Assembly: GCA_013360465.1 (NCBI GenBank)
Contig: JABWBO010000027.1
Location: 1-54,794 of the forward strand
Origin: Anaerolineae bacterium
GTDB taxonomy: Bacteria; Chloroflexota; Anaerolineae; Aggregatilineales; Phototrophicaceae
Reading direction: 5' to 3'
DNA: 54,794 nt
Shown: positions 1-54,794 of the stretch, piece by piece
Numbering within the stretch: position 1 is the stretch's first letter
Layout of the letters: each line of letters starts with the position of its first letter
Notes under the pieces: model-generated
The model's database searches: none
What the model was told of the DNA's origin: nothing
Seen by the model: the letters and a program-made list of their open reading frames with translations, nothing else
Made by a program: the position numbers and the translations under genes

Positions 1-83
1 TGGTTTAGTCAATCGCCAACTGGCTCACCGAATGCCTGCCTAGCACACCGGGGGTAGGGGGAAGTCTTTCCCTTCCCCTTATT

Positions 84-671
84 TTGAAGTTTAACTACTA
101 TGTCGATGTCGGGACGAGTGGAGGAATCTGGGGGGTGAGTGAAGGCTACAGCCTGATGATCGGCGGTGAGCAAGAGCCGGTCGAACGCCTTCGTCCGATC
201 TTTGAGACGCTCGCGCCCGCCGCCGATCTGGGATGGGGGCATGTTGGTCCCAGCGGGGCAGGGCACTTCGTCAAGATGGTACACAACGGCATCGAATACG
301 GCATGATGCAGGCATTTGCCGAAGGCTTCGAGATCATGAAGGGGAAAACCGAACTGGGTCTCGACCTTTATCAGATTTCTGAGATTTGGCGGTATGGCAG
401 TGTTGTGAGATCGTGGCTTCTTGATCTGGCGGCACGGGCGCTGGCGGAAGATGCCACGCTGAGCACGCTTAAGGGCTGGGTCGCCGACAGCGGCGAAGGG
501 CGCTGGACGGTGGCAGAAGCCATCGATCTGGATGTGCCAGCGCCGATCATCACACTGGCACTGCAGATGCGATTCATCAGCCGCCAGGATGAGAGCTTCG
601 CCGCGAAGATGCTGGCGGCGCTGCGAAACCAGTTCGGAGGTCACGCTGTCAAGCGCGAGGGCGACTCATGA
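84..671 (+). CDS. gnd: 6-phosphogluconate dehydrogenase, short type, N-terminally truncated
   Basis: C-terminal part of NADP-dependent 6-phosphogluconate dehydrogenase, which oxidatively decarboxylates 6-phosphogluconate to ribulose 5-phosphate. The visible protein opens at the substrate-binding motif [11 protein letters not shown] and contains [19 protein letters not shown], which carries the catalytic Lys and the following Asn of the family, then the all-helical C-terminal domain ending NQFGGHAVK. The short (about 300-residue) family has a Rossmann NADP-binding domain of roughly 110 residues before this point. Here the upstream frame is open back to position 9 but reads unrelated low-complexity sequence, so no Rossmann fold is present. 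The TTG at 84 is only the first possible initiator, not a believable start. The 3' end overlaps zwf by 4 bases. Either the gene is truly broken or the assembly is chimeric near 80-90. Confidence 0.85.
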
Positions 672-2107
672 ACAACGACAACACCAGCATCATCATCCTC
701 GGCGCAACGGGCGACCTGACGAGCCGGAAGCTCGTCCCGGCTTTGTTCAGCCTGTACCGACGTGAGAGGCTTCCTGCCGAGTGGCGCATTGTCGGATACG
801 CGCGCCGTGAGTGGGACGATGCCTTCTTTCGTGAGACGCTGAGAACCTGGGCGGAGAAGGCGGCGGATTTCGACGCGGCTGCCTGGGAGAGCTTCGCTGC
901 GCGCCTCTATTATATGCGCGGCGATCTGACTTCGCCGGATGATTACCGCAGCCTGAATGCGGTTCTCGATCGGATGGAAGCAGGCGAAGCCAACCGGCTC
1001 TACTATCTGGCGATTTCGCCGGAGTATTACGAGGCGGTCATCGAGCAGCTGCGCGATGCTGGGATGGCGAATGAGGCTGAAACGTATCGGCGCATCGTCA
1101 TCGAGAAACCTTTTGGGTATGATCTGTCATCTGCGGCTGCCCTCAACCGGACGCTGCATCGTGCGTTCAGTGAGGGGCAGGTGTACCGCATCGACCACTA
1201 CCTCGGAAAGGAGACCGTGCAGAACTTGCTCTTCTTTCGTTTCGCCAACGCTATCTTCGAGCCGATCTGGAACCGCAACTATATCGATCATGTGCAGATC
1301 ACGGTGGCGGAAACGGTCGATGTCGAGCATCGTGCCGGCTACTACGATAAATCCGGGGTCATGCGCGACATGTTCCAGAATCATCTCATGCAGCTCCTGT
1401 CGCTGGTTGCGCTAGAGCCGCCCGCCACGTCTGATGCGAATTCTCTGCGGAACGAAAAAGTCAAAGTGCTGCGCGCGGTTCGCCCGGTTGCCATAACCGA
1501 TACAGTGCGCGCCCAGTATGCCGGTTACACCACCGCATCGGGTATCGATCCCGTCTCTGCGACCCCAACCTTCGCAGCGATCAAACTCTTTGTTGATAAC
1601 TGGCGCTGGATGGATGTGCCATTCTATTTGCGTTCAGGCAAGGCGATGGCAAAGAAAGTCTCGGAGATCGTCGTCCAGTTTCGCCGCCCGCCGCATCTCT
1701 TCTTCAACCTTCCGCCCGGCAAGAAGCTTCATCCGAACATCCTGTCCATGTGCATTCAGCCGGATGAGGGAATACATCTCCGTTTTCAGGCAAAGGTTCC
1801 CAACTCGCCGAACGAGGTACAGCCAGTGGTGATGGAATTCCATTTCAGTTCCACTTTTGAGGGGGCGCTGCCAGATGCCTACGAGCGACTCCTGCTTGAT
1901 GCCATGCAGGGCGACGCCGCACTGTTCACCCGAGAAGATGAGATCGAGCTTTCCTGGCGGTTGATCGACAATGTTCTTGCCGGGTGGGCGTCGCCAGGAT
2001 CGCCACCGATGCTGACCTACGCTCCTGGAACCTGGGGACCCGACGACGCCGAGATGCTTCTGGCGGATGATGGGCGACGCTGGCGCATCCATTGCGGGGA
2101 GCATTGA
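668..2107 (+). CDS. zwf: Glucose-6-phosphate 1-dehydrogenase
   Basis: First enzyme of the oxidative pentose phosphate pathway: glucose 6-phosphate + NADP+ to 6-phosphoglucono-1,5-lactone, in the cytoplasm. The 479-residue length is normal. The N-terminal Rossmann domain has [11 protein letters not shown] (residues 12-22), EKPFG lies at 146-150 and the substrate/catalytic signature RIDHYLGKE at 174-182. The C-terminal alpha/beta domain includes a Y-L-R-S-G-K motif. The ATG at 668 overlaps the gnd stop (ATGA), and the stop abuts the pgl start. The three genes therefore form a translationally coupled gnd-zwf-pgl unit that would produce ribulose 5-phosphate and NADPH. Confidence 0.96.
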
Positions 2108-2850
2108 TGATGGCTGGCGCAGTACGGGTTTTTCCGAACCGTCTTTCAGCGGCGCGCGGCTTGGCGGCTCTGGTTGCCAGGAACGCTGAGGCATGTATTT
2201 CGCTGCGAGAGCGGTTTTCTTTGGTTTTGTCTGGTGGCAAGACCCCTCGCGAGGCGTACAAACTGCTTGGGGATGAGATGGCGTCTGAAATCGACTGGAC
2301 GTACACCCATGTTTTCTGGAGTGACGAACGCTGCGTTCCGTACGAACACCTGGACAACAACGCCAAGATGGCGCGTGAAACGCTGCTCGACTACGTACCC
2401 ATTCCAATGGATCATATCCACCGCGTTCAGAGCTTTCTGGAACCCGCTGAAGCAGCAGAACACTATCAGAAAGAAGTCCTGCGCTATTTCGAATCACGCG
2501 GATCTGTGCCGCGTTTTGATCTGATTCTGCTGGGTATTGGCGCGGATGGGCATACGGCATCGCTGTTTCCCGGCACGCAGGCGCTTCAGGAAGTGGATCG
2601 ACTCATTGTCCCCAACTATGTATCCTCGCTCGACTCCTGGCGGATCACCATGACGCTGCCGCTGCTGAACGCGGCTGATCATGTTGTGTTCTACGTTCTG
2701 GGAGAAGATAAGGCGGAGACGCTCGCGCGTATTCTGTCTTCCGAAGAAGCAGACCTGCCCGCTGCTCGCATCAACCCGCCGCGCGGTAAGCTGACCTGGA
2801 TCGTCGATGAAGAAGCGGCTTCGCTGCTGCCAAAAACGCCATTTCAATGA
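2107..2850 (+). CDS. pgl: 6-phosphogluconolactonase (DevB/SOL family)
   Basis: Hydrolyses 6-phosphogluconolactone to 6-phosphogluconate, the step between Zwf and Gnd. Family hallmarks are SGGKTP near residue 42, FWSDERCVP with NNAKMARETLL shortly after, GIGADGHTASLFPG, and the C-terminal INPPRGKLTWIVDEEAA. The ATG at 2107 shares one base with the zwf stop. A second in-frame ATG sits at 2110, and a TTG at 2092 inside zwf is less likely. The length (247 aa) is typical. It is the last gene of the pentose-phosphate operon, converging on pfkA. Confidence 0.94.
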   Translation: MMAGAVRVFPNRLSAARGLAALVARNAEACISLRERFSLVLSGGKTPREAYKLLGDEMASEIDWTYTHVFWSDERCVPYEHLDNNAKMARETLLDYVPIPMDHIHRVQSFLEPAEAAEHYQKEVLRYFESRGSVPRFDLILLGIGADGHTASLFPGTQALQEVDRLIVPNYVSSLDSWRITMTLPLLNAADHVVFYVLGEDKAETLARILSSEEADLPAARINPPRGKLTWIVDEEAASLLPKTPFQ

Positions 2851-2868
2851 GCGATATCTGTGCGTAGT

Positions 2869-2891
2869 GACGGCGGCTCATCACCGCCGTC
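2869..2891. terminator. Hairpin between convergent pgl and pfkA
   Basis: Perfect 8-bp stem GACGGCGG (2869-2876) / CCGCCGTC (2884-2891) with a 7-base loop, placed between two convergent genes. There is no clear U-tract on either side, so it may be a weak bidirectional terminator or just a transcript-end stabiliser. Confidence 0.45.
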
Positions 2892-2901
2892 CTGGGCGCT
2901 C

Positions 2902-3873
2902 CTACTGGGCAAGAATATCTGCCATCTCGAAGAGACGCATATCGAGGGGTTTGTGTACGCCAACCACCTCTTCGTAAGGCGTACAGGTTGCCTTGCTCTT
3001 GTTCCATCCCACTAGAACGCCGTGATTGCCGCTCACAATCTGACGCGCCGCTTCTGAGGCAAGACGGGTTGCCAGCAAGCGATCGAATGCTGTTGGCACT
3101 CCGCCGCGCTGAACGTGACCCAGAATTGTCATACGAATGTCGTAGCCGACCTCTTCTGAGCGACTCTTGAGATAGGTGTAGAGCGAATTACAGTCGTCGG
3201 ATGCACCTTCCGCCACGACGATCAAGCCGTTGGATTTGCCGCGTGCCCACGCTTCGCTGAGAATCTCGACGAGCGTTTCCGGCTTGGTTTCAACTTCGGG
3301 GATCACCACCGCTTCAGCGCCCCCGGCGATACCCGCCATGAGCGCCAGATAGCCACAGTCACGCCCCATCACTTCGACAAGAAAGGCGCGGCGATGTGAC
3401 GAAGCCGTGACCTTGAGGCGATCGATGGCTTCAAGCGCGATGTTGAGCGCCGTATCGACGCCAATTGTGATTTCGGACCCTGCCAGATCGTTGTCAATCG
3501 TCGAGGCGATGCCCACGACAGGAAACCCCAGATCGTCAAGCGCTTTAGCGCCGGTCTGCGAACCGTTTCCGCCGACGACGACCAACCCCTCGATCCCGTG
3601 ACCTTCCAGGTGGGCTTTTGCTTTTTCCCGCCCTTCAGGGGTCATGAATTCTTTGCTCCGAGCGCTGCCCAGGACAGTCCCTCCGACCTGAATGATACCG
3701 CCGACATCACGCGCGCCCATCGGCTGGATCAGGTCCTCGATCAAACCCTGATACCCCTGTCGAACGCCGTAGACCTGCGCACCAAGACCGATCCCTGTGC
3801 GCACCACAGCGCGAATCGCCGCATTCATTCCGGGGGCATCACCCCCGCTGGTCAACACTGCGATTTTCTTCAT
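2902..3873 (-). CDS. pfkA: 6-phosphofructokinase
   Basis: Phosphorylates fructose 6-phosphate at C1, the committed glycolytic step. The 323-residue protein has LTSGGDAPGMNAAIR at the N terminus, the catalytic TIDND motif (residues 125-129), the MGRDCGYLA substrate loop and LGHVQRGGVPTAFDR. The phosphoryl-donor loop reads GGNGSQTG (101-108), with Asn where E. coli PfkA has the Mg-binding Asp103. The Gly after it matches ATP-type rather than PPi-type enzymes (PPi enzymes have GGDD), so ATP is the likely donor but the metal site is altered. The start is the ATG at 3873, preceded by GAGG; the longer frame upstream lacks family similarity. It is transcribed towards the pentose phosphate operon. 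Confidence 0.94.
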   Translation of the reverse strand: MKKIAVLTSGGDAPGMNAAIRAVVRTGIGLGAQVYGVRQGYQGLIEDLIQPMGARDVGGIIQVGGTVLGSARSKEFMTPEGREKAKAHLEGHGIEGLVVVGGNGSQTGAKALDDLGFPVVGIASTIDNDLAGSEITIGVDTALNIALEAIDRLKVTASSHRRAFLVEVMGRDCGYLALMAGIAGGAEAVVIPEVETKPETLVEILSEAWARGKSNGLIVVAEGASDDCNSLYTYLKSRSEEVGYDIRMTILGHVQRGGVPTAFDRLLATRLASEAARQIVSGNHGVLVGWNKSKATCTPYEEVVGVHKPLDMRLFEMADILAQ

Positions 3874-4003
3874 GGCGACCTCAAATGTGCCTGATAACAT
3901 TACGCATGGAATGGTGCTGCACCCCATGAAGTCATTCTAGCGCGAACCTCGCCAGCGGAAAGAGGACTATTCTTAATGTTTTCACATGTCATTCCTCCGG
4001 TTT

Positions 4004-4031
4004 TTGCCACGCGCCAGATTGGACGTATAAT
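4004..4031 (+). promoter_or_regulatory. Sigma-70-type promoter for acs
   Basis: TTGCCA at 4004-4009 and a perfect TATAAT at 4026-4031, spaced by 16 bases, 41 bases upstream of the acs start. It lies in the pfkA/acs divergent region. On the opposite strand a TAGAAT at 3939-3934 could serve pfkA, but its -35 is weak. Confidence 0.7.
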
Positions 4032-4072
4032 CCGAGCGTTCTTTTATGATTGTTGCAGGAGAATTGAGGCTT

Positions 4073-5980
4073 ATGACGCAGCAGGAATTCGCGCCTCCTG
4101 TGGGCGAATGGTATTACCCATCCGAAGATATCGTCAACAACGCCCATGTTCCCGATTATGAAGCGCTCTACCGGGAAGCGATGGCGGATGTTGAAGGCTT
4201 TTGGGCACGACGCGCCGACTCCCTGGAATGGTATCAGCGTTGGGATAAAGTGCTGGATAGTTCTAACGCGCCATTCTTCAAGTGGTTTGTCGGCGGCAAA
4301 ACCAACATCGCTTTGAATGCCCTCGACCGACATGTCAAGACCTGGCGGCGCAACAAGCTGGCGCTGATCTGGGAAGGAGAACCGGGCGACCGCCGCACCT
4401 ATTCATACTGGAAGCTGTACCGCGAGGTGAACAAGTTCTCCAACGTCCTGAAGAGCCTGGGCGTCAGAAAAGGCGACCGAGTCACGATCTACATGGGACG
4501 TATTCCCGAACTGGTGATGGCGATGCTCGCCTGCGCCAAGATCGGCGCGGTACACAGTGTTGTTTATGGTGGATTCTCTGAGCAGGCGCTCGCCGACCGG
4601 ATCGAGGATGCGCAAAGCCGGGTGATCATCACGACTGACGGCGCATGGCTGCGCGGCAACATCATACGCCTGAAAGATGTTGTCGATGAAGCGGTGCGCC
4701 GGTCGCCCGTCGTCGAATCGGTGATCGTCGTCAAACGCACCGGGCACGAAGTCAAGATGGAACAGGGGCGTGATTACTGGTTTCATGATTTGATTTCCCT
4801 GCCGATCGCCAGCCCGATCTGCGAGACCGAGATCGTGGACGCGGAAGACCCACTTTTTATCCTCTATACCAGCGGTACCACCGGTAAGCCTAAGGGTATT
4901 TTGCACACGCATGGCGGTTATAGCGTTTTCACCTCGACGACCTTGCAATGGGTTTTCGATATCAAGGATGATGATCGATGGTGGTGCGCGGCAGACCCCG
5001 GATGGGTCACCGGTCACAGCTACATCGTCTATTCTCCGCTCATCCTGGGAGCGACGAGTTTCCTCTATGAGGGAGCGCCGAACTTTCCATACCCGAACCG
5101 CTGGTGGCGGATGGTCGAGGAATATGGCATCACCATTCTCTATACCGCCCCGACGGCGATACGTGGCTTGATGCGATTCGGTGACGCCTGGCCCAACCGG
5201 CATGATTTGAGCAGCCTGCGCCTGCTTGGCTCAGTTGGTGAGCCTATCAACCCGGAAGCGTGGCGCTGGTTCCACAAGGTGATCGGCAAGGAACGCTGTC
5301 CGATCATGGATACCTGGTGGCAGACCGAGACGGGGGGGTTCATGATCACGCCGATGCCGTCGGTAGGCTTGAAGCCGGGCAGCGCCACGCGCCCATTCCC
5401 CGGCATTGATGTCGATGTGGTGGACGAACATGGTCAGTCGGTAGCGGCAGGCGTCGATGGCAACCTGATCATCAAGACACCGTGGCCTGGGATGCTGCGC
5501 ACCATTTATGGCGACCCAGATCGGTTCATCGGGCAGTATTGGACGGCATACAAGGCGCAGGGCTGGTACCTGACGGGTGACTCGGCGCGCAAGGACGAGG
5601 ATGGCTACATCTGGATCATCGGGCGCAATGATGACGTGATCAAGGTGAGCGGCTATCGTCTCGGTACGGCTGAAGTCGAATCCGGCTTGGTTAGCCATCC
5701 AGCGGTGGCGGAGTCGGCGGTGATCGGCGTGCCCGATGAAGTGCGAGGCAATGTCATCTATGCCTACTGCATCCTGCGAGCCGGTTTCCAGGGCAATGAT
5801 ACGCTGCGCGACCAGCTCAAGGAACACATCCGCCACGAGGTTGGTCCGATTGCTGTGCCGAGCAAGATTGAATTCGTGGATGTGCTGCCCAAGACGCGCT
5901 CCGGAAAGATCATGCGCCGCGTCCTGCGCGCCCGCGCGATGGGGCAACCGGAAGGTGATTTGAGTACGCTGGAAGACTGA
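4073..5980 (+). CDS. acs: Acetyl-coenzyme A synthetase
   Basis: Activates acetate with ATP and CoA through an acetyl-adenylate. Adenylate-forming enzyme of 635 residues with the P-loop YTSGTTGKPKG near residue 264, GHSYIVYSPL, YTAPTAIR, LGSVGEPINPEAW, the acetate-pocket motif DTWWQTETGG (this Trp restricts the pocket to acetate in Acs), the hinge-region GRNDDVIKVSGYR and the C-terminal KTRSGKIMRR whose Lys is the known acetylation site. The start at 4073 is chosen because GAGG lies just upstream and the protein then begins like Acs; an in-frame ATG at 4046 would add nine residues. It stands alone behind its own promoter. The C terminus is somewhat shorter than in E. coli. Confidence 0.95.
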   Translation: MTQQEFAPPVGEWYYPSEDIVNNAHVPDYEALYREAMADVEGFWARRADSLEWYQRWDKVLDSSNAPFFKWFVGGKTNIALNALDRHVKTWRRNKLALIWEGEPGDRRTYSYWKLYREVNKFSNVLKSLGVRKGDRVTIYMGRIPELVMAMLACAKIGAVHSVVYGGFSEQALADRIEDAQSRVIITTDGAWLRGNIIRLKDVVDEAVRRSPVVESVIVVKRTGHEVKMEQGRDYWFHDLISLPIASPICETEIVDAEDPLFILYTSGTTGKPKGILHTHGGYSVFTSTTLQWVFDIKDDDRWWCAADPGWVTGHSYIVYSPLILGATSFLYEGAPNFPYPNRWWRMVEEYGITILYTAPTAIRGLMRFGDAWPNRHDLSSLRLLGSVGEPINPEAWRWFHKVIGKERCPIMDTWWQTETGGFMITPMPSVGLKPGSATRPFPGIDVDVVDEHGQSVAAGVDGNLIIKTPWPGMLRTIYGDPDRFIGQYWTAYKAQGWYLTGDSARKDEDGYIWIIGRNDDVIKVSGYRLGTAEVESGLVSHPAVAESAVIGVPDEVRGNVIYAYCILRAGFQGNDTLRDQLKEHIRHEVGPIAVPSKIEFVDVLPKTRSGKIMRRVLRARAMGQPEGDLSTLED

Positions 5981-6028
5981 CGCGCCGCTCTCATCAAGCA
6001 TTCAGCGGAAAGTGATCTCAGCATAAGC

Positions 6029-6074
6029 CATTGGCGCTATCCTTAACAGCACTTGTGAACAGGTAGCGCCAATG
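6029..6074 (+). promoter_or_regulatory. Inverted repeat spanning the start codon of the SRPBCC-crt-phr unit
   Basis: CATTGGCGCTA at 6029-6039 is perfectly complementary to TAGCGCCAATG at 6064-6074, an 11-bp stem with a 24-base loop. The right arm contains the ATG at 6072 and the AGGTAG that would act as ribosome binding site lies at its edge, so the RNA stem would occlude initiation. As DNA it could instead be a repressor operator. A TATCCT at 6038-6043 could be a -10, but no good -35 is visible. Confidence 0.5.
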
Positions 6075-6542
6075 ATGAAAACCTTCGAACATCGCTCGAT
6101 TATCCCCGGTTCCGCCGAACAGGTCATGGCGTTCTATGCGACGCCGAATGCGCCGACGAAGCTCACGCCTCCACCGATCTTCTTCCAGATCAATGACGAC
6201 CGTCGCAGATCGATCAAGGACGGTGAACTGGAATTCACCTTGTGGTTCGGTCCCATCCCGTTTCGCTGGCTTTCCAGGCATGAGCCGGGCAGTATCGAAC
6301 ACAGCTTCATCGACCGGATGCTCACCGGACCGATGGCGACCTGGGTACATGAACACATTGTCAGAGATGTCCCGGACGGGGTGGAGATCACTGATCGCAT
6401 TCAGATCGCCCACAAGGGGGGTATCGTCGGAGTGTTCACACGGCTGTTCTTCGACGGACTTCCGCTGCGTCTGCTGTTCAATTTTCGCCAGATGGCGACT
6501 CGTGCTGCCGTGCGCCGCATGACAGGGCAGCACACTCTATGA
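6072..6542 (+). CDS. SRPBCC-family protein (cyclase/dehydrase-like)
   Basis: 156-residue START/Bet v1-like (SRPBCC) protein. It begins EHRSIIPGSAEQVMAFYATPNAP, the usual opening in which a predicted helix pair follows the first strand, and then has the PPIFFQINDD, W-H-E-H and DGVEITDRI strands of the family. SRPBCC proteins bind hydrophobic ligands. In light-response clusters of several bacteria a close relative sits with a carotenoid or epimerase gene and photolyase, as it does here. Two tandem ATGs (6072, 6075) are possible starts. The stop overlaps the next gene by four bases (ATGA), so it is co-translated with the CrtI-like oxidoreductase. The ligand is unknown. Confidence 0.8.
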   Translation: MMKTFEHRSIIPGSAEQVMAFYATPNAPTKLTPPPIFFQINDDRRRSIKDGELEFTLWFGPIPFRWLSRHEPGSIEHSFIDRMLTGPMATWVHEHIVRDVPDGVEITDRIQIAHKGGIVGVFTRLFFDGLPLRLLFNFRQMATRAAVRRMTGQHTL

Positions 6543-8080
6543 GTGCGGCTTCTCGAATTGTCATTGTCGGCGCGGGGATCGGAGGATTGACGACAGCGGC
6601 GCTGCTGGCGCAGGCGGGCTGCAACGTCACTGTACTGGAGAGCCAGACCTACGCTGGCGGATCGGCAGGGACATTTCTGCATAAGGGCTATCGCTTCGAC
6701 GCCGGGGCGACGGTGGCGGGCGGGTTCCAACCTGGGGGACCGCACGCGCTGGTCGCCGAACGACTGGGGCTGAACTGGGATGTACATCAGCATGATCCGG
6801 CGTGGGTAGTACACCTCCCGGACAGATCTATCAGACTGTGCCAAGATAATGCTGACATCGAACGAAACTTCCCTGCATCTAGCCGCTTCTGGAGAACGCA
6901 GTCCCGGTTGGCGGCACTGGGCTGGTCGCTGTCGGCTCAAGGTCTGCCCTGGATACCCACCAGCCCTGCGGAAGCCGCCCACTTCGCCGGCGTCGGTCTG
7001 CGCAATCTTCCGGGCGATCTGGAGCTGATCCCCTATGCGCTGATGTCGGCGTATCGCTGGCTTTCGCTCAGTGGACTCTCTTCTGATCCTGCTTTTGTGC
7101 GTTTCATCAATGCACAACTCCTGATTTCAGCGCAAACGACGTCGCGATCCGCCAACGCCATGTACAGCGCCACCGCACTCGATCTGGCGCGGCAGGGCGT
7201 CTATCACGTTCGAGGCGGTATGGGCGGGATCGCCGAGACCCTGGTGAAACGAATACGTGAGCTGGGCGGAGAGGTCCTTTTCCGCCAGAAAGTTGTTCGT
7301 ATCAGCACCCGCGAAGGGCGTGTCATCAGCGTCACGACAAAACGCGGTGATGAATTCCCCTGCGATTTCCTTGTTGCCAACATTACGCCCTGGTCGCTTG
7401 ACAATCTTCTTGGAGAGGATAGCCCGCCCGGACTGCGGCGTGAAGCGCAGACCCGGCGCGCCGGATGGGGAGCGTTTGTGCTGCATCTTGGTGTTCGTAA
7501 CGACAAGCTGCCAAAGGACCTGCCGGATCACCATCAGGTGATCGAGTCATATGATGGTGCGCTTGGCGAGACACGCAGCATCTTTCTGTCGATGTCACCT
7601 CGCTGGGATGCAAGCCGTGCTCCGGACGGATACCGGGCGGTCACCGTGACGACGCACACCGAAGTGCAACCGTGGTGGGACCTGCTGGCGAATGATCCTC
7701 ACGCATATGGGGCGCGCAAAGACAGCTATGCTGAACGCATTTTGACCAACATTGAACGAGCGATGCCCGGCTTTCGCACCTCCATCGCGCTGATGCTGCC
7801 GGGTACTCCGGTGACCTACGAGTTCTATACCGGACGGCAGCTCGGTATGGTGGGCGGTTTTCCGCAATCGTCGCTGTTCAGGGCGCGTACGCCGCTGACG
7901 GGGCTGGCGAACGCGCGTTTGGTAGGCGATTCGATCTTCCCCGGTCAATCGACGGCAGGTGTGACACTCGGCGCGATACGGGTGGCGCGCGATGTGCTGC
8001 GTCGCGTGGAAACGGATGAACCCCAGGTCGGTTCGGCGGTGCTGGCGCGCGACTCTCATTCCGACGAGGCACTCTTGTGA
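6539..8080 (+). CDS. CrtI/CrtO-like FAD-dependent desaturase/isomerase
   Basis: 513-residue flavoprotein of the phytoene desaturase / carotenoid isomerase superfamily. The N-terminal FAD dinucleotide motif is VIVGAGIGGLTTAALLAQAG followed by LES and GGSAGTF. The middle contains GVYHVRGGMGGIAETLVKRI, and the C terminus has the second FAD motif ARLVGDSIFPGQSTAGVTLGA. It probably oxidises or isomerises a polyene or related lipid, but the exact substrate cannot be read from sequence and no crtB is present in the window. It overlaps the upstream SRPBCC gene by ATGA and the photolyase by GTGA, so the three form a single coupled operon consistent with photoprotection. Confidence 0.85.
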   Translation: MSAASRIVIVGAGIGGLTTAALLAQAGCNVTVLESQTYAGGSAGTFLHKGYRFDAGATVAGGFQPGGPHALVAERLGLNWDVHQHDPAWVVHLPDRSIRLCQDNADIERNFPASSRFWRTQSRLAALGWSLSAQGLPWIPTSPAEAAHFAGVGLRNLPGDLELIPYALMSAYRWLSLSGLSSDPAFVRFINAQLLISAQTTSRSANAMYSATALDLARQGVYHVRGGMGGIAETLVKRIRELGGEVLFRQKVVRISTREGRVISVTTKRGDEFPCDFLVANITPWSLDNLLGEDSPPGLRREAQTRRAGWGAFVLHLGVRNDKLPKDLPDHHQVIESYDGALGETRSIFLSMSPRWDASRAPDGYRAVTVTTHTEVQPWWDLLANDPHAYGARKDSYAERILTNIERAMPGFRTSIALMLPGTPVTYEFYTGRQLGMVGGFPQSSLFRARTPLTGLANARLVGDSIFPGQSTAGVTLGAIRVARDVLRRVETDEPQVGSAVLARDSHSDEALL

Positions 8081-9501
8081 GCGAACGAGTCGTGATCTGG
8101 TGGATTCGTCGTGATCTGCGTCTTCACGACAATCTGGCTTTGCAGGAGGCACTGCGATCTGGCGGACGCATCGTCCCGCTGTTCATCCTTGATCCAGCGC
8201 TGCTGCGTGGAGAGCGTTTCGGGCTGCCGCGTCTGAAATTCATGTTGGCGGGGCTGCGGGCGCTTGACGAAGCTCTGCGAGCGCGCGGCGGGCGGCTCAT
8301 CGTTCGGCACGGCGATCCCCTGGCGATCCTCGGCGATCTTGTGGAGCGGATCGGGGCAGACGGAGTTTATGCGAACCGTGACTATTCGCCCTATGCCGTG
8401 CGGCGGGATACGGTGATCGCCAGCAAACTGGCTGTACCCGTACATTATTTCGACGACGCCCTGCTGCACGCGCCTGAGCATACGCTGAAAGGCGACGGAA
8501 CGCCGTTCGTCGTCTACACACCGTACAAGCGTCATTGGCTGACCTTACCGAAGCCTCTACCTCAGCATTACGTGATCGATCCTGACGTGTGGCATGACGC
8601 GGACGAAAGCGAGACGCCTCTGCCGACGCTTCATGGACTCGGTTATGGCGAAACGATCCCCGTGCCCGATGCGGGCGAGGATGCAGCGGCGCGCCGCCTG
8701 ACGGGTTTCATGAACACAGGCGTGTTGACCTACAAAGAGAATCGCGATGTGCTGGTGGGCGATCCATTTCGGGATGGGGGTGATGCAGGAACATCTGGAC
8801 TGTCGCCTTACCTACGCTTCGGCATGATTTCTCCGCGCCAGATGTATGCGGCGGCGGAAGAGGCACGAGAGCGGGCGGACAGCGCCAGCCAAAACGAATC
8901 TATCGACGTTTGGATCAGCGAAGTCGCCTGGCGCGAATTCTACATGACCATCCTCTTTCGCTTTCCTAACGCCTACGATACGAGTTTTCGTCAGGAGTTC
9001 GAGGGGGTCGCTTTTCGTCATGCGCCAGATGATCTTCTCGCCTGGCAGGAGGGGCGCACTGGTTATCCGGTTGTTGACGCGGCGATGCGCCAGCTTCACA
9101 CAACGGGTTGGATGCACAATCGCGCCCGCATGATCGTTGCCAACTTCCTGACCAAAGACCTCCTGATCTACTGGCGAGAAGGTGATGTATTCTTCATGAA
9201 GCATCTGATCGATGGCGATCCGGCGGCGAATAACGGCGGCTGGCAGTGGTCCGCCGGGACCGGGACCGACGCTCAGCCGTACTTTCGCGTGTTCAATCCG
9301 GTTGCGCAGTCGCAGAAGTTCGACCCGCAGGGGACGTATATTCGCCGGTGGCTGCCGGAACTCCGAGGCGTGCCCGACGCTCACATCCATGCTCCCTGGA
9401 CGATGAGCAGCCCGCCCGCAGATTACCCCGCTCCCCTGGTTGATCATCATGCCGCGCGTGCGCGCGCCCTGGAGACGTTCAAGGTTGTCAAGCGCGGTTG
9501 A
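8077..9501 (+). CDS. phr: Deoxyribodipyrimidine photolyase
   Basis: Light-dependent repair of cyclobutane pyrimidine dimers. The 474-residue cryptochrome/photolyase-family protein has the N-terminal antenna domain (WWIRRDLRLHDNLAL) and the FAD-binding catalytic domain with GLSPYLRFGMIS, EVAWREFY, GYPVVDAAMRQL, TGWMHNRARM and NGGWQWSAGTGTDAQPYFRVFNP, all signature segments of class I CPD photolyases. The GTG at 8077 overlaps the upstream stop. Last gene of the SRPBCC-crt-phr unit. Confidence 0.94.
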   Translation: MSERVVIWWIRRDLRLHDNLALQEALRSGGRIVPLFILDPALLRGERFGLPRLKFMLAGLRALDEALRARGGRLIVRHGDPLAILGDLVERIGADGVYANRDYSPYAVRRDTVIASKLAVPVHYFDDALLHAPEHTLKGDGTPFVVYTPYKRHWLTLPKPLPQHYVIDPDVWHDADESETPLPTLHGLGYGETIPVPDAGEDAAARRLTGFMNTGVLTYKENRDVLVGDPFRDGGDAGTSGLSPYLRFGMISPRQMYAAAEEARERADSASQNESIDVWISEVAWREFYMTILFRFPNAYDTSFRQEFEGVAFRHAPDDLLAWQEGRTGYPVVDAAMRQLHTTGWMHNRARMIVANFLTKDLLIYWREGDVFFMKHLIDGDPAANNGGWQWSAGTGTDAQPYFRVFNPVAQSQKFDPQGTYIRRWLPELRGVPDAHIHAPWTMSSPPADYPAPLVDHHAARARALETFKVVKRG

Positions 9502-9540
9502 ACGGTGGTGTCGTCCATTGGATCACTGAATTTCGCTCGC

Positions 9541-9568
9541 TTGACAACGCATTTTTGCACGCTATCCT
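9541..9568 (+). promoter_or_regulatory. Promoter of the argGH attenuator leader
   Basis: Consensus TTGACA at 9541-9546 and TATCCT at 9563-9568, spacer 16 bases. Transcription would start near 9575-9577, almost exactly at the leader-peptide ATG (9577), so the leader may be translated leaderless. TATACT at 9571-9576 is an alternative -10, but its distance from TTGACA (24 bases) is too long. Confidence 0.6.
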
Positions 9569-9576
9569 TGTATACT

Positions 9577-9660
9577 ATGTTCATTCTGTCGCCCTGCCTC
9601 CGTATCCGTCGTCGCCGTACTCAAGACGAGTTCGGGGCGTTTGGCGTTCGCAGCGGTTGA
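9577..9660 (+). CDS. Arginine-rich leader peptide of the argGH attenuator
   Basis: 27-codon ORF, ATG 9577 to TGA 9658-9660, too short for routine gene calls. Codons 8-14 read LRIRRRR: Arg codons at 9601, 9607, 9610, 9613 and 9616 (CGT, CGT, CGT, CGC, CGT), plus one more at 9649. It lies between a consensus promoter and a strong intrinsic terminator, directly upstream of arginine biosynthesis genes. By analogy with trp, his and ilv leaders, ribosome stalling at the Arg run under arginine starvation would decide which RNA hairpin forms. No clear Shine-Dalgarno precedes it. The peptide itself is not expected to have a function. Confidence 0.75.
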   Translation: MFILSPCLRIRRRRTQDEFGAFGVRSG

Positions 9661-9710
9661 GAGCAGCTCTTGCGGTGAATGCAAAGACCCCGAACGCTTC
9701 GGGGTCTTTT
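9630..9710 (+). terminator. Attenuator: antiterminator segments and intrinsic terminator before argG
   Basis: The terminator is a perfect 12-bp stem, 9683-9694 / 9698-9709, with a CGC loop and a T-run at 9707-9710. Two upstream segments can pair with its 5' arm or loop instead: GTTCGGGG (9630-9637) with CCCCGAAC (9688-9695), and GCGTTCG (9644-9650) with CGAACGC (9691-9697). The second lies just before the leader stop codon, where a terminating ribosome would cover it. A ribosome stalled at the Arg codons (9601-9618) would leave both free, favouring readthrough. This mutually exclusive pairing is the signature of attenuation. Confidence 0.78.
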
Positions 9711-9760
9711 AATTTGCGGCGGCTGCGCCATGGCGGCTAAAAACACTCAAGGAGTACCCT

Positions 9761-11023
9761 ATGGGGAGCAAAGAAGTTAAGAAAGTCGTCCTTGCCTACA
9801 GCGGTGGGCTGGACACATCGGTCATCGTGACCTGGCTGAAGAACGTCTACCAGTGCGAAGTCATCTGTTTCACGGCTGATCTCGGTCAGGAAGAAGAACT
9901 AGACGGCTTGGAAGAGAAGGCGATCAAGACCGGCGCCAGTAAGCTGTACATCCGTGATCTTCGTGAAGAGTTCCTGACCGATTTCGTCTATCCGACTTTG
10001 CGCGCCGGGGCGGTTTATGAACGCGAGTATCTGCTCGGCACATCGTTTGCCCGCCCACTGATCGCCAAGCATCTGGTCGATATTGCCGAGCTGGAAGGCG
10101 CAGATGCCATCGCTCACGGCTGTACGGGCAAGGGTAACGATCAGGTCCGTTTCGAAGTAACGGCGATGGCGCTTAACCCGAAGCTGAAGGTGATCGCCCC
10201 CTGGCGCGAATGGGATATTCGCAGCCGCGAAGACGCCATCGCCTACGCGCAGGAATTCAACATCCCGATCACCGCGTCGCTCAAGTCGATCTACAGCCGT
10301 GACCGCAATCTCTATCACCTCAGCCATGAAGGCGGGCTGCTGGAGAACCCCTGGCTGGAGCCGGAAGAGGCGATGTTCCAGTTGACGATCAGCCCGGAAG
10401 CCGCCCCGGACGAACCTGAATTCGCAGAGATCGAGTTCGAACGCGGCACACCGGTGGCGCTGAACGGCGAGAAACTCCCAGCGGTCGACCTGTTCATCCG
10501 TTTGAACCGCCTGGGCGCAAAACATGGCATTGGGCGCATCGATCTGGTGGAAAACCGGCTGGTCGGCATGAAGAGTCATGGCGTCTACGAGACCCCCGGC
10601 GGAACTATTGTGCATCGCGCGCATCAGGCGCTTGAGAGCATCTGCCTGGACAAGCACACCATGCACTACAAGGATATCCTGGCGGTCAAGTACGCTGAAC
10701 TGGTCTACAACGGGCTGTGGTACACCCGCCTGCGCGAGGCGCTGGATGCTTTCGTCACCGTCACGCAGGAGAATGTCAGCGGGACGGTGCGGGTCAAGCT
10801 TTACAAGGGCAACGTCATCATTTCGGGTCGGAAGAGCAGCCTCAGCCTGTATCGCGAGGATTACGCGTCGTTTGGCGAGGAAGATGTCTACGATCAGCGG
10901 GACGCCGAAGGCTTCATCCAACTGTTTGGCCTGCCCATGAAGGTCGAGGCGCTGCTGGGTATCGATGGCGGCGGCAAGAGCCGGTATCGCCAGCCCGACT
11001 ACAGCAAGTTCAAGCGCGACTGA
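9761..11023 (+). CDS. argG: Argininosuccinate synthase
   Basis: Condenses citrulline and aspartate with ATP to argininosuccinate. The 420-residue protein has the N-type ATP pyrophosphatase P-loop [10 protein letters not shown] at residues 10-19, [14 protein letters not shown] in the citrulline/aspartate region, and the C-terminal oligomerisation helix region with GRKSSLSLY. The start ATG at 9761 has AAGGAG 7 bases upstream. It is the first structural gene behind the arginine attenuator and is followed after 12 bases by argH. Confidence 0.97.
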
Positions 11024-11035
11024 GGCAGAGCGACG

Positions 11036-12412
11036 ATGCTTTGGGGGGGAGCTTTTGAAGCGCCGACGGACGAACAGGTGCGTCGGCTGAATGACAGCAT
11101 CGGATACGACCGGCGGATGTACGCCGAGGATATTGCCGGCAGCATCGCCTATGCACGGGCAATTTCCACTGCCGGAGTCATCACACTTCAGGAAGCGGAG
11201 CAGATCGTTGCCGGCTTGGAACGGGTGCTAAACGAATTCGAGCGTGGCGAATTCCAGTTACAGCCTGCGGATGAAGACATCCATACAGCAGTGGAGCGCC
11301 GCCTGACCGAGATCGTCGGCGCAGTGGGCGGCAAGCTGCACACGGGACGCAGTCGCAATGATCAGGTGGCGACCGACTGGCGTTTATGGACGATGCACGC
11401 CATCGACCAGATTGTCGGGCAGGTTTTACTGCTCCAGAGGGCGATCCTCAGCCAGTCCGAAGCGCACTTCGAGACGCTCATGCCCGGATACACGCATTTG
11501 CAGCCTGCGCAGCCGGTGACGGCTGCCCACTGGCTGCTCAGCTACTTCTGGATGCTGGTGCGCGATGTCGAACGTTTGGACGATGCGCGGCGGCGTACTG
11601 CGGAATGCCCCTTGGGGTCCGGGGCGCTCGCCGGGACTCCATTTGCGATTGATCGGGTTGCGCTGGCGCAGGCATTAGGATTTGTCGCGCCGACGCGGAA
11701 CAGTCTGGACGGAGTCAGCGACCGCGACTTCGTGGCAGAGGCGCTTTTTGTGCTATCGCTGATCGGGATTCATCTGAGCCGGTTGGCTGAAGACATCGTC
11801 ATCTTCAGCAACCCAGCGTTTGGTTTCATCAGGCTCGATGATCGCTACAGTACCGGGTCGAGCCTGATGCCGCAGAAGCGCAACGCCGATCCGATGGAGT
11901 TGGCACGAGGCAAAGCGGGACGCCTGATCGGGAACCTGACCGGGCTGCTAACCGTCTTGAAGGGGTTGCCGACGAGCTACAATAAGGACCTTCAGGAGGA
12001 CAAGGAGTCGCTCCTGGACTCCGTCGATACGCTGATGGGACTGCTGCCGGTGGTGACGGCGGTCGTTCATACGCTGAAGCTTAACCCGGAGCGGATGCAG
12101 CAGGCGCTCGACGAATCGATGCTGGCGACAGACCTGGCGGACTATCTTGTGAAGCGCGGGATGCCGTTCAGAGAGGCGCATGGAGTCAGTGGTCGGGTTG
12201 TACGCCGTGCCGGCGAACTGGGCGTTGGGCTTTCCAGGGTGCCGCTGGAAGATCTGCAGGCGCTGTCGCCATTGTTTGATGCGGACGTTGCAACCATCTT
12301 CGATTTTGCGGCGTCGGCGGCGCGCCGTAAGGCGCTCGGCGGCACTGCGCCGGAAGCCGTGCAGCGGCAGTGGGCGGATGCTCGGCAGTGGATACAGAGT
12401 CGAGGCGGATGA
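11036..12412 (+). CDS. argH: Argininosuccinate lyase
   Basis: Cleaves argininosuccinate to arginine and fumarate, the last step of arginine synthesis. Fumarase/aspartase superfamily protein of 458 residues with HTGRSRNDQVATD, the catalytic-His region MPGYTHLQPAQPVTAAHWL, and the mobile signature loop GSSLMPQKRNAD. It begins LWGGAFEAPTDEQV like other ArgH proteins (the family opening is usually LWGGRF). Co-transcribed with argG, so both are controlled by the upstream leader. Confidence 0.96.
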   Translation: MLWGGAFEAPTDEQVRRLNDSIGYDRRMYAEDIAGSIAYARAISTAGVITLQEAEQIVAGLERVLNEFERGEFQLQPADEDIHTAVERRLTEIVGAVGGKLHTGRSRNDQVATDWRLWTMHAIDQIVGQVLLLQRAILSQSEAHFETLMPGYTHLQPAQPVTAAHWLLSYFWMLVRDVERLDDARRRTAECPLGSGALAGTPFAIDRVALAQALGFVAPTRNSLDGVSDRDFVAEALFVLSLIGIHLSRLAEDIVIFSNPAFGFIRLDDRYSTGSSLMPQKRNADPMELARGKAGRLIGNLTGLLTVLKGLPTSYNKDLQEDKESLLDSVDTLMGLLPVVTAVVHTLKLNPERMQQALDESMLATDLADYLVKRGMPFREAHGVSGRVVRRAGELGVGLSRVPLEDLQALSPLFDADVATIFDFAASAARRKALGGTAPEAVQRQWADARQWIQSRGG

Positions 12413-12468
12413 TCTGATCGGTTCGAAGGTGCGGGATCGGTTGAGTTGCCTGCTTGTGCTGATTATCT

Positions 12469-12485
12469 AGTGACAGCAGGTCACT
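12469..12485 (+). other. Small palindrome downstream of argH
   Basis: AGTGAC and GTCACT separated by five bases form a perfect 6-bp inverted repeat in the argH-ilv intergenic region. There is no T-run, so it is more like an operator or minor hairpin than a terminator. Nothing else is recognisable between 12413 and 12519. Confidence 0.3.
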
Positions 12486-12519
12486 CTGTACGAATTTGCA
12501 TTACGGTATCCTGAAGGGC

Positions 12520-12548
12520 TTGACACGATTGTCAATCGTGGATACGCT
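12520..12548 (+). promoter_or_regulatory. Promoter with embedded palindrome for the ilv-leu operon
   Basis: TTGACA at 12520-12525 and TACGCT at 12543-12548, spacer 17. The spacer contains a perfect inverted repeat CGATTG-T-CAATCG (12526-12538). A protein bound there would block polymerase, so this may be an operator in addition to the attenuator downstream. The -10 match is only moderate. Confidence 0.5.
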
Positions 12549-12583
12549 CATTGGCGAAGTTTGAGCAAATTGGCACAAAAGTC

Positions 12584-12667
12584 ATGAAGCCGCACGTCCA
12601 GATCGACCTCCTCAGCCTTAGCATTATTCTTGGCGTACTCGCGCTTATCATTAGCGGCGGGTTATAG
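12584..12667 (+). CDS. Leu/Ile/Val-rich leader peptide of the ilv-leu attenuator
   Basis: 27-codon ORF, ATG 12584 to TAG 12665-12667. Fourteen codons are Leu, Ile or Val, with the core IDLLSLSIILGVLALII. It sits 29 bases after the predicted transcription start, ahead of an intrinsic terminator and of nine branched-chain amino acid genes, matching the design of the enterobacterial ilvGMEDA, ilvBN and leu leaders. No convincing Shine-Dalgarno is visible. The hydrophobic string could also be read as a tiny membrane peptide, but its codon bias towards exactly the operon's end products, plus the RNA structure, favours a stalling leader. Confidence 0.75.
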   Translation: MKPHVQIDLLSLSIILGVLALIISGGL

Positions 12668-12739
12668 GGGCTTGTCTGGCGTAAGACACAGGTTGAAACA
12701 AACGCAAACGACAAAGCCCCCTTCAACAGGGGGCTTTTT
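12667..12739 (+). terminator. Attenuator: antiterminator and intrinsic terminator of the ilv-leu leader
   Basis: The terminator is a 10-bp stem AAAGCCCCCT (12713-12722) / AGGGGGCTTT (12728-12737) with a 5-base loop and T-run 12735-12739. Upstream GGGGCTTGTC (12667-12676), starting on the last base of the leader stop codon, pairs with GACAAAGCCCC (12710-12720) over 10 bp with one bulged A, destroying the terminator. A ribosome that finishes the leader covers 12667-12676 and lets the terminator form. A ribosome stalled earlier leaves it free to antiterminate. Confidence 0.8.
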
Positions 12740-12744
12740 GTTGG

Positions 12745-12993
12745 GAGGACGCGCACCCATGTTTCATAATCATCAGCGCTCAGAGCGGCAGTGTTCGATG
12801 ACACATACAGCCTCACGCTGTCCCGCGCGTCCTCAGGCGGCGTCCCAATCGATGTCGCCCCGCAGCCAACAGCCCCGGGCATGGCGCGCGTCCGCCGCAG
12901 AACGCCAGCGCTCAGCCCGAAACGCGCTTTCTGAAGTTTGCAGCCGGAAGAGTGATTTCCCGGCGGTGGATTGCAGAAAGCGCGTTTTCTTTT
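12745..12993 (+). ncRNA. Structured leader segment ending in a second intrinsic terminator
   Basis: After the attenuator, the leader holds a 10-bp long-range stem GAGGACGCGC (12745-12754) / GCGCGTCCTC (12825-12834). A 14-bp perfect stem follows, 12920-12933 / 12974-12987, whose 40-base loop contains a nested GCCGG/CCGGC hairpin (12943-12947 / 12960-12964). A T-rich tail (about 12985-12996) follows. It resembles a second terminator. It could be a tandem riboregulator or the end of a separate small RNA. No T-box, SRP, RNase P or 6S signature was recognised. Confidence 0.45.
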
Positions 12994-13053
12994 TTGAACC
13001 GCGTTCTACGCATAAGACTCATGCGCATTGAAGTACTTCCAAGGAGAGAATAA

Positions 13054-13986
13054 ATGCCTTCCGAATGGATTTGGAAAAACGGCGAGTTTGTTCACTGGAA
13101 TGACGCGACGGTACACGTCACCACACATGCCTTGCATTATGGTTCCAGCGTCTTCGAAGGCGTACGCGCCTATGCAACACCCCAGGGTCCGGCGGTATTC
13201 CGGCTCCAGCCGCATACGCGCCGTCTGGCGAATTCCTGCAAGATCGCGCGCATCAATCTGCCTTACAGCGAAGCCGAGATGAATGAAGCAATTCTGGAGA
13301 CCATTCGGCGCAATGGGCATGAGTCCTGCTATATTCGCCCGCTGGTGTTTCGGGGGGCGGGTCCGCTGGGTGTTGAAGGTCGCAAGAGTCCGGTAGATAT
13401 GATCGTCCTGACGATGGAGTGGGGGCGGTATCTCGGTCCAGAAGCCATTGAGAATGGCGTCGATGTGCAGGTGAGTTCCTGGCGGCGCATCGCCCCAGAT
13501 ACTTTCGCCTCGATGGCGAAGATCGGCGGGCAGTACGTCAACAGCCAGTTCATCTCGATGGAAGCGCATGACAATGGTTTCAACGAAGGTCTGGCGCTCG
13601 ACTTCAGTGGGACTGTCAGCGAAGGCGCAGGCGAGAACATCTTCGTCATCATGGACGGGGTCGTCTATACCCCTGGCATGGCTTCCTCGATCTTGATGGG
13701 AATTACTCGCGACAGCGTGCTGACTCTTTTCGCTGACCTTGGCTATCAGGTTCGGTTCGAAGCGATTCCGCGCGACATGCTCTACATTGCCGACGAGATC
13801 TTCATGACCGGCACCGCAGCCGAGATCACGCCAGTACGGTCGGTCGACCGGATACAGATCGGCAGCGGTAAGCGCGGACCGATCACGAAGGCAGTGCAGG
13901 AAGCTTTCTTCGCGATTACCTCCGGCGAAGCGCCTGACCGACACGGCTGGCTGACTCATGTCCGCCAGACCGCGCCCGGCGACTGA
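13054..13986 (+). CDS. ilvE: Branched-chain amino acid aminotransferase
   Basis: Class IV PLP aminotransferase (310 aa) that interconverts Leu, Ile and Val with their 2-oxo acids. It has HALHYGSSVFEGVRAY, RPHxxRL-type segment LQPHTRRLANSCKI, the PLP lysine at about K156 in MAKIGGQYVNS, EGAGENIF, and the cofactor-phosphate loop GTAAEITPV, all matching the IlvE subgroup. AAGGAGAG lies 6-13 bases upstream of the ATG. First structural gene of the nine-gene operon, immediately behind the leader region. Confidence 0.95.
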   Translation: MPSEWIWKNGEFVHWNDATVHVTTHALHYGSSVFEGVRAYATPQGPAVFRLQPHTRRLANSCKIARINLPYSEAEMNEAILETIRRNGHESCYIRPLVFRGAGPLGVEGRKSPVDMIVLTMEWGRYLGPEAIENGVDVQVSSWRRIAPDTFASMAKIGGQYVNSQFISMEAHDNGFNEGLALDFSGTVSEGAGENIFVIMDGVVYTPGMASSILMGITRDSVLTLFADLGYQVRFEAIPRDMLYIADEIFMTGTAAEITPVRSVDRIQIGSGKRGPITKAVQEAFFAITSGEAPDRHGWLTHVRQTAPGD

Positions 13987-14028
13987 ACCGGCAATGACAG
14001 CGGGACCATGCGACGAGGTGAAAAGATC

Positions 14029-15732
14029 ATGAAACTGAGCGGTGCTGAGATCGTTCTGGAGTGTCTGAAACGCGAAGGCGTCGAGGTGATGTTCGGGTAT
14101 CCGGGCGGCGCTATCCTGCCGACCTATGACGCGATGACCAGATATCCCGAAATCCATCACGTTCTGGTGCGGCACGAACAGGGGGCGGCGCATATGGCGG
14201 ACGGCTATGCGCGCGCCAGCGGCAAAGTCGGCGTCGCCATCGCTACAAGCGGTCCGGGGGCGACGAATCTGGTGACGGGCATTGCCACCGCCATGATGGA
14301 TTCTTCGCCGATTGTCTGTATCACCGGACAAGTGACTCGCGGGGCGATCGGTTCGGATGCTTTTCAGGAGACCGATGTGACCGGCGTCACCCTGCCCATC
14401 ACCAAGCACAACTACCTTGTGATGGACATCCATGAACTGCCGTACGTCATTCGAGAGGCATTCTACATCGCGCGTTCCGGGCGTCCAGGTCCTGTGCTGA
14501 TCGATATTCCGAAAGATATCCAGACCGACAAGATCGAATTCGTCTATCCTGAAGATGTCATTCGGCTTCCGGGGTATCAGCCACCTCAGACCGCCAGCGA
14601 CAAAGAGATCAAAGCGGCACTCGAACTCATCCATGAAGCGAAACGCCCGATAATTCTGGCAGGACACGGGGTTATGTTATCGGGAGCGGTGCAGCAGCTC
14701 CGGGAACTCGCGGAGCGCGCGCAGATTCCGGTGGCGCTGACCCTGCTGGGGAAGGGCGCTATGCCGGAGAATCATCCCCTGACCATCGGCATGATGGGTA
14801 TGCACGGCGAGGCGGCATCGAATCTGGCGATCCAGGAAGCGGATTTGCTGATCGCGCTGGGCATGCGCTTTGATGATCGCGTGACTGGCAACCTCAAGAC
14901 GTATGCTCGCGGCGCAAAGAAAATCCATGTCGATATCGACGCCTCGGAAATCAACAAGAACGTGCGCGTGGATGTCGGCATCGTGGGCGACCTGCGCTCA
15001 GTGATGGACCAGCTCTTGCCCGGTGTGGAGGGGACTTCACATGCCGAGTGGCTGAATCGCATTCGCGACTGGCATGAAGATGCCGACGAGCGCGACATCA
15101 TTAACCGTGACACCGGTGATGAACTGTGGGGCGCGCAGGTGATCAACGACCTGTGGAAGTTCACCGGCGGCAACGCTATCACCGTCACAGACGTTGGGCA
15201 GCATCAGATGCTTGAGGCGCAGTACTACCCGCATCAACGTCCCGCCAGCATGATCACCAGCGGCGGGCTAGGCACGATGGGCTTCGGGTTTCCGGCGGCA
15301 ATGGGTGCAAAATTCGCCCGCCCGGATGAGGAAATCTGGGCGATTGTGGGGGACGGTGGTTTCCAGATGACGCTGTGCGAGCTGGCGACTGCGAAGCAGG
15401 AGAACATCAAGGTCAATATCGCCATCATCAACAACAATTATCTGGGCATGGTTCGCCAATGGCAGGAGTTTTTCTACGAACAGCGCTACCACGCAACGCC
15501 GATGTTCAGCCCGGATTTCGTGAAACTGGCGGAGGCATACGGCATTCCGGCGATGCGCGTCGAACGGCGGGACCAGGTCGAGGAGTCGGTCGCCTTCGCG
15601 CGCAGCACGGACGGTCCTGTCCTGATTGAGTATGTGGTGGAAGCCGAAGACATTGTGTATCCGATGGTTCCTGCAGGCGCTGACCTGGACAAGATGATTC
15701 GTCGTCCGAAGCCGGGCGAAAGTGCGAGATAA
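14029..15732 (+). CDS. ilvB: Acetolactate synthase, large subunit
   Basis: ThDP-dependent catalytic subunit: two pyruvates to acetolactate, or pyruvate plus 2-oxobutyrate to acetohydroxybutyrate. The 567-residue protein has FGYPGGAILP, the catalytic Glu in VRHEQGAAHMADGYAR, the FAD-binding middle domain, and the ThDP motif GDGGFQMTLCELATAKQE ending in NNNYLGMVRQWQ. The ATG at 14029 is preferred: GAGGTG precedes it by 8 bases and the product starts with KLSGAEIV; a start at 14008 would add seven residues. Followed after 11 bases by ilvN. Confidence 0.96.
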   Translation: MKLSGAEIVLECLKREGVEVMFGYPGGAILPTYDAMTRYPEIHHVLVRHEQGAAHMADGYARASGKVGVAIATSGPGATNLVTGIATAMMDSSPIVCITGQVTRGAIGSDAFQETDVTGVTLPITKHNYLVMDIHELPYVIREAFYIARSGRPGPVLIDIPKDIQTDKIEFVYPEDVIRLPGYQPPQTASDKEIKAALELIHEAKRPIILAGHGVMLSGAVQQLRELAERAQIPVALTLLGKGAMPENHPLTIGMMGMHGEAASNLAIQEADLLIALGMRFDDRVTGNLKTYARGAKKIHVDIDASEINKNVRVDVGIVGDLRSVMDQLLPGVEGTSHAEWLNRIRDWHEDADERDIINRDTGDELWGAQVINDLWKFTGGNAITVTDVGQHQMLEAQYYPHQRPASMITSGGLGTMGFGFPAAMGAKFARPDEEIWAIVGDGGFQMTLCELATAKQENIKVNIAIINNNYLGMVRQWQEFFYEQRYHATPMFSPDFVKLAEAYGIPAMRVERRDQVEESVAFARSTDGPVLIEYVVEAEDIVYPMVPAGADLDKMIRRPKPGESAR

Positions 15733-15743
15733 GGAGCGCGATC

Positions 15744-16322
15744 ATGCCCGATCATAAGCCGAAGAAATACCTACTCGTGGCATTGGTTGAGAACAAGCCG
15801 GGCGTTCTGAACCGCGTGGCAAGCCTGTTCCGCCGCCGCAATTTCAACGTGGACAGCCTGACCGTTGGCAGGACACATAAGCCGCATCTGTCGCGGATGA
15901 CCATCGCCGTCGATGCGACGCGAGGCGACGCCTTCAAGATTCATATGAATCTGCTGAAGCTGATCAACGTGGTGGATGTCGCGAACGTGTCGCACGAACC
16001 ACATGTCAGCCGCGATCTGGCATTGATCAAGGTCCGTGCGAATGATGCCGAGTCGCGCAATGGGCTGACGCTCATCTGCGAGCGTTATCCCGCGCGCATC
16101 GTGGACATCGGACCGGAAGTGGCAATCGTCGAAATCACGGCGCAGGAGGACCAGGTCGAGTCGTTGATCGACGAACTGAAGCCGATCGGAATCCTGGAAC
16201 TTGTGCGTACCGGCGTCGTGGCGATGGGACGCGGTGTGCGCATACTGGATTCGGACTATGAGCCGGTGAGTCCCATCACGGCGACAAGCGAAGCAAAGAG
16301 CTACGAAGTGTACAGCGTCTAG
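15744..16322 (+). CDS. ilvN: Acetolactate synthase, small regulatory subunit
   Basis: 192-residue ACT-domain subunit that activates IlvB and confers end-product (valine) feedback. The N-terminal ACT domain reads [21 protein letters not shown], followed by [12 protein letters not shown]. The second half contains the conserved ALIKV and [13 protein letters not shown] segments. The C terminus extends about 25 residues past the usual end. It lies directly downstream of ilvB, as expected for a heteromeric enzyme. Confidence 0.94.
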
Positions 16323-16346
16323 ACTGCTGCGCGCGAGGGGGCGGCG

Positions 16347-16375
16347 CTGGCAGTCGCCCCGACGAACACTATAAT
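16347..16375 (+). promoter_or_regulatory. Possible internal promoter before ilvC
   Basis: CTGGCA (16347-16352), a 17-base spacer and a perfect TATAAT (16370-16375), 31 bases before the ilvC start. A GC hairpin GGGGCG/CGCCCC (about 16337-16360) overlaps the -35. It could supply extra ilvC-leu transcripts that escape the upstream attenuator. Confidence 0.5.
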
Positions 16376-16405
16376 TCAGCGAAACACACCGGGAGAGAAC
16401 ACCAG

Positions 16406-17416
16406 ATGGCAACAATGTACTACGATAAGGATGCGGATCTGTCGCTGCTCAATGGCAAGACCATCGCCATCATAGGCTATGGCAGCCAGGGACATGCCCA
16501 TGCCTTGAATGCGCGCGACAGCGGCTGCAAGGTCATCGTCGGTTTGCACGAGGGCAGCAAGAGCCGAGCGAAGGCGCAAGAAGATAGTCTGGCGGTGATG
16601 TCCGTTGCCGACGCAACCAAGGCGGCAGATATCGTGATGGTGCTGATCCCGGACACGATGCAGGCGGTAGTCTATGCCAACGACATCGGACCGAATCTCA
16701 AGCCCGGCGCGATGCTGATGTTCGCGCATGGCTTCAACATCCATTACAAGACGATCAGCCCGCCGCCCTCGGTGGATGTCTCGATGGTCGCGCCGAAAGC
16801 GCCGGGACATCGCGTCCGCGAGGTTTTCAAGGAAGGCGCCGGGACGCCGGGGCTTCTGGCAGTACATCAGGACGCGACAGGACAGGCGAAGGCGCTGGGG
16901 CTTGCCTATGCCAAAGCCATTGGCTGCACCCGCGCCGGCGTCATCGAAACGAGCTTCAAAGAAGAGACGGAGACGGATCTGTTCGGCGAACAGGTCGTCC
17001 TCTGCGGGGGAGTCACTGCGCTGGTGCGCGCGGCGTTTGAGACTCTAGTGAAAGCGGGTTACCAGCCGGAAATTGCTTATTTCGAGTGCCTGCATGAGTT
17101 GAAGCTGATCGTCGACTTGATGTATGAAGGCGGCATGAGCTACATGTGGTACAGCGTCAGCGACACTGCCGAATATGGCGGGTACACGGTTGGCGATCAG
17201 GTCGAGGGCGAGGTCAAGGAGATGTTCGCCGGCGTCCTGTCACGCATTCAGGATGGCTCCTTTGCCAAGGAGTGGATTGATGAAAACAAGAACGGCCGTC
17301 CGAACTTCCGCCCGCGTCGCGCTCGCGAACATGACCTCCTGATCGAGAAAGTTGGTGCCGACCTGCGCGATCTGATGCCGTTCCTGAAGGCAAAGCGCAT
17401 CAAGCAGGCGGACTAG
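16406..17416 (+). CDS. ilvC: Ketol-acid reductoisomerase, class I
   Basis: Mg-dependent isomerisation and NAD(P)H reduction of acetolactate and acetohydroxybutyrate to dihydroxy acids. At 336 residues it is a class I (short) enzyme. It has the Rossmann motif [12 protein letters not shown] near residue 25 and the cofactor-specificity loop [12 protein letters not shown], whose serines suggest NADPH. The C-terminal knotted domain has [14 protein letters not shown] and the metal/substrate residues in [18 protein letters not shown] and the S-x-T-AEYGG motif. GGGAGAG precedes the ATG. Fourth gene of the operon. No ilvD follows anywhere in the window. Confidence 0.96.
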
Positions 17417-17565
17417 GCTGGCGACTCGGTTGAGATCGGGAGAGGCGTGATGGTTGATAACGATGGCGGCGTAGCTAGAGAAGGGGGTGATCCTTTTGGC
17501 AGACGACAGCCTTGCTGACCTTAGAAGCTGGAATTTGCGCACTGAATCGAAAGGATTGCCCTCTG

Positions 17566-19188
17566 ATGGCAAGCAGAGTCATTGACGAAAGCGTCGTATT
17601 GTTCTTCGACACCACGCTGCGCGACGGCGAACAAAGCCCTGGCGCAACACTGAGCAGCGCCGAGAAGCTGGAGATCGCTCGCCAGCTGGCGCGGCTGGGC
17701 GTTGATATCATCGAAGCCGGTTTTCCCGCCGCCTCTCCCGATGATCTTGCGGCAGTACAGCGCATCGCCCGCGAAGTTGGCACACCCGATGGACCTGTCA
17801 TCTGCGGGCTGGCGCGGGCGGTTGACAAGGACATCATTACCTGCTGGGAAGGTGTGAAGGACGCCGCAAAACCGCGCATCCACACCTTCCTGGGCACATC
17901 AGATATTCATCTGAAGTACCAGACCGGTTTGAGCCGAGCCGAGGCGCTGGAGGTTGTGCGCAAGGCGGTCACATTGGCGCACAGCTTCACAGACGATGTG
18001 GAATTCAGTCCGATGGACGCAGGACGAACCGATCCCCAATTCCTGGTGGAGGTCTGCACGGTCGCCGTCGCCTGCGGTGCGACGACTCTCAATATCCCCG
18101 ATACCGTCGGCTATGTCACCCCTCAGGAATGGTATGAGACGATTACCAACCTGATTGCCGAGACGCCAGGAGCGGGCAAGGGCAGCGGGGTCATCTGGTC
18201 GGTACACTGCCACAACGATTTGGGATTGGCGACGGCGAATTCGCTGGCGGGTGTTCTGGCAGGTGCGCGCCAGGTTGAGGTCACTATCAACGGCATCGGA
18301 GAACGTGCCGGCAACACCAGCCTTGAAGAGGTCGCGATGGCGCTGCATACCCGCGCGCCGTATTACAACCTGAAGACGCACATCAACACCCGTGAAATTG
18401 TCAAGACCAGTCGCATGGTGAGCAACTATACCGGCATGCATGTTCAGCCCAACAAAGCCGTCGTTGGTGCAAATGCTTTCGCCCACGAAGCCGGCATCCA
18501 TCAGGACGGGATGCTGAAACATGCCAGCACCTACGAGATCATGACCCCGGAAAGCGTCGGATGGACGCAAAGCCGCCTGGTACTTGGCAAACACAGCGGA
18601 CGCCACGCGCTCAAGGTACGCCTGCAGGAACTGGGCTATGAACTTGACAAAGACCAGTTGAACCACATTTTCGGTCGTTTCAAGACGCTTGCTGACGCCA
18701 AAAAGAACGTGACAGACGCCGACCTCGAGGCGTTGATGACCGACGAACTCAATCGCCCGACGGAGTTTTTTCGCCTACAGGATATCCAGATCACCTCCGG
18801 CACCATGGGGATGCCGACGGCGACGGCCCGGTTGGTCGATATTGACGGGCGGGAGTTTGTACAGGCGGCGGTAGGCGTAGGTCCAGTCGACGCCTGTTTC
18901 AAGGCGCTCGATGCGGTCATCCAGTGCCCAAATACGCTGATCGAGTACAGCGTCCACAGCGTCACCGAGGGTATTGACGCGCTTGGCGAGGTGACAGTGA
19001 GAATCGCGCTTCCAGATGGCAGTCGATCCTTTGGTGGTTATGGCGCGGACAAAGATGTCATCGTCGCCAGCGTCAAAGCCTATCTCGCTGCGCTGAATCG
19101 CCTGATGGCGTCGACCGGCTACGGCGAGCATAAGCCAGAAGGAAGCGCCGCGACGCTGGGTGTTGCGGCGGCTCAGGGCGGATCTTGA
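17566..19188 (+). CDS. leuA: 2-isopropylmalate synthase
   Basis: Condenses acetyl-CoA with 2-oxoisovalerate, the first committed step to leucine. The 540-residue DRE-TIM metallolyase has [17 protein letters not shown] at the N terminus, GFPAASPDD, the metal-binding [30 protein letters not shown] and GIHQDGMLK, then the C-terminal allosteric dimer domain (about residues 385-510). This is the usual LeuA type 1 arrangement with predicted leucine feedback. The start is set at the ATG 17566 because upstream codons lack similarity. The preceding 149 bases (17417-17565) hold nothing I recognise. Confidence 0.95.
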
Positions 19189-19274
19189 CATCCCAACAAT
19201 TTCAACCCGCGCTGCCTGCATGGATTCGACAGCGGCAGCGCGGCAAACCCTTCAATCGAACTTGACGGAGAGTG

Positions 19275-20723
19275 ATGAAAACGATGTCTGGCGGTAAGAC
19301 GCTGTTTGAGAAAGTCTGGAACAATCACGTCGTCCGACAGCAGGCTGACGATCTTCCAGCCGTGCTGTATATCGACCTGCACCTGGTTCACGAGGTGACT
19401 TCGCCCCAGGCGTTCACCGAACTTCGCCAGCGCGGGCTGAAGGTCCGCCGCCCGGAACAAACACTGGGGACGATGGACCACAGTACGCCGACGACGCCGC
19501 GCGGACTGGATGGAATCATCCCCGTTGTGGATAGTCAGGCAGCGGCGCAGTTGGATGTGATGCGCAAGAACTGCGCCGACTTCGGTATTCCTCTGTACGA
19601 TCTGGGCACGCGCAATCAGGGTATTGTGCATGTGATTGGACCAGAGCAGGGATTGACGCAGCCGGGCATGACCATCGTCTGTGGAGACAGTCACACCAGC
19701 ACACACGGCGCTTTCGGCGCGCTGGCGTTCGGCATTGGAACCAGCGAAGTTGCCCATGTGCTGGCGAGTCAAACGCTGCTCCAGTACAAGCCCAGGACGA
19801 TGGCGATTCGCGTGGATGGGCATCTGCGCGAGGGCGTGACGGCAAAGGACATCATCCTTGCCATCATCGCCAAGATTGGGGTGGGCGGCGGGACCGGCTA
19901 CGTTCTCGAATACATGGGTGAGGCGATTCGGTCGCTCAGCATGGAAGGACGGATGACGATCTGCAATATGTCTATCGAAGGCGGGGCGCGGGCGGGCATG
20001 ATTGCCCCTGATGACACGACCTTCGATTACATCGCCGGACGCCCATCTGCGCCGAAAGGTGAGGCATGGGACCGTGCGGCGGCAGAGTGGCGACAGCTTC
20101 CTTCGGACACCGACGCCGTTTTCGATGCCGAAGTGACGCTTACCGCCGAAGAACTCGCTCCGATGATCACCTATGGGACGAACCCCGGTATGGGAATGGC
20201 GATTACCAGCCGCGTCCCCGACCCCGACCATCTGAGAGATGTCAGCCAGAAACTCGCGCTGGATAAGGCGCTGCGCTATATGGACCTTCAGCCAGGGCAA
20301 CCGCTACTGGGCAAGAAGATCGATGTGGTCTTCGTGGGAAGCTGCACCAACTCCCGCATCAGCGATCTGCGTGAAGCCGCCCGATTCATCGAGGGGCGCA
20401 GAGTCGCCGATGGGGTGCGGATGATGGTCGTGCCTGGTTCGCAGCAGGTGAAGCGGCAGGCAGAAAGCGAAGGGCTTGACCGCATCTTCAAAGAAGCTGG
20501 CGCAGAGTGGCGTGAGGCTGGCTGTTCGATGTGTATCGCGATGAATGGCGACCAGCTCCAGCCGGGACAGTACGCTGTCAGCACCAGCAATCGCAACTTT
20601 GAGGGGCGGCAGGGCAAGGGAGGACGAACGTTTCTCGCCAGCCCGCTGACAGCAGTCGCGGCAGCTGTCAACGGGGCGGTCACTGATCCTCGCACCATGG
20701 TCAATCAACGGGGGCGCGCATAA
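19275..20723 (+). CDS. leuC: 3-isopropylmalate dehydratase, large subunit
   Basis: Aconitase-family [4Fe-4S] subunit that isomerises 2- to 3-isopropylmalate, and citramalate to methylmalate in the CimA route. The 482-residue protein has the bacterial LeuC motifs [11 protein letters not shown] and [20 protein letters not shown]. The three cluster cysteines are the one in [11 protein letters not shown] and the pair in [11 protein letters not shown]. It starts at ATG 19275, 4-8 bases after GGAG; GTG 19272 and ATG 19284 are alternatives. Its stop is two bases from leuD. Confidence 0.96.
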
Positions 20724-20725
20724 CT

Positions 20726-21334
20726 ATGGAGCCGATCAGGCAGTTCGCCGGGCGGATCGTCGCCCTACCGATCAACGATATCGATACGGATCAGATCATC
20801 CCGGCGCGTTATCTCAAGGTGACGGACAAAGCCGGACTTGGCGCGGCGCTGTTCAGCGATTGGCGTTACAGCGCAGATGGGTCAGCGAAGCCAGATTTCG
20901 TCCTCAATCAGCCGGAGCATCAAGGCGCTTCTGTCTTGATCGGCGGGCATAATTTCGGCTGCGGCAGCTCGCGCGAACACGCGCCCTGGGCGCTCATCGG
21001 TGGGGGCTTCAAAGCCGTCATCAGCACCTATTTCGCCGATATTTTCCGCAGCAATTCGCTGAAAAACGGGCTGCTGCCGATCATCGTTGATGAGCAGACG
21101 CACCAGCAGTTGATCAGCATGGCACAGGAAGATGCCCTGACGGAAGTCACGATTGATCTGGAGTCCCAGACGGTTCGCCTGCCAGATGGACGGGCTGTGC
21201 AGTTCCCCATCGATGGCTTTTCCAAGCACTGCCTGCTCAATGGCGTAGATCAGCTTGGCTACTTGCTCAGCCTGGACGCCGAAACGGCGCGGTATGAGGC
21301 GTCACACGCCGCGCGCGTGAACACATTCGCTTAG
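20726..21334 (+). CDS. leuD: 3-isopropylmalate dehydratase, small subunit
   Basis: The swivel-domain partner of LeuC. At 202 residues it is the bacterial long form. It has [15 protein letters not shown] near residue 18 and [17 protein letters not shown], the substrate-binding loop, then [17 protein letters not shown]. Two bases downstream of leuC, as expected for a heterodimer. Confidence 0.96.
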
Positions 21335-21395
21335 TCATCAGCGGACGCCCTTCAAGGTGGATGGCGTCCTTTTCAACCAGTCAGAGAGGGATCCC

Positions 21396-22994
21396 ATGCG
21401 CATCGAGGTCTACGACACGACGCTGCGCGACGGAACGCAGCGCGAAGGAATCTCGCTGTCGGTTGCCGACAAACTTCGGGTAGCCGAGCTTCTGGATACG
21501 TTGGGCGTTGCCTACATTGAAGGCGGTTGGCCCGGTTCAAACCCGAAAGATGCCGCATTCTTCGAGGCAATACAGGGGGTTGAACTACGCCATGCGCGGA
21601 TCGCGGCGTTCGGTTCGACATGCCGCAAGAACAGCGATCCAGAGACGGATCCAAATATTGTCGCCCTGGTCGATGCGCATACGCCGGTCGTGACTCTGGT
21701 GGGCAAGACCTCGATGCTGCATGTGACGGATGTACTTCAGACGACGCCGGACGAGAATCTACGCATGATCCGCGAGAGCGTTCGTTATCTGAAGTCGATT
21801 GGCAAGGAAGTCATCTACGATGCCGAGCACTTCTTCGACGGCTGCAAGCTCGACTTCGAATACGGCTTCGACACCCTGCGCGCGGCGCTTGACGGTGGAG
21901 CAGACTGCCTCGTTCTGTGTGATACCAACGGCGGCTCAATGCCCTGGGAAGTCGAGCGCTTCGTGCGCCATGCCAAGGAATTGTTCGCCGGGGTCAGGGT
22001 TGGAGTACATACCCATAACGACGGCGAACTGGCGGTCGCCAACACGCTTGCCGGCGTGCGCGCGGGGGCGATCCATGTACAAGGGACCATCAACGGGTAC
22101 GGCGAACGCTGCGGCAATGCCAATCTGTGCAGCATCATCGCCGACCTGGAACTGAAGATGGGATACGATGCGCTTCCGGATCGAGGCATTCGTCACCTGA
22201 CCCACGTCTCACGTACCGTGACGGAGATCGCCAACCTCGCGCCCGATCATCATCTGGCGTATGTAGGAAAGAGCGCGTTTGCCCACAAGGGCGGCATCCA
22301 TGTCGCCGCGATGCGCCGCAATATCCACAGCTATCAGCACATCGAGCCTGAACTCGTCGGCAACTCGATGCGTATCCTCGTCTCCGACCTTTCGGGGCAG
22401 GGCAATCTGCTGAGCAAAGCCGAGGAATTTGGGCTGGATGTCTCGAAGGAAGAAGCAGTCAAGGTCCTGGAAGAGATCAAACAGCTCGAACACCAGGGCT
22501 TTGTTTTTGAAGGTGCAGAGGCGTCGGTCGCCGTCCGTTTGCATCGCGCTCGCCCCGATTACAAGCCGATCTTCACGCTGATTGATTTCACCGTGATCGT
22601 CGAAGATCGCAAGGGACGCGGCTCGATCAGCGAAGCGATGGTCAAGCTGGATGTCGATGGCGAAGTTGTCCACACGGCTGCCGAGGGCAACGGACCGGTC
22701 AACGCACTGGATATGGCGCTGCGCAAGGCACTGGTGCCGCGTTATCCTCAACTCGCGGACTTTCAGCTCGCCGACTACAAGGTGCGCATCCTGGACGGCG
22801 GGAACGGCACTGCGGCGGTCACGCGCGTACTCATCGACACCCAGCGGGCGACCCGGCGTTGGAGTACTGTGGGCGCCGGCAGCAATATCATCCGTGCCAG
22901 TTGGTTGGCATTAGTGGACAGCGTCGAGTATGGTTTGTGCGTCGCTGAAGAACACGACGAGACCCAGGCGGTCGAGAACGTAAATTTGATCTGA
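21396..22994 (+). CDS. cimA: (R)-citramalate synthase
   Basis: Condenses acetyl-CoA with pyruvate to citramalate, giving 2-oxobutyrate for isoleucine without threonine deaminase. It is a 532-residue LeuA paralogue of the TIGR00977-type subfamily. The opening [21 protein letters not shown] has the subfamily-specific REGIS rather than QSPG, and [12 protein letters not shown] replaces the Leu[24 protein letters not shown] and [11 protein letters not shown] are present, as is a C-terminal regulatory domain. The start at 21396 follows GAGAGGG; an upstream ATG at 21357 would add unlike residues. Lying between leuD and leuB, it can use the LeuCD-LeuB chain. Confidence 0.9.
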
Positions 22995-23037
22995 GCAGCG
23001 GAAATCGCTGCTGCATCGCAAAGGTGAGAAACGATAC

Positions 23038-24099
23038 ATGAAAGCCAGCATTGTCCTGCTGCCGGGAGACGGCATCGGTCCCGAAGTCACGGCGGCAGCC
23101 GTAACCGTTCTGCAAAAGATCGCCTCGCGCTTTGGACATGAGTTTGCGTTTCAGGATGCGCTGATCGGCGGCTGCGCCATCGATGCAACAGGGAGCGCGC
23201 TGCCCGACGAGACCCTGCGGGCTGCCGAAGTCTCCGATGCGATTCTGCTGGGTGCGGTAGGCGGTCCCAAGTGGGATAACCCGATGGCGGCAGTACGTCC
23301 AGAGCAAGGACTGCTCAAGATTCGAAAACACTTCGACCTTTACGCCAACCTTCGCCCAGTCAAGGCATATCCGGCGCTGGCTGCGCATACCCCGCTGCGC
23401 CCTGAGCTGCTGGAAGGCGTCGATATCCTGTTCGTCCGGGAGCTGACCGGCGGCATGTACTTTGGCGAGCGTAAAGAGCAGGGGGATGACGACTTCGCCT
23501 ATGACACCGAGTACTATTCGGTGTCGGAAGTCGAGCGCGTGGCGCATATCGCCTTTCGGGCGGCACAGGGACGCCGACGCAAGCTCACGTCGGTCGATAA
23601 GGCGAATGTCCTGGCGGCGATGCGTCTGTGGCGGCGGACGGTCGTCAAGGTCCATGAGGACTATGCCGACGTAACGCTCGATCATGTGCTGGTTGATTCC
23701 TGTACGATGCATCTGATCACCCGCCCGGCGAGCTTTGACGTGGTCGTCGCCAGCAACATGTTCGGCGACATCCTCAGCGATGAAGCTTCGGTGCTTGCCG
23801 GTTCACTGGGAATGCTTCCCTCTGCGTCGTTGGGAGCCGGCAGCATCGGCTTGTACGAACCGGTGCATGGTTCTGCGCCCGACATCGCCGGGCAGGGAAA
23901 AGCAAATCCGACGGGGGCCATTCTCAGCGCTGCCATGATGCTGCGATACAGTCTGAAATTGGAAGCCGAAGCGGCGGCAGTGGAACGGGCGGTGGATGCG
24001 ACGCTGGCATCCGGCGCGCGGACGGCGGATATTGCGCCGCGCGGCGGTTCGTATATCAGCACACAAGAATACCTGGCGGCTGTGCTGGCAGCCCTATAA
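23038..24099 (+). CDS. leuB: 3-isopropylmalate dehydrogenase
   Basis: NAD-dependent oxidative decarboxylation of 3-isopropylmalate, and of 3-methylmalate in the CimA route. The 353-residue protein has [22 protein letters not shown], the Arg pair in [25 protein letters not shown], the active-site Tyr in [15 protein letters not shown], the Lys in SVDKANVL, the metal aspartates in [12 protein letters not shown] and the NAD loop [12 protein letters not shown]. Last gene of the operon. Confidence 0.96.
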
Positions 24100-24131
24100 G
24101 CCCGAAGGCAGAATCACAGCGGATGGATCAT

Positions 24132-24163
24132 GAGGACGGAGCGCTTGTCTGCGCTCCGTCCTC
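24132..24163. terminator. Terminator hairpin at the end of the ilv-leu operon
   Basis: Perfect 13-bp GC-rich stem 24132-24144 / 24151-24163 with a 6-base loop, placed between leuB and the convergent ClpN-kinase gene. Only a weak T-rich tail (GCTTCTT) follows on the plus strand. Likely bidirectional. Confidence 0.7.
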
Positions 24164-24171
24164 GCTTCTTG

Positions 24172-26106
24172 TCATGGCGCGTCGAATGAACCCGATGCGC
24201 CGCCGGTTGTCCGGGTTTCGGCGCCGTCATCCGGCTTCTTCTCTCTCAGTTCGTGGAACGCCAGCGCTGCCACGTAGAACATCAGCCGGCGTGCGCCGAG
24301 CGAAATGGTCTCCCATCCATAGGCGCGCATGGCAGCCATCGCCAAAGCGATATAGTATTCTCCCCAGGCTGACGGACGCGCCAGGCAGCGTTCTGCAACG
24401 GCTCGAACTGCCTGTATCGGCATCAGCGCGCGGCGAATCTCCGGCGCGGTGCCTGGAATCTCTTGCCCCTGGTTGATCAACGCAAGATAACCGATCAGAA
24501 AGCGAACCGAATCCCATTCGCCGCTCATCGCGGGCATGACCGTTTCGTTAAGCAGACTGAGTTCGAGCATCGCCCAGTCGAAGAGCGTATGTCCGTCCCG
24601 AGTCTGGGCAAAATCGATCAGGAACGGAGTGTTGTTTGCACCGACAAGGATGTTGCCCAGATGCATATCGCCGTGAATCTTGCTGAGCGAACCGTTGCAG
24701 AATTCCTCAAGGAGGGATTCGTACCGACGTAAGGGATTCGGCAGCCGTACAAGATGCTCGCTTCCAGGGATTGTATCGTCAGCCCCGTCGAAATCTGGGA
24801 TCAGTGCGCTGAGCGCCTGCATAAGGAGCGCGGCGCGAGTTTCGTAGACACGACCAACCATTCTCTCGACGATTTCGCCGCGAAAGAAGGCGAATTCAGA
24901 GAGGTTGATGCCGCGCACAAGAATCTTGTGCGCACGGCGTGAGGCTTCTGTGCCCTTGCCGATGGTGAGTTGAATCGAGTTCAGGTCGCGATAAACCCGA
25001 ATCACCGTAAAATCCTCGATAACCACCGGCGCGCCGTAGTCGAGGTCGCGCACCTGGTGAATCTTGACCGGATCGCGCACTACGACGGCATCTGGTGGCG
25101 CATCATGTTCCGGCAGGTAGTCGAGTACGAGGAGCGGTGGAAGCAGCCAGTCATATTCCGTCCAGACCGGGAAGCGATAGGGATAACGCTGATTCCACCA
25201 GGTTTTGCCAAAATACGGATAGATCGATTTCTGAATCCACTCGCCCAGGTTGCTGAGACTGCCTGCGGCTTCACGCAGGTCTCGGCTTTTGCCGTCGGCA
25301 TCGACGACAAAGGTGTAGCGCAGCCCGGCAAGATCAGAGGTTTCGACGGTGGTCGGCTTGTCTTCCAGCCGAGCAGTCAGGGGCGGCAGCGTACTCCGCA
25401 CATGCGCTTCGTAGCGCGCGGCTTCCTCCAGGATGCTGTCTGCATGATCGATTTTGACGACCAACGGCGACTGCATCCCGCCTTCGACGCCGTAGGGGGT
25501 TACGACGTAGAGCGCGGCAGACGAGTGACCGCCCAACAGCCGCCGTTCGATGCGGATTCTCGCGGAAGTCTGGAACATCCGCCGCATCACGAACAGGTGA
25601 TCTTCGGGGATTTCAGTCGAGACGTCAAAACCGGAGCCGAACTCGATTCGAAGATAGCTCGGCGTCATCCCGGTGATTGGCTGAGACGAAGAACTGCGCG
25701 CACGGTCTATCAACCCCTCAGGTTCGATGGCGAGGCGTCGGAGTACGCGAACTGGTATGCCCGCGCCTTCGTCGAGAATTGCTGTAAGAATATCGCGCTC
25801 GGTGATCTCGCTTCGACCATCGTCCAACGCCAGGTCGTTGGCGATGCCGAGTACGATGTCGGCGCGCGGCGTGTTCGGCATTCCTGCCCACAGGCGCTGC
25901 CGGTTGCCTTTGCCAGCGACACGGCGGATGGCATCTACGATGTAGCGCGGCGTGAATCCGTAGCTTTCAAGCAGGCTCGCCGTCAGCCCGCCCTGGATCT
26001 CCAACAGGCTGATGAACAGATGCTCGACGCCAAGATAATAGTGCCGCATGCGTATCGACTCTTGACGAGCGTTGATCAGGATATCGCCCAGGGTGACTTT
26101 TGCCAT
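24172..26106 (-). CDS. Clp N-domain fused to an APH/ChoK-type kinase domain with an inserted OB-like segment
   Basis: 644-residue protein. Residues 1-137 are a complete Clp N-terminal domain: two helical repeats, ARQESIRMRHYYLGVEHLFI and the DIVLGIANDLALDDG half ending near 137. In ClpC this domain recruits adaptors and phosphoarginine substrates, but no AAA+ module follows here. Residues about 160-620 are a kinase-like fold: N-lobe Lys in LVVKID (K218), the C-helix Glu near E227-E228, catalytic HGDMHLGN (478-485) and metal-binding Asp498 in LIDFAQT. This resembles the aminoglycoside/choline kinase clan or the TCAD9-type domain of predicted conflict systems. About residues 335-420 look like an OB-fold insertion. 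The ATG at 26106 is 8 bases after the FHA stop. Substrate unknown. Confidence 0.75.
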   Translation of the reverse strand: MAKVTLGDILINARQESIRMRHYYLGVEHLFISLLEIQGGLTASLLESYGFTPRYIVDAIRRVAGKGNRQRLWAGMPNTPRADIVLGIANDLALDDGRSEITERDILTAILDEGAGIPVRVLRRLAIEPEGLIDRARSSSSQPITGMTPSYLRIEFGSGFDVSTEIPEDHLFVMRRMFQTSARIRIERRLLGGHSSAALYVVTPYGVEGGMQSPLVVKIDHADSILEEAARYEAHVRSTLPPLTARLEDKPTTVETSDLAGLRYTFVVDADGKSRDLREAAGSLSNLGEWIQKSIYPYFGKTWWNQRYPYRFPVWTEYDWLLPPLLVLDYLPEHDAPPDAVVVRDPVKIHQVRDLDYGAPVVIEDFTVIRVYRDLNSIQLTIGKGTEASRRAHKILVRGINLSEFAFFRGEIVERMVGRVYETRAALLMQALSALIPDFDGADDTIPGSEHLVRLPNPLRRYESLLEEFCNGSLSKIHGDMHLGNILVGANNTPFLIDFAQTRDGHTLFDWAMLELSLLNETVMPAMSGEWDSVRFLIGYLALINQGQEIPGTAPEIRRALMPIQAVRAVAERCLARPSAWGEYYIALAMAAMRAYGWETISLGARRLMFYVAALAFHELREKKPDDGAETRTTGGASGSFDAP

Positions 26107-26114
26107 CGTTTGAC

Positions 26115-26459
26115 CTAGCTTTGCAGACGCAGCCAGGTGCGTCCCACGCGAAAGAGCTGTCCGCTCTCCAGCGGGACGGTACCACTGACGCGCGCGTCCT
26201 CGAATTGATCTTCCAGGAAGGTACCATTCTTGCTGTTGCAGTCTTCGAGATACCACTTGCCGTCGCGAAAGTGGATGAGCGCGTGGTAGCGGGAAACATA
26301 GGTGTCGTTCCTCAGGCAGACATCATTTTCCTCGCGGCGACCGATAGAGAGCGTCCATCCCTGGTCGTTGGCGCTGCCATTGGCGCTAAGCGCCATCTCA
26401 AGCAGAGTGCCATCCTCGACTCCGCTCATGATTGCCACGTCGATCGTCATGTCGTCCAT
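26115..26459 (-). CDS. Stand-alone FHA-domain protein
   Basis: 114-residue forkhead-associated domain, a phosphothreonine-peptide reader. The conserved residues are intact: GRR (40-42), S-R-x-H in VSRYHAL (56-59) and N-S-K-N-G-T (75-80). Nothing else is fused to it. It lies 12 bases after thrC and 8 bases before the ClpN-kinase gene on the same strand. The spacing implies that FHA and kinase are made together, the reader perhaps binding the kinase or its product. The link to thrC may be only positional. Confidence 0.88.
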   Translation of the reverse strand: MDDMTIDVAIMSGVEDGTLLEMALSANGSANDQGWTLSIGRREENDVCLRNDTYVSRYHALIHFRDGKWYLEDCNSKNGTFLEDQFEDARVSGTVPLESGQLFRVGRTWLRLQS

Positions 26460-26471
26460 CGATGCGTTCGC

Positions 26472-27773
26472 TCAGCGCCCGCGTCCACTGTTCAGCGACA
26501 TCAACAAGTCGCTGATCGCATTGACGGTCGCCGGGACTTCGTGCGGATGATTGGGCTGCTCTGCTTTCAAGCCGGGGAGGGTCCCCGCGTGGTAGCCAAT
26601 CGTCGCGTCTGGGTCTTTCAGAACATGCCCGGTCAGGATGCCCACGACCGTCTCCTTCGGCTTGATCACGCCCTGGGCGACAAGCTTGCGAACCCCGGCG
26701 AGCGAACACGCCGACGCCGGTTCACAGCCGATCCCCTGCGCGTCGATGAGCGCTTTGGCGTCCATGATTTCCTGATCGGTGACCTGTTCGACGACACCAT
26801 TGGTCCAGTGCAGCGCCCTGGCAGCTTTCGGGAAGTTGACGGGATTGCCAATCTTGATAGCCGTCGCGATAGTGTCAGCCTTCATCGGCTTAAGCGGAGC
26901 CAAACCGTTCTGGAAGCTGCGATAGAGCGGGTTCGCTCCTTCCGCCTGGATGACCGCCAGGCGAGGTAGCCGGTCGATCAAACCAAGCTCGCGTAGTTCA
27001 CACAGCGCCTTGCCAAACGCCGAGCTGTTGCCGAGGTTTCCGCCGGGCACAACGATCCAGTCGGGGACCTGCCAGCGCAGCTGCTGAATGGTCTCGAACA
27101 TGATCGTCTTCTGACCTTCCAGCCGGAAGGGATTGACCGAATTGAGGACATAGATTCCAAGACGATCGGAAAGCTCTCGGACAAGCGCAAGATTTTGATC
27201 GAAGTCGGCATCAATGCGGACGCACACCGCGCCGTAGGCGACCGCCTGGGCGAGTTTACCGAGCGCCACCTGTTTGTTCTGGAAGAGGACGATGCCCTGG
27301 ATTCCGCTCCACGCAGCGTAAGCAGCCAAGGACGCGGAGGTGTTGCCTGTCGAGGCACAGGCGACGCGAGTCATGCCGAGGACGCGCGCCTGGGTCAGCC
27401 CGCCGGTCATTCCGCGATCCTTGAATGAACCCGTCGGATTTTCGCCCTCGTGTTTCAGATAGAGTGTATCGACGCCTGCCCACCCGGCGAGACGAGGCAC
27501 GGCATAGAGGTTGGTGTTGCCTTCGGGGCGGCTGACTATCAGTTCGGAAGGGATATCGGGGTAAACCAACTCTTTATAGCGCCAAACCCCACTGTTATAC
27601 GGGAAGTCCAGCGAACCGAGGCGGCGGTCGAACAGCTCGCGTGAGACCTGGGTGCGCAGCATCTCCAGATCGTGCTGGACATCCAACAGACCGCCGCATG
27701 TCTCGCAGGTATAGCGCACCGTGTCCGTTGGGTATTGCCGTCCGCAATCCATACATTGTAATATGCTTTTCAT
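26472..27773 (-). CDS. thrC: Threonine synthase
   Basis: PLP enzyme that converts O-phosphohomoserine to threonine. The 433-residue protein carries an N-terminal zinc-ribbon-like segment CMDCG..CETCGG (residues 7-27) seen in the archaeal/actinobacterial type of ThrC. The PLP Lys lies in NPTGSFKDRG, the cofactor loop in STGNTSASLAAYA, and GGNLGNSSAFGKAL follows. The start is the ATG at 27773; the frame continues upstream into thrB but without similarity. Divergent from thrB across 69 bases, so the last two threonine steps flank one regulatory gap. First gene of a minus-strand unit with the FHA and kinase genes. Confidence 0.93.
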   Translation of the reverse strand: MKSILQCMDCGRQYPTDTVRYTCETCGGLLDVQHDLEMLRTQVSRELFDRRLGSLDFPYNSGVWRYKELVYPDIPSELIVSRPEGNTNLYAVPRLAGWAGVDTLYLKHEGENPTGSFKDRGMTGGLTQARVLGMTRVACASTGNTSASLAAYAAWSGIQGIVLFQNKQVALGKLAQAVAYGAVCVRIDADFDQNLALVRELSDRLGIYVLNSVNPFRLEGQKTIMFETIQQLRWQVPDWIVVPGGNLGNSSAFGKALCELRELGLIDRLPRLAVIQAEGANPLYRSFQNGLAPLKPMKADTIATAIKIGNPVNFPKAARALHWTNGVVEQVTDQEIMDAKALIDAQGIGCEPASACSLAGVRKLVAQGVIKPKETVVGILTGHVLKDPDATIGYHAGTLPGLKAEQPNHPHEVPATVNAISDLLMSLNSGRGR

Positions 27774-27842
27774 CTGCGCCTCACAAGGTTCTGGCTTCGC
27801 CGGACCGGGTGTCTCACTGGCGTCTAAAAGGATAGCATCAAC
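27774..27842. promoter_or_regulatory. Divergent thrC/thrB intergenic region
   Basis: 69 bases that must hold the start signals of both thrC (minus) and thrB (plus). AAAAGGA ahead of the GTG at 27843 can serve as ribosome binding site for thrB. No convincing -35/-10 pair and no leader peptide rich in Thr or Ile codons was found. Confidence 0.4.
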
Positions 27843-28784
27843 GTGCCGTTTTCCACAGCCGAAGCTTTCGCGCCTGCTACCGTTGCCAACCTGGGCGTCG
27901 GTTTCGACATCCTGGGACTGGCGCTTGATGAGCCGGGTGATATTGTCATTGCCGAACGCACCGAGTCTGCGGGTGTGACTCTGGCGAACATTGAAGGGGA
28001 TGGCGGCAGACTGCCGCGTACTCCATCCAAGAATACCGCCTGCGTCGCTGCACAAAGCGTCCTTCGAGCGGTTGGAGTGAAACACGGCGCGCGGCTCACC
28101 ATCAAGAAGGGATTACCGAGCGCCAGCGGTCTTGGCAGCAGCGCTGCCAGCGCCGTCGCTGCCGCCGTCGCCGTGAATGCGCTCCTGGAGAATCCTCTAC
28201 CCAAAGCCGACCTGCTGCCGGCATGCCTGGATGGTGAGGCAATCGCCAGCGGATACCATCCCGACAATGTCGCTCCCTGCCTCTTCGGAGGGATCACACT
28301 GGCGTTCGGCATTCGCGCACACCAGATCGTCAGCCTGCCAATCCCCAATTCGCTTTACCTCGTTCTGGTGACGCCAGATGTCGAAGTGCCCACCGCACAA
28401 GCGAGGGCAGTGCTTCCGGCAACCGTACCGCTGCGCCAGATGGTCAAACAGACGGCGATGGTGGCACGCCTCATTGACGCTATTTATCGAGGCGATATCC
28501 CTGCCATGTCCGCCGCGATGGAAGGGGACGAGGTGATTGAAGCTGCCCGCGCGCACCTCATGCCAATGCTGGCTGAAGCCCGCGCGGCTGCCAAAGCTTC
28601 TGGCGCGCAGGGACTCGTGATCAGCGGTGCCGGACCGACGCTGTGCGCTGTTTGTGATCATCCGGAAGCTGCTGAAGACGTGACCGAGGCGCTGCGCCTT
28701 GTCTACGCAGAGGCGCACATCGAATGCATGGCGCGCTGGACGCAGGTGGCTGCCGATGGGGCGCGCGTCATCAGGGCGCAGTGA
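27843..28784 (+). CDS. thrB: Homoserine kinase
   Basis: GHMP-family kinase phosphorylating homoserine to supply ThrC. The 313-residue protein has the N-terminal FAPATVANLGVGFDILGLAL, the ATP loop GLPSASGLGSSAASAVAAA, and the C-terminal GAQGLVISGAGPTLCAV, all typical of ThrB. The start codon is GTG at 27843. Transcribed divergently from thrC. Confidence 0.94.
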   Translation: MPFSTAEAFAPATVANLGVGFDILGLALDEPGDIVIAERTESAGVTLANIEGDGGRLPRTPSKNTACVAAQSVLRAVGVKHGARLTIKKGLPSASGLGSSAASAVAAAVAVNALLENPLPKADLLPACLDGEAIASGYHPDNVAPCLFGGITLAFGIRAHQIVSLPIPNSLYLVLVTPDVEVPTAQARAVLPATVPLRQMVKQTAMVARLIDAIYRGDIPAMSAAMEGDEVIEAARAHLMPMLAEARAAAKASGAQGLVISGAGPTLCAVCDHPEAAEDVTEALRLVYAEAHIECMARWTQVAADGARVIRAQ

Positions 28785-28809
28785 TTCATGTGAGACGATT
28801 GTGAAATTG

Positions 28810-28838
28810 TTGACAAATCAATCGCTGTTTTTTATACT
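28810..28838 (+). promoter_or_regulatory. Strong promoter for the iscX-nuo operon
   Basis: Consensus TTGACA (28810-28815), exactly 17 bases, TATACT (28833-28838). The leader that follows is long, about 185 bases to iscX. A TTACAAT at 28991-28997 may mark a second, weaker start close to the gene. Confidence 0.75.
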
Positions 28839-29028
28839 CGACGATTGTTCTTTTCGATGACATCTGCTGCACTGATAGCTGTGACCGGCTGGCGATAAGA
28901 GGTAATTGGTGATCTCGTTCGCACCTGCGCCCGTGAACGTGCATCAACAGCGGTCGTCGGGTTTTTTTGTGGAGAGATACCGGACCTGCGTTACAATAGA
29001 TTGCGGTCGGTTTTCGGCGTGAGAGACT

Positions 29029-29232
29029 GTGTTGTACTGGGAATCATCCTACGAGATTGTACAGAGTTTGATGGAGCTTCATCCGGGAGCTGACATCGAA
29101 CACGTTGGCACCGATCAGCTATTTCACTGGATCGTCGCGTTGCCCGACTTTGTGGACGACCCGGCGCTTGCAAACGAAGGCATCCTGAATGGGATACTCC
29201 GAGACTGGTATGAGGAGGTAGGCTCTAGATGA
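29029..29232 (+). CDS. iscX: IscX-like Fe-S assembly protein
   Basis: 67-residue acidic protein matching the IscX/YfhJ family: an N-terminal W-x-x-x-Y-x-I helix, L-x-x-x-x-P-x-x-D-I, [17 protein letters not shown], then [15 protein letters not shown]. IscX binds the cysteine desulfurase IscS and iron and modulates Fe-S assembly. No isc genes are nearby. Instead it overlaps nuoB by ATGA, so it is translated with subunits that carry Fe-S clusters N2 and N6. The start is GTG 29029 or TTG 29032, both weak. Confidence 0.8.
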
Positions 29233-30080
29233 GCGATTTTCAGCTGCGGGAACTGCATGATACGGAGTTCCCCGTTCCGGCGGAGTTCCAGGACAACATT
29301 GCGATCACCAGTTTGAGCCGGATCTACAACTGGAGTCGCCGCTCGTCGATGTGGCCCATGCTGTTCGGCTTGGCTTGCTGTGCCATCGAGATGATCGCGA
29401 CGGCAGCGTCTCGGTACGATACGGCGCGCTTTGGCATGGAGGTTATGCGCGCCAGCCCGCGCCAGGCGGATTTGATGATCGTTTCGGGTACGGTGACGAA
29501 GAAGATGATCGTCCCTATTGTTCGTCTCTACAATCAGATGCCTGAGCCGAAGTACGTGCTGGCGATGGGCGCCTGTGCGAGCGGCGGTGGACCCTTCAAG
29601 GAAGGGTACAACGTGGTCTCCGGCATTGACCAATTCTTTCCGGTCGATGTCTACGTTCCAGGCTGCCCGCCAACCCCGCAGGCGTTGATCAACGGTTTGA
29701 TTACGCTGCAAAAGAAAATTGACGGTCAATCACTGGCGAACCTGGACGACGTGCCCTGGTACGGTGTTGGGCCTTCCGACCCTGTGCCGATCCCCGTCCT
29801 GGCGGCGGACATCATCGATCCCCGTCAGATGGAACTGATTCGCCAGCAGGCAGAGCGGGCTGCTGCCGGCGTCAGCGCGGTACGGGCACTACCCCAGGCG
29901 GCGATCGATCGCGTTCAGATCGAACGCGCCCGCGCTACTGCCGCGAAGGGCGGCACAGCCGCCATTGCCGCCAAGTCATCTGCCCCTTCAGAACCCGTCG
30001 ACGAAGCAATTGCCGCCGCTCGGCTGGCGCGTCGCATGGAAGCTCTTGCTCGTAAGCGCGCCAAAGATGCACAACAGTAA
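29229..30080 (+). CDS. nuoB: NADH-quinone oxidoreductase subunit B with basic C-terminal extension
   Basis: Peripheral-arm subunit carrying [4Fe-4S] cluster N2, which passes electrons to quinone. The cluster ligands are visible as CC (C50, C51), C116 in GACAS and C146 in PGCPP. The catalytic core ends near residue 180. Roughly 100 further residues are Ala/Arg-rich and unlike E. coli NuoB, ending [17 protein letters not shown]. The same tail sequence recurs at the end of NuoI in this operon. Overlaps iscX and is followed after 9 bases by nuoCD. Confidence 0.94.
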
Positions 30081-30089
30081 GGACCCTCG

Positions 30090-31958
30090 ATGACGGATCA
30101 AATGCTTGCTCCTGCGCAAACCGGAACGATTGAGAACGCGATTGCATTCTTGAAAGCGCGCTTTCCCGACTCAGTCAAGGACGACGCGCGATCGGGTTAC
30201 AGCGGGGTAGTCGTCGATAAGTTGCGGTTGGTCGATGTGGCGCGCACCCTGCGCGACGAACTTGGTTTCGACTATCTGTCGAGCGCGACAGCGGTCGATT
30301 ATCTTGGCGTTTCCGACCACATGGAGATGGTCTATCACGCATACCGCACATCTGGCGGTCCGGCGCTGGTCTTTAAGGCGCAGACCGAACGCTCCAACGC
30401 CGAAGTCCCTTCACTCATTGACGTGTGGCCCGGCGTGGATTATCAGGAACGAGAAGCCTGGGATCTTTTCGGTATTCGCTTTGCCGGGCATCCTAACCTT
30501 AAACGCATCCTGATGTGGGATGGCTTTGAGGGGCATCCCATGCGTAAGGATTGGCGGGAGGCGTATTACGAGGAAGAGCATAAACCTTTCGACAGCCGCT
30601 GGCCTCGGGGCTATGCACGCCGTGCCGAAGAACTGAACGTGTATGGTAGAAACGTGCGATACCCGGATGATCTCGACCTCGGTTCTCTGAAGAGTGACTC
30701 TGCCGAAGAATCACTGTACACCGGCATGGGTTTGGGGATCGATGTCAGCGCTTACGAGACCGAAGGTATCAAGACCGACAAGTTGGTCGTCAACCTGGGT
30801 CCCCATCATCCCAGCACGCACGGTGTCTTCCGTATGGTGGTGACCCTCGACGGAGAAACGGTCCTCAGCCTTGAGCCGGTCATGGGCTACCTGCATCGGA
30901 ACCACGAGAAGATAGGTGAGCGGAACGCCTGGCTGCACAACATGCCGTTCACAGACCGCCTCGACTACATTTCGAGCATGAGCAATAATCTCGGTTATGC
31001 TCTGGCGGTGGAAGGCTTGTTGGCGAGCGGCGCTCGCTATGTTCCGCCTACTTATCGAGCGGAAGCGATACGCGTTCTGATGGTCGAACTCACGCGCATC
31101 GTCAATCACTTCTGGGCTATCGGTTTCCTGCTCAACGACCTTGGCGCGTTCTTTACCCCGGCGCTTTATGCCATCGCCGAGCGCGAGAAGATCCTTGATT
31201 TCTTCGAGGCGACCGCCGGCAGCCGCATGATGTGCAATTACATGCGCTTCCAGGGGGTTGCCAAGGACCTCCCGGAGCGCATTCGCAGCACCGCCAATCT
31301 GTTGAATGATCGGGTGCGCGACTTCAACACCATGGATTATCTGACGGAACTCATCACGGAGCGTCTCCCGCGCGCCATTGATGATTTGGACCGTTATCTG
31401 ACGGACAGCGAAATCGTCAGATCACGTACCATCGGCGTCGGGTATCTGCCGCCTGAAATGGCAATCGCCTACAGCACGGCAGGACCACTGCTGCGCGCGA
31501 GCGGCATCCCCTATGATGTGCGCCGAGCCGAGCCATACAGCATCTACCCGGACCTGGATTTCGACGTGGCTGTGCGATACAACGGCGACATCTATGACCG
31601 CTATCTCATCCGCCTGGATGAGATGCGTGAAAGTGTGCGTATCCTCAAACAGGTGCTGCCGCGCCTCGAAAAGTCGCACGGCGAATCGATTTTCTCCGGC
31701 AACAAAGCGATCTATATGCCGCGTGTGCCGGTCGGTGAAGCGTATGGGCGGGTTGAGAATCCAAAAGGCGAATTGGGGTATTACGTTGTCTCAGAAGGTG
31801 ACCCGAAAGGTCCCCAGAACCCCTGGCGTTATCATGTGCGTGCGCCAAGTTTCATCAACCTGACCGCTTTAGGGGCGATGTGCAAGGGGCACAAAGTCGC
31901 CGATGTGGTCGCCATTCTGGGCAGTATCGATATCGTACTTGGCGAGACCGACCGGTAA
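30090..31958 (+). CDS. nuoCD: NADH-quinone oxidoreductase subunits C and D fused
   Basis: 622-residue fusion of the 30-kDa (NuoC) and 49-kDa (NuoD) peripheral subunits. The NuoC half (about residues 1-190) has the signature [23 protein letters not shown]. NuoD starts near residue 225 with [17 protein letters not shown], whose His-rich loop lines the quinone cavity next to N2. [12 protein letters not shown] follows, and the protein ends with the family's [22 protein letters not shown]. Fused CD subunits are known in enterobacteria and other phyla. The remaining complex I genes are not in this window. Confidence 0.95.
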
Positions 31959-31987
31959 GCGGCGAGAAGTACAGCGAGGGAGCGGGT

Positions 31988-32857
31988 ATGTACGGAATGG
32001 GGATTCTGAAGGGCTTGGGCGTTACGATCCGGCACTTCTTTGAGACGTATGCGGAAGACATTCGCTACTCCGGACGCCGATATTTCGGCGCAAAGTCGGA
32101 TTTCAGTGAACGACAGGGCATTGATACACGGGGTGTGTATACGGTGCAGTATCCTGAAGAGAAGATCGCAGTTCCAGAACGCTTCAGGTTTGTTCCCTTC
32201 CTGGTTGTGAACGACGCCGACCATCCAGAGGCTCCAGGAGAAGACTGGTGTACGTCGTGCGGCATCTGCTCGAAAGTTTGCCCTCCGCAGTGCATCTGGA
32301 TCGTTCGCGGCGAGGATCCTGTTACCAAGCGTCCGATTCCGCAGCCTGAAGCCTTCTACATCGATACCGATATTTGCATGAACTGCGGTTACTGCGCCGA
32401 GTTCTGCCCGTTCGATGCTATCAAGATGGATCATGACTATGAGCTTGCCAGCTATGATCGCACAACCTATCACATCCATGACAAAGCGCGGCTGTCCAAG
32501 CCCTTCAGCTACTGGATGTCGATAGCGCCGACGACCGCGAACGAAGAGGCGCGGGATCGCGGAAGCTGGGAACATACGGATGTTGTGAAAGAGAAGAAGA
32601 AAGCCGGCAGATCGGCTATCGCCTATACACCGACGGAAGATCCGGCAGAAGTGCTTGCCCTGCTCAAGGCGAACGCGCCGAAACCCGAACCGGAGCCAGA
32701 GCCGGCAGCAGCTTCATCAACCAGCGCTGCGCCGGCGGCTGAAGAAGCCTCTGCGCCGGCGGCGGAGGCAGTCGATGCCGACAAAGCAGCGCGATTGGCG
32801 AAGCGCGAAGCGGCGCTCGCCCGTAAGCGTGCTGCCAAGGAGCAGAGCGGGGAATAG
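31988..32857 (+). CDS. nuoI: NADH-quinone oxidoreductase subunit I with Pro/Ala/Glu-rich C-terminal extension
   Basis: Ferredoxin-like peripheral subunit with two [4Fe-4S] clusters (N6a and N6b). First motif C88-x2-C91-x2-C94-x3-C98 and second C130-x2-C133-x2-C136-x3-C140, each followed by Pro. The core ends near residue 200. A long low-complexity tail of KPEPEPEPAAAS type follows and ends AARLAKREAALARKRAA, nearly the same as the NuoB end. The start at 31988 follows GAGGGAG; the frame extends upstream into nuoCD without similarity. Last gene before a strong terminator. Confidence 0.93.
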   Translation: MYGMGILKGLGVTIRHFFETYAEDIRYSGRRYFGAKSDFSERQGIDTRGVYTVQYPEEKIAVPERFRFVPFLVVNDADHPEAPGEDWCTSCGICSKVCPPQCIWIVRGEDPVTKRPIPQPEAFYIDTDICMNCGYCAEFCPFDAIKMDHDYELASYDRTTYHIHDKARLSKPFSYWMSIAPTTANEEARDRGSWEHTDVVKEKKKAGRSAIAYTPTEDPAEVLALLKANAPKPEPEPEPAAASSTSAAPAAEEASAPAAEAVDADKAARLAKREAALARKRAAKEQSGE

Positions 32858-32896
32858 GGCAGTATAGAGCAGCCGAATCATGAAACGGGAGTGACG

Positions 32897-32928
32897 AACA
32901 CCCGGCGGCGAGATGCCCGCCGGGTGTT
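32897..32928 (+). terminator. Intrinsic terminator after nuoI
   Basis: 12-bp perfect stem AACACCCGGCGG (32897-32908) / CCGCCGGGTGTT (32917-32928), 8-base loop, followed by TGTTT. Ends the iscX-nuoB-nuoCD-nuoI transcript. Confidence 0.85.
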
Positions 32929-33034
32929 TGTTTCAGCTAACAAGCCAGAATTTGAATGATGATTATCACTGTTATTTTTGCTGATGGAGTTTATACTTTT
33001 CTTGTGTCTCTTAGGCGATTTCGGAGTGCTGGGG

Positions 33035-34087
33035 ATGAGTGATCTGGAACAGAAGGTGATGACTGCGCTGAGCACCGTCATTGAACCTGAGCTGCATCGG
33101 GATATCATCACGCTAAAGATGGTGCGTGACTTAACCGTCGAAGGTGGGGTGGCTCGCTTCACAATAGTGCTGACGACGCCAGCCTGCCCGCTGAAGGACG
33201 TCTTTGTGTCCAGTTGCAATCGCGCGGTTATCGGCAGGGTAGAGGGGATCGACCGGTTGGAGATCAAGTGGGATGCCCAAGTTCCGACAGACCGGCGGAT
33301 CATGGGGCGTCTCGATGTTCCGATGCGAAGTATTGTGGCAGTTGCCAGCGGCAAAGGCGGAGTCGGCAAGTCGACGGTGGCGACCAACCTCGCCGTTGTG
33401 TTGGCAGACAGCGGCGCGCGCGTAGGCTTGATTGACGCGGATATCCTGAACCCGAACCTGCCGATGATGCTGGGGCTGGGACATGGGCGCCCGCGCGTCG
33501 AAGGGGACAAGATGCTCCCGATTGAAGCCTACGGCGTCAAGATGATCAGCACCGGTTTCCTGACGGACCCGGATAAGCCGATGATCATGCGTGGTCCCAT
33601 GCTGCACGGAGCGATCCGTCAGTTCTTTGTCGATGTGAAGTGGGGTGAACTGGACTATATGATCGTCGATCTGCCGCCTGGCACTGGCGATGCGCCTCTG
33701 TCGCTGGCGCAGTCATTCCCGCTGACAGGTGTCGTTGTCGTCACCCAGCCTCAGGAGGTTGCAGTATCGGATGCGCTGCGAAGTGCGGCGATGTTCGATA
33801 CGCTGAACGTGCCGGTCCTCGGTATTGTAGAGAACATGAGCGGTGACTTCTTTGGCTCAGGCGGCGGAGAACGGCTGGCACAGGAGCGAAATGTCCCATT
33901 CCTGGGGCGAATCCCGCTTGATGCCGAAGTTCGGAAGGGCGGTGATTTCGGTCGTCCTATCTCTGTCTCGCAGCCCGACAGCCCCGCTGGCGCTGCCTTC
34001 CGCGAGCTGGCGAAGACCGTCGCGGCACGCGTAAGCGTGGTCATGCTGCAAACTGCCGATGTGATACCGCTTACCGTCATTCAGTGA
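33035..34087 (+). CDS. Mrp/NBP35-family P-loop ATPase lacking the CxxC motif
   Basis: 350 residues: an N-terminal MIP18-like (DUF59) domain (residues 1-90) and a ParA/MinD-type ATPase with the deviant Walker [11 protein letters not shown] (105-114), [10 protein letters not shown] and the DLPPGTGD switch. Mrp/ApbC/Ind1 proteins deliver Fe-S clusters, and mitochondrial Ind1 does so specifically for complex I, which fits the position after nuoI. However, the bridging-cluster CxxC expected after ENMS is missing: the loop reads [17 protein letters not shown] (266-282), and the ATPase domain contains no cysteine at all. Only C51 and C61 remain, in the MIP18 domain. A TATACT at 32992-32997 may be its -10. 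Confidence 0.88.
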
Positions 34088-34094
34088 AGCGCAG

Positions 34095-34123
34095 CCCGCC
34101 AGGCGGTTCGTCCGCCAGGCGGG
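34095..34123. terminator. Hairpin between the Mrp gene and a convergent small gene
   Basis: CCCGCCAGGCGG (34095-34106) and CCGCCAGGCGGG (34112-34123) pair over 11 of 12 positions with one A-A mismatch and a 5-base loop. It is followed by TATTCTT and lies between converging genes. Confidence 0.6.
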
Positions 34124-34150
34124 TATTCTTCCTCATTGCGCCGTTTCCAG

Positions 34151-34429
34151 TCAATCATCCAACCCCATCACCTTGATCTCGTCGCTGCTGGCGACCGGGT
34201 TGTAGCGCCCTATGAACAGCCAGAATAAGCTGTTCAGGACAGCAGCCGTCGCCAGCGCCGCCCAGGCTTCGACGTGTACACCGCGATACCATGTATAGCG
34301 ACGAATGAGTTCAGCGAAGACCAGCATCAGCAGGAGAGCGAGCCGTCGCCGCTTCTTTTCGGTGCGCTGGAACATAAAGAGCATTACTGTGATGAAGACG
34401 GCAAGAAGCGAGAAGATTCCGGTATCCAT
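34151..34429 (-). CDS. Small two-helix membrane protein of unknown function
   Basis: 92-residue protein beginning MDTGIFSLLAVFITVMLFMF, a likely first transmembrane helix. A Lys/Arg-rich loop (EKKRRR) and a helix LALLLMLVFAELI follow, then a third hydrophobic stretch AALATAAVLNSLFWLFI and a short acidic tail. The positive loop suggests a cytoplasmic loop between helices. No family recognised. The start is the ATG at 34429; the frame extends further upstream without any sign of coding. Transcribed on its own between the Mrp gene and the STAS genes. Confidence 0.6.
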   Translation of the reverse strand: MDTGIFSLLAVFITVMLFMFQRTEKKRRRLALLLMLVFAELIRRYTWYRGVHVEAWAALATAAVLNSLFWLFIGRYNPVASSDEIKVMGLDD

Positions 34430-34581
34430 GACTGCCTTATGTGGATGACGCGCGTCATCAGAATGGTGATCTGAGACGACTATTGTAGTGCGTTGTGACG
34501 CCTTGTAAGGGGTGTATTCGCGGTTTGAACATTCGCCGCTATACTTTTGCATGACATCACGAACGCGGAGACCCATCAGCT

Positions 34582-34929
34582 ATGCTCGAATTCCAGACAA
34601 CGCATCTTAACGACACCGAAACGCCGATGAGCATTGTCGAAGTTCGCGGGCGGGTCGATAGTTCGAACGCCAGCGAGCTGGGCGAACACCTGACAAGCCT
34701 CATCGAGCAGGGGCACATCCGATTTGTACTGGATTTCAGCCTGCTGGTGTATATGAGCAGCGCCGGGTTGAGGGAATTGGTCAATGCATATCGCAGACTC
34801 CAGCCACTCGGCGGCGATCTCCGTCTGGCGAACCCCACAGCGCGTGTACGTGACGTTCTGGAACTTGCGGGGCTGCACACTGTGCTGCGGGTCTATGCTA
34901 CCCGCCAAGATGCTGTGAAGAGTCAATGA
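34582..34929 (+). CDS. STAS-domain anti-sigma factor antagonist
   Basis: 115-residue single STAS domain of the SpoIIAA/RsbV type: EVRGRVDSSNASELGEHL, then DFSLLVYMSSAGLREL, where Ser59 or Ser60 is the expected phosphorylation site, and DVLELAGL near the end. Unphosphorylated, such proteins bind the cognate kinase-type anti-sigma factor and release sigma. The gene just downstream encodes exactly such a kinase domain, 12 bases away. No sigma factor gene is adjacent. A TATACT at 34540-34545 may be the -10. Confidence 0.88.
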   Translation: MLEFQTTHLNDTETPMSIVEVRGRVDSSNASELGEHLTSLIEQGHIRFVLDFSLLVYMSSAGLRELVNAYRRLQPLGGDLRLANPTARVRDVLELAGLHTVLRVYATRQDAVKSQ

Positions 34930-34941
34930 GGGCGCAGGGTC

Positions 34942-35739
34942 GTGGAACAAGAGTGCCTGCGAATCGCCTGTATATTCGACGAGATTGCTAGAGCCTGCGA
35001 GTTTGCGCAGAACGCAGCCCTGGGTATGGGGTCCAGCGATCTGGAGGCGTATCACTGCTATCTGGCGGTCGATGAAGCCTGCACGAACGTCGTCGAACAC
35101 GGACGCCGGGAGGAATCCTCCGCCGAGGCATGTATCGAAGTCTGTTTTCAACGAGAAGGCGAACGGCTAACGCTGATCATTTCGGACGACAGCGGTCCTT
35201 TTGACCCATTGGCTCAGCCGGATCCCGATCCGGCTGTCGGGTTGGCTGGACGGGAAAGTGGAGGGTGGGGAATCTACTTCATCAAGAGGCTGATGGACGA
35301 TGTTCGCTATGTACGTAAGGACGGACGCAATCATCTCATCCTCAGCAAGCGGATACGCCAGATTCCCGATTCAGCGCCGTCGATAGATGCGATGAGGCAT
35401 CCCATCGCTGTTGTAACATCTGGCGCGAAGCTGGTGAAGATCGCCCCCTCTGGGCATTATGACGCGCGCTGCGCCAATCTTCTATCAGACGAAGTTGCAC
35501 GCTGGACCGACGCGGGGCGAAGCCAGTTCATCATCGACATGTCGGGGGTTAGCTATATCTCATCAGGCGGATTGAAACTGCTGGTGAACCTGTGGCAGCG
35601 TGCTAGAGAACGCCGGACCCGAATCGTCCTCGCCATGATACCCGTGTACATCCGAGAGCTGATGGAAGTAAGCGGGCTGGACCTCATTTTCAATACCGCA
35701 GAAACTATCGAGCAGGCAGAGGCGATTCTCAGCAAGTGA
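34942..35739 (+). CDS. RsbW-like anti-sigma kinase fused to a second STAS domain
   Basis: 265 residues. N-terminal half: HATPase of the RsbW/SpoIIAB type with N-box DEACTNVVEHG (44-54), G1 DDSGPFDP (82-89) and G2 GGWGIYFIKRL. C-terminal half (about 152-265): STAS domain with DMSGVSYISSGGLKLL, phospho-acceptor Ser207 or Ser208. In the Bacillus paradigm these are separate proteins that phosphorylate and bind each other. Here one chain holds kinase and antagonist while a second antagonist is encoded just upstream. GTG start. The target, whether a sigma factor or some other partner, is not in the window. Confidence 0.85.
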   Translation: MEQECLRIACIFDEIARACEFAQNAALGMGSSDLEAYHCYLAVDEACTNVVEHGRREESSAEACIEVCFQREGERLTLIISDDSGPFDPLAQPDPDPAVGLAGRESGGWGIYFIKRLMDDVRYVRKDGRNHLILSKRIRQIPDSAPSIDAMRHPIAVVTSGAKLVKIAPSGHYDARCANLLSDEVARWTDAGRSQFIIDMSGVSYISSGGLKLLVNLWQRARERRTRIVLAMIPVYIRELMEVSGLDLIFNTAETIEQAEAILSK

Positions 35740-35769
35740 GGATTCTCTCACGCAACAGCACGAGAGTCG

Positions 35770-37392
35770 CTAGCCGCCTGCCGATCTCCAGGCATTAATA
35801 TCGTTCAGATTGACTTCGCTATAGGGCGGTGCGAAGACCGAACACTCAACCGCCGTCTCCGGCAGATCGCTGCGCGGCGCGATCAAGGGCGTCTCAGCGC
35901 TGAAGTAATTCCAGGCAGCGCGCGAGATGCCCTCGATAAGGGGCCAGGCGCGCGTAAAACTGAAGAACTCGGCGTTCTCCCAGACGAATACTGCGATGAC
36001 GTAATTGCTGCCGTTCGGGGGAAATACGATGCCGGCATCCCCGTGTACATTTTCCAGCCAACCGTTCTTATGGGAGATGCGTACATCTTCTGGAATGCCG
36101 CCCTGGAGCAGTCGTTCCAGATCGTTGGCAGACATCAGCTCCAGCATCTGGCTGCATTCCTGAGAAGTAAATTCCCCATCAGGATAAGCGATCATCAGCC
36201 CAGAGCCGTAGTTGGCGCAGTCGTAGATCATGGTGAAAACCGAACCGAGGTCTTCTGTTGTCGTCTGATTGAATGGATCAGCGCCGGTGTTGAAGGCTGA
36301 ATTGGGATTCGTTGTCGGCGCGGCGATAGATCCCAGGACCTGATCGCCACCGAGGTAGAGCGGGGCGGAAATATAGGTATTCCGTGCGCCCGTTTCCTGA
36401 AGGGTATTCGTCACGCTGGCAATGCCTGAAAAGATGTCATCGCCGCCGATGATCTGCATGATCAGATTGGATGAACTGTTGTTGCTGCACAGCAGCGACT
36501 GCGCCATCAGAAACGCTTCATCGTCGGTGGGGGCGAACAGCAGTTCCTTGAAATAGTCGATCAGGATTCCCGTCTTGATCGTGCTGGCAGCAGAGAAGGC
36601 GACATCGCTGTTGATGTTGACCTCTTCACCGGTTTCCAGATCGATAATGAAGACGGAAGCTACCGTCGATTGACCGTCGTAGACGAATCCCTCAGAGTCC
36701 AGATAGGCGATGATCAGGTCTCGAAGCGTGCCGATGCCGATTCGAGACCCGTCGGTGCTGATTACCGGCAACACGACTTCGCGCTGGGAGGGGTTGTACA
36801 ATACTGACTCGATGACCTCCTCTGCTTCCTCGGTATTCAGTTCGTAACCAGGGCTGCCAGGGCGAAAGGTCAGCGTTGCCACGTCGTATCCGGCAGCGCC
36901 AGGTGGGCGGTCATAGCGGCGCGCGATCTCTGCAACGAACTGCCGCAGGGCATTCTGCTGGAAATCAGCGGAGAGGGGAACGCTGATGGTGTCTGTCGCC
37001 TGCTGACCTGTCAAATAATTGAGAAACCGAATCCAGAATGCGCCCTGGGCATCGCCACCGATCCTCGCTTCGGCAAGCATGACCTCGCGATTAAGGTGAA
37101 AGCCGATGGCGGATGGGTCCAGGATAATCGGGCTGTCCTGATACCAGAGGGTGATGGGAGCTGCATAGCTGCGTTCCAACAAGGACGCAGCATCAAGGCT
37201 CGTCAAGCCGCCTACGGGCAAACCGGCGACGGTGACATCGGCAGCATATCGTTCTGCCTGCTGGCTGAATCGCACTAACTCCAACAGAAGCAACCCCGCC
37301 GCGAGCGCGATGAACAGCCAGGAGAAGATGGGCAGTATGTTGATGCGTCGGCTTTTGCGGCGAGTACCAAGACCGCTCAAACTGGTCGTCAT
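35770..37392 (-). CDS. Membrane-anchored class A beta-lactamase-like serine hydrolase with VanW-type N-terminal domain
   Basis: 540 residues. A single transmembrane helix (about 20-40) places the rest outside the cell. Residues 50-230 resemble the peptidoglycan-binding domain found before VanW-like proteins (VTVAGLPVGGLTSLDAASLL). Residues 240-510 form a beta-lactamase/transpeptidase-like domain with the catalytic tetrad S270-T-I-K273, SNN at 303-305 (the SDN position) and HKNGW as the KTG-like motif. The long insert and the lack of a clear Glu166-type loop make true beta-lactamase activity uncertain; a peptidoglycan-directed or unknown hydrolase is as likely. Divergent from the kinase gene at 37667. 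Confidence 0.78.
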   Translation of the reverse strand: MTTSLSGLGTRRKSRRINILPIFSWLFIALAAGLLLLELVRFSQQAERYAADVTVAGLPVGGLTSLDAASLLERSYAAPITLWYQDSPIILDPSAIGFHLNREVMLAEARIGGDAQGAFWIRFLNYLTGQQATDTISVPLSADFQQNALRQFVAEIARRYDRPPGAAGYDVATLTFRPGSPGYELNTEEAEEVIESVLYNPSQREVVLPVISTDGSRIGIGTLRDLIIAYLDSEGFVYDGQSTVASVFIIDLETGEEVNINSDVAFSAASTIKTGILIDYFKELLFAPTDDEAFLMAQSLLCSNNSSSNLIMQIIGGDDIFSGIASVTNTLQETGARNTYISAPLYLGGDQVLGSIAAPTTNPNSAFNTGADPFNQTTTEDLGSVFTMIYDCANYGSGLMIAYPDGEFTSQECSQMLELMSANDLERLLQGGIPEDVRISHKNGWLENVHGDAGIVFPPNGSNYVIAVFVWENAEFFSFTRAWPLIEGISRAAWNYFSAETPLIAPRSDLPETAVECSVFAPPYSEVNLNDINAWRSAGG

Positions 37393-37594
37393 GGTGACAT
37401 CCGAATCAAGCGCACGGCGGTTCTCTGGAGGTGTTCGTCATTGCGCCGGTGATCCGAGTGCGCCGCCGTCCGATTCGTACGAGAGAAGCGGGCGTAGTGT
37501 AATGGAAGCGCATACGCCCGTCAACCTTACCGGTCTGAGGTTCGCGGAACTGCGGGGTGAATGCCATCTCGTAAAGGCGTTCACGTTATGATCG

Positions 37595-37603
37595 TGTTAT
37601 ACT
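37595..37603 (+). promoter_or_regulatory. Extended -10 promoter for the Gln-H-box kinase gene
   Basis: TG-T-TATACT at 37595-37603, an extended -10 element, 64 bases before the start. No -35 of quality is visible at the right distance, as is usual for extended -10 promoters. The rest of the 273-base divergent region shows nothing definite. Confidence 0.45.
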
Positions 37604-37666
37604 GGCAGTGTCACTTCCATGTGCCTGCTTGCTCGGTAGATCGGCGAAGAGACCGTCCAGGCGACT

Positions 37667-40600
37667 ATGCAGATTGACTTCAGCAGCTTACTGGTGCGCC
37701 CGCCGGGCGATCTGCTCTACTTCCTTGCGATCATGGCGATCAACCTCGCAGGGCTGGGCATGGCATGGCATTATCGCCTTCGCAGACCGGATGACCGCGC
37801 TGCACAGCGCTATTTTGCGGCGACTGTGGGCACGGTCGCCGGATGGCTTGTCCTCATGGTGGGCGCGCTGTTTGCGCTGCTCACAAATATCAGCAGTGAT
37901 GCTATTCTGCCACTTCTGGAGCGGGTGATTCAGACCGGCGCAGTAGCCGTCGCTGCATGGGCATTTGCCACCGCCACCCATAACCGATGGAGGCGCCTCC
38001 CAAACATTCTCCTACTCACAGCGCTGGCGACGCTCGCAGCCATCTACGCTTTTCAGAGCGGCGAATGGGGGCTCCAGTATTCGCGGGTCGATTTCAATCT
38101 GAGCCAGCTTGGTTTGATTTGGACCATCGTCCCGATCCTGCTGGCAATCGCCAGCGCGCTGCTCATGCTGGTGTATTTCCCCCTGATCCTGGATGTGCCG
38201 CTTAAGGTGGTGTACTTCCTGCTGCTGCTGCCGGGGTTTGTCGGTACGCTGATCCAGATGGCACAGGGCAACATCATTGGCGACTATTCTGGTTTGATTC
38301 GCCTGGCAACGATAGCGGCTGCCGCGATCTTTCCGGTGATCATCTATCGTCATATCGTCATTTCGCTGGAACGGATGACAGCGGACAAGACGCAAGGCGA
38401 GACAGTGTCGCCTGTGCCGCAGTCGACTCCGCCGGCTGTGCTGCCGGCAGCGCCCAATGATCGTGAGTCCGCCCAACTGATGCGCGCTTTGGGGCTGATG
38501 CTGGAGAATGCAACGCCGCTCGACATTCCTGAGCGTATCGTGTCTTCCACGTTGACCATCCTGAAGGCGGATATCGCCATCATGTTCAGCGTCAGCTCAG
38601 CCACATATGCCGACGCCATTTTTGGACGGGACCGCGTTATGGAACGCGTCATCACCGGTGTCACGGTCAACCTGGATGACCAGCCGACGCTGGTCAACGC
38701 GATTGAGCGTCGCCAGCAGCGCCCGTTGTTTCCTGATCGCAATGTCGATGAACTGCGTGACCTGTACGAGCGGTTTGACATTGACTCGCTGGGACCAACC
38801 TATTTCCAGCCGCTCATCAATCAGAATGAACTTGCCGCAGTACTCGTTTTGGGGATGCCGTATTCCAGGCGCGAACTCAGCGACAGTGAGCGCGAGCTGC
38901 TCAAGGGGATCGCTATCATCAGCGCCAAGCTCCTGGCACTGAGTCGCTCCGGGGCGACTCTCGTCCGAGCTGGCGCGATGGATGAGCGGGCGATAGACGG
39001 TGAACAAGCCGACGACAGACTGAAGGCGCTGAGTACGGATCTGGAGAGCGCCCGAAGCCAGATTCAGGCGCTTGCTGGTCAGGTTACTCAGCTCAAGATC
39101 GAACTGGATTACGAGCGCGGTCGAATTGCCTCGACGCTGGAAGACACGGAGGAAACGCAGTCGATCTCTCAGCGCATTGCCGCGCTCGTCGACGAGCAGA
39201 AACGGCTGGTCGATGAGCGCGACAAGCTTGCCAACCGTCTGCGCGATGCAGAGACGGCATTGATCGGGGTGGTCGCGACCGACAACGACGCGATGCTCAA
39301 GAGCATGATCGCGGTGCTGCAGAGCGAACGGGATGATCTTGCCGCAGAGCGGGACCGCCTTCAGTCGCAGATCGAGACGCTGCGTTCCGGCGCGCCGATA
39401 CCGGTTGTGGTACATGAGCTGTTGGAGCGCATGAGCCGTGAGAAAGCGCAGCTCGAGCAGGAACGCTCGGCACTGCAGGAACGCCTGCGTGGGATAGAGG
39501 ATCAGCTGTACTCGTTGGGCGTCACGGATGGTGCTCACGGGTTGGCACTGCTTATTCAGAATCTCTATGAGCAGCGCGCCGCTTTGCAGGTGAAGTTTGA
39601 CCAGGTGAAGCAGGAGCGTGACGGGCTGCTTGAGGATCGCCAGAATACGGAAGAAGCGCTGCTTCAGGAAGAAGAACGGCAGAAGAAGCTGAACGCGCTG
39701 CAGGTCCAACTGACCTATCTCGCTGCAGATCGCGAAGCTGCCATCAAGGCGCGCGATCGGGCGAAGGCGGAGCGCGATGATCTGGCAAGCCGACAGCAGG
39801 CAGTCCAGGATCGATATGCCCGCGTGATGGCTGAGATGGCTGGCATCGAACAGGAAGTCGCCGAGCTGAAGAGCGAACACCGCGAGCAGAAAGAGGTCAT
39901 TCAGCGGCTCCGTGAACGCGACAGCGAATTGAGCAGCGAACGCGACCGAATTCTGGCACAGCTCCGCGCGCTTGAAGTCGAACGCGATCAGCTAAGTGCC
40001 CGTGTTGAAGGAGATCGCGAACGGCTGCAAAGCGTTAATGCGAACGGCGTGGGTGCGTTAGTTCAGATGATCGATGAGCTGACTCAGCAGCGTATCTCCC
40101 TGGAAAAACAGCTGCGCAATACGGAGCAGGCGCGGGCGGAAGCTGTGGACCAGGCAGGAAGGGCGGAACGCCGCCTGGTTGGGATCGAAGATCCTTTTGA
40201 CGGGGCGAGAAGTGTGGAAGACAGCGCCGCAGTACTGGGGATGATTCAGGAACTGCGTACGCCGCTGACATCGATCATCGGTTACGTCGACCTGCTGCTC
40301 AATGAAACTGCCGGCATCCTTGGGGAAATGCAGCGGAGGTTCTTGCAGCGTGTGTCTTCCAATGCCAGCCGGCTGACCCAGATGCTCGAAGATCTTTCGC
40401 GCCTGGTGACCCTGGAAGAGGGCGACATGGCGCTGATGCCGGAGCGCGTCAACCCCGTAACCATCATTGAAGAGGCGATCACCCAGGCAACCCCGCAGTT
40501 TCGGGAACGCGGCGTCATCCTGCACCTGGACTTGCCGGATGATCCGCCGCTGATTCGGGGCGACAAAGATGCTCTTCAGCAGGTGATGACGCAGCTCCTG

Positions 40601-40924
40601 GCGAATGCGTATCTGACTTCTCCTCAGGGGGGAGAGATCTCCATCCGTGCTGCGTCCGCCGAAAATGAGCCGATGTTCGTGATCACGGTGAGCGATCAGG
40701 GTGGGGGAGTCGATCCGCTAGATGAGCCCCGCGTCTTTGCGCGGCGTTACAAAGCCGATAATCCGCTGCTCCAGGGGATTGGCGACAGCGGAGTAGGGTT
40801 GGCGATTGCAAAGACCCTGATCGAGGCGCATGGGGGGCGAATTGGCATGGAGAGTCAGCCCGGTGTGGGCACGACTTTCCGGGTCGTGCTGCCTATTGAT
40901 GTTGTTCGTGAACCGGAGTCATAG
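37667..40924 (+). CDS. Membrane sensor kinase-like protein with Gln in place of the phospho-acceptor His
   Basis: 1085 residues. Residues 1-245 hold about seven hydrophobic helices, followed by a Pro-rich linker and a GAF-like domain (about 260-430). A very long coiled coil (about 440-845, Arg/Glu/Gln-rich, heptad-like) comes next, then HisKA-like and HATPase domains. The H-box reads MIQELRTPLTSIIGY: Gln861 (CAG at 40247-40249) occupies the position of the phosphorylated His in the usual SHELRTPL. The ATPase boxes look intact: N-box LLANAYL, G1 SDQGGGVD, G2 GVGLAIAKTLIEAHGGRIG. It could bind ATP but not autophosphorylate in the standard way. No response regulator lies beside it; the next gene abuts it. 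Confidence 0.88.
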   Translation: MQIDFSSLLVRPPGDLLYFLAIMAINLAGLGMAWHYRLRRPDDRAAQRYFAATVGTVAGWLVLMVGALFALLTNISSDAILPLLERVIQTGAVAVAAWAFATATHNRWRRLPNILLLTALATLAAIYAFQSGEWGLQYSRVDFNLSQLGLIWTIVPILLAIASALLMLVYFPLILDVPLKVVYFLLLLPGFVGTLIQMAQGNIIGDYSGLIRLATIAAAAIFPVIIYRHIVISLERMTADKTQGETVSPVPQSTPPAVLPAAPNDRESAQLMRALGLMLENATPLDIPERIVSSTLTILKADIAIMFSVSSATYADAIFGRDRVMERVITGVTVNLDDQPTLVNAIERRQQRPLFPDRNVDELRDLYERFDIDSLGPTYFQPLINQNELAAVLVLGMPYSRRELSDSERELLKGIAIISAKLLALSRSGATLVRAGAMDERAIDGEQADDRLKALSTDLESARSQIQALAGQVTQLKIELDYERGRIASTLEDTEETQSISQRIAALVDEQKRLVDERDKLANRLRDAETALIGVVATDNDAMLKSMIAVLQSERDDLAAERDRLQSQIETLRSGAPIPVVVHELLERMSREKAQLEQERSALQERLRGIEDQLYSLGVTDGAHGLALLIQNLYEQRAALQVKFDQVKQERDGLLEDRQNTEEALLQEEERQKKLNALQVQLTYLAADREAAIKARDRAKAERDDLASRQQAVQDRYARVMAEMAGIEQEVAELKSEHREQKEVIQRLRERDSELSSERDRILAQLRALEVERDQLSARVEGDRERLQSVNANGVGALVQMIDELTQQRISLEKQLRNTEQARAEAVDQAGRAERRLVGIEDPFDGARSVEDSAAVLGMIQELRTPLTSIIGYVDLLLNETAGILGEMQRRFLQRVSSNASRLTQMLEDLSRLVTLEEGDMALMPERVNPVTIIEEAITQATPQFRERGVILHLDLPDDPPLIRGDKDALQQVMTQLLANAYLTSPQGGEISIRAASAENEPMFVITVSDQGGGVDPLDEPRVFARRYKADNPLLQGIGDSGVGLAIAKTLIEAHGGRIGMESQPGVGTTFRVVLPIDVVREPES

Positions 40925-41527
40925 ATGCGGCGTGACGTTGGGGGAGAGATCATCGCGGCAATCGTCACCCTGGGTGTGATTGCATTGGCGGTCATCTTTG
41001 CCATCATCCTGGCGATCTCAAATACCCCTTCGTCGCAGAACGTCGTGGCGACCGACCTGCCGCCAACGACTGCCATTGCGCCGACGCTGCCGGCATCTTC
41101 GACCCCTGAACCAAGCCTTGCGCCGTCGGATACCCCGGTTCCTTCAGCAACGCTTTCGCCGACAGCCGCACCCACGAACACGAGCAGCCCGACCATCACC
41201 AGCAGCGCCAGCGCGACACGTACCGCGACGACAGTGCCCACTTCAACCTCGTCGTATACGCCGCAACCGACCTCAACTCCTTCGGCGACGGTTACCGCCA
41301 GCCCGACAACAACGGTTACGCCGTCCAGCACACACTCCCCGACGCCGACTCGCTCGCCGACGCTCACCGTCACGCCTTCTCCGACACGCAGCGCAACGCT
41401 GACGCCCAGCATCACCGTTACGGTCAGTTCAACACTATCTCCGACGCCCTCTCGGACACTGACGCCCAGTCAGACGCCGACCGAAACGCCTTTTGTGCTG
41501 CCCACTGCTCTTCGACTGCCACCGTAG
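40925..41527 (+). CDS. Signal-anchored Thr/Ser/Pro-rich protein
   Basis: 200-residue protein that starts on the base after the kinase stop. Residues about 10-32 form one hydrophobic helix (IIAAIVTLGVIALAVIFAII). Everything after residue 35 is a mucin-like stretch of Thr, Ser, Pro and Ala with recurring TPSxT and SPTPT units and no Cys. Such tails are common in envelope proteins of this phylum and may be glycosylated or act as a wall-spanning spacer. No folded domain recognised. Co-transcription with the kinase suggests an accessory envelope part. Confidence 0.65.
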   Translation: MRRDVGGEIIAAIVTLGVIALAVIFAIILAISNTPSSQNVVATDLPPTTAIAPTLPASSTPEPSLAPSDTPVPSATLSPTAAPTNTSSPTITSSASATRTATTVPTSTSSYTPQPTSTPSATVTASPTTTVTPSSTHSPTPTRSPTLTVTPSPTRSATLTPSITVTVSSTLSPTPSRTLTPSQTPTETPFVLPTALRLPP

Positions 41528-41686
41528 GCTGGAAAGCGCTCGATTCTCCATTTCGGACAATCCGCCGGATTCCCAACGCTGACGGGTCTACCGTCGCGTC
41601 GGCAGGTTGTTTCGGCTATAGTGATACGGTGCTGTAAGAGACTGTTTGCAAACTGCTCACCTCACCCCGTTTCGCTGCGCTCAACC

Positions 41687-41729
41687 GCCCCTCTCCAATT
41701 GGAGAGGGGCAGGAAACCGTCAGGTTTCC
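41687..41729. repeat. Double-palindrome intergenic repeat upstream of the LCP gene
   Basis: Perfect 24-base palindrome 41687-41710 (GCCCCTCTCC - AATT - GGAGAGGGGC), followed by GGAAACC/GGTTTCC with a 4-base loop at 41712-41729. The preceding CTCACCCCGTTTCGCTGCG (from about 41660) resembles the widespread CTCACCCC...CCCTCTCC type of dispersed intergenic element. Only one copy is in the window, so repeat status rests on recognition of the motif. The long reading frame running through it is spurious. Confidence 0.5.
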
Positions 41730-41761
41730 GGGGGCTTTGTGAAATCAATGGATGTCAACGT

Positions 41762-43366
41762 ATGGCAGCGCCAAAAAGCTCATGGAGTCGGCGGACTCTG
41801 TCGTTTCTCACATTTCGACTGATCCCCCTATTGCTTTTGATGGCGTGCGTTGTAATTGCTGCGCAGCTGTTTCAGGCGTTCCTGTCACGAACGAACGAGC
41901 AGACCGAGATGGAGCGCCGCCAACCGCTGATCGAGCAGACCGCCACCGCCCTTGCTCCGTCAGGACAAGGGAGTAATTCACCAGCAAGCTTGCGGCTTGT
42001 ATCGTGGCGACCTGGGAGTGACGAATTCGTACAATTCGAGACCAACACCCCGCAGCCGACATCTGTTCTTCCGACGATGATTCCCGCGACGCTCCCACCG
42101 GTGGCGACTCGCCCTCTGCCAACGGTATATTTCTACGGCGGACCGGTCGCGGCGGAAGCAGGGGGCACTGCTGTTCCAACGGCAGTGCAGCCGCTGGATC
42201 GCTATGGCAACGATCTCATGAATATCGCCCTGCTGGGGCACGATGGGGAACTCACGGAAGACGGTTTCATCCGTACCGACACCATTATCATCGTATCGAT
42301 CAATCGAACGACAGGCAGCGTTGCCATGCTCACGCTCCCGCGTGATCTGTACGTCTACATGCCCGGTTGGACGATGCAGCGAATCAATCTTGCCTACATC
42401 CATGGTGAAACAAGCGGATGGACCGACGGCGGGTTTGGGCTGCTGCGTCAAACCCTGTTGTACAACCTGGGGATCAACATCCACTACTACGCGATGGTCA
42501 ACCTGACGGGTTTCAAAGCCATCGTCGATGCAGTCGGCGGCGTCGATCTGGCGGTTGACTGCGCTATCGAGGACCTTCCGCTGATCGGCGCGGAAACCCC
42601 ATCGGGAGCGTACCCTTCGACGAATGAAGATTACTTTGTCCTGCCTGTCGGCTACTACCACATGAGCGGCGCGGAGGCGCTGTGGTATGTGCGTTCGCGC
42701 CACAACAGCTCGGACTTCGACCGGGGCAGGCGGCAGCAGCAAGTTCTGCGTGCAGTCTGGCGCAAGGCGCGCGATACGGGTCTCCTCGGTAACGTACTTC
42801 CGTTGTGGACGGAAGGTTCTCAATATGTCGAGACGAATCTCGTCGTGGAGGATATTCTGGGACTTGTGCCCCTGGCGATCAGCCTTGATCCCGCACGCAT
42901 CGACAATTACCGTCTGGCGCGCACCTATCACACCATTCCCTGGCAGCCGCCGGACGGAAGCAACGTGCAGCTGCCTGTCTACGATACGCTCCGCGAGCTT
43001 CTACAGGACTTCTATACCCCTCCGACAGAGAATCAGCTCCTGTTCCGCGCGGCGGCTGTCCAGGTAGTCAACGGGTCTGGAAATGCCGACTGGGATCGAG
43101 TCGCGGCGGAACGCCTCGCCTGGGATGGCATCGGGGCGGTCGCTGAGGGACTCTCGCCAGAGGGTGTTATCGATGAGACGATTCTCATCGACTACACCGG
43201 GCGCACCAAGGGAAGCAGCGCGGAACGTATCGCGCGAGTATTGAATATTCGACCGGAGAATATCCGCCTGGAACCCAACCCCAACCGTGAGGTGGATTTT
43301 CAGGTGATCCTGGGCAGGAATTACTCGTCGTGCGTTGAAGATGGCATTCTGCCAGTAGGTGGCTGA
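41762..43366 (+). CDS. LytR-CpsA-Psr family cell-wall glycopolymer transferase
   Basis: 535 residues. An N-terminal transmembrane segment (FRLIPLLLLMACVVIAAQLF) is followed by a Thr/Pro-rich linker. The LCP catalytic domain (about residues 140-310) has DTIIIVSINRTTGSVAMLTLPRD, INLAYIHG and the Arg-bearing YVRSRHNSSDFDRGRRQQQVL, all family hallmarks. A C-terminal LytR_C domain (about 425-500, QVVNGSGNADWDRVAAERL) completes it. LCP proteins transfer undecaprenyl-linked polymers to peptidoglycan or proteins. The start is placed at ATG 41762 because the upstream frame crosses the palindromic repeat. Its ribosome site is poor. Confidence 0.88.
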   Translation: MAAPKSSWSRRTLSFLTFRLIPLLLLMACVVIAAQLFQAFLSRTNEQTEMERRQPLIEQTATALAPSGQGSNSPASLRLVSWRPGSDEFVQFETNTPQPTSVLPTMIPATLPPVATRPLPTVYFYGGPVAAEAGGTAVPTAVQPLDRYGNDLMNIALLGHDGELTEDGFIRTDTIIIVSINRTTGSVAMLTLPRDLYVYMPGWTMQRINLAYIHGETSGWTDGGFGLLRQTLLYNLGINIHYYAMVNLTGFKAIVDAVGGVDLAVDCAIEDLPLIGAETPSGAYPSTNEDYFVLPVGYYHMSGAEALWYVRSRHNSSDFDRGRRQQQVLRAVWRKARDTGLLGNVLPLWTEGSQYVETNLVVEDILGLVPLAISLDPARIDNYRLARTYHTIPWQPPDGSNVQLPVYDTLRELLQDFYTPPTENQLLFRAAAVQVVNGSGNADWDRVAAERLAWDGIGAVAEGLSPEGVIDETILIDYTGRTKGSSAERIARVLNIRPENIRLEPNPNREVDFQVILGRNYSSCVEDGILPVGG

Positions 43367-43374
43367 GGATTCAG

Positions 43375-43403
43375 CGGGGCGGCGAAACCAAACCGCCGCC
43401 CCG
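43375..43403. terminator. Bidirectional terminator between the LCP and aldo/keto reductase genes
   Basis: Perfect 10-bp stem CGGGGCGGCG (43375-43384) / CGCCGCCCCG (43394-43403) with a 9-base loop, between convergent genes. No strong T-run on either side. Confidence 0.6.
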
Positions 43404-43416
43404 ATAGAATCAGCTG

Positions 43417-44400
43417 CTACCAGCGGTGGTGTACGAGCGGACGAATCATCCGATCATAGACATCTTTGACGACCTGCATCTGGTGATCGGTGAGCGGCGG
43501 CAGCGATGAAGCCCTCACATTGTCTTCCACCTGCGCAGGACGTTTGGCGCCAGGGATAGCGCAGGAAACTGCATCGAACATGAGGATCCAGCGCAGCGCG
43601 AACTGAGCGAGGGGCGCTTCAGCAGGCAGCACCGCGCGAATTGCCTCGATGGCATCAATGCCGGTGTCGTAATCGACACCAGAGAAGGTCTCTCCCATGT
43701 CGAACGCTTCGCCATGGCGGTTGAACTGGCGGTGATCGGAATCGCTGAAAGTGGTCTGCCGGTTCATTTTGCCTGTGAGCAGCCCGCTCGCCAGGGGGAC
43801 GCGCGCCAGGATGCCCACTTTTCGGCGCCTGGCTTCACCGAAGAAAAGCTCGGTAGGGCGGTGACGCAGCATATTGAAGATGATCTGCACCGATTGAACG
43901 TTAGGGTACTCGATCGCCTTGAGCGCCTCTTCGACTTTCTCGACGCTGACGCCGTAGTAGCGAATCTTGCCCTCACGAACAAGGTCATCCAGCGCGCCGA
44001 AGACCTCCGGTCGATAGTAGACTTCTGTTGGCGGGCAGTGCAGCTGTACCAGGTCGAGGCAGTCAGTCTCCAGATTTTGAAGACTTCGCTCAATGAATCG
44101 GGCGAGATTTTGCTTGTTGTAGCCATCGGCTGTGTGCGGGTCGAGCCGCCGCCCGGCTTTCGTCACCACGTAGAAGGGTTCGCTTCTTTCCTTCCTCAGT
44201 CGCGCCAGCAGGCGTTCGCTTTTTCCATCTCCGTAGACATCGGCGGTGTCGAAGAAGTTGACGCCAAGGTCGAGCGAACGGTGCAGCGCAGCCATCGATT
44301 CATCATCGCGGACGTCTCCCCAGGCAGAGCCAATTGCCCAGGCTCCAAAACTGATCTCGGAGACCTGCCAACCCGTTCGTCCAAAATCACGGTAGTTCAT
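43417..44400 (-). CDS. Aldo/keto reductase of the rhamnose cluster
   Basis: 327-residue TIM-barrel NAD(P)H oxidoreductase. It has GWQVSEISFGAWAIG, the catalytic Asp and Tyr in FFDTADVYGDGKSE, the Lys in VVTKAG, the His in LVQLHCPP, and the C-terminal AIPGAKRPAQVEDN cofactor loop. It is the second gene of a minus-strand pair with rhamnose isomerase (16 bases apart). A role in lactaldehyde or another rhamnose-derived aldehyde step is plausible from position but not shown by sequence. The tandem ATGs at 44403 and 44400 are both possible; the second has better spacing to AAGGA. Confidence 0.85.
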   Translation of the reverse strand: MNYRDFGRTGWQVSEISFGAWAIGSAWGDVRDDESMAALHRSLDLGVNFFDTADVYGDGKSERLLARLRKERSEPFYVVTKAGRRLDPHTADGYNKQNLARFIERSLQNLETDCLDLVQLHCPPTEVYYRPEVFGALDDLVREGKIRYYGVSVEKVEEALKAIEYPNVQSVQIIFNMLRHRPTELFFGEARRRKVGILARVPLASGLLTGKMNRQTTFSDSDHRQFNRHGEAFDMGETFSGVDYDTGIDAIEAIRAVLPAEAPLAQFALRWILMFDAVSCAIPGAKRPAQVEDNVRASSLPPLTDHQMQVVKDVYDRMIRPLVHHRW

Positions 44401-44416
44401 CATCGTTCCTTTTCGC

Positions 44417-45631
44417 TCAGGTCGGGTATCCACCGCCCGCACCGCTTGCCACCCCACGTTCGGAGGCGACTCGCTGCGCGTAGGTATCGCCACGATAAAA
44501 GGCGACAGGGTCTTCCGGCACGCCCATCTCCTGGCGCGCCTTTTCGAGCAGAGGGCGGACATCCGTATGATAGGCGTCCATCAGGATCATGTGTGTTCCC
44601 AACACATCGCCCATTAACTGTCGTTCTCGCAAGGTCTTGAAATCCACAATCAGCGCTTTAGCGTAGGCGATCTGACAGTTGATGATGCTGAGCAGCATCG
44701 CCTCCAGCTTTGGCTCGATATTGTGAGACTGATCGATCATAAAAGCGACATATTTGGATCGAGGACCGGCAGCGACCAGCTCGAAGTAGATCTCGAACAG
44801 CTCCTGCGGGTTGTTCGTCCCAACAATCAGATCATCGTCTGCATAGCGGCGGGCGTTGAAGTGAAATCCACCCAGGCGTCCCTCGCTGAGCAGAAACGCC
44901 ACGATGTGGGCGATATTCGTGCCCTGCGCATGATGTCCGGTATCGACCAGGACCTGGGCACGGTCGCCGACCTTGAGCGCCGTTGCATATGCCATCCCCC
45001 AGTCCGCCAAGTCTGTATGATAGAAGGCTGGTTCGAAGAACTTATACTCGATCAGCATCCTGGCGTCGTCTGGCATATGCGGGTAAACCGCCTGCAGGGC
45101 GGATTCCATCCGTTCTTTGCGCGCCGCAATACTGTCCTGCCCGGCGTAATTTGTACCATCGGCGAACCACAAACTGAGCAGGGTACTGCCGGTCTTTGCC
45201 ATGATCTCGCAGCATTCCACCATGTGGGCGATGGCGTTTTCGCGCACCGCTCCGCTTGGATGGGTGATGCTGCCCAACTTGTAGTCGTCATCCTGGAAGA
45301 GGTTGGGATTGACCGCGCCAATGACGACGCCCTGCTGACTCGCGAAGTCTTTCAGCGCGTCGTAGTCGTTTGTCTTATCCCATGGAATGTGAATGGCGAC
45401 AGAAGGCGCAACTCCGGTGAGTCTGTGGATGTAGCCCGCGTCCTGCAGCTTTTCGTGGATGTTGCGCGCGGCTCCCTGCCAGGCGAAAGTCTTGAATCGG
45501 GTGCCGCTATTGCCATAGCCCCAGGAGGGTGTCTCAATGTGCTGCTGTTTCAGCTGATCGATTACCCAAGCCGTGTCAATGCCGCGACTTTCGAGCCTGT
45601 CCACGAGAATGTTGTAATGCGATACGTTCAT
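44417..45631 (-). CDS. rhaI: L-rhamnose isomerase (RhaI type)
   Basis: Interconverts L-rhamnose and L-rhamnulose. The 404-residue TIM-barrel enzyme resembles the Pseudomonas stutzeri/Rhizobium RhaI group rather than E. coli RhaA. Metal and catalytic residues fall in [31 protein letters not shown], the FHFN motif and [14 protein letters not shown], and the substrate loop starts [10 protein letters not shown]. The start at 45631 is 6 bases after AAGG. Divergent from the DeoR gene and followed by the reductase. Confidence 0.88.
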
Positions 45632-45722
45632 GGTGACCTTTTCAAGTAGAATGTTAGTTACAATAGGGTTTTGATCCCTTTCATTGTTCGTCAGTGTATG
45701 TTGTTCCGAAAGGCGTGTCAAC
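45632..45722. promoter_or_regulatory. Divergent rhaI/deoR control region with imperfect inverted repeat
   Basis: 91 bases between divergent genes. ACAATAGGG (45660-45668) and CCCTTTCATTGT (45676-45687) form an imperfect inverted repeat, a plausible DeoR-type operator. The octamer CTTTCATT (45678-45685) recurs in reverse complement as AATGAAAG (46560-46567), just downstream of the rhaB promoter. Confidence 0.4.
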
Positions 45723-46502
45723 ATGCGAGAGTCGCTTTTCGTTGAGGAAAGACGTCGCCTCATTCTGGATAGTCTTCGGCAGGACGGGCGCGTGTCGGTC
45801 AAAGGCCTGAGTCAGAAACTGCGAGTGAGCGCTGTCACCATTCGCCAGGATCTTCGCGCGCTGGAAGATGAGGGACTGCTTGAGAGGACCTATGGCGGCG
45901 CAGTCCCTCACGAGAGCCAGATCAACCTTCCTGAACTGTCCTTTCAGAGCCGTATGCGAAAGCGGCGAAAGGACAAAGAAATCATTGCTGAAAGGGCGGT
46001 GAAGCTTGTTCAGGAGGGGTTCTGCGTGGCTCTGGATGCAAGCTCAACCGCCTATGCCGCCGCGGAGCATCTGAAGCAGTTCAGGAAGCTGACGATTGTG
46101 ACGAACAGTCTGGTCATCGCCCAGGGATTTCTGGATACGCCGCAGATTCAGGTGATCCTTCCTGGTGGACGGATGCGGCGCGATTCGATCTCAGTCGTCG
46201 GCTTTCCGCAGGGGCTGCCAAATATCAATTTCAACATCGGCTTCTTTGGTGCGCGAGGTATCAGCCTGACCGTCGGTGTGACGGATATCGATGCCGATGA
46301 GGTCGCAATCAAGCGTGCGATGTTCGAACGCTGCGTTCACCCGATTGTGGTAATCGATGGCAGCAAGTGGGGACAGGTTGCCCCTTTCACTTTCATTCGT
46401 CCTGACGAAGTCCGCCACGTCATCACGAGCAGTGATGCGCCAATGTCTGAAGTTGAGCAGATGCGCATGTCAGGCGCGCTCGTCGAGATCGCGGAATTAT
46501 GA
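45723..46502 (+). CDS. DeoR-family transcriptional regulator of rhamnose genes
   Basis: 259 residues. The N-terminal helix-turn-helix [50 protein letters not shown] is described here by its ends only: [10 protein letters not shown] and [14 protein letters not shown]. The C-terminal sugar-phosphate sensor domain has [20 protein letters not shown] and [11 protein letters not shown]. DeoR regulators usually repress sugar operons and are released by a phosphorylated intermediate, here probably rhamnulose 1-phosphate. It lies between rhaI (divergent) and rhaB (downstream), so both flanking promoters are likely targets. The start at 45723 is preferred; the frame continues 13 codons upstream. Confidence 0.88.
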
Positions 46503-46523
46503 GCTGCACCTTCGAGAACTTAT

Positions 46524-46552
46524 TTGACATCCCTCTCCCGGCGAGTTAGACT
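46524..46552 (+). promoter_or_regulatory. Promoter of the rhaB transcript
   Basis: TTGACA (46524-46529), 17-base spacer, TAGACT (46547-46552), 133 bases ahead of rhaB. The leader contains AATGAAAG at 46560-46567 and a hairpin ACAGACG (46618-46624) / CGTCTGT (46652-46658) enclosing GGGGATG.., so some post-initiation control is possible. Confidence 0.7.
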
Positions 46553-46684
46553 GTTCAAGAATGAAAGTAAACGAAAACGAAGTGATGTAGTATTTTTTCG
46601 CTTCCGCCATCCCTGAGACAGACGGGGATGTATCGCCCGAAGACTGTCCAGCGTCTGTGGCGTTTTGATGTACGGTAGGACATC

Positions 46685-48124
46685 ATGACCAAAGTTATTG
46701 CGGTTGATCTTGGCGCGGAATCGGGGCGAGTCGCGACGGTTGAGTTCGATGGGACGCGATTCTTTGTTGAGGAAATTCATCGCTTTGCCAATGGACCCGT
46801 GACATTGCGCGGAACGATGTTTTGGAACATTCTGCACCTGTGGCAGGAGATTTCCGCCGGCATCGAGAAAGCAAAAGAGAGCGCAGCAAGCATCGGGGTT
46901 GCCACCTGGGGCGTTGATTTTGCGCTTCTCGACCGTGACGATAATCTGGTCGCAAATCCAGTGCATTATCGCGATATGCGCACCGAAGGCATGATGGAAT
47001 GGGTGTTTGAGCGCATTCCGCGCCGTGAGGTCTTCGAACGCACGGGAATCCAGTTTCTTACCCTCAATACGCTGTACCAGTATTCCAGCATCCTTCGGCG
47101 TTCACCCACTCAGCTAGAGGCTGCCAGGTATTTCCTGATGATGCCAGACCTGATCAATTTCTGGCTGACAGGTGAGAAAGTCTCGGAGTTTACCGACGCT
47201 ACCACGACGCAGTTCTACAATCCGCTCCTGGGTGACTGGGACAGGCAGATGCTTAACCGTCTGGGACTGCCAACGCATATCCTGCCGACGATTGTGCAGC
47301 CGGGAACACGGATCGGTGCGTATCAAGGAGTCCCAGTTCATGCACCGGCATGCCACGATACGGGGTCGGCGGTCGTGGCGATCCCGGCAACGTCACCAGG
47401 ATTCGCCTATCTGAGCAGCGGAACATGGAGCCTGCTGGGGCTGGAACTGCCGAAGCCTGTCATCACCGACGAGACTTACGCCGCCAATGTGACCAATGAG
47501 GGCGGTGTTGAGGGAACTTTCCGGCTCTTGCAGAATATCATGGGCTTGTGGCTGGCGCAGCAGTGCCGGGCAACGTGGCGCGCCGCCGGCACGGAATATA
47601 CTTACGACGAGCTTGCTCGCCTGGCATCGGAGGCGGAACCGTTCCGCAGTCTTATTTTCCCCGACGACCCGAACTTCATGCTTCCTGGCGATATGCCGTC
47701 GCGCATCCGTGACTACTGTGCGCGTACGGATCAGCCGATTCCTGAAACTGTCGCTCAAGTTATGCGGACGATTTATGAGAGTCTGGCGCTGAAGTATCGC
47801 TACGCTCTGGATCACCTGATTCGCATCAGTGGGCAGACGATCAACCGGATGCACATCGTCGGAGGTGGATCGAAGAACGCGCTCCTCTGTCAGATGACGG
47901 CGGATGCGATTGGCAGGGAGGTCGTCGCCGGACCGGCGGAGGGCACGGTATTGGGCAACGCGATTGTACAGCTGATCGCTGTTGGGGCGTTGACGAACGT
48001 CGCTCAGGCGAGGCGGGTCCTCGCCTCCACGATTGATGCTGTCAGCTATCAGCCGAAGCACCGCGAAGACTGGGAAGGCGCTTACGAACGTTTCAGGAGA
48101 TTGGTGCCGGAAGCAAGTCAGTAG
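46685..48124 (+). CDS. rhaB: Rhamnulokinase
   Basis: Phosphorylates L-rhamnulose to L-rhamnulose 1-phosphate. The 479-residue FGGY/ASKHA kinase starts VIAVDLGAESGRVATVEFDG (Ala-Glu-Ser-Gly-Arg is characteristic of RhaB). It has GVATWGVDFALLD, HYRDMRTEGM, ACHDTGSAVVAIPA, LSSGTWSLLG and the C-terminal adenosine motif MHIVGGGSKNALLCQMTADA. Downstream of its own promoter and followed after 15 bases by the transporter-derived gene. Confidence 0.95.
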   Translation: MTKVIAVDLGAESGRVATVEFDGTRFFVEEIHRFANGPVTLRGTMFWNILHLWQEISAGIEKAKESAASIGVATWGVDFALLDRDDNLVANPVHYRDMRTEGMMEWVFERIPRREVFERTGIQFLTLNTLYQYSSILRRSPTQLEAARYFLMMPDLINFWLTGEKVSEFTDATTTQFYNPLLGDWDRQMLNRLGLPTHILPTIVQPGTRIGAYQGVPVHAPACHDTGSAVVAIPATSPGFAYLSSGTWSLLGLELPKPVITDETYAANVTNEGGVEGTFRLLQNIMGLWLAQQCRATWRAAGTEYTYDELARLASEAEPFRSLIFPDDPNFMLPGDMPSRIRDYCARTDQPIPETVAQVMRTIYESLALKYRYALDHLIRISGQTINRMHIVGGGSKNALLCQMTADAIGREVVAGPAEGTVLGNAIVQLIAVGALTNVAQARRVLASTIDAVSYQPKHREDWEGAYERFRRLVPEASQ

Positions 48125-48139
48125 GGGCAACGCGATTTC

Positions 48140-49684
48140 ATGAACCCAATATTGACCTTGAAGTCCATATCGAAGTCCTTTCCTGGAGTACGAGCACTTC
48201 AAGATGTACACTTCGATATGGTTACAGGAGAAGTTCATGCCCTGTTGGGCGAAAACGGCGCAGGCAAATCCACGCTCATTAAGATCATCTCAGGGGTACA
48301 CAAGCCTGACAGCGGCGAAATGCACCTGGATGGAAAACCGGTCACCTTCAGCAATCCGCGTGAGGCGCAGGCGGGCGGTATTGCCACCATCTATCAAGAA
48401 CTAAGTCTTTACCCTGAATTGACGGTCGCAGAGAACATCTTCATGGGACACGCGCCGCGCCGTCAAATTGGACCAGTGAAGGTGGTCAACTGGTCGGCGA
48501 TGACTTCACGCGCCAAGGAAATTCTCGCTTCACTGAATATCCACGACCTTGATGTACGCCGAAAAGTTGGCTCCCTGAGCGTCGGGAACCGGCAGCGGGT
48601 CGAAATTGCCAAAGCGCTTTCGATCAACGCGCGAGTCCTCATCATGGATGAGCCGACGGCAGCGCTGACAGAAGCCGATGTTATTCGGCTTTTCGAGATT
48701 GTGCGGCTCCTGCGGCAGCGAGGCGTCGCCATCATCTATATCAGCCATCGCCTGGGTGAAGTCTTTGAACTGGCGGATCGTGTGACCGTCCTTCGTGATG
48801 GGCAGTACGTCGGCACCAGCGCGGTCAAAGATGTCACCCCCGACCACCTGATCAGCATGATGGTAGGGCGCACCATCGACAACTACATCACTCAGGGTGT
48901 CAACGGCATTCTGTTCGCCGCCAATGACCCGGTCGCTATCGCCCCCGTTCTGACCCGCGCGCTCGAATCCGGTATCCATGTGGTCGGCTATGACGCCAAC
49001 AGTGAGCCGTCTGCCCGCGAGTGGTTCGTCAACCAAGCCGAATTCAACGGCATTGCCAAGGCGATGATCGACAGCATGGTCGCCGAAATCGGCGCCGATG
49101 GCAGCTTCGCCATCGTCACCAGCACCTTCACCACTCCGAACCAAGCTCGCTGGATCGCCGAGATGCAAGCCTATCAGGGAAAGTGCTATCCCGAAATGAC
49201 CTGGCTGGAGACGGTTGAAGCGCAGGAAGATAACGTCCTTTCCTTCAACCAGGCGACCACACTCATCAACAAGTATGGTCCCGACCTGGATGGCATCTTT
49301 GGCATGACCAGTGTCGCCACGCCAGCGGCTGCTGATGCGGTCGCGCAGGCGGGGCTGTGCGCGGTTGATGCGGTTGCCGGTGCGGCGGGCAGTGAAGAAG
49401 ACGCGGTTGCTGTCGTCGGTTTGGCGACGCCGAACGCGATGAAGCCGTATGTGACAGGCGACTTCGCGGGCTGCGTCAAGTCAGTCGTCCTCTGGAACCC
49501 CATTGATCTCGGTTACGCGGCAGTCTACGTACTCCGCGCCGTTGTCGATGGCGAGTTTGCACCTGGCGATACATCCGTCATGGCTGGCCGTCTCGGTGAA
49601 CTCCAGGTCGTCAATGGCAGCGAAGTGCTGCTTGGACCTCCGTTCATCTACACTGCCGAGAACATCGACGACTTCGACTTCTAA
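48140..49684 (+). CDS. In-frame chimera: sugar ABC ATPase N-half joined to a rhamnose-type binding protein C-part
   Basis: 514 residues. Residues 1-244 are the first nucleotide-binding domain of an RbsA/MglA-type ATPase: Walker A GENGAGKST (38-46), Q-loop YQELSLYPE, signature LSVGNRQRVEIAKAL, Walker B LIMDEPTAAL, ending at MVGR. From about residue 248 (48880-48900) the sequence becomes the periplasmic sugar-binding fold seen in RhaS-like proteins (TQGVNGILFAANDP, GYDANSEPSAREWFVNQAEF, LIGLATPNAMKPYV-like end). The second ATPase half, the permeases and the signal peptide plus first third of the binding protein are missing. An in-frame deletion or an assembly collapse would explain this. As it stands the product could not act as an importer. 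Confidence 0.85.
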   Translation: MNPILTLKSISKSFPGVRALQDVHFDMVTGEVHALLGENGAGKSTLIKIISGVHKPDSGEMHLDGKPVTFSNPREAQAGGIATIYQELSLYPELTVAENIFMGHAPRRQIGPVKVVNWSAMTSRAKEILASLNIHDLDVRRKVGSLSVGNRQRVEIAKALSINARVLIMDEPTAALTEADVIRLFEIVRLLRQRGVAIIYISHRLGEVFELADRVTVLRDGQYVGTSAVKDVTPDHLISMMVGRTIDNYITQGVNGILFAANDPVAIAPVLTRALESGIHVVGYDANSEPSAREWFVNQAEFNGIAKAMIDSMVAEIGADGSFAIVTSTFTTPNQARWIAEMQAYQGKCYPEMTWLETVEAQEDNVLSFNQATTLINKYGPDLDGIFGMTSVATPAAADAVAQAGLCAVDAVAGAAGSEEDAVAVVGLATPNAMKPYVTGDFAGCVKSVVLWNPIDLGYAAVYVLRAVVDGEFAPGDTSVMAGRLGELQVVNGSEVLLGPPFIYTAENIDDFDF

Positions 49685-49825
49685 GAGCGCGGAAAAGGGG
49701 TGGAGGATTCTTCATCTTTCGCCGCGCTTTTGGCGCTTTCCAGTTATGACGCGACAGGCTTCAATCGGGGTGGCGCACAAGCTGCCCCGATCTGTTTATC
49801 AGCGGGAATACAGGAAGGAACCCCA

Positions 49826-50578
49826 ATGACGGGCACAGCTCCACAAGAACTTATCACTATGACGCGGCAGCTGGGACAGCCGCATCTAAATCTGGTCATC
49901 ATAGGGGAAGGCAACACTTCGAGCCGGGTTGATTCGCACACTTTCTGGATCAAGGCAAGCGGTCGGGGGATGCAGGAGATCGCCGAAAGTGGATTTGTTG
50001 AAATTCACTTCGAGGGCATTCTAGACCTGCTAGACAGCGACCTTTCGGGCGCAGCGCTACAGGAAGCGATGATGGCAGCACGAGTCGACCCGAACGGTCC
50101 CCGCCCGTCGGTCGAGGTTACGTTTCATGCCATGCTTCTGCAGGGCTGCGATGTCAGCTACATCGGGCATACGCATCCCCTGGCAGTGAACCGGCTGCTG
50201 TGCAGCATGCGCGCCGAGCAGTTCGCGCGCAACCGCCTCTTCCCGGATGAGGTGGTGCTGTGCGGACCGGAATCGGTGTTTGTCCCATATGTTGATCCAG
50301 GGCTGCCGCTGGCTCAGGCGATTCGCGCTCAGGTCAGACGCTATATGGACGACTACGGCGAAGCGCCGAAGGTCATCCTCATGCAGAATCACGGGTTGAT
50401 CGTCCTGGGGCAGTCGCCGACGGAAATCCTGAATGTCACCGCCATGTGCGTCAAGGCTGCGGGAATCTTTGCCGGCGCTTGTGCGGTTGGGGGACCGGTC
50501 TTCATGTCCAAGGCGGACGTGATGCACATCTATCGGAGACCGGATGAGATTTACCGACGAAAGCTGTTCGTCGGGTGA
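49826..50578 (+). CDS. Class II aldolase (probable rhamnulose-1-phosphate aldolase)
   Basis: 250-residue zinc aldolase/epimerase-family protein. It has GEGNTSSRVDSHTFWIKASGRGM (phosphate-binding region; shown in part), the zinc ligands in IGHTHPLAVN and MQNHGLIVLG, and the usual C-terminal segment. In the rhamnose pathway a class II aldolase splits rhamnulose 1-phosphate into dihydroxyacetone phosphate and lactaldehyde; position after rhaB supports that, but fuculose- or other phosphate specificity cannot be excluded. The start at 49826 follows AAGGAACCCC. An in-frame extension to 49700 has no similarity. The 141 bases before it hold no recognisable feature. Confidence 0.82.
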   Translation: MTGTAPQELITMTRQLGQPHLNLVIIGEGNTSSRVDSHTFWIKASGRGMQEIAESGFVEIHFEGILDLLDSDLSGAALQEAMMAARVDPNGPRPSVEVTFHAMLLQGCDVSYIGHTHPLAVNRLLCSMRAEQFARNRLFPDEVVLCGPESVFVPYVDPGLPLAQAIRAQVRRYMDDYGEAPKVILMQNHGLIVLGQSPTEILNVTAMCVKAAGIFAGACAVGGPVFMSKADVMHIYRRPDEIYRRKLFVG

Positions 50579-50579
50579 T

Positions 50580-50608
50580 CGGGCACGGCGTTCATGATGC
50601 CGCGCCCG
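50580..50608. terminator. Hairpin after the aldolase gene
   Basis: CGGGCACGGC (50580-50589) pairs with GCCGCGCCCG (50599-50608) at nine of ten positions, with a 9-base loop. It begins on the aldolase stop and lies between convergent transcripts. Confidence 0.55.
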
Positions 50609-50657
50609 TCAGCCCGTCAATAAGTCTGCTGTAGCAGCATGGAATTGCCGGTAAGCG

Positions 50658-51578
50658 TCAATCTTTTGCCGTGGGATCAAAAGCGTCGCGCAGCCCATCG
50701 CCGATGACGTACATGCACAGCACGGTGACGAAAATCATCAGCCCTGGAGCGATAACGAGATAGGGTCCCTTGGTGAAGAAAGTCTGAGCATTAGAAAGCA
50801 TGTTGCCCCAGCTCGGGGTCGGGGGCAGAATGCCCAGACCGAGAAAGCTGAGCGCCGCCTCGACAAGGATGATGCCGCCAATATCGAGCGCCAGGGAAAT
50901 GATGATGATCGAGAACAGGTTCGGCAGGATATGAGAGAACATGATCCTGATCGGGGAGGCACCGACAGCGCGGGCGCTGACGATATATTCGCGCTCGCGC
51001 AGTGACAGCGTCTCGCCGCGCACCAATCGGGTTGTGCCCGTCCATCCCAGGAAACCCAGAATGATGATCAGTGTTTGTGGGCTGGGGCGCAGCACTGCCG
51101 CGACGATCAGCAGCAGAAATAAGCTGGGAATCGAATTCAGCGTGGCGATGATCCAGTTGACCACGTCATCGATGACGCCGCCGTAGTAACCGGTGATGAT
51201 GCCGACTGTGACGCCTATGGAGAGCGAAAGCAGCGCCGCCAGCGCACCCACCGAGAGAGAAACCTGTCCAGCATATAGAAGGCGGGAGAGGTGGTCTCGC
51301 CCAAGGTCGTCGGTTCCCAGGACGTGGGGATAATTCTCAGTCATGAAAGGCAGCAGGAAGGTTTTTTCAGTCTGGGTGCGCGTGGGGCTGACGCCCAGGG
51401 ACTGCGAGAGGATCGGAGCACCCAGGAAGGAGAAGAGCAGCAGGAAGGTAATCACCGCCAGCGCAATCAAGGTAAGACGATCCCGCTTAAGCCGGCGCAC
51501 CGCCAGCGCGGTCAACGACTGCCCGACGCGTTTCTCTTCCTGGACCATTTCAAGTCTAGCCACATTTGTCGCCATCAT
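50658..51578 (-). CDS. Oligopeptide/dipeptide ABC transporter permease, DppC type
   Basis: 306-residue inner-membrane permease with six predicted helices. The first helix is near residues 37-58, with the typical periplasmic HVLGTDDLGRDHLSRLLYAG signature of DppC/OppC/NikC. The coupling-helix EAA loop reads RAVGASPIRIMFSHILPNL, and the protein ends with the family's YVIGDGLRDAFDP. Two ATGs (51578 and 51575) are candidates behind GAGGGTGA. Third gene of the minus-strand importer; no ATPase gene follows within the window. Confidence 0.92.
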   Translation of the reverse strand: MMATNVARLEMVQEEKRVGQSLTALAVRRLKRDRLTLIALAVITFLLLFSFLGAPILSQSLGVSPTRTQTEKTFLLPFMTENYPHVLGTDDLGRDHLSRLLYAGQVSLSVGALAALLSLSIGVTVGIITGYYGGVIDDVVNWIIATLNSIPSLFLLLIVAAVLRPSPQTLIIILGFLGWTGTTRLVRGETLSLREREYIVSARAVGASPIRIMFSHILPNLFSIIIISLALDIGGIILVEAALSFLGLGILPPTPSWGNMLSNAQTFFTKGPYLVIAPGLMIFVTVLCMYVIGDGLRDAFDPTAKD

Positions 51579-51590
51579 TCACCCTCGCGC

Positions 51591-52670
51591 TTAGTCAAAC
51601 CGAATGCGCGGATCGATCACCGCGTAAAGAATGTCGGACAACACATAACCCAGGATAGTTGCCACCGCACCGATGATGACCACCGCCATGACGACCGGGT
51701 AGTCCTGTGCCGTTACCGCTTCGACCGCGAAGCGCCCCAAACCGGGCCATGAGAAGATCGTCTCGGTGATTGCCGCGCCGCTGAGCAGCCCGGTGATCGC
51801 CGGACCCAGGAAGGTCGCCAGAGGGATAGCGGCGTTGCGGGCACCGTGCTTGAACCACACGACACGGCTCGCCAGACCTTTAGAGTGCGCGGTGCGCATG
51901 TAATCCTGACTCATCACGTCCAGCATGGAGGCGCGCATGTAGCGCGAGATGACGGCGATCCAACCGGTCGCCAGGACAAAAGTCGGGAGGAGGAGATACT
52001 CGATGCGCCCCCAGAGGGGTGGACACCCGCCGACAAGGATGCGCGAGTCGCAGCGACCGCCCATCGGCAGGACTTGCAGCACGGATCCAAAGACCAGGAT
52101 CAGAATCAATCCCAGCCAGAAGACTGGAATGGCGTTGAAGATGACCGCAAAAATGCGCGTCAGGTTGTCGAACCAGCCGCTCTTGCGCACCGCTGCGAGA
52201 ATTCCGATGGGGACACCCAGCGCCATGCCTAGGATCAGAGAAGTTGCGCCCAACTCCAGGGTAGCGGCGACACGGTCACCGATCATCGACTGTACGGGCC
52301 GACGATAGAAGAAAGAACGCCCGAAGTCGCCTCGAATGATCCCGGATCGATCTCCCGGCGGCTCAGGTTCTCCGTCGCCATTGGCGTCGAGCGGCAGCAG
52401 GAACGAACTATCGGACACCCCGTCGCCGTCGGAGTCCCAGCGCATCCAGTCATCGCCCAGGAGCCAGCGCAAATACTGAATCGGCAGGGGATCGTTCAAT
52501 CCCAGCTTCGCCGCCTGACGTTCTTTTTCGTACTGGGGAACGTTGGGACCGAAGGTGAGCGCAGCGACGGGCCCGCCTGGCGCGAAATACATCAACATAT
52601 AAGAGAGGATAGTGATTCCAAAAAGCGTTGGAACCGCCTGAATGAGACGCCTCAGCGTGTACTTGACCAT
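51591..52670 (-). CDS. Oligopeptide/dipeptide ABC transporter permease, DppB type, with Ca-loop-like insert
   Basis: 359-residue permease with the DppB N-terminal helix (LRRLIQAVPTLFGITILSYMLMYF; shown from its start) and the QDYMRTAHSKGLASRVVWFKHG-type EAA loop in the C-terminal domain. Between the first helix and RGDFGRSF, in the external loop, lie two Asp/Gly-rich motifs: WDSDGDGVSD (78-87) and LDANGDGEPE (94-103). These look like the D-x-D-x-D-G calcium loops of EF-hand, dockerin or thrombospondin type 3 repeats and are not a feature of ordinary DppB. It starts at ATG 52670. Partner of the DppC-type gene 12 bases downstream. Confidence 0.9.
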   Translation of the reverse strand: MVKYTLRRLIQAVPTLFGITILSYMLMYFAPGGPVAALTFGPNVPQYEKERQAAKLGLNDPLPIQYLRWLLGDDWMRWDSDGDGVSDSSFLLPLDANGDGEPEPPGDRSGIIRGDFGRSFFYRRPVQSMIGDRVAATLELGATSLILGMALGVPIGILAAVRKSGWFDNLTRIFAVIFNAIPVFWLGLILILVFGSVLQVLPMGGRCDSRILVGGCPPLWGRIEYLLLPTFVLATGWIAVISRYMRASMLDVMSQDYMRTAHSKGLASRVVWFKHGARNAAIPLATFLGPAITGLLSGAAITETIFSWPGLGRFAVEAVTAQDYPVVMAVVIIGAVATILGYVLSDILYAVIDPRIRFD

Positions 52671-52705
52671 CGTAGACTCTGCTCCGTGCCGGCTTTTCCT
52701 AAGCA

Positions 52706-52746
52706 ACCGCCCCCTCCTCCCCAGTCCGCGGGTCAGAGGGGGCGGT
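52706..52746 (-). promoter_or_regulatory. Intercistronic stem between binding-protein and permease genes
   Basis: ACCGCCCCCTC (52706-52716) and GAGGGGGCGGT (52736-52746) form a perfect 11-bp stem with a 19-base loop in the 113 bases between the binding-protein stop and dppB. There is no U-tract, so it probably slows decay of the binding-protein mRNA or partly terminates, as in many importers where binding protein exceeds permease. Confidence 0.55.
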
Positions 52747-52783
52747 GTCGTGCCTGTCTAGCTTAGACTAACCGAACTGCTGC

Positions 52784-54523
52784 TTACGGGGTGGACAGCG
52801 CCCACGTATCAACGTTCCACAGCATCTGCGAAGGACGCGGGTCGAAGCCGGTCATCCCTGCCGCTGCTGCATACATACCGTCCTGCGTGAAGAGCCACAG
52901 GTAGGGCAGATCTTCCTGCATGATCGCCTGCATCTCGTGATAATACGTTGCGCGTTCCGCCGGATCGCAGCCAGGGACATTCTTCGCCTGGGTGTTCAGC
53001 TCGGTGAAGCGCGGGTTGTTGTACGAGGTGAAGTTGCTGCCGCCAGGGATCACGTCGCTGCCGGGGGTGAACAGCTGAGTCGCATCGGGATCATCCGGGT
53101 AGCCGTTGCGCCAGCCGAGGATGATGCTGTCGAACGTCTGGCTGTCCATGATGTCCAGGAGCGTGTTGAAGTCGATGGTCTGGAAATCAACACGGAAGCC
53201 GATCTGGGTGAGCTGATCCTGAATCAGCGTGCCGATCGCCTCGCGGCGGGTGTTGCCCTGATTGGTGTAGAGGGTGAAGGTCAGTTCGCTGCCTTCTTCT
53301 GCATACATGGCATCGGCAGTCGCTTCCAGGACGCCATCACCGTTGGAATCCGCCCAGCCTGCTTCCGCCAGAAGCGCCTTCGCGCCTTCGACGTCCAGGG
53401 CAATCGGAGGCAGTTCGCTGTGATATGCCCACGAGGAGGGGATGATGAAGGAGGTCATGCGGCTGCCTTCGTTGAAGACGGCTGCCGAGACCAGGGCGTC
53501 GACATCGACGGCTTTGGCGATTGCCTGACGGACGCGGACGTCGCCGAAGATCGGGTGGTGACCCTGGTCAATCGGGTTGCCGGCTTCGTCAAAAGCGTTC
53601 TGCGGGTTGTTCGGGTCCGCCTGATTGAACGCCATGTAATCCCAGGCGTTGCCAGGATACGGGTAGACCTGCGCGTCGGTGTTGCGAATGTCCTGACGGC
53701 GCGCCACCGAAGGACCATCGATGACGTTGAGTTCACTGGCGAGGAACTGCTCGACCATGACCGTCATATCCGGCACGCTCTTGTAAATGTAGCCGGTGGG
53801 GTTAACGAAGCCGAGGGTCGCATCACTGTAGTTGGGATTGCCGATCAGCGAAACCTGTTCGCCCGGGCGCAGCTCGCCAAAGTTGAAGACGCCGCTGGTG
53901 ACCGTCGGATTCAGGTTGAATTCGGCGTCCATCAAGGTGGTGATGTCTTCAGGAAGGACGTGGGCGGGAACGACGCTCAGCGAACCGGCGTAGCTCAGCG
54001 AGGTACATTCGGCGGACGCCATCTGCACGACGACGGTGTAGTCATCCGGGAACGTCACATCGAGGATACCGGAGGCGCCGGTGGGATCGATGATGTAGCT
54101 GGCGGGAACGTCGAGAGTGCCCTCTGCGCCGAGCTTGATGGCTTCCCAGGCGTATGCCACATCGGCGGACGTGATCGGGGTGCCGTCGCTCCACGCCAGA
54201 TCATCTCGGAGGCTGAAGGTGTAGGTCAGTCCGTCTTCGCTGACCGTCCAATCCTTGACCAGCGCGCCCGGCTGATTCGGGGCGATTATCGCCTGCTCAA
54301 CATCGACGCCAAGGAAGCCAACCTGCATGAGTCCGATCACGCGCGAGCTGGCGGTGTCGCTGGACAGGACCGGGTTCATCGTCGCGGGATCGCCGCCGAG
54401 GTTGCCCTCAACGATGATGCCGCCCTCGCAGCATTGATCCTGCGCCGACGTGGGGATCACGACGAGCGCTGCGATGAGCATCACTGCGACGCTCACCGTC
54501 ACGAGCCTGAAGAGTTTATTCAT
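52784..54523 (-). CDS. Extracellular solute-binding protein, family 5 (peptide type)
   Basis: 579 residues. It opens with a signal peptide of KLFRLVTVSVAVMLIAALVV type ending near TSAQD, and two Cys follow at residues about 31-32. The sequence has the family-5 signature of an early GGDPATMNPVL, then LVKDWTVSEDGLTYTFSLRDDLAWSDGTPITSADVAYAWE (described by its ends), and an interior VRQAIAKAVDVDALV. Family members bind peptides, nickel or other solutes; the ligand cannot be read here. It contains another Asp-rich DSNGDGVLEA loop, echoing the permease insert. First gene of the importer. Confidence 0.92.
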   Translation of the reverse strand: MNKLFRLVTVSVAVMLIAALVVIPTSAQDQCCEGGIIVEGNLGGDPATMNPVLSSDTASSRVIGLMQVGFLGVDVEQAIIAPNQPGALVKDWTVSEDGLTYTFSLRDDLAWSDGTPITSADVAYAWEAIKLGAEGTLDVPASYIIDPTGASGILDVTFPDDYTVVVQMASAECTSLSYAGSLSVVPAHVLPEDITTLMDAEFNLNPTVTSGVFNFGELRPGEQVSLIGNPNYSDATLGFVNPTGYIYKSVPDMTVMVEQFLASELNVIDGPSVARRQDIRNTDAQVYPYPGNAWDYMAFNQADPNNPQNAFDEAGNPIDQGHHPIFGDVRVRQAIAKAVDVDALVSAAVFNEGSRMTSFIIPSSWAYHSELPPIALDVEGAKALLAEAGWADSNGDGVLEATADAMYAEEGSELTFTLYTNQGNTRREAIGTLIQDQLTQIGFRVDFQTIDFNTLLDIMDSQTFDSIILGWRNGYPDDPDATQLFTPGSDVIPGGSNFTSYNNPRFTELNTQAKNVPGCDPAERATYYHEMQAIMQEDLPYLWLFTQDGMYAAAAGMTGFDPRPSQMLWNVDTWALSTP

Positions 54524-54691
54524 ACCAACTATGCTCCTACCTTAATACGAAACAACCATGGGTGAACCCCATTCGCCTGACCTGCTGTTCTATGAAGATA
54601 CACACAGAGCTGACTTTGGGTTCAAAGATGATGAAATATCATCCCCCACCTGGCATTGTAACAATCCCTCGCGGAAAATTCTAGTAATTCG
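54524..54691 (-). promoter_or_regulatory. Upstream region of the binding-protein gene
   Basis: On the minus strand this AT-richer stretch holds a TTACAAT-type -10 candidate (complement near 54655-54662) and AAGGTAGGAG ahead of the ATG at 54523 as ribosome site. No good -35 is visible. A short plus-strand open frame here shows no coding character. Confidence 0.35.
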
Positions 54692-54703
54692 CCCGAAAAA
54701 CAA

Positions 54704-54744
54704 AACAACCTTTTGCAAGAAGTCCTTCATTGCGAAAGGTTGTT
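54704..54744 (-). terminator. Intrinsic terminator of the tRNA transcript
   Basis: A 15-bp stem with one G-U pair, 54744-54730 / 54718-54704, with an 11-base loop. It reads on the minus strand into TTGTTTTT. It lies 16 bases after the tRNA 3' end. Confidence 0.85.
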
Positions 54745-54760
54745 CTGTTTAAGGCTGCTG

Positions 54761-54794
54761 TCGGGGAGCCCGGATTTGAACCGGGGACCTCTTG
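54761..54794 (-). tRNA. tRNA 3' half, probably tRNA-Pro, cut by the window edge
   Basis: The minus strand reads AGAGGTC, then T-stem CCCGG, loop TTCAAAT, T-stem CCGGG, acceptor strand CTCCCCG and discriminator A at 54761. The expected 5' acceptor strand CGGGGAG with discriminator A, and the CAAGAGGTC variable region, fit tRNA-Pro. CCA is not encoded (the next bases are CAG). The anticodon lies outside the window, so identity is not proven. Confidence 0.8.

Follow-up and report, generated by a model that had tools for sequence, protein, structure and literature searches.

The window analysed here is the whole stretch of 54,794 nt from contig JABWBO010000027.1 of an Anaerolineae bacterium; among named argG records the nearest, at 99% identity, is that of an Anaerolineae MAG. 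In this window the genes argG and argH lie downstream of the photolyase gene phr, which has the same orientation and ends at 9501, and the space between phr and argG holds a small ORF with clustered arginine codons and, after it, an intrinsic terminator. The features of the region are as follows:

9541-9568, forward strand: sigma-70-like promoter, with TTGACA (9541-9546), a 16-nt spacer and TATCCT (9563-9568)
9577-9660, forward strand: leader peptide ORF MFILSPCLRIRRRRTQDEFGAFGVRSG, 27 codons, with the transcript start predicted at the ATG or within about 2 nt of it
9590-9602, forward strand: segment 1 (protector), paired with 9633-9646 in MFE folds of the free leader, that is, when no ribosome is stalled
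9601-9618, forward strand: control codons CGT ATC CGT CGT CGC CGT, with Arg at codons 9, 11, 12, 13 and 14
9630-9637, forward strand: segment 2, the 5' strand GTTCGGGG of the putative antiterminator, within leader codons 18-21; partner 9688-9695
9640-9685, forward strand: inner helices of the computed antiterminator (9645-9651/9675-9681 and 9640-9643/9682-9685), from the MFE of RNA free from 9627
9683-9709, forward strand: intrinsic terminator AAAGACCCCGAA-CGC-TTCGGGGTCTTT followed by TAATTT, a perfect 12-bp stem with a 3-nt loop
9761-11023, forward strand: argG, argininosuccinate synthase, a gene predicted to be regulated (NF001770 and TIGR00032 above cut-off)
11036-12412, forward strand: argH, argininosuccinate lyase, likewise predicted to be regulated (TIGR00838 above cut-off)

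The initial annotation had read this region as an arginine attenuator. Its coordinates for promoter, ORF, terminator and pairing segments were right when the sequence was re-read, and the 27-codon ORF with five Arg codons within codons 9-14 is present as described. The locus thus has, in front of the pathway genes, an ORF in which codons for the end product are clustered, and an intrinsic terminator between this ORF and argG, as is expected of an attenuator. According to the promoter scan, the argG promoter hexamers match the consensus at 10 of 12 positions, a match that is weak if taken alone, since 0.8 promoters are expected by the scan rule in the 2 kb scanned. The hairpin scan gives the terminator at 9683-9709 an energy of -17.7 kcal/mol. 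The U-run on its 3' side is short, which is a point against an attenuator and evidently the reason why the promoter/terminator scanner called no terminator in the leader stretch (1.5 expected in shuffles). As a whole, the sequence from 9577 to 9720 folds better than its shuffles (z -2.18), 3 of 200 shuffles being equally good.

Two upstream segments had been proposed to pair with the terminator, and the first of them was borne out by covariation and by a computed fold switch. GTTCGGGG at 9630-9637 is complementary over 8 bp to CCCCGAAC at 9688-9695, overlapping the 5' arm of the terminator. The second segment, GCGTTCG at 9644-9650, can form 7 bp with 9691-9697, but this pairing and that of 9630-9637 are mutually exclusive, and it went unused in the computed folds, where the antiterminator places 9645-9651 on 9675-9681 instead. 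The MFE of the free leader contains a 5' hairpin (9590-9602 with 9633-9646) together with the terminator; this protector pairing of segment 1 with segment 2 was seen in the leader at 9577. In RNA free from 9627 or 9617, the state expected ahead of a ribosome held up in the Arg run, the antiterminator 9630-9637/9688-9695 and the inner helices form even with the whole terminator present. The terminator is computed to form when the free RNA begins at 9632, and also when a ribosome sits at the stop codon. With a fixed ribosome edge, the MFE switches for stalls at Arg codons 11, 12 and 13, and for none at 9 or 14.

Upstream regions of argG were gathered from the genus, family, order, class and phylum as well as from named genomes. 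The genus and family loci represent 89 of 91 matches. The 81 class loci, drawn from matches in 240 of 298 genomes, are mostly those closest to the argG of the window, the 40 phylum loci were picked by hand, and the loci of named genomes come from the best 80 matches. Twelve near-duplicates and five loci with less than 200 nt upstream (L050, L083, L205, L216 and L252) were dropped from the count; the last of these has an Arg leader and a terminator. An Arg-run leader was defined as an ORF of 9-36 codons with at least three Arg in seven codons and a strong terminator within 200 nt. This gave the following counts:

genus: 13 loci, 7 with a strong terminator, 7 with an Arg-run ORF
family: 72 loci, 21 with a strong terminator, 15 with an Arg-run ORF
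order: 5 loci, 2 with a strong terminator, 1 with an Arg-run ORF
rest of the class: 78 loci, 30 with a strong terminator, 18 with an Arg-run ORF
named Chloroflexota: 12 loci, 8 with a strong terminator, 7 with an Arg-run ORF
phylum outside the class: 38 loci, 5 with a strong terminator, 5 with an Arg-run ORF

In total, a strong terminator was found at 73 of 218 Chloroflexota argG loci, and the distribution is patchy, with 145 loci lacking one. The initial annotation had made its reading depend on whether relatives keep the short ORF and the terminator; both occur together at 53 of the 73 terminator loci, compared with 18.9 ± 3.1 in shuffled sequences (maximum 28 in 100 shuffles). When at least four Arg in seven codons are required, 33 of 73 loci remain against a shuffled 3.6 ± 1.8 (maximum 9). 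The next amino acid is Val, with 14 loci against 4.9 expected; out of frame, CGT CGT is read as Val. One locus that was counted as positive, L118, is doubtful, as its promoter runs straight into the terminator. The same-genus locus L112 has neither a terminator nor a clear leader before argG, and both there and at L122 a promoter was seen by eye directly before the gene. In the cultured Anaerolinea thermolimosa (L035), the device is present in a weak form only, with two Arg and a Lys.

Two loci, L180 and L181, and likewise the doubtful L118, have kept the promoter and the terminator without a real Arg leader, the terminator almost abutting the promoter. These arrangements may be remnants or serve a different control.

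The device was also looked for outside the Chloroflexota. Among the best 80 matches, 59 loci belong to other phyla, mostly Clostridia, and these hold 7 terminators and 1 Arg ORF. Candidatus Neomarinimicrobiota, the phylum of the named locus L047, has an argG match in 39 of 80 genomes; 30 of these loci were taken and 29 were usable, and all 5 strong terminators found there come with an Arg-run ORF (shuffled 0.94, maximum 3), in two cases only if GTG or TTG is allowed as the start codon. The two named loci L046 and L047 carry the leaders MVEFSRRRSRLSAGTGTLL and MQEDRRRYRIRRNKLHQEFRSREDCT, and L365 is the L047 locus.

The 53 leaders have diverged in sequence and kept their logic. Leaders of the family share a common core, for example RRIRRRRT, with terminators such as ACCCCGGAC...GTTCGGGGT, and the stretch CGTATCCGTCGTCGCCGTACT of the Arg-run control codons is strongly conserved in the family alignment A1. 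Leaders of the Anaerolineales type read ALPRTRRPK and are combined with the terminator GCCCTCC-TTCTC-GGAGGGC and the antiterminator CGAGAAGG, while in another leader group CGTCTGG pairs with CCAGACA. Among the 232 Arg codons of the leaders, 112 are CGT and 72 CGC; in six genes of the window used for comparison, CGT accounts for 40 of 207. A subgroup within the class (L195, L196, L210, L220 and L030) shares the terminator AACCACGAT...ATCGTGGTT; its Arg leaders are very short (MKFQRRRRN, MKTIRRRSTIGSEIRPQV), and the duplex test found no convincing antiterminator in L195, L196, L210 and L220, the four of the subgroup to which it was applied.

This variety bears on the alternative that survives best, namely that the nascent Arg-rich peptide itself arrests the ribosome, either by sensing free arginine or through its positive charge; the RNA switch would then be the same and the signal a different one. 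A polybasic peptide stretch could slow the ribosome, and the family core R-I-R-R-R-R-T is conserved beyond the need of a mere Arg count. Outside the family, however, the peptide is wholly different (PRTRRPK, RRRSRRP, IRRRS) while the Arg codons persist, which suits codon sensing, and the extra conservation within the family extends to synonymous sites, which suggests a constraint on the RNA. We consider arrest by the peptide improbable and prefer the sensing of charged arginyl-tRNA at the Arg codons.

Covariation was assessed in the leaders of the family, both in alignment A1, which holds 18 of 23 leaders (L004, L121, L165, L115 and L113 left out), and in a recount of all 23 extracted leaders; L005, L009 and L130 are in neither set. 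In the 18 leaders, 84.0% of the cells of the antiterminator helix are paired (80.4 in shuffles) and the covariation score is 0.190 against a shuffled mean of 0.114, a value reached by 0 of 500 shuffles, which ignore the relatedness among the leaders. With all 23 leaders, 80.9% of cells are paired and the score is 0.165 against 0.108, again reached by 0 of 500 shuffles. Versions of the helix slid out of register were all lower in both cells paired and score, with 18 leaders as well as with 23, and in the 18 leaders three of the eight antiterminator pairs change on both sides, which 8 of 500 shuffles reached. The count of pair types is unimpressive: 82 and 180 of the 500 shuffles match it, and a slide by +3 has more pair types than the true register (7 versus 6 in the 18 leaders). 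Column 75/139 of the A1 antiterminator is unpaired in 10 of 18 leaders. The telling column is one where A in the terminator arm mostly goes with U in the antiterminator and G mostly with C (UA 5, CG 10, UG 2 of 18), and where the terminator's own partner is often in a G-U pair (6 of 18). The terminator pairs covary in A1 as well, which together with the hairpin energy supports the 12-bp terminator. Covarying alternative stems, which the initial annotation had named as a check, are present in relatives.

When the 53 leaders were folded, the terminator formed in 52 of them as free RNA and in all 53 when a ribosome occupied the stop codon. Stalling at the final Arg codon breaks the terminator in 11 of 53 leaders (1.1 expected), and in equilibrium folds only 20 of 53 lose it for a stall at any Arg codon. 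The strength of the antiterminator duplex has a mean z of -1.88 over 51 leaders, a set that includes the near-duplicates L008, L111 and L141 and is without L005, L009, L015 and L030; p≤0.05 is reached in 28 of 51, the other 23 duplexes not being significant singly. An antiterminator exclusive of the terminator, as a ribosome-mediated attenuator has it, is hence indicated by the covariation and by the fold switch.

A promoter matching the consensus at 9 or more of 12 positions precedes 38 of 55 leaders, that of the window included, whereas shuffled upstream DNA gives a mean of 2.0 (maximum 5). The distance from the end of the -10 hexamer to the leader start codon has a median of 8 nt, and at 32 of 55 leaders the promoter lies 6-10 nt from the start codon (shuffled 0.4, maximum 2). 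With transcription starting about 7 nt past the -10 hexamer, the 5' end would fall at or beside the AUG. The promoter spacing therefore implies that the mRNA of the leader peptide is leaderless, in line with the earlier suggestion that the leader, with a start point almost at the ATG, is read without a Shine-Dalgarno site. A similar arrangement is described for the trpL attenuator of Sinorhizobium meliloti (rnTrpL/peTrpL), whose RNA has its 5' end at the ATG of the leader ORF according to the passages on this RNA in PMC7298713. That system differs in being specific for tryptophan, in belonging to Alphaproteobacteria and in having a start determined by experiment, where that of the argG leader is predicted (PMC7298713).

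A second arginine leader of different build was found in the same genome. The argC gene on contig C51 (L299) has its own leader MQPLPVCSSRRRSRRPLTTEVKPGALA and a terminator, in the interval from about 212 to 62 nt before the argC match, and GAGGTCA is complementary to TGACCTC; leader, terminator and antiterminator are all different from those of argG. In the genus, 11 of 16 argC-family loci have a strong terminator, all 11 with an Arg leader (shuffled 3.6 ± 1.5) and 8 of 11 with an antiterminator at p≤0.05. In a class sample of the best-scoring 30 loci, 18 of 19 terminator loci have an Arg leader (shuffled 4.9 ± 2.2), and the antiterminator reaches p≤0.05 in 8 of 18. Adding L331, L338 and L357, which have short upstream regions and all carry a terminator, changes the class count to 19 of 22, as only L338 has an Arg leader. 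Four argC-family loci, from A. thermolimosa and from the genomes of L046 and L047, showed no such leader, and none was found in 14 loci examined for carA, which lies about 5 kb downstream of argC in the genome of the window. By eye, some of the argC-family loci that lack the device resemble LysY-type paralogs.

These counts also weigh on the view that the terminator merely closes the transcription of phr, or is a hairpin in a 5' UTR with some other function, and that the Arg ORF is a product of chance in GC-rich DNA. CGN codons are common in such DNA, shuffles at three Arg in seven already yield about a quarter of the terminator loci (18.9 of 73, as given above), and phr lies upstream on the same strand. 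Against this stand the promoter located between phr and the terminator, the covarying antiterminator, the similar device before argC, and an excess of Arg leaders over both shuffles and natural control terminators. The latter comprised 149 further terminator-like sites, taken from either strand of 65 of the loci, with 24 Arg runs and 2 sites with at least four Arg, one of which, on the minus strand of L037, is simply the argG terminator read from the opposite strand. A chance ORF beside an unrelated terminator was rejected on the shuffle and control-terminator counts, and we hold this explanation to be very unlikely.

The repressor ArgR was sought by profile search in assemblies of varying completeness (97% for the genome of the window). 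Its C-terminal arginine-binding domain, PF02863, was found in 0 of 15 genus genomes and 0 of 150 class genomes; applied to 14 control genomes, this search was positive in 8. The DNA-binding domain PF01316 was not found in the own genome nor in the 14 other genus genomes; among 151 order genomes, 12 gave matches at E≤0.001, 6 of them over the cut-off and all partial. Genomes of family f2 (e.g. L137, L138) contain ORFs of about 112 aa with a partial ArgR-N-like match over the cut-off.

In Firmicutes, a terminator upstream of an arg gene may be part of a T-box. Control of the present terminator by such a T-box, by another aptamer riboswitch or by a protein like ArgR is nevertheless scarcely probable, as no Rfam family, and hence no curated covariance model of a T-box, matches at the gathering threshold anywhere in the window, the PF02863 result speaks against membership in an ArgR/AhrC regulon, and only 133 nt lie between the leader ATG and the end of the terminator, 84 of them coding.

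Ribosome-mediated attenuation before argGH, the core claim of the initial annotation, is supported by the Arg leaders in relatives, the covariation, the fold switch, the argC device and the failure to find ArgR. We posit that the argGH leader is very probably a ribosome-mediated transcription attenuator that couples expression to charged arginyl-tRNA. Judging from the promoter spacing, transcription would start at or next to the leader ATG, and a ribosome would initiate on the leaderless AUG and translate the leader peptide. With ample Arg-tRNA, the ribosome would clear the Arg codons, reach the stop codon and leave; segment 2 (9630-9639) would be masked or paired with segment 1 (9590-9602), the terminator at 9683-9709 would form as in the computed folds, and transcription would presumably end near 9710. 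With scarce Arg-tRNA, the ribosome would probably stall in the Arg run and cover segment 1, leaving the RNA free from 9630 onward. Covariation and folding suggest that 9630-9637 would then pair with 9688-9695 and block the terminator, upon which argGH would be transcribed by readthrough.

The same window holds a further leader of a related kind. A branched-chain leader peptide, MKPHVQIDLLSLSIILGVLALIISGGL (12584-12667), and a terminator (12713-12737) precede ilvE-ilvB-ilvN, an arrangement (12584-12740) that looks like a classical ilv attenuator. A stall in the ilv leader, folded in a single register, did not break the terminator. Between the ilv terminator and ilvE, a second long inverted repeat with a T-rich run behind it was seen by eye at 12915-12995 (AACGCGCTTTCT ... 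AGAAAGCGCGTT), possibly a tandem terminator.

Amino-acid leader attenuators of the trp, his, leu, ilv, thr and phe operons combine a run of end-product codons with a mutually exclusive antiterminator and terminator before the operon. The argGH leader resembles these trp-type attenuators in its short ORF, its end-product codons and its exclusive antiterminator and terminator just upstream of the operon. It differs from them in its specificity for arginine, its occurrence in Chloroflexota and Marinimicrobiota, its predicted leaderless start and the fact that ArgR was not found. The fungal arginine attenuator peptide (arg-2/CPA1 uORF) is a conserved arrest peptide and not a mere run of Arg codons. 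It likewise controls arginine biosynthesis through an arginine-related uORF, but by eukaryotic translational arrest in response to free arginine and without a terminator switch. The argGH leader was not assigned to this type, its peptide varying among lineages while the Arg run persists, with a core conserved within the family.

Three further bacterial leaders described in the literature are similar in part. In the orf34 leader of Salmonella speF, pausing at consecutive Arg codons under low arginine alters RNA folding, as would a ribosome pause at the Arg codons of the argGH leader; the passages of PMC6386406 on orf34 name ornithine decarboxylase as the target and involve Rho, translation and RNase G, with no intrinsic terminator in front of genes for arginine synthesis. 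In Staphylococcus aureus, rbfL also senses arginine limitation through Arg codons of a leader peptide, but, in the description of rbfL in PMC13009471, it occludes the rbf ribosome binding site, with neither transcription attenuation nor an arg operon. Pseudomonas carAB shares a leader peptide and possible attenuation before a gene of arginine and pyrimidine synthesis, whereas the section of PMC4997734 on carAB ascribes the attenuation to pyrimidines and has arginine act at the transcriptional level. The main text of PMC2965389 contains neither 'arginine' nor 'argG'. No report of an Arg-codon transcription attenuator before arginine biosynthetic genes was found in the open-access literature searched. 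The mechanism itself is known from trp-type attenuation, and the arginine specificity is new as far as this literature goes.

Arginine biosynthesis is a textbook case of control by a repressor (ArgR), and to our knowledge arginine is absent from the usual list of attenuated pathways. The argG attenuator and the differently built one at argC may together make up a small regulon for arginine, and no ArgR was found in this lineage. Going further, we lean towards the view that leader-peptide attenuation is the main arginine control of Anaerolineae in place of ArgR, with a regulon of argGH and argC that is leaderless before argG, with switch sequences that turn over fast, and with the same solution reached in other Chloroflexota and part of the Marinimicrobiota by descent, transfer or convergence. 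If this is true, arginine would join the list of attenuated pathways, and it would be explained how Chloroflexota without detectable ArgR could regulate the arginine pathway. Dozens of diverged natural variants would become available for relating stall position, antiterminator and leaderless initiation to each other, and leader peptides that are easily overlooked in annotation would be predicted.
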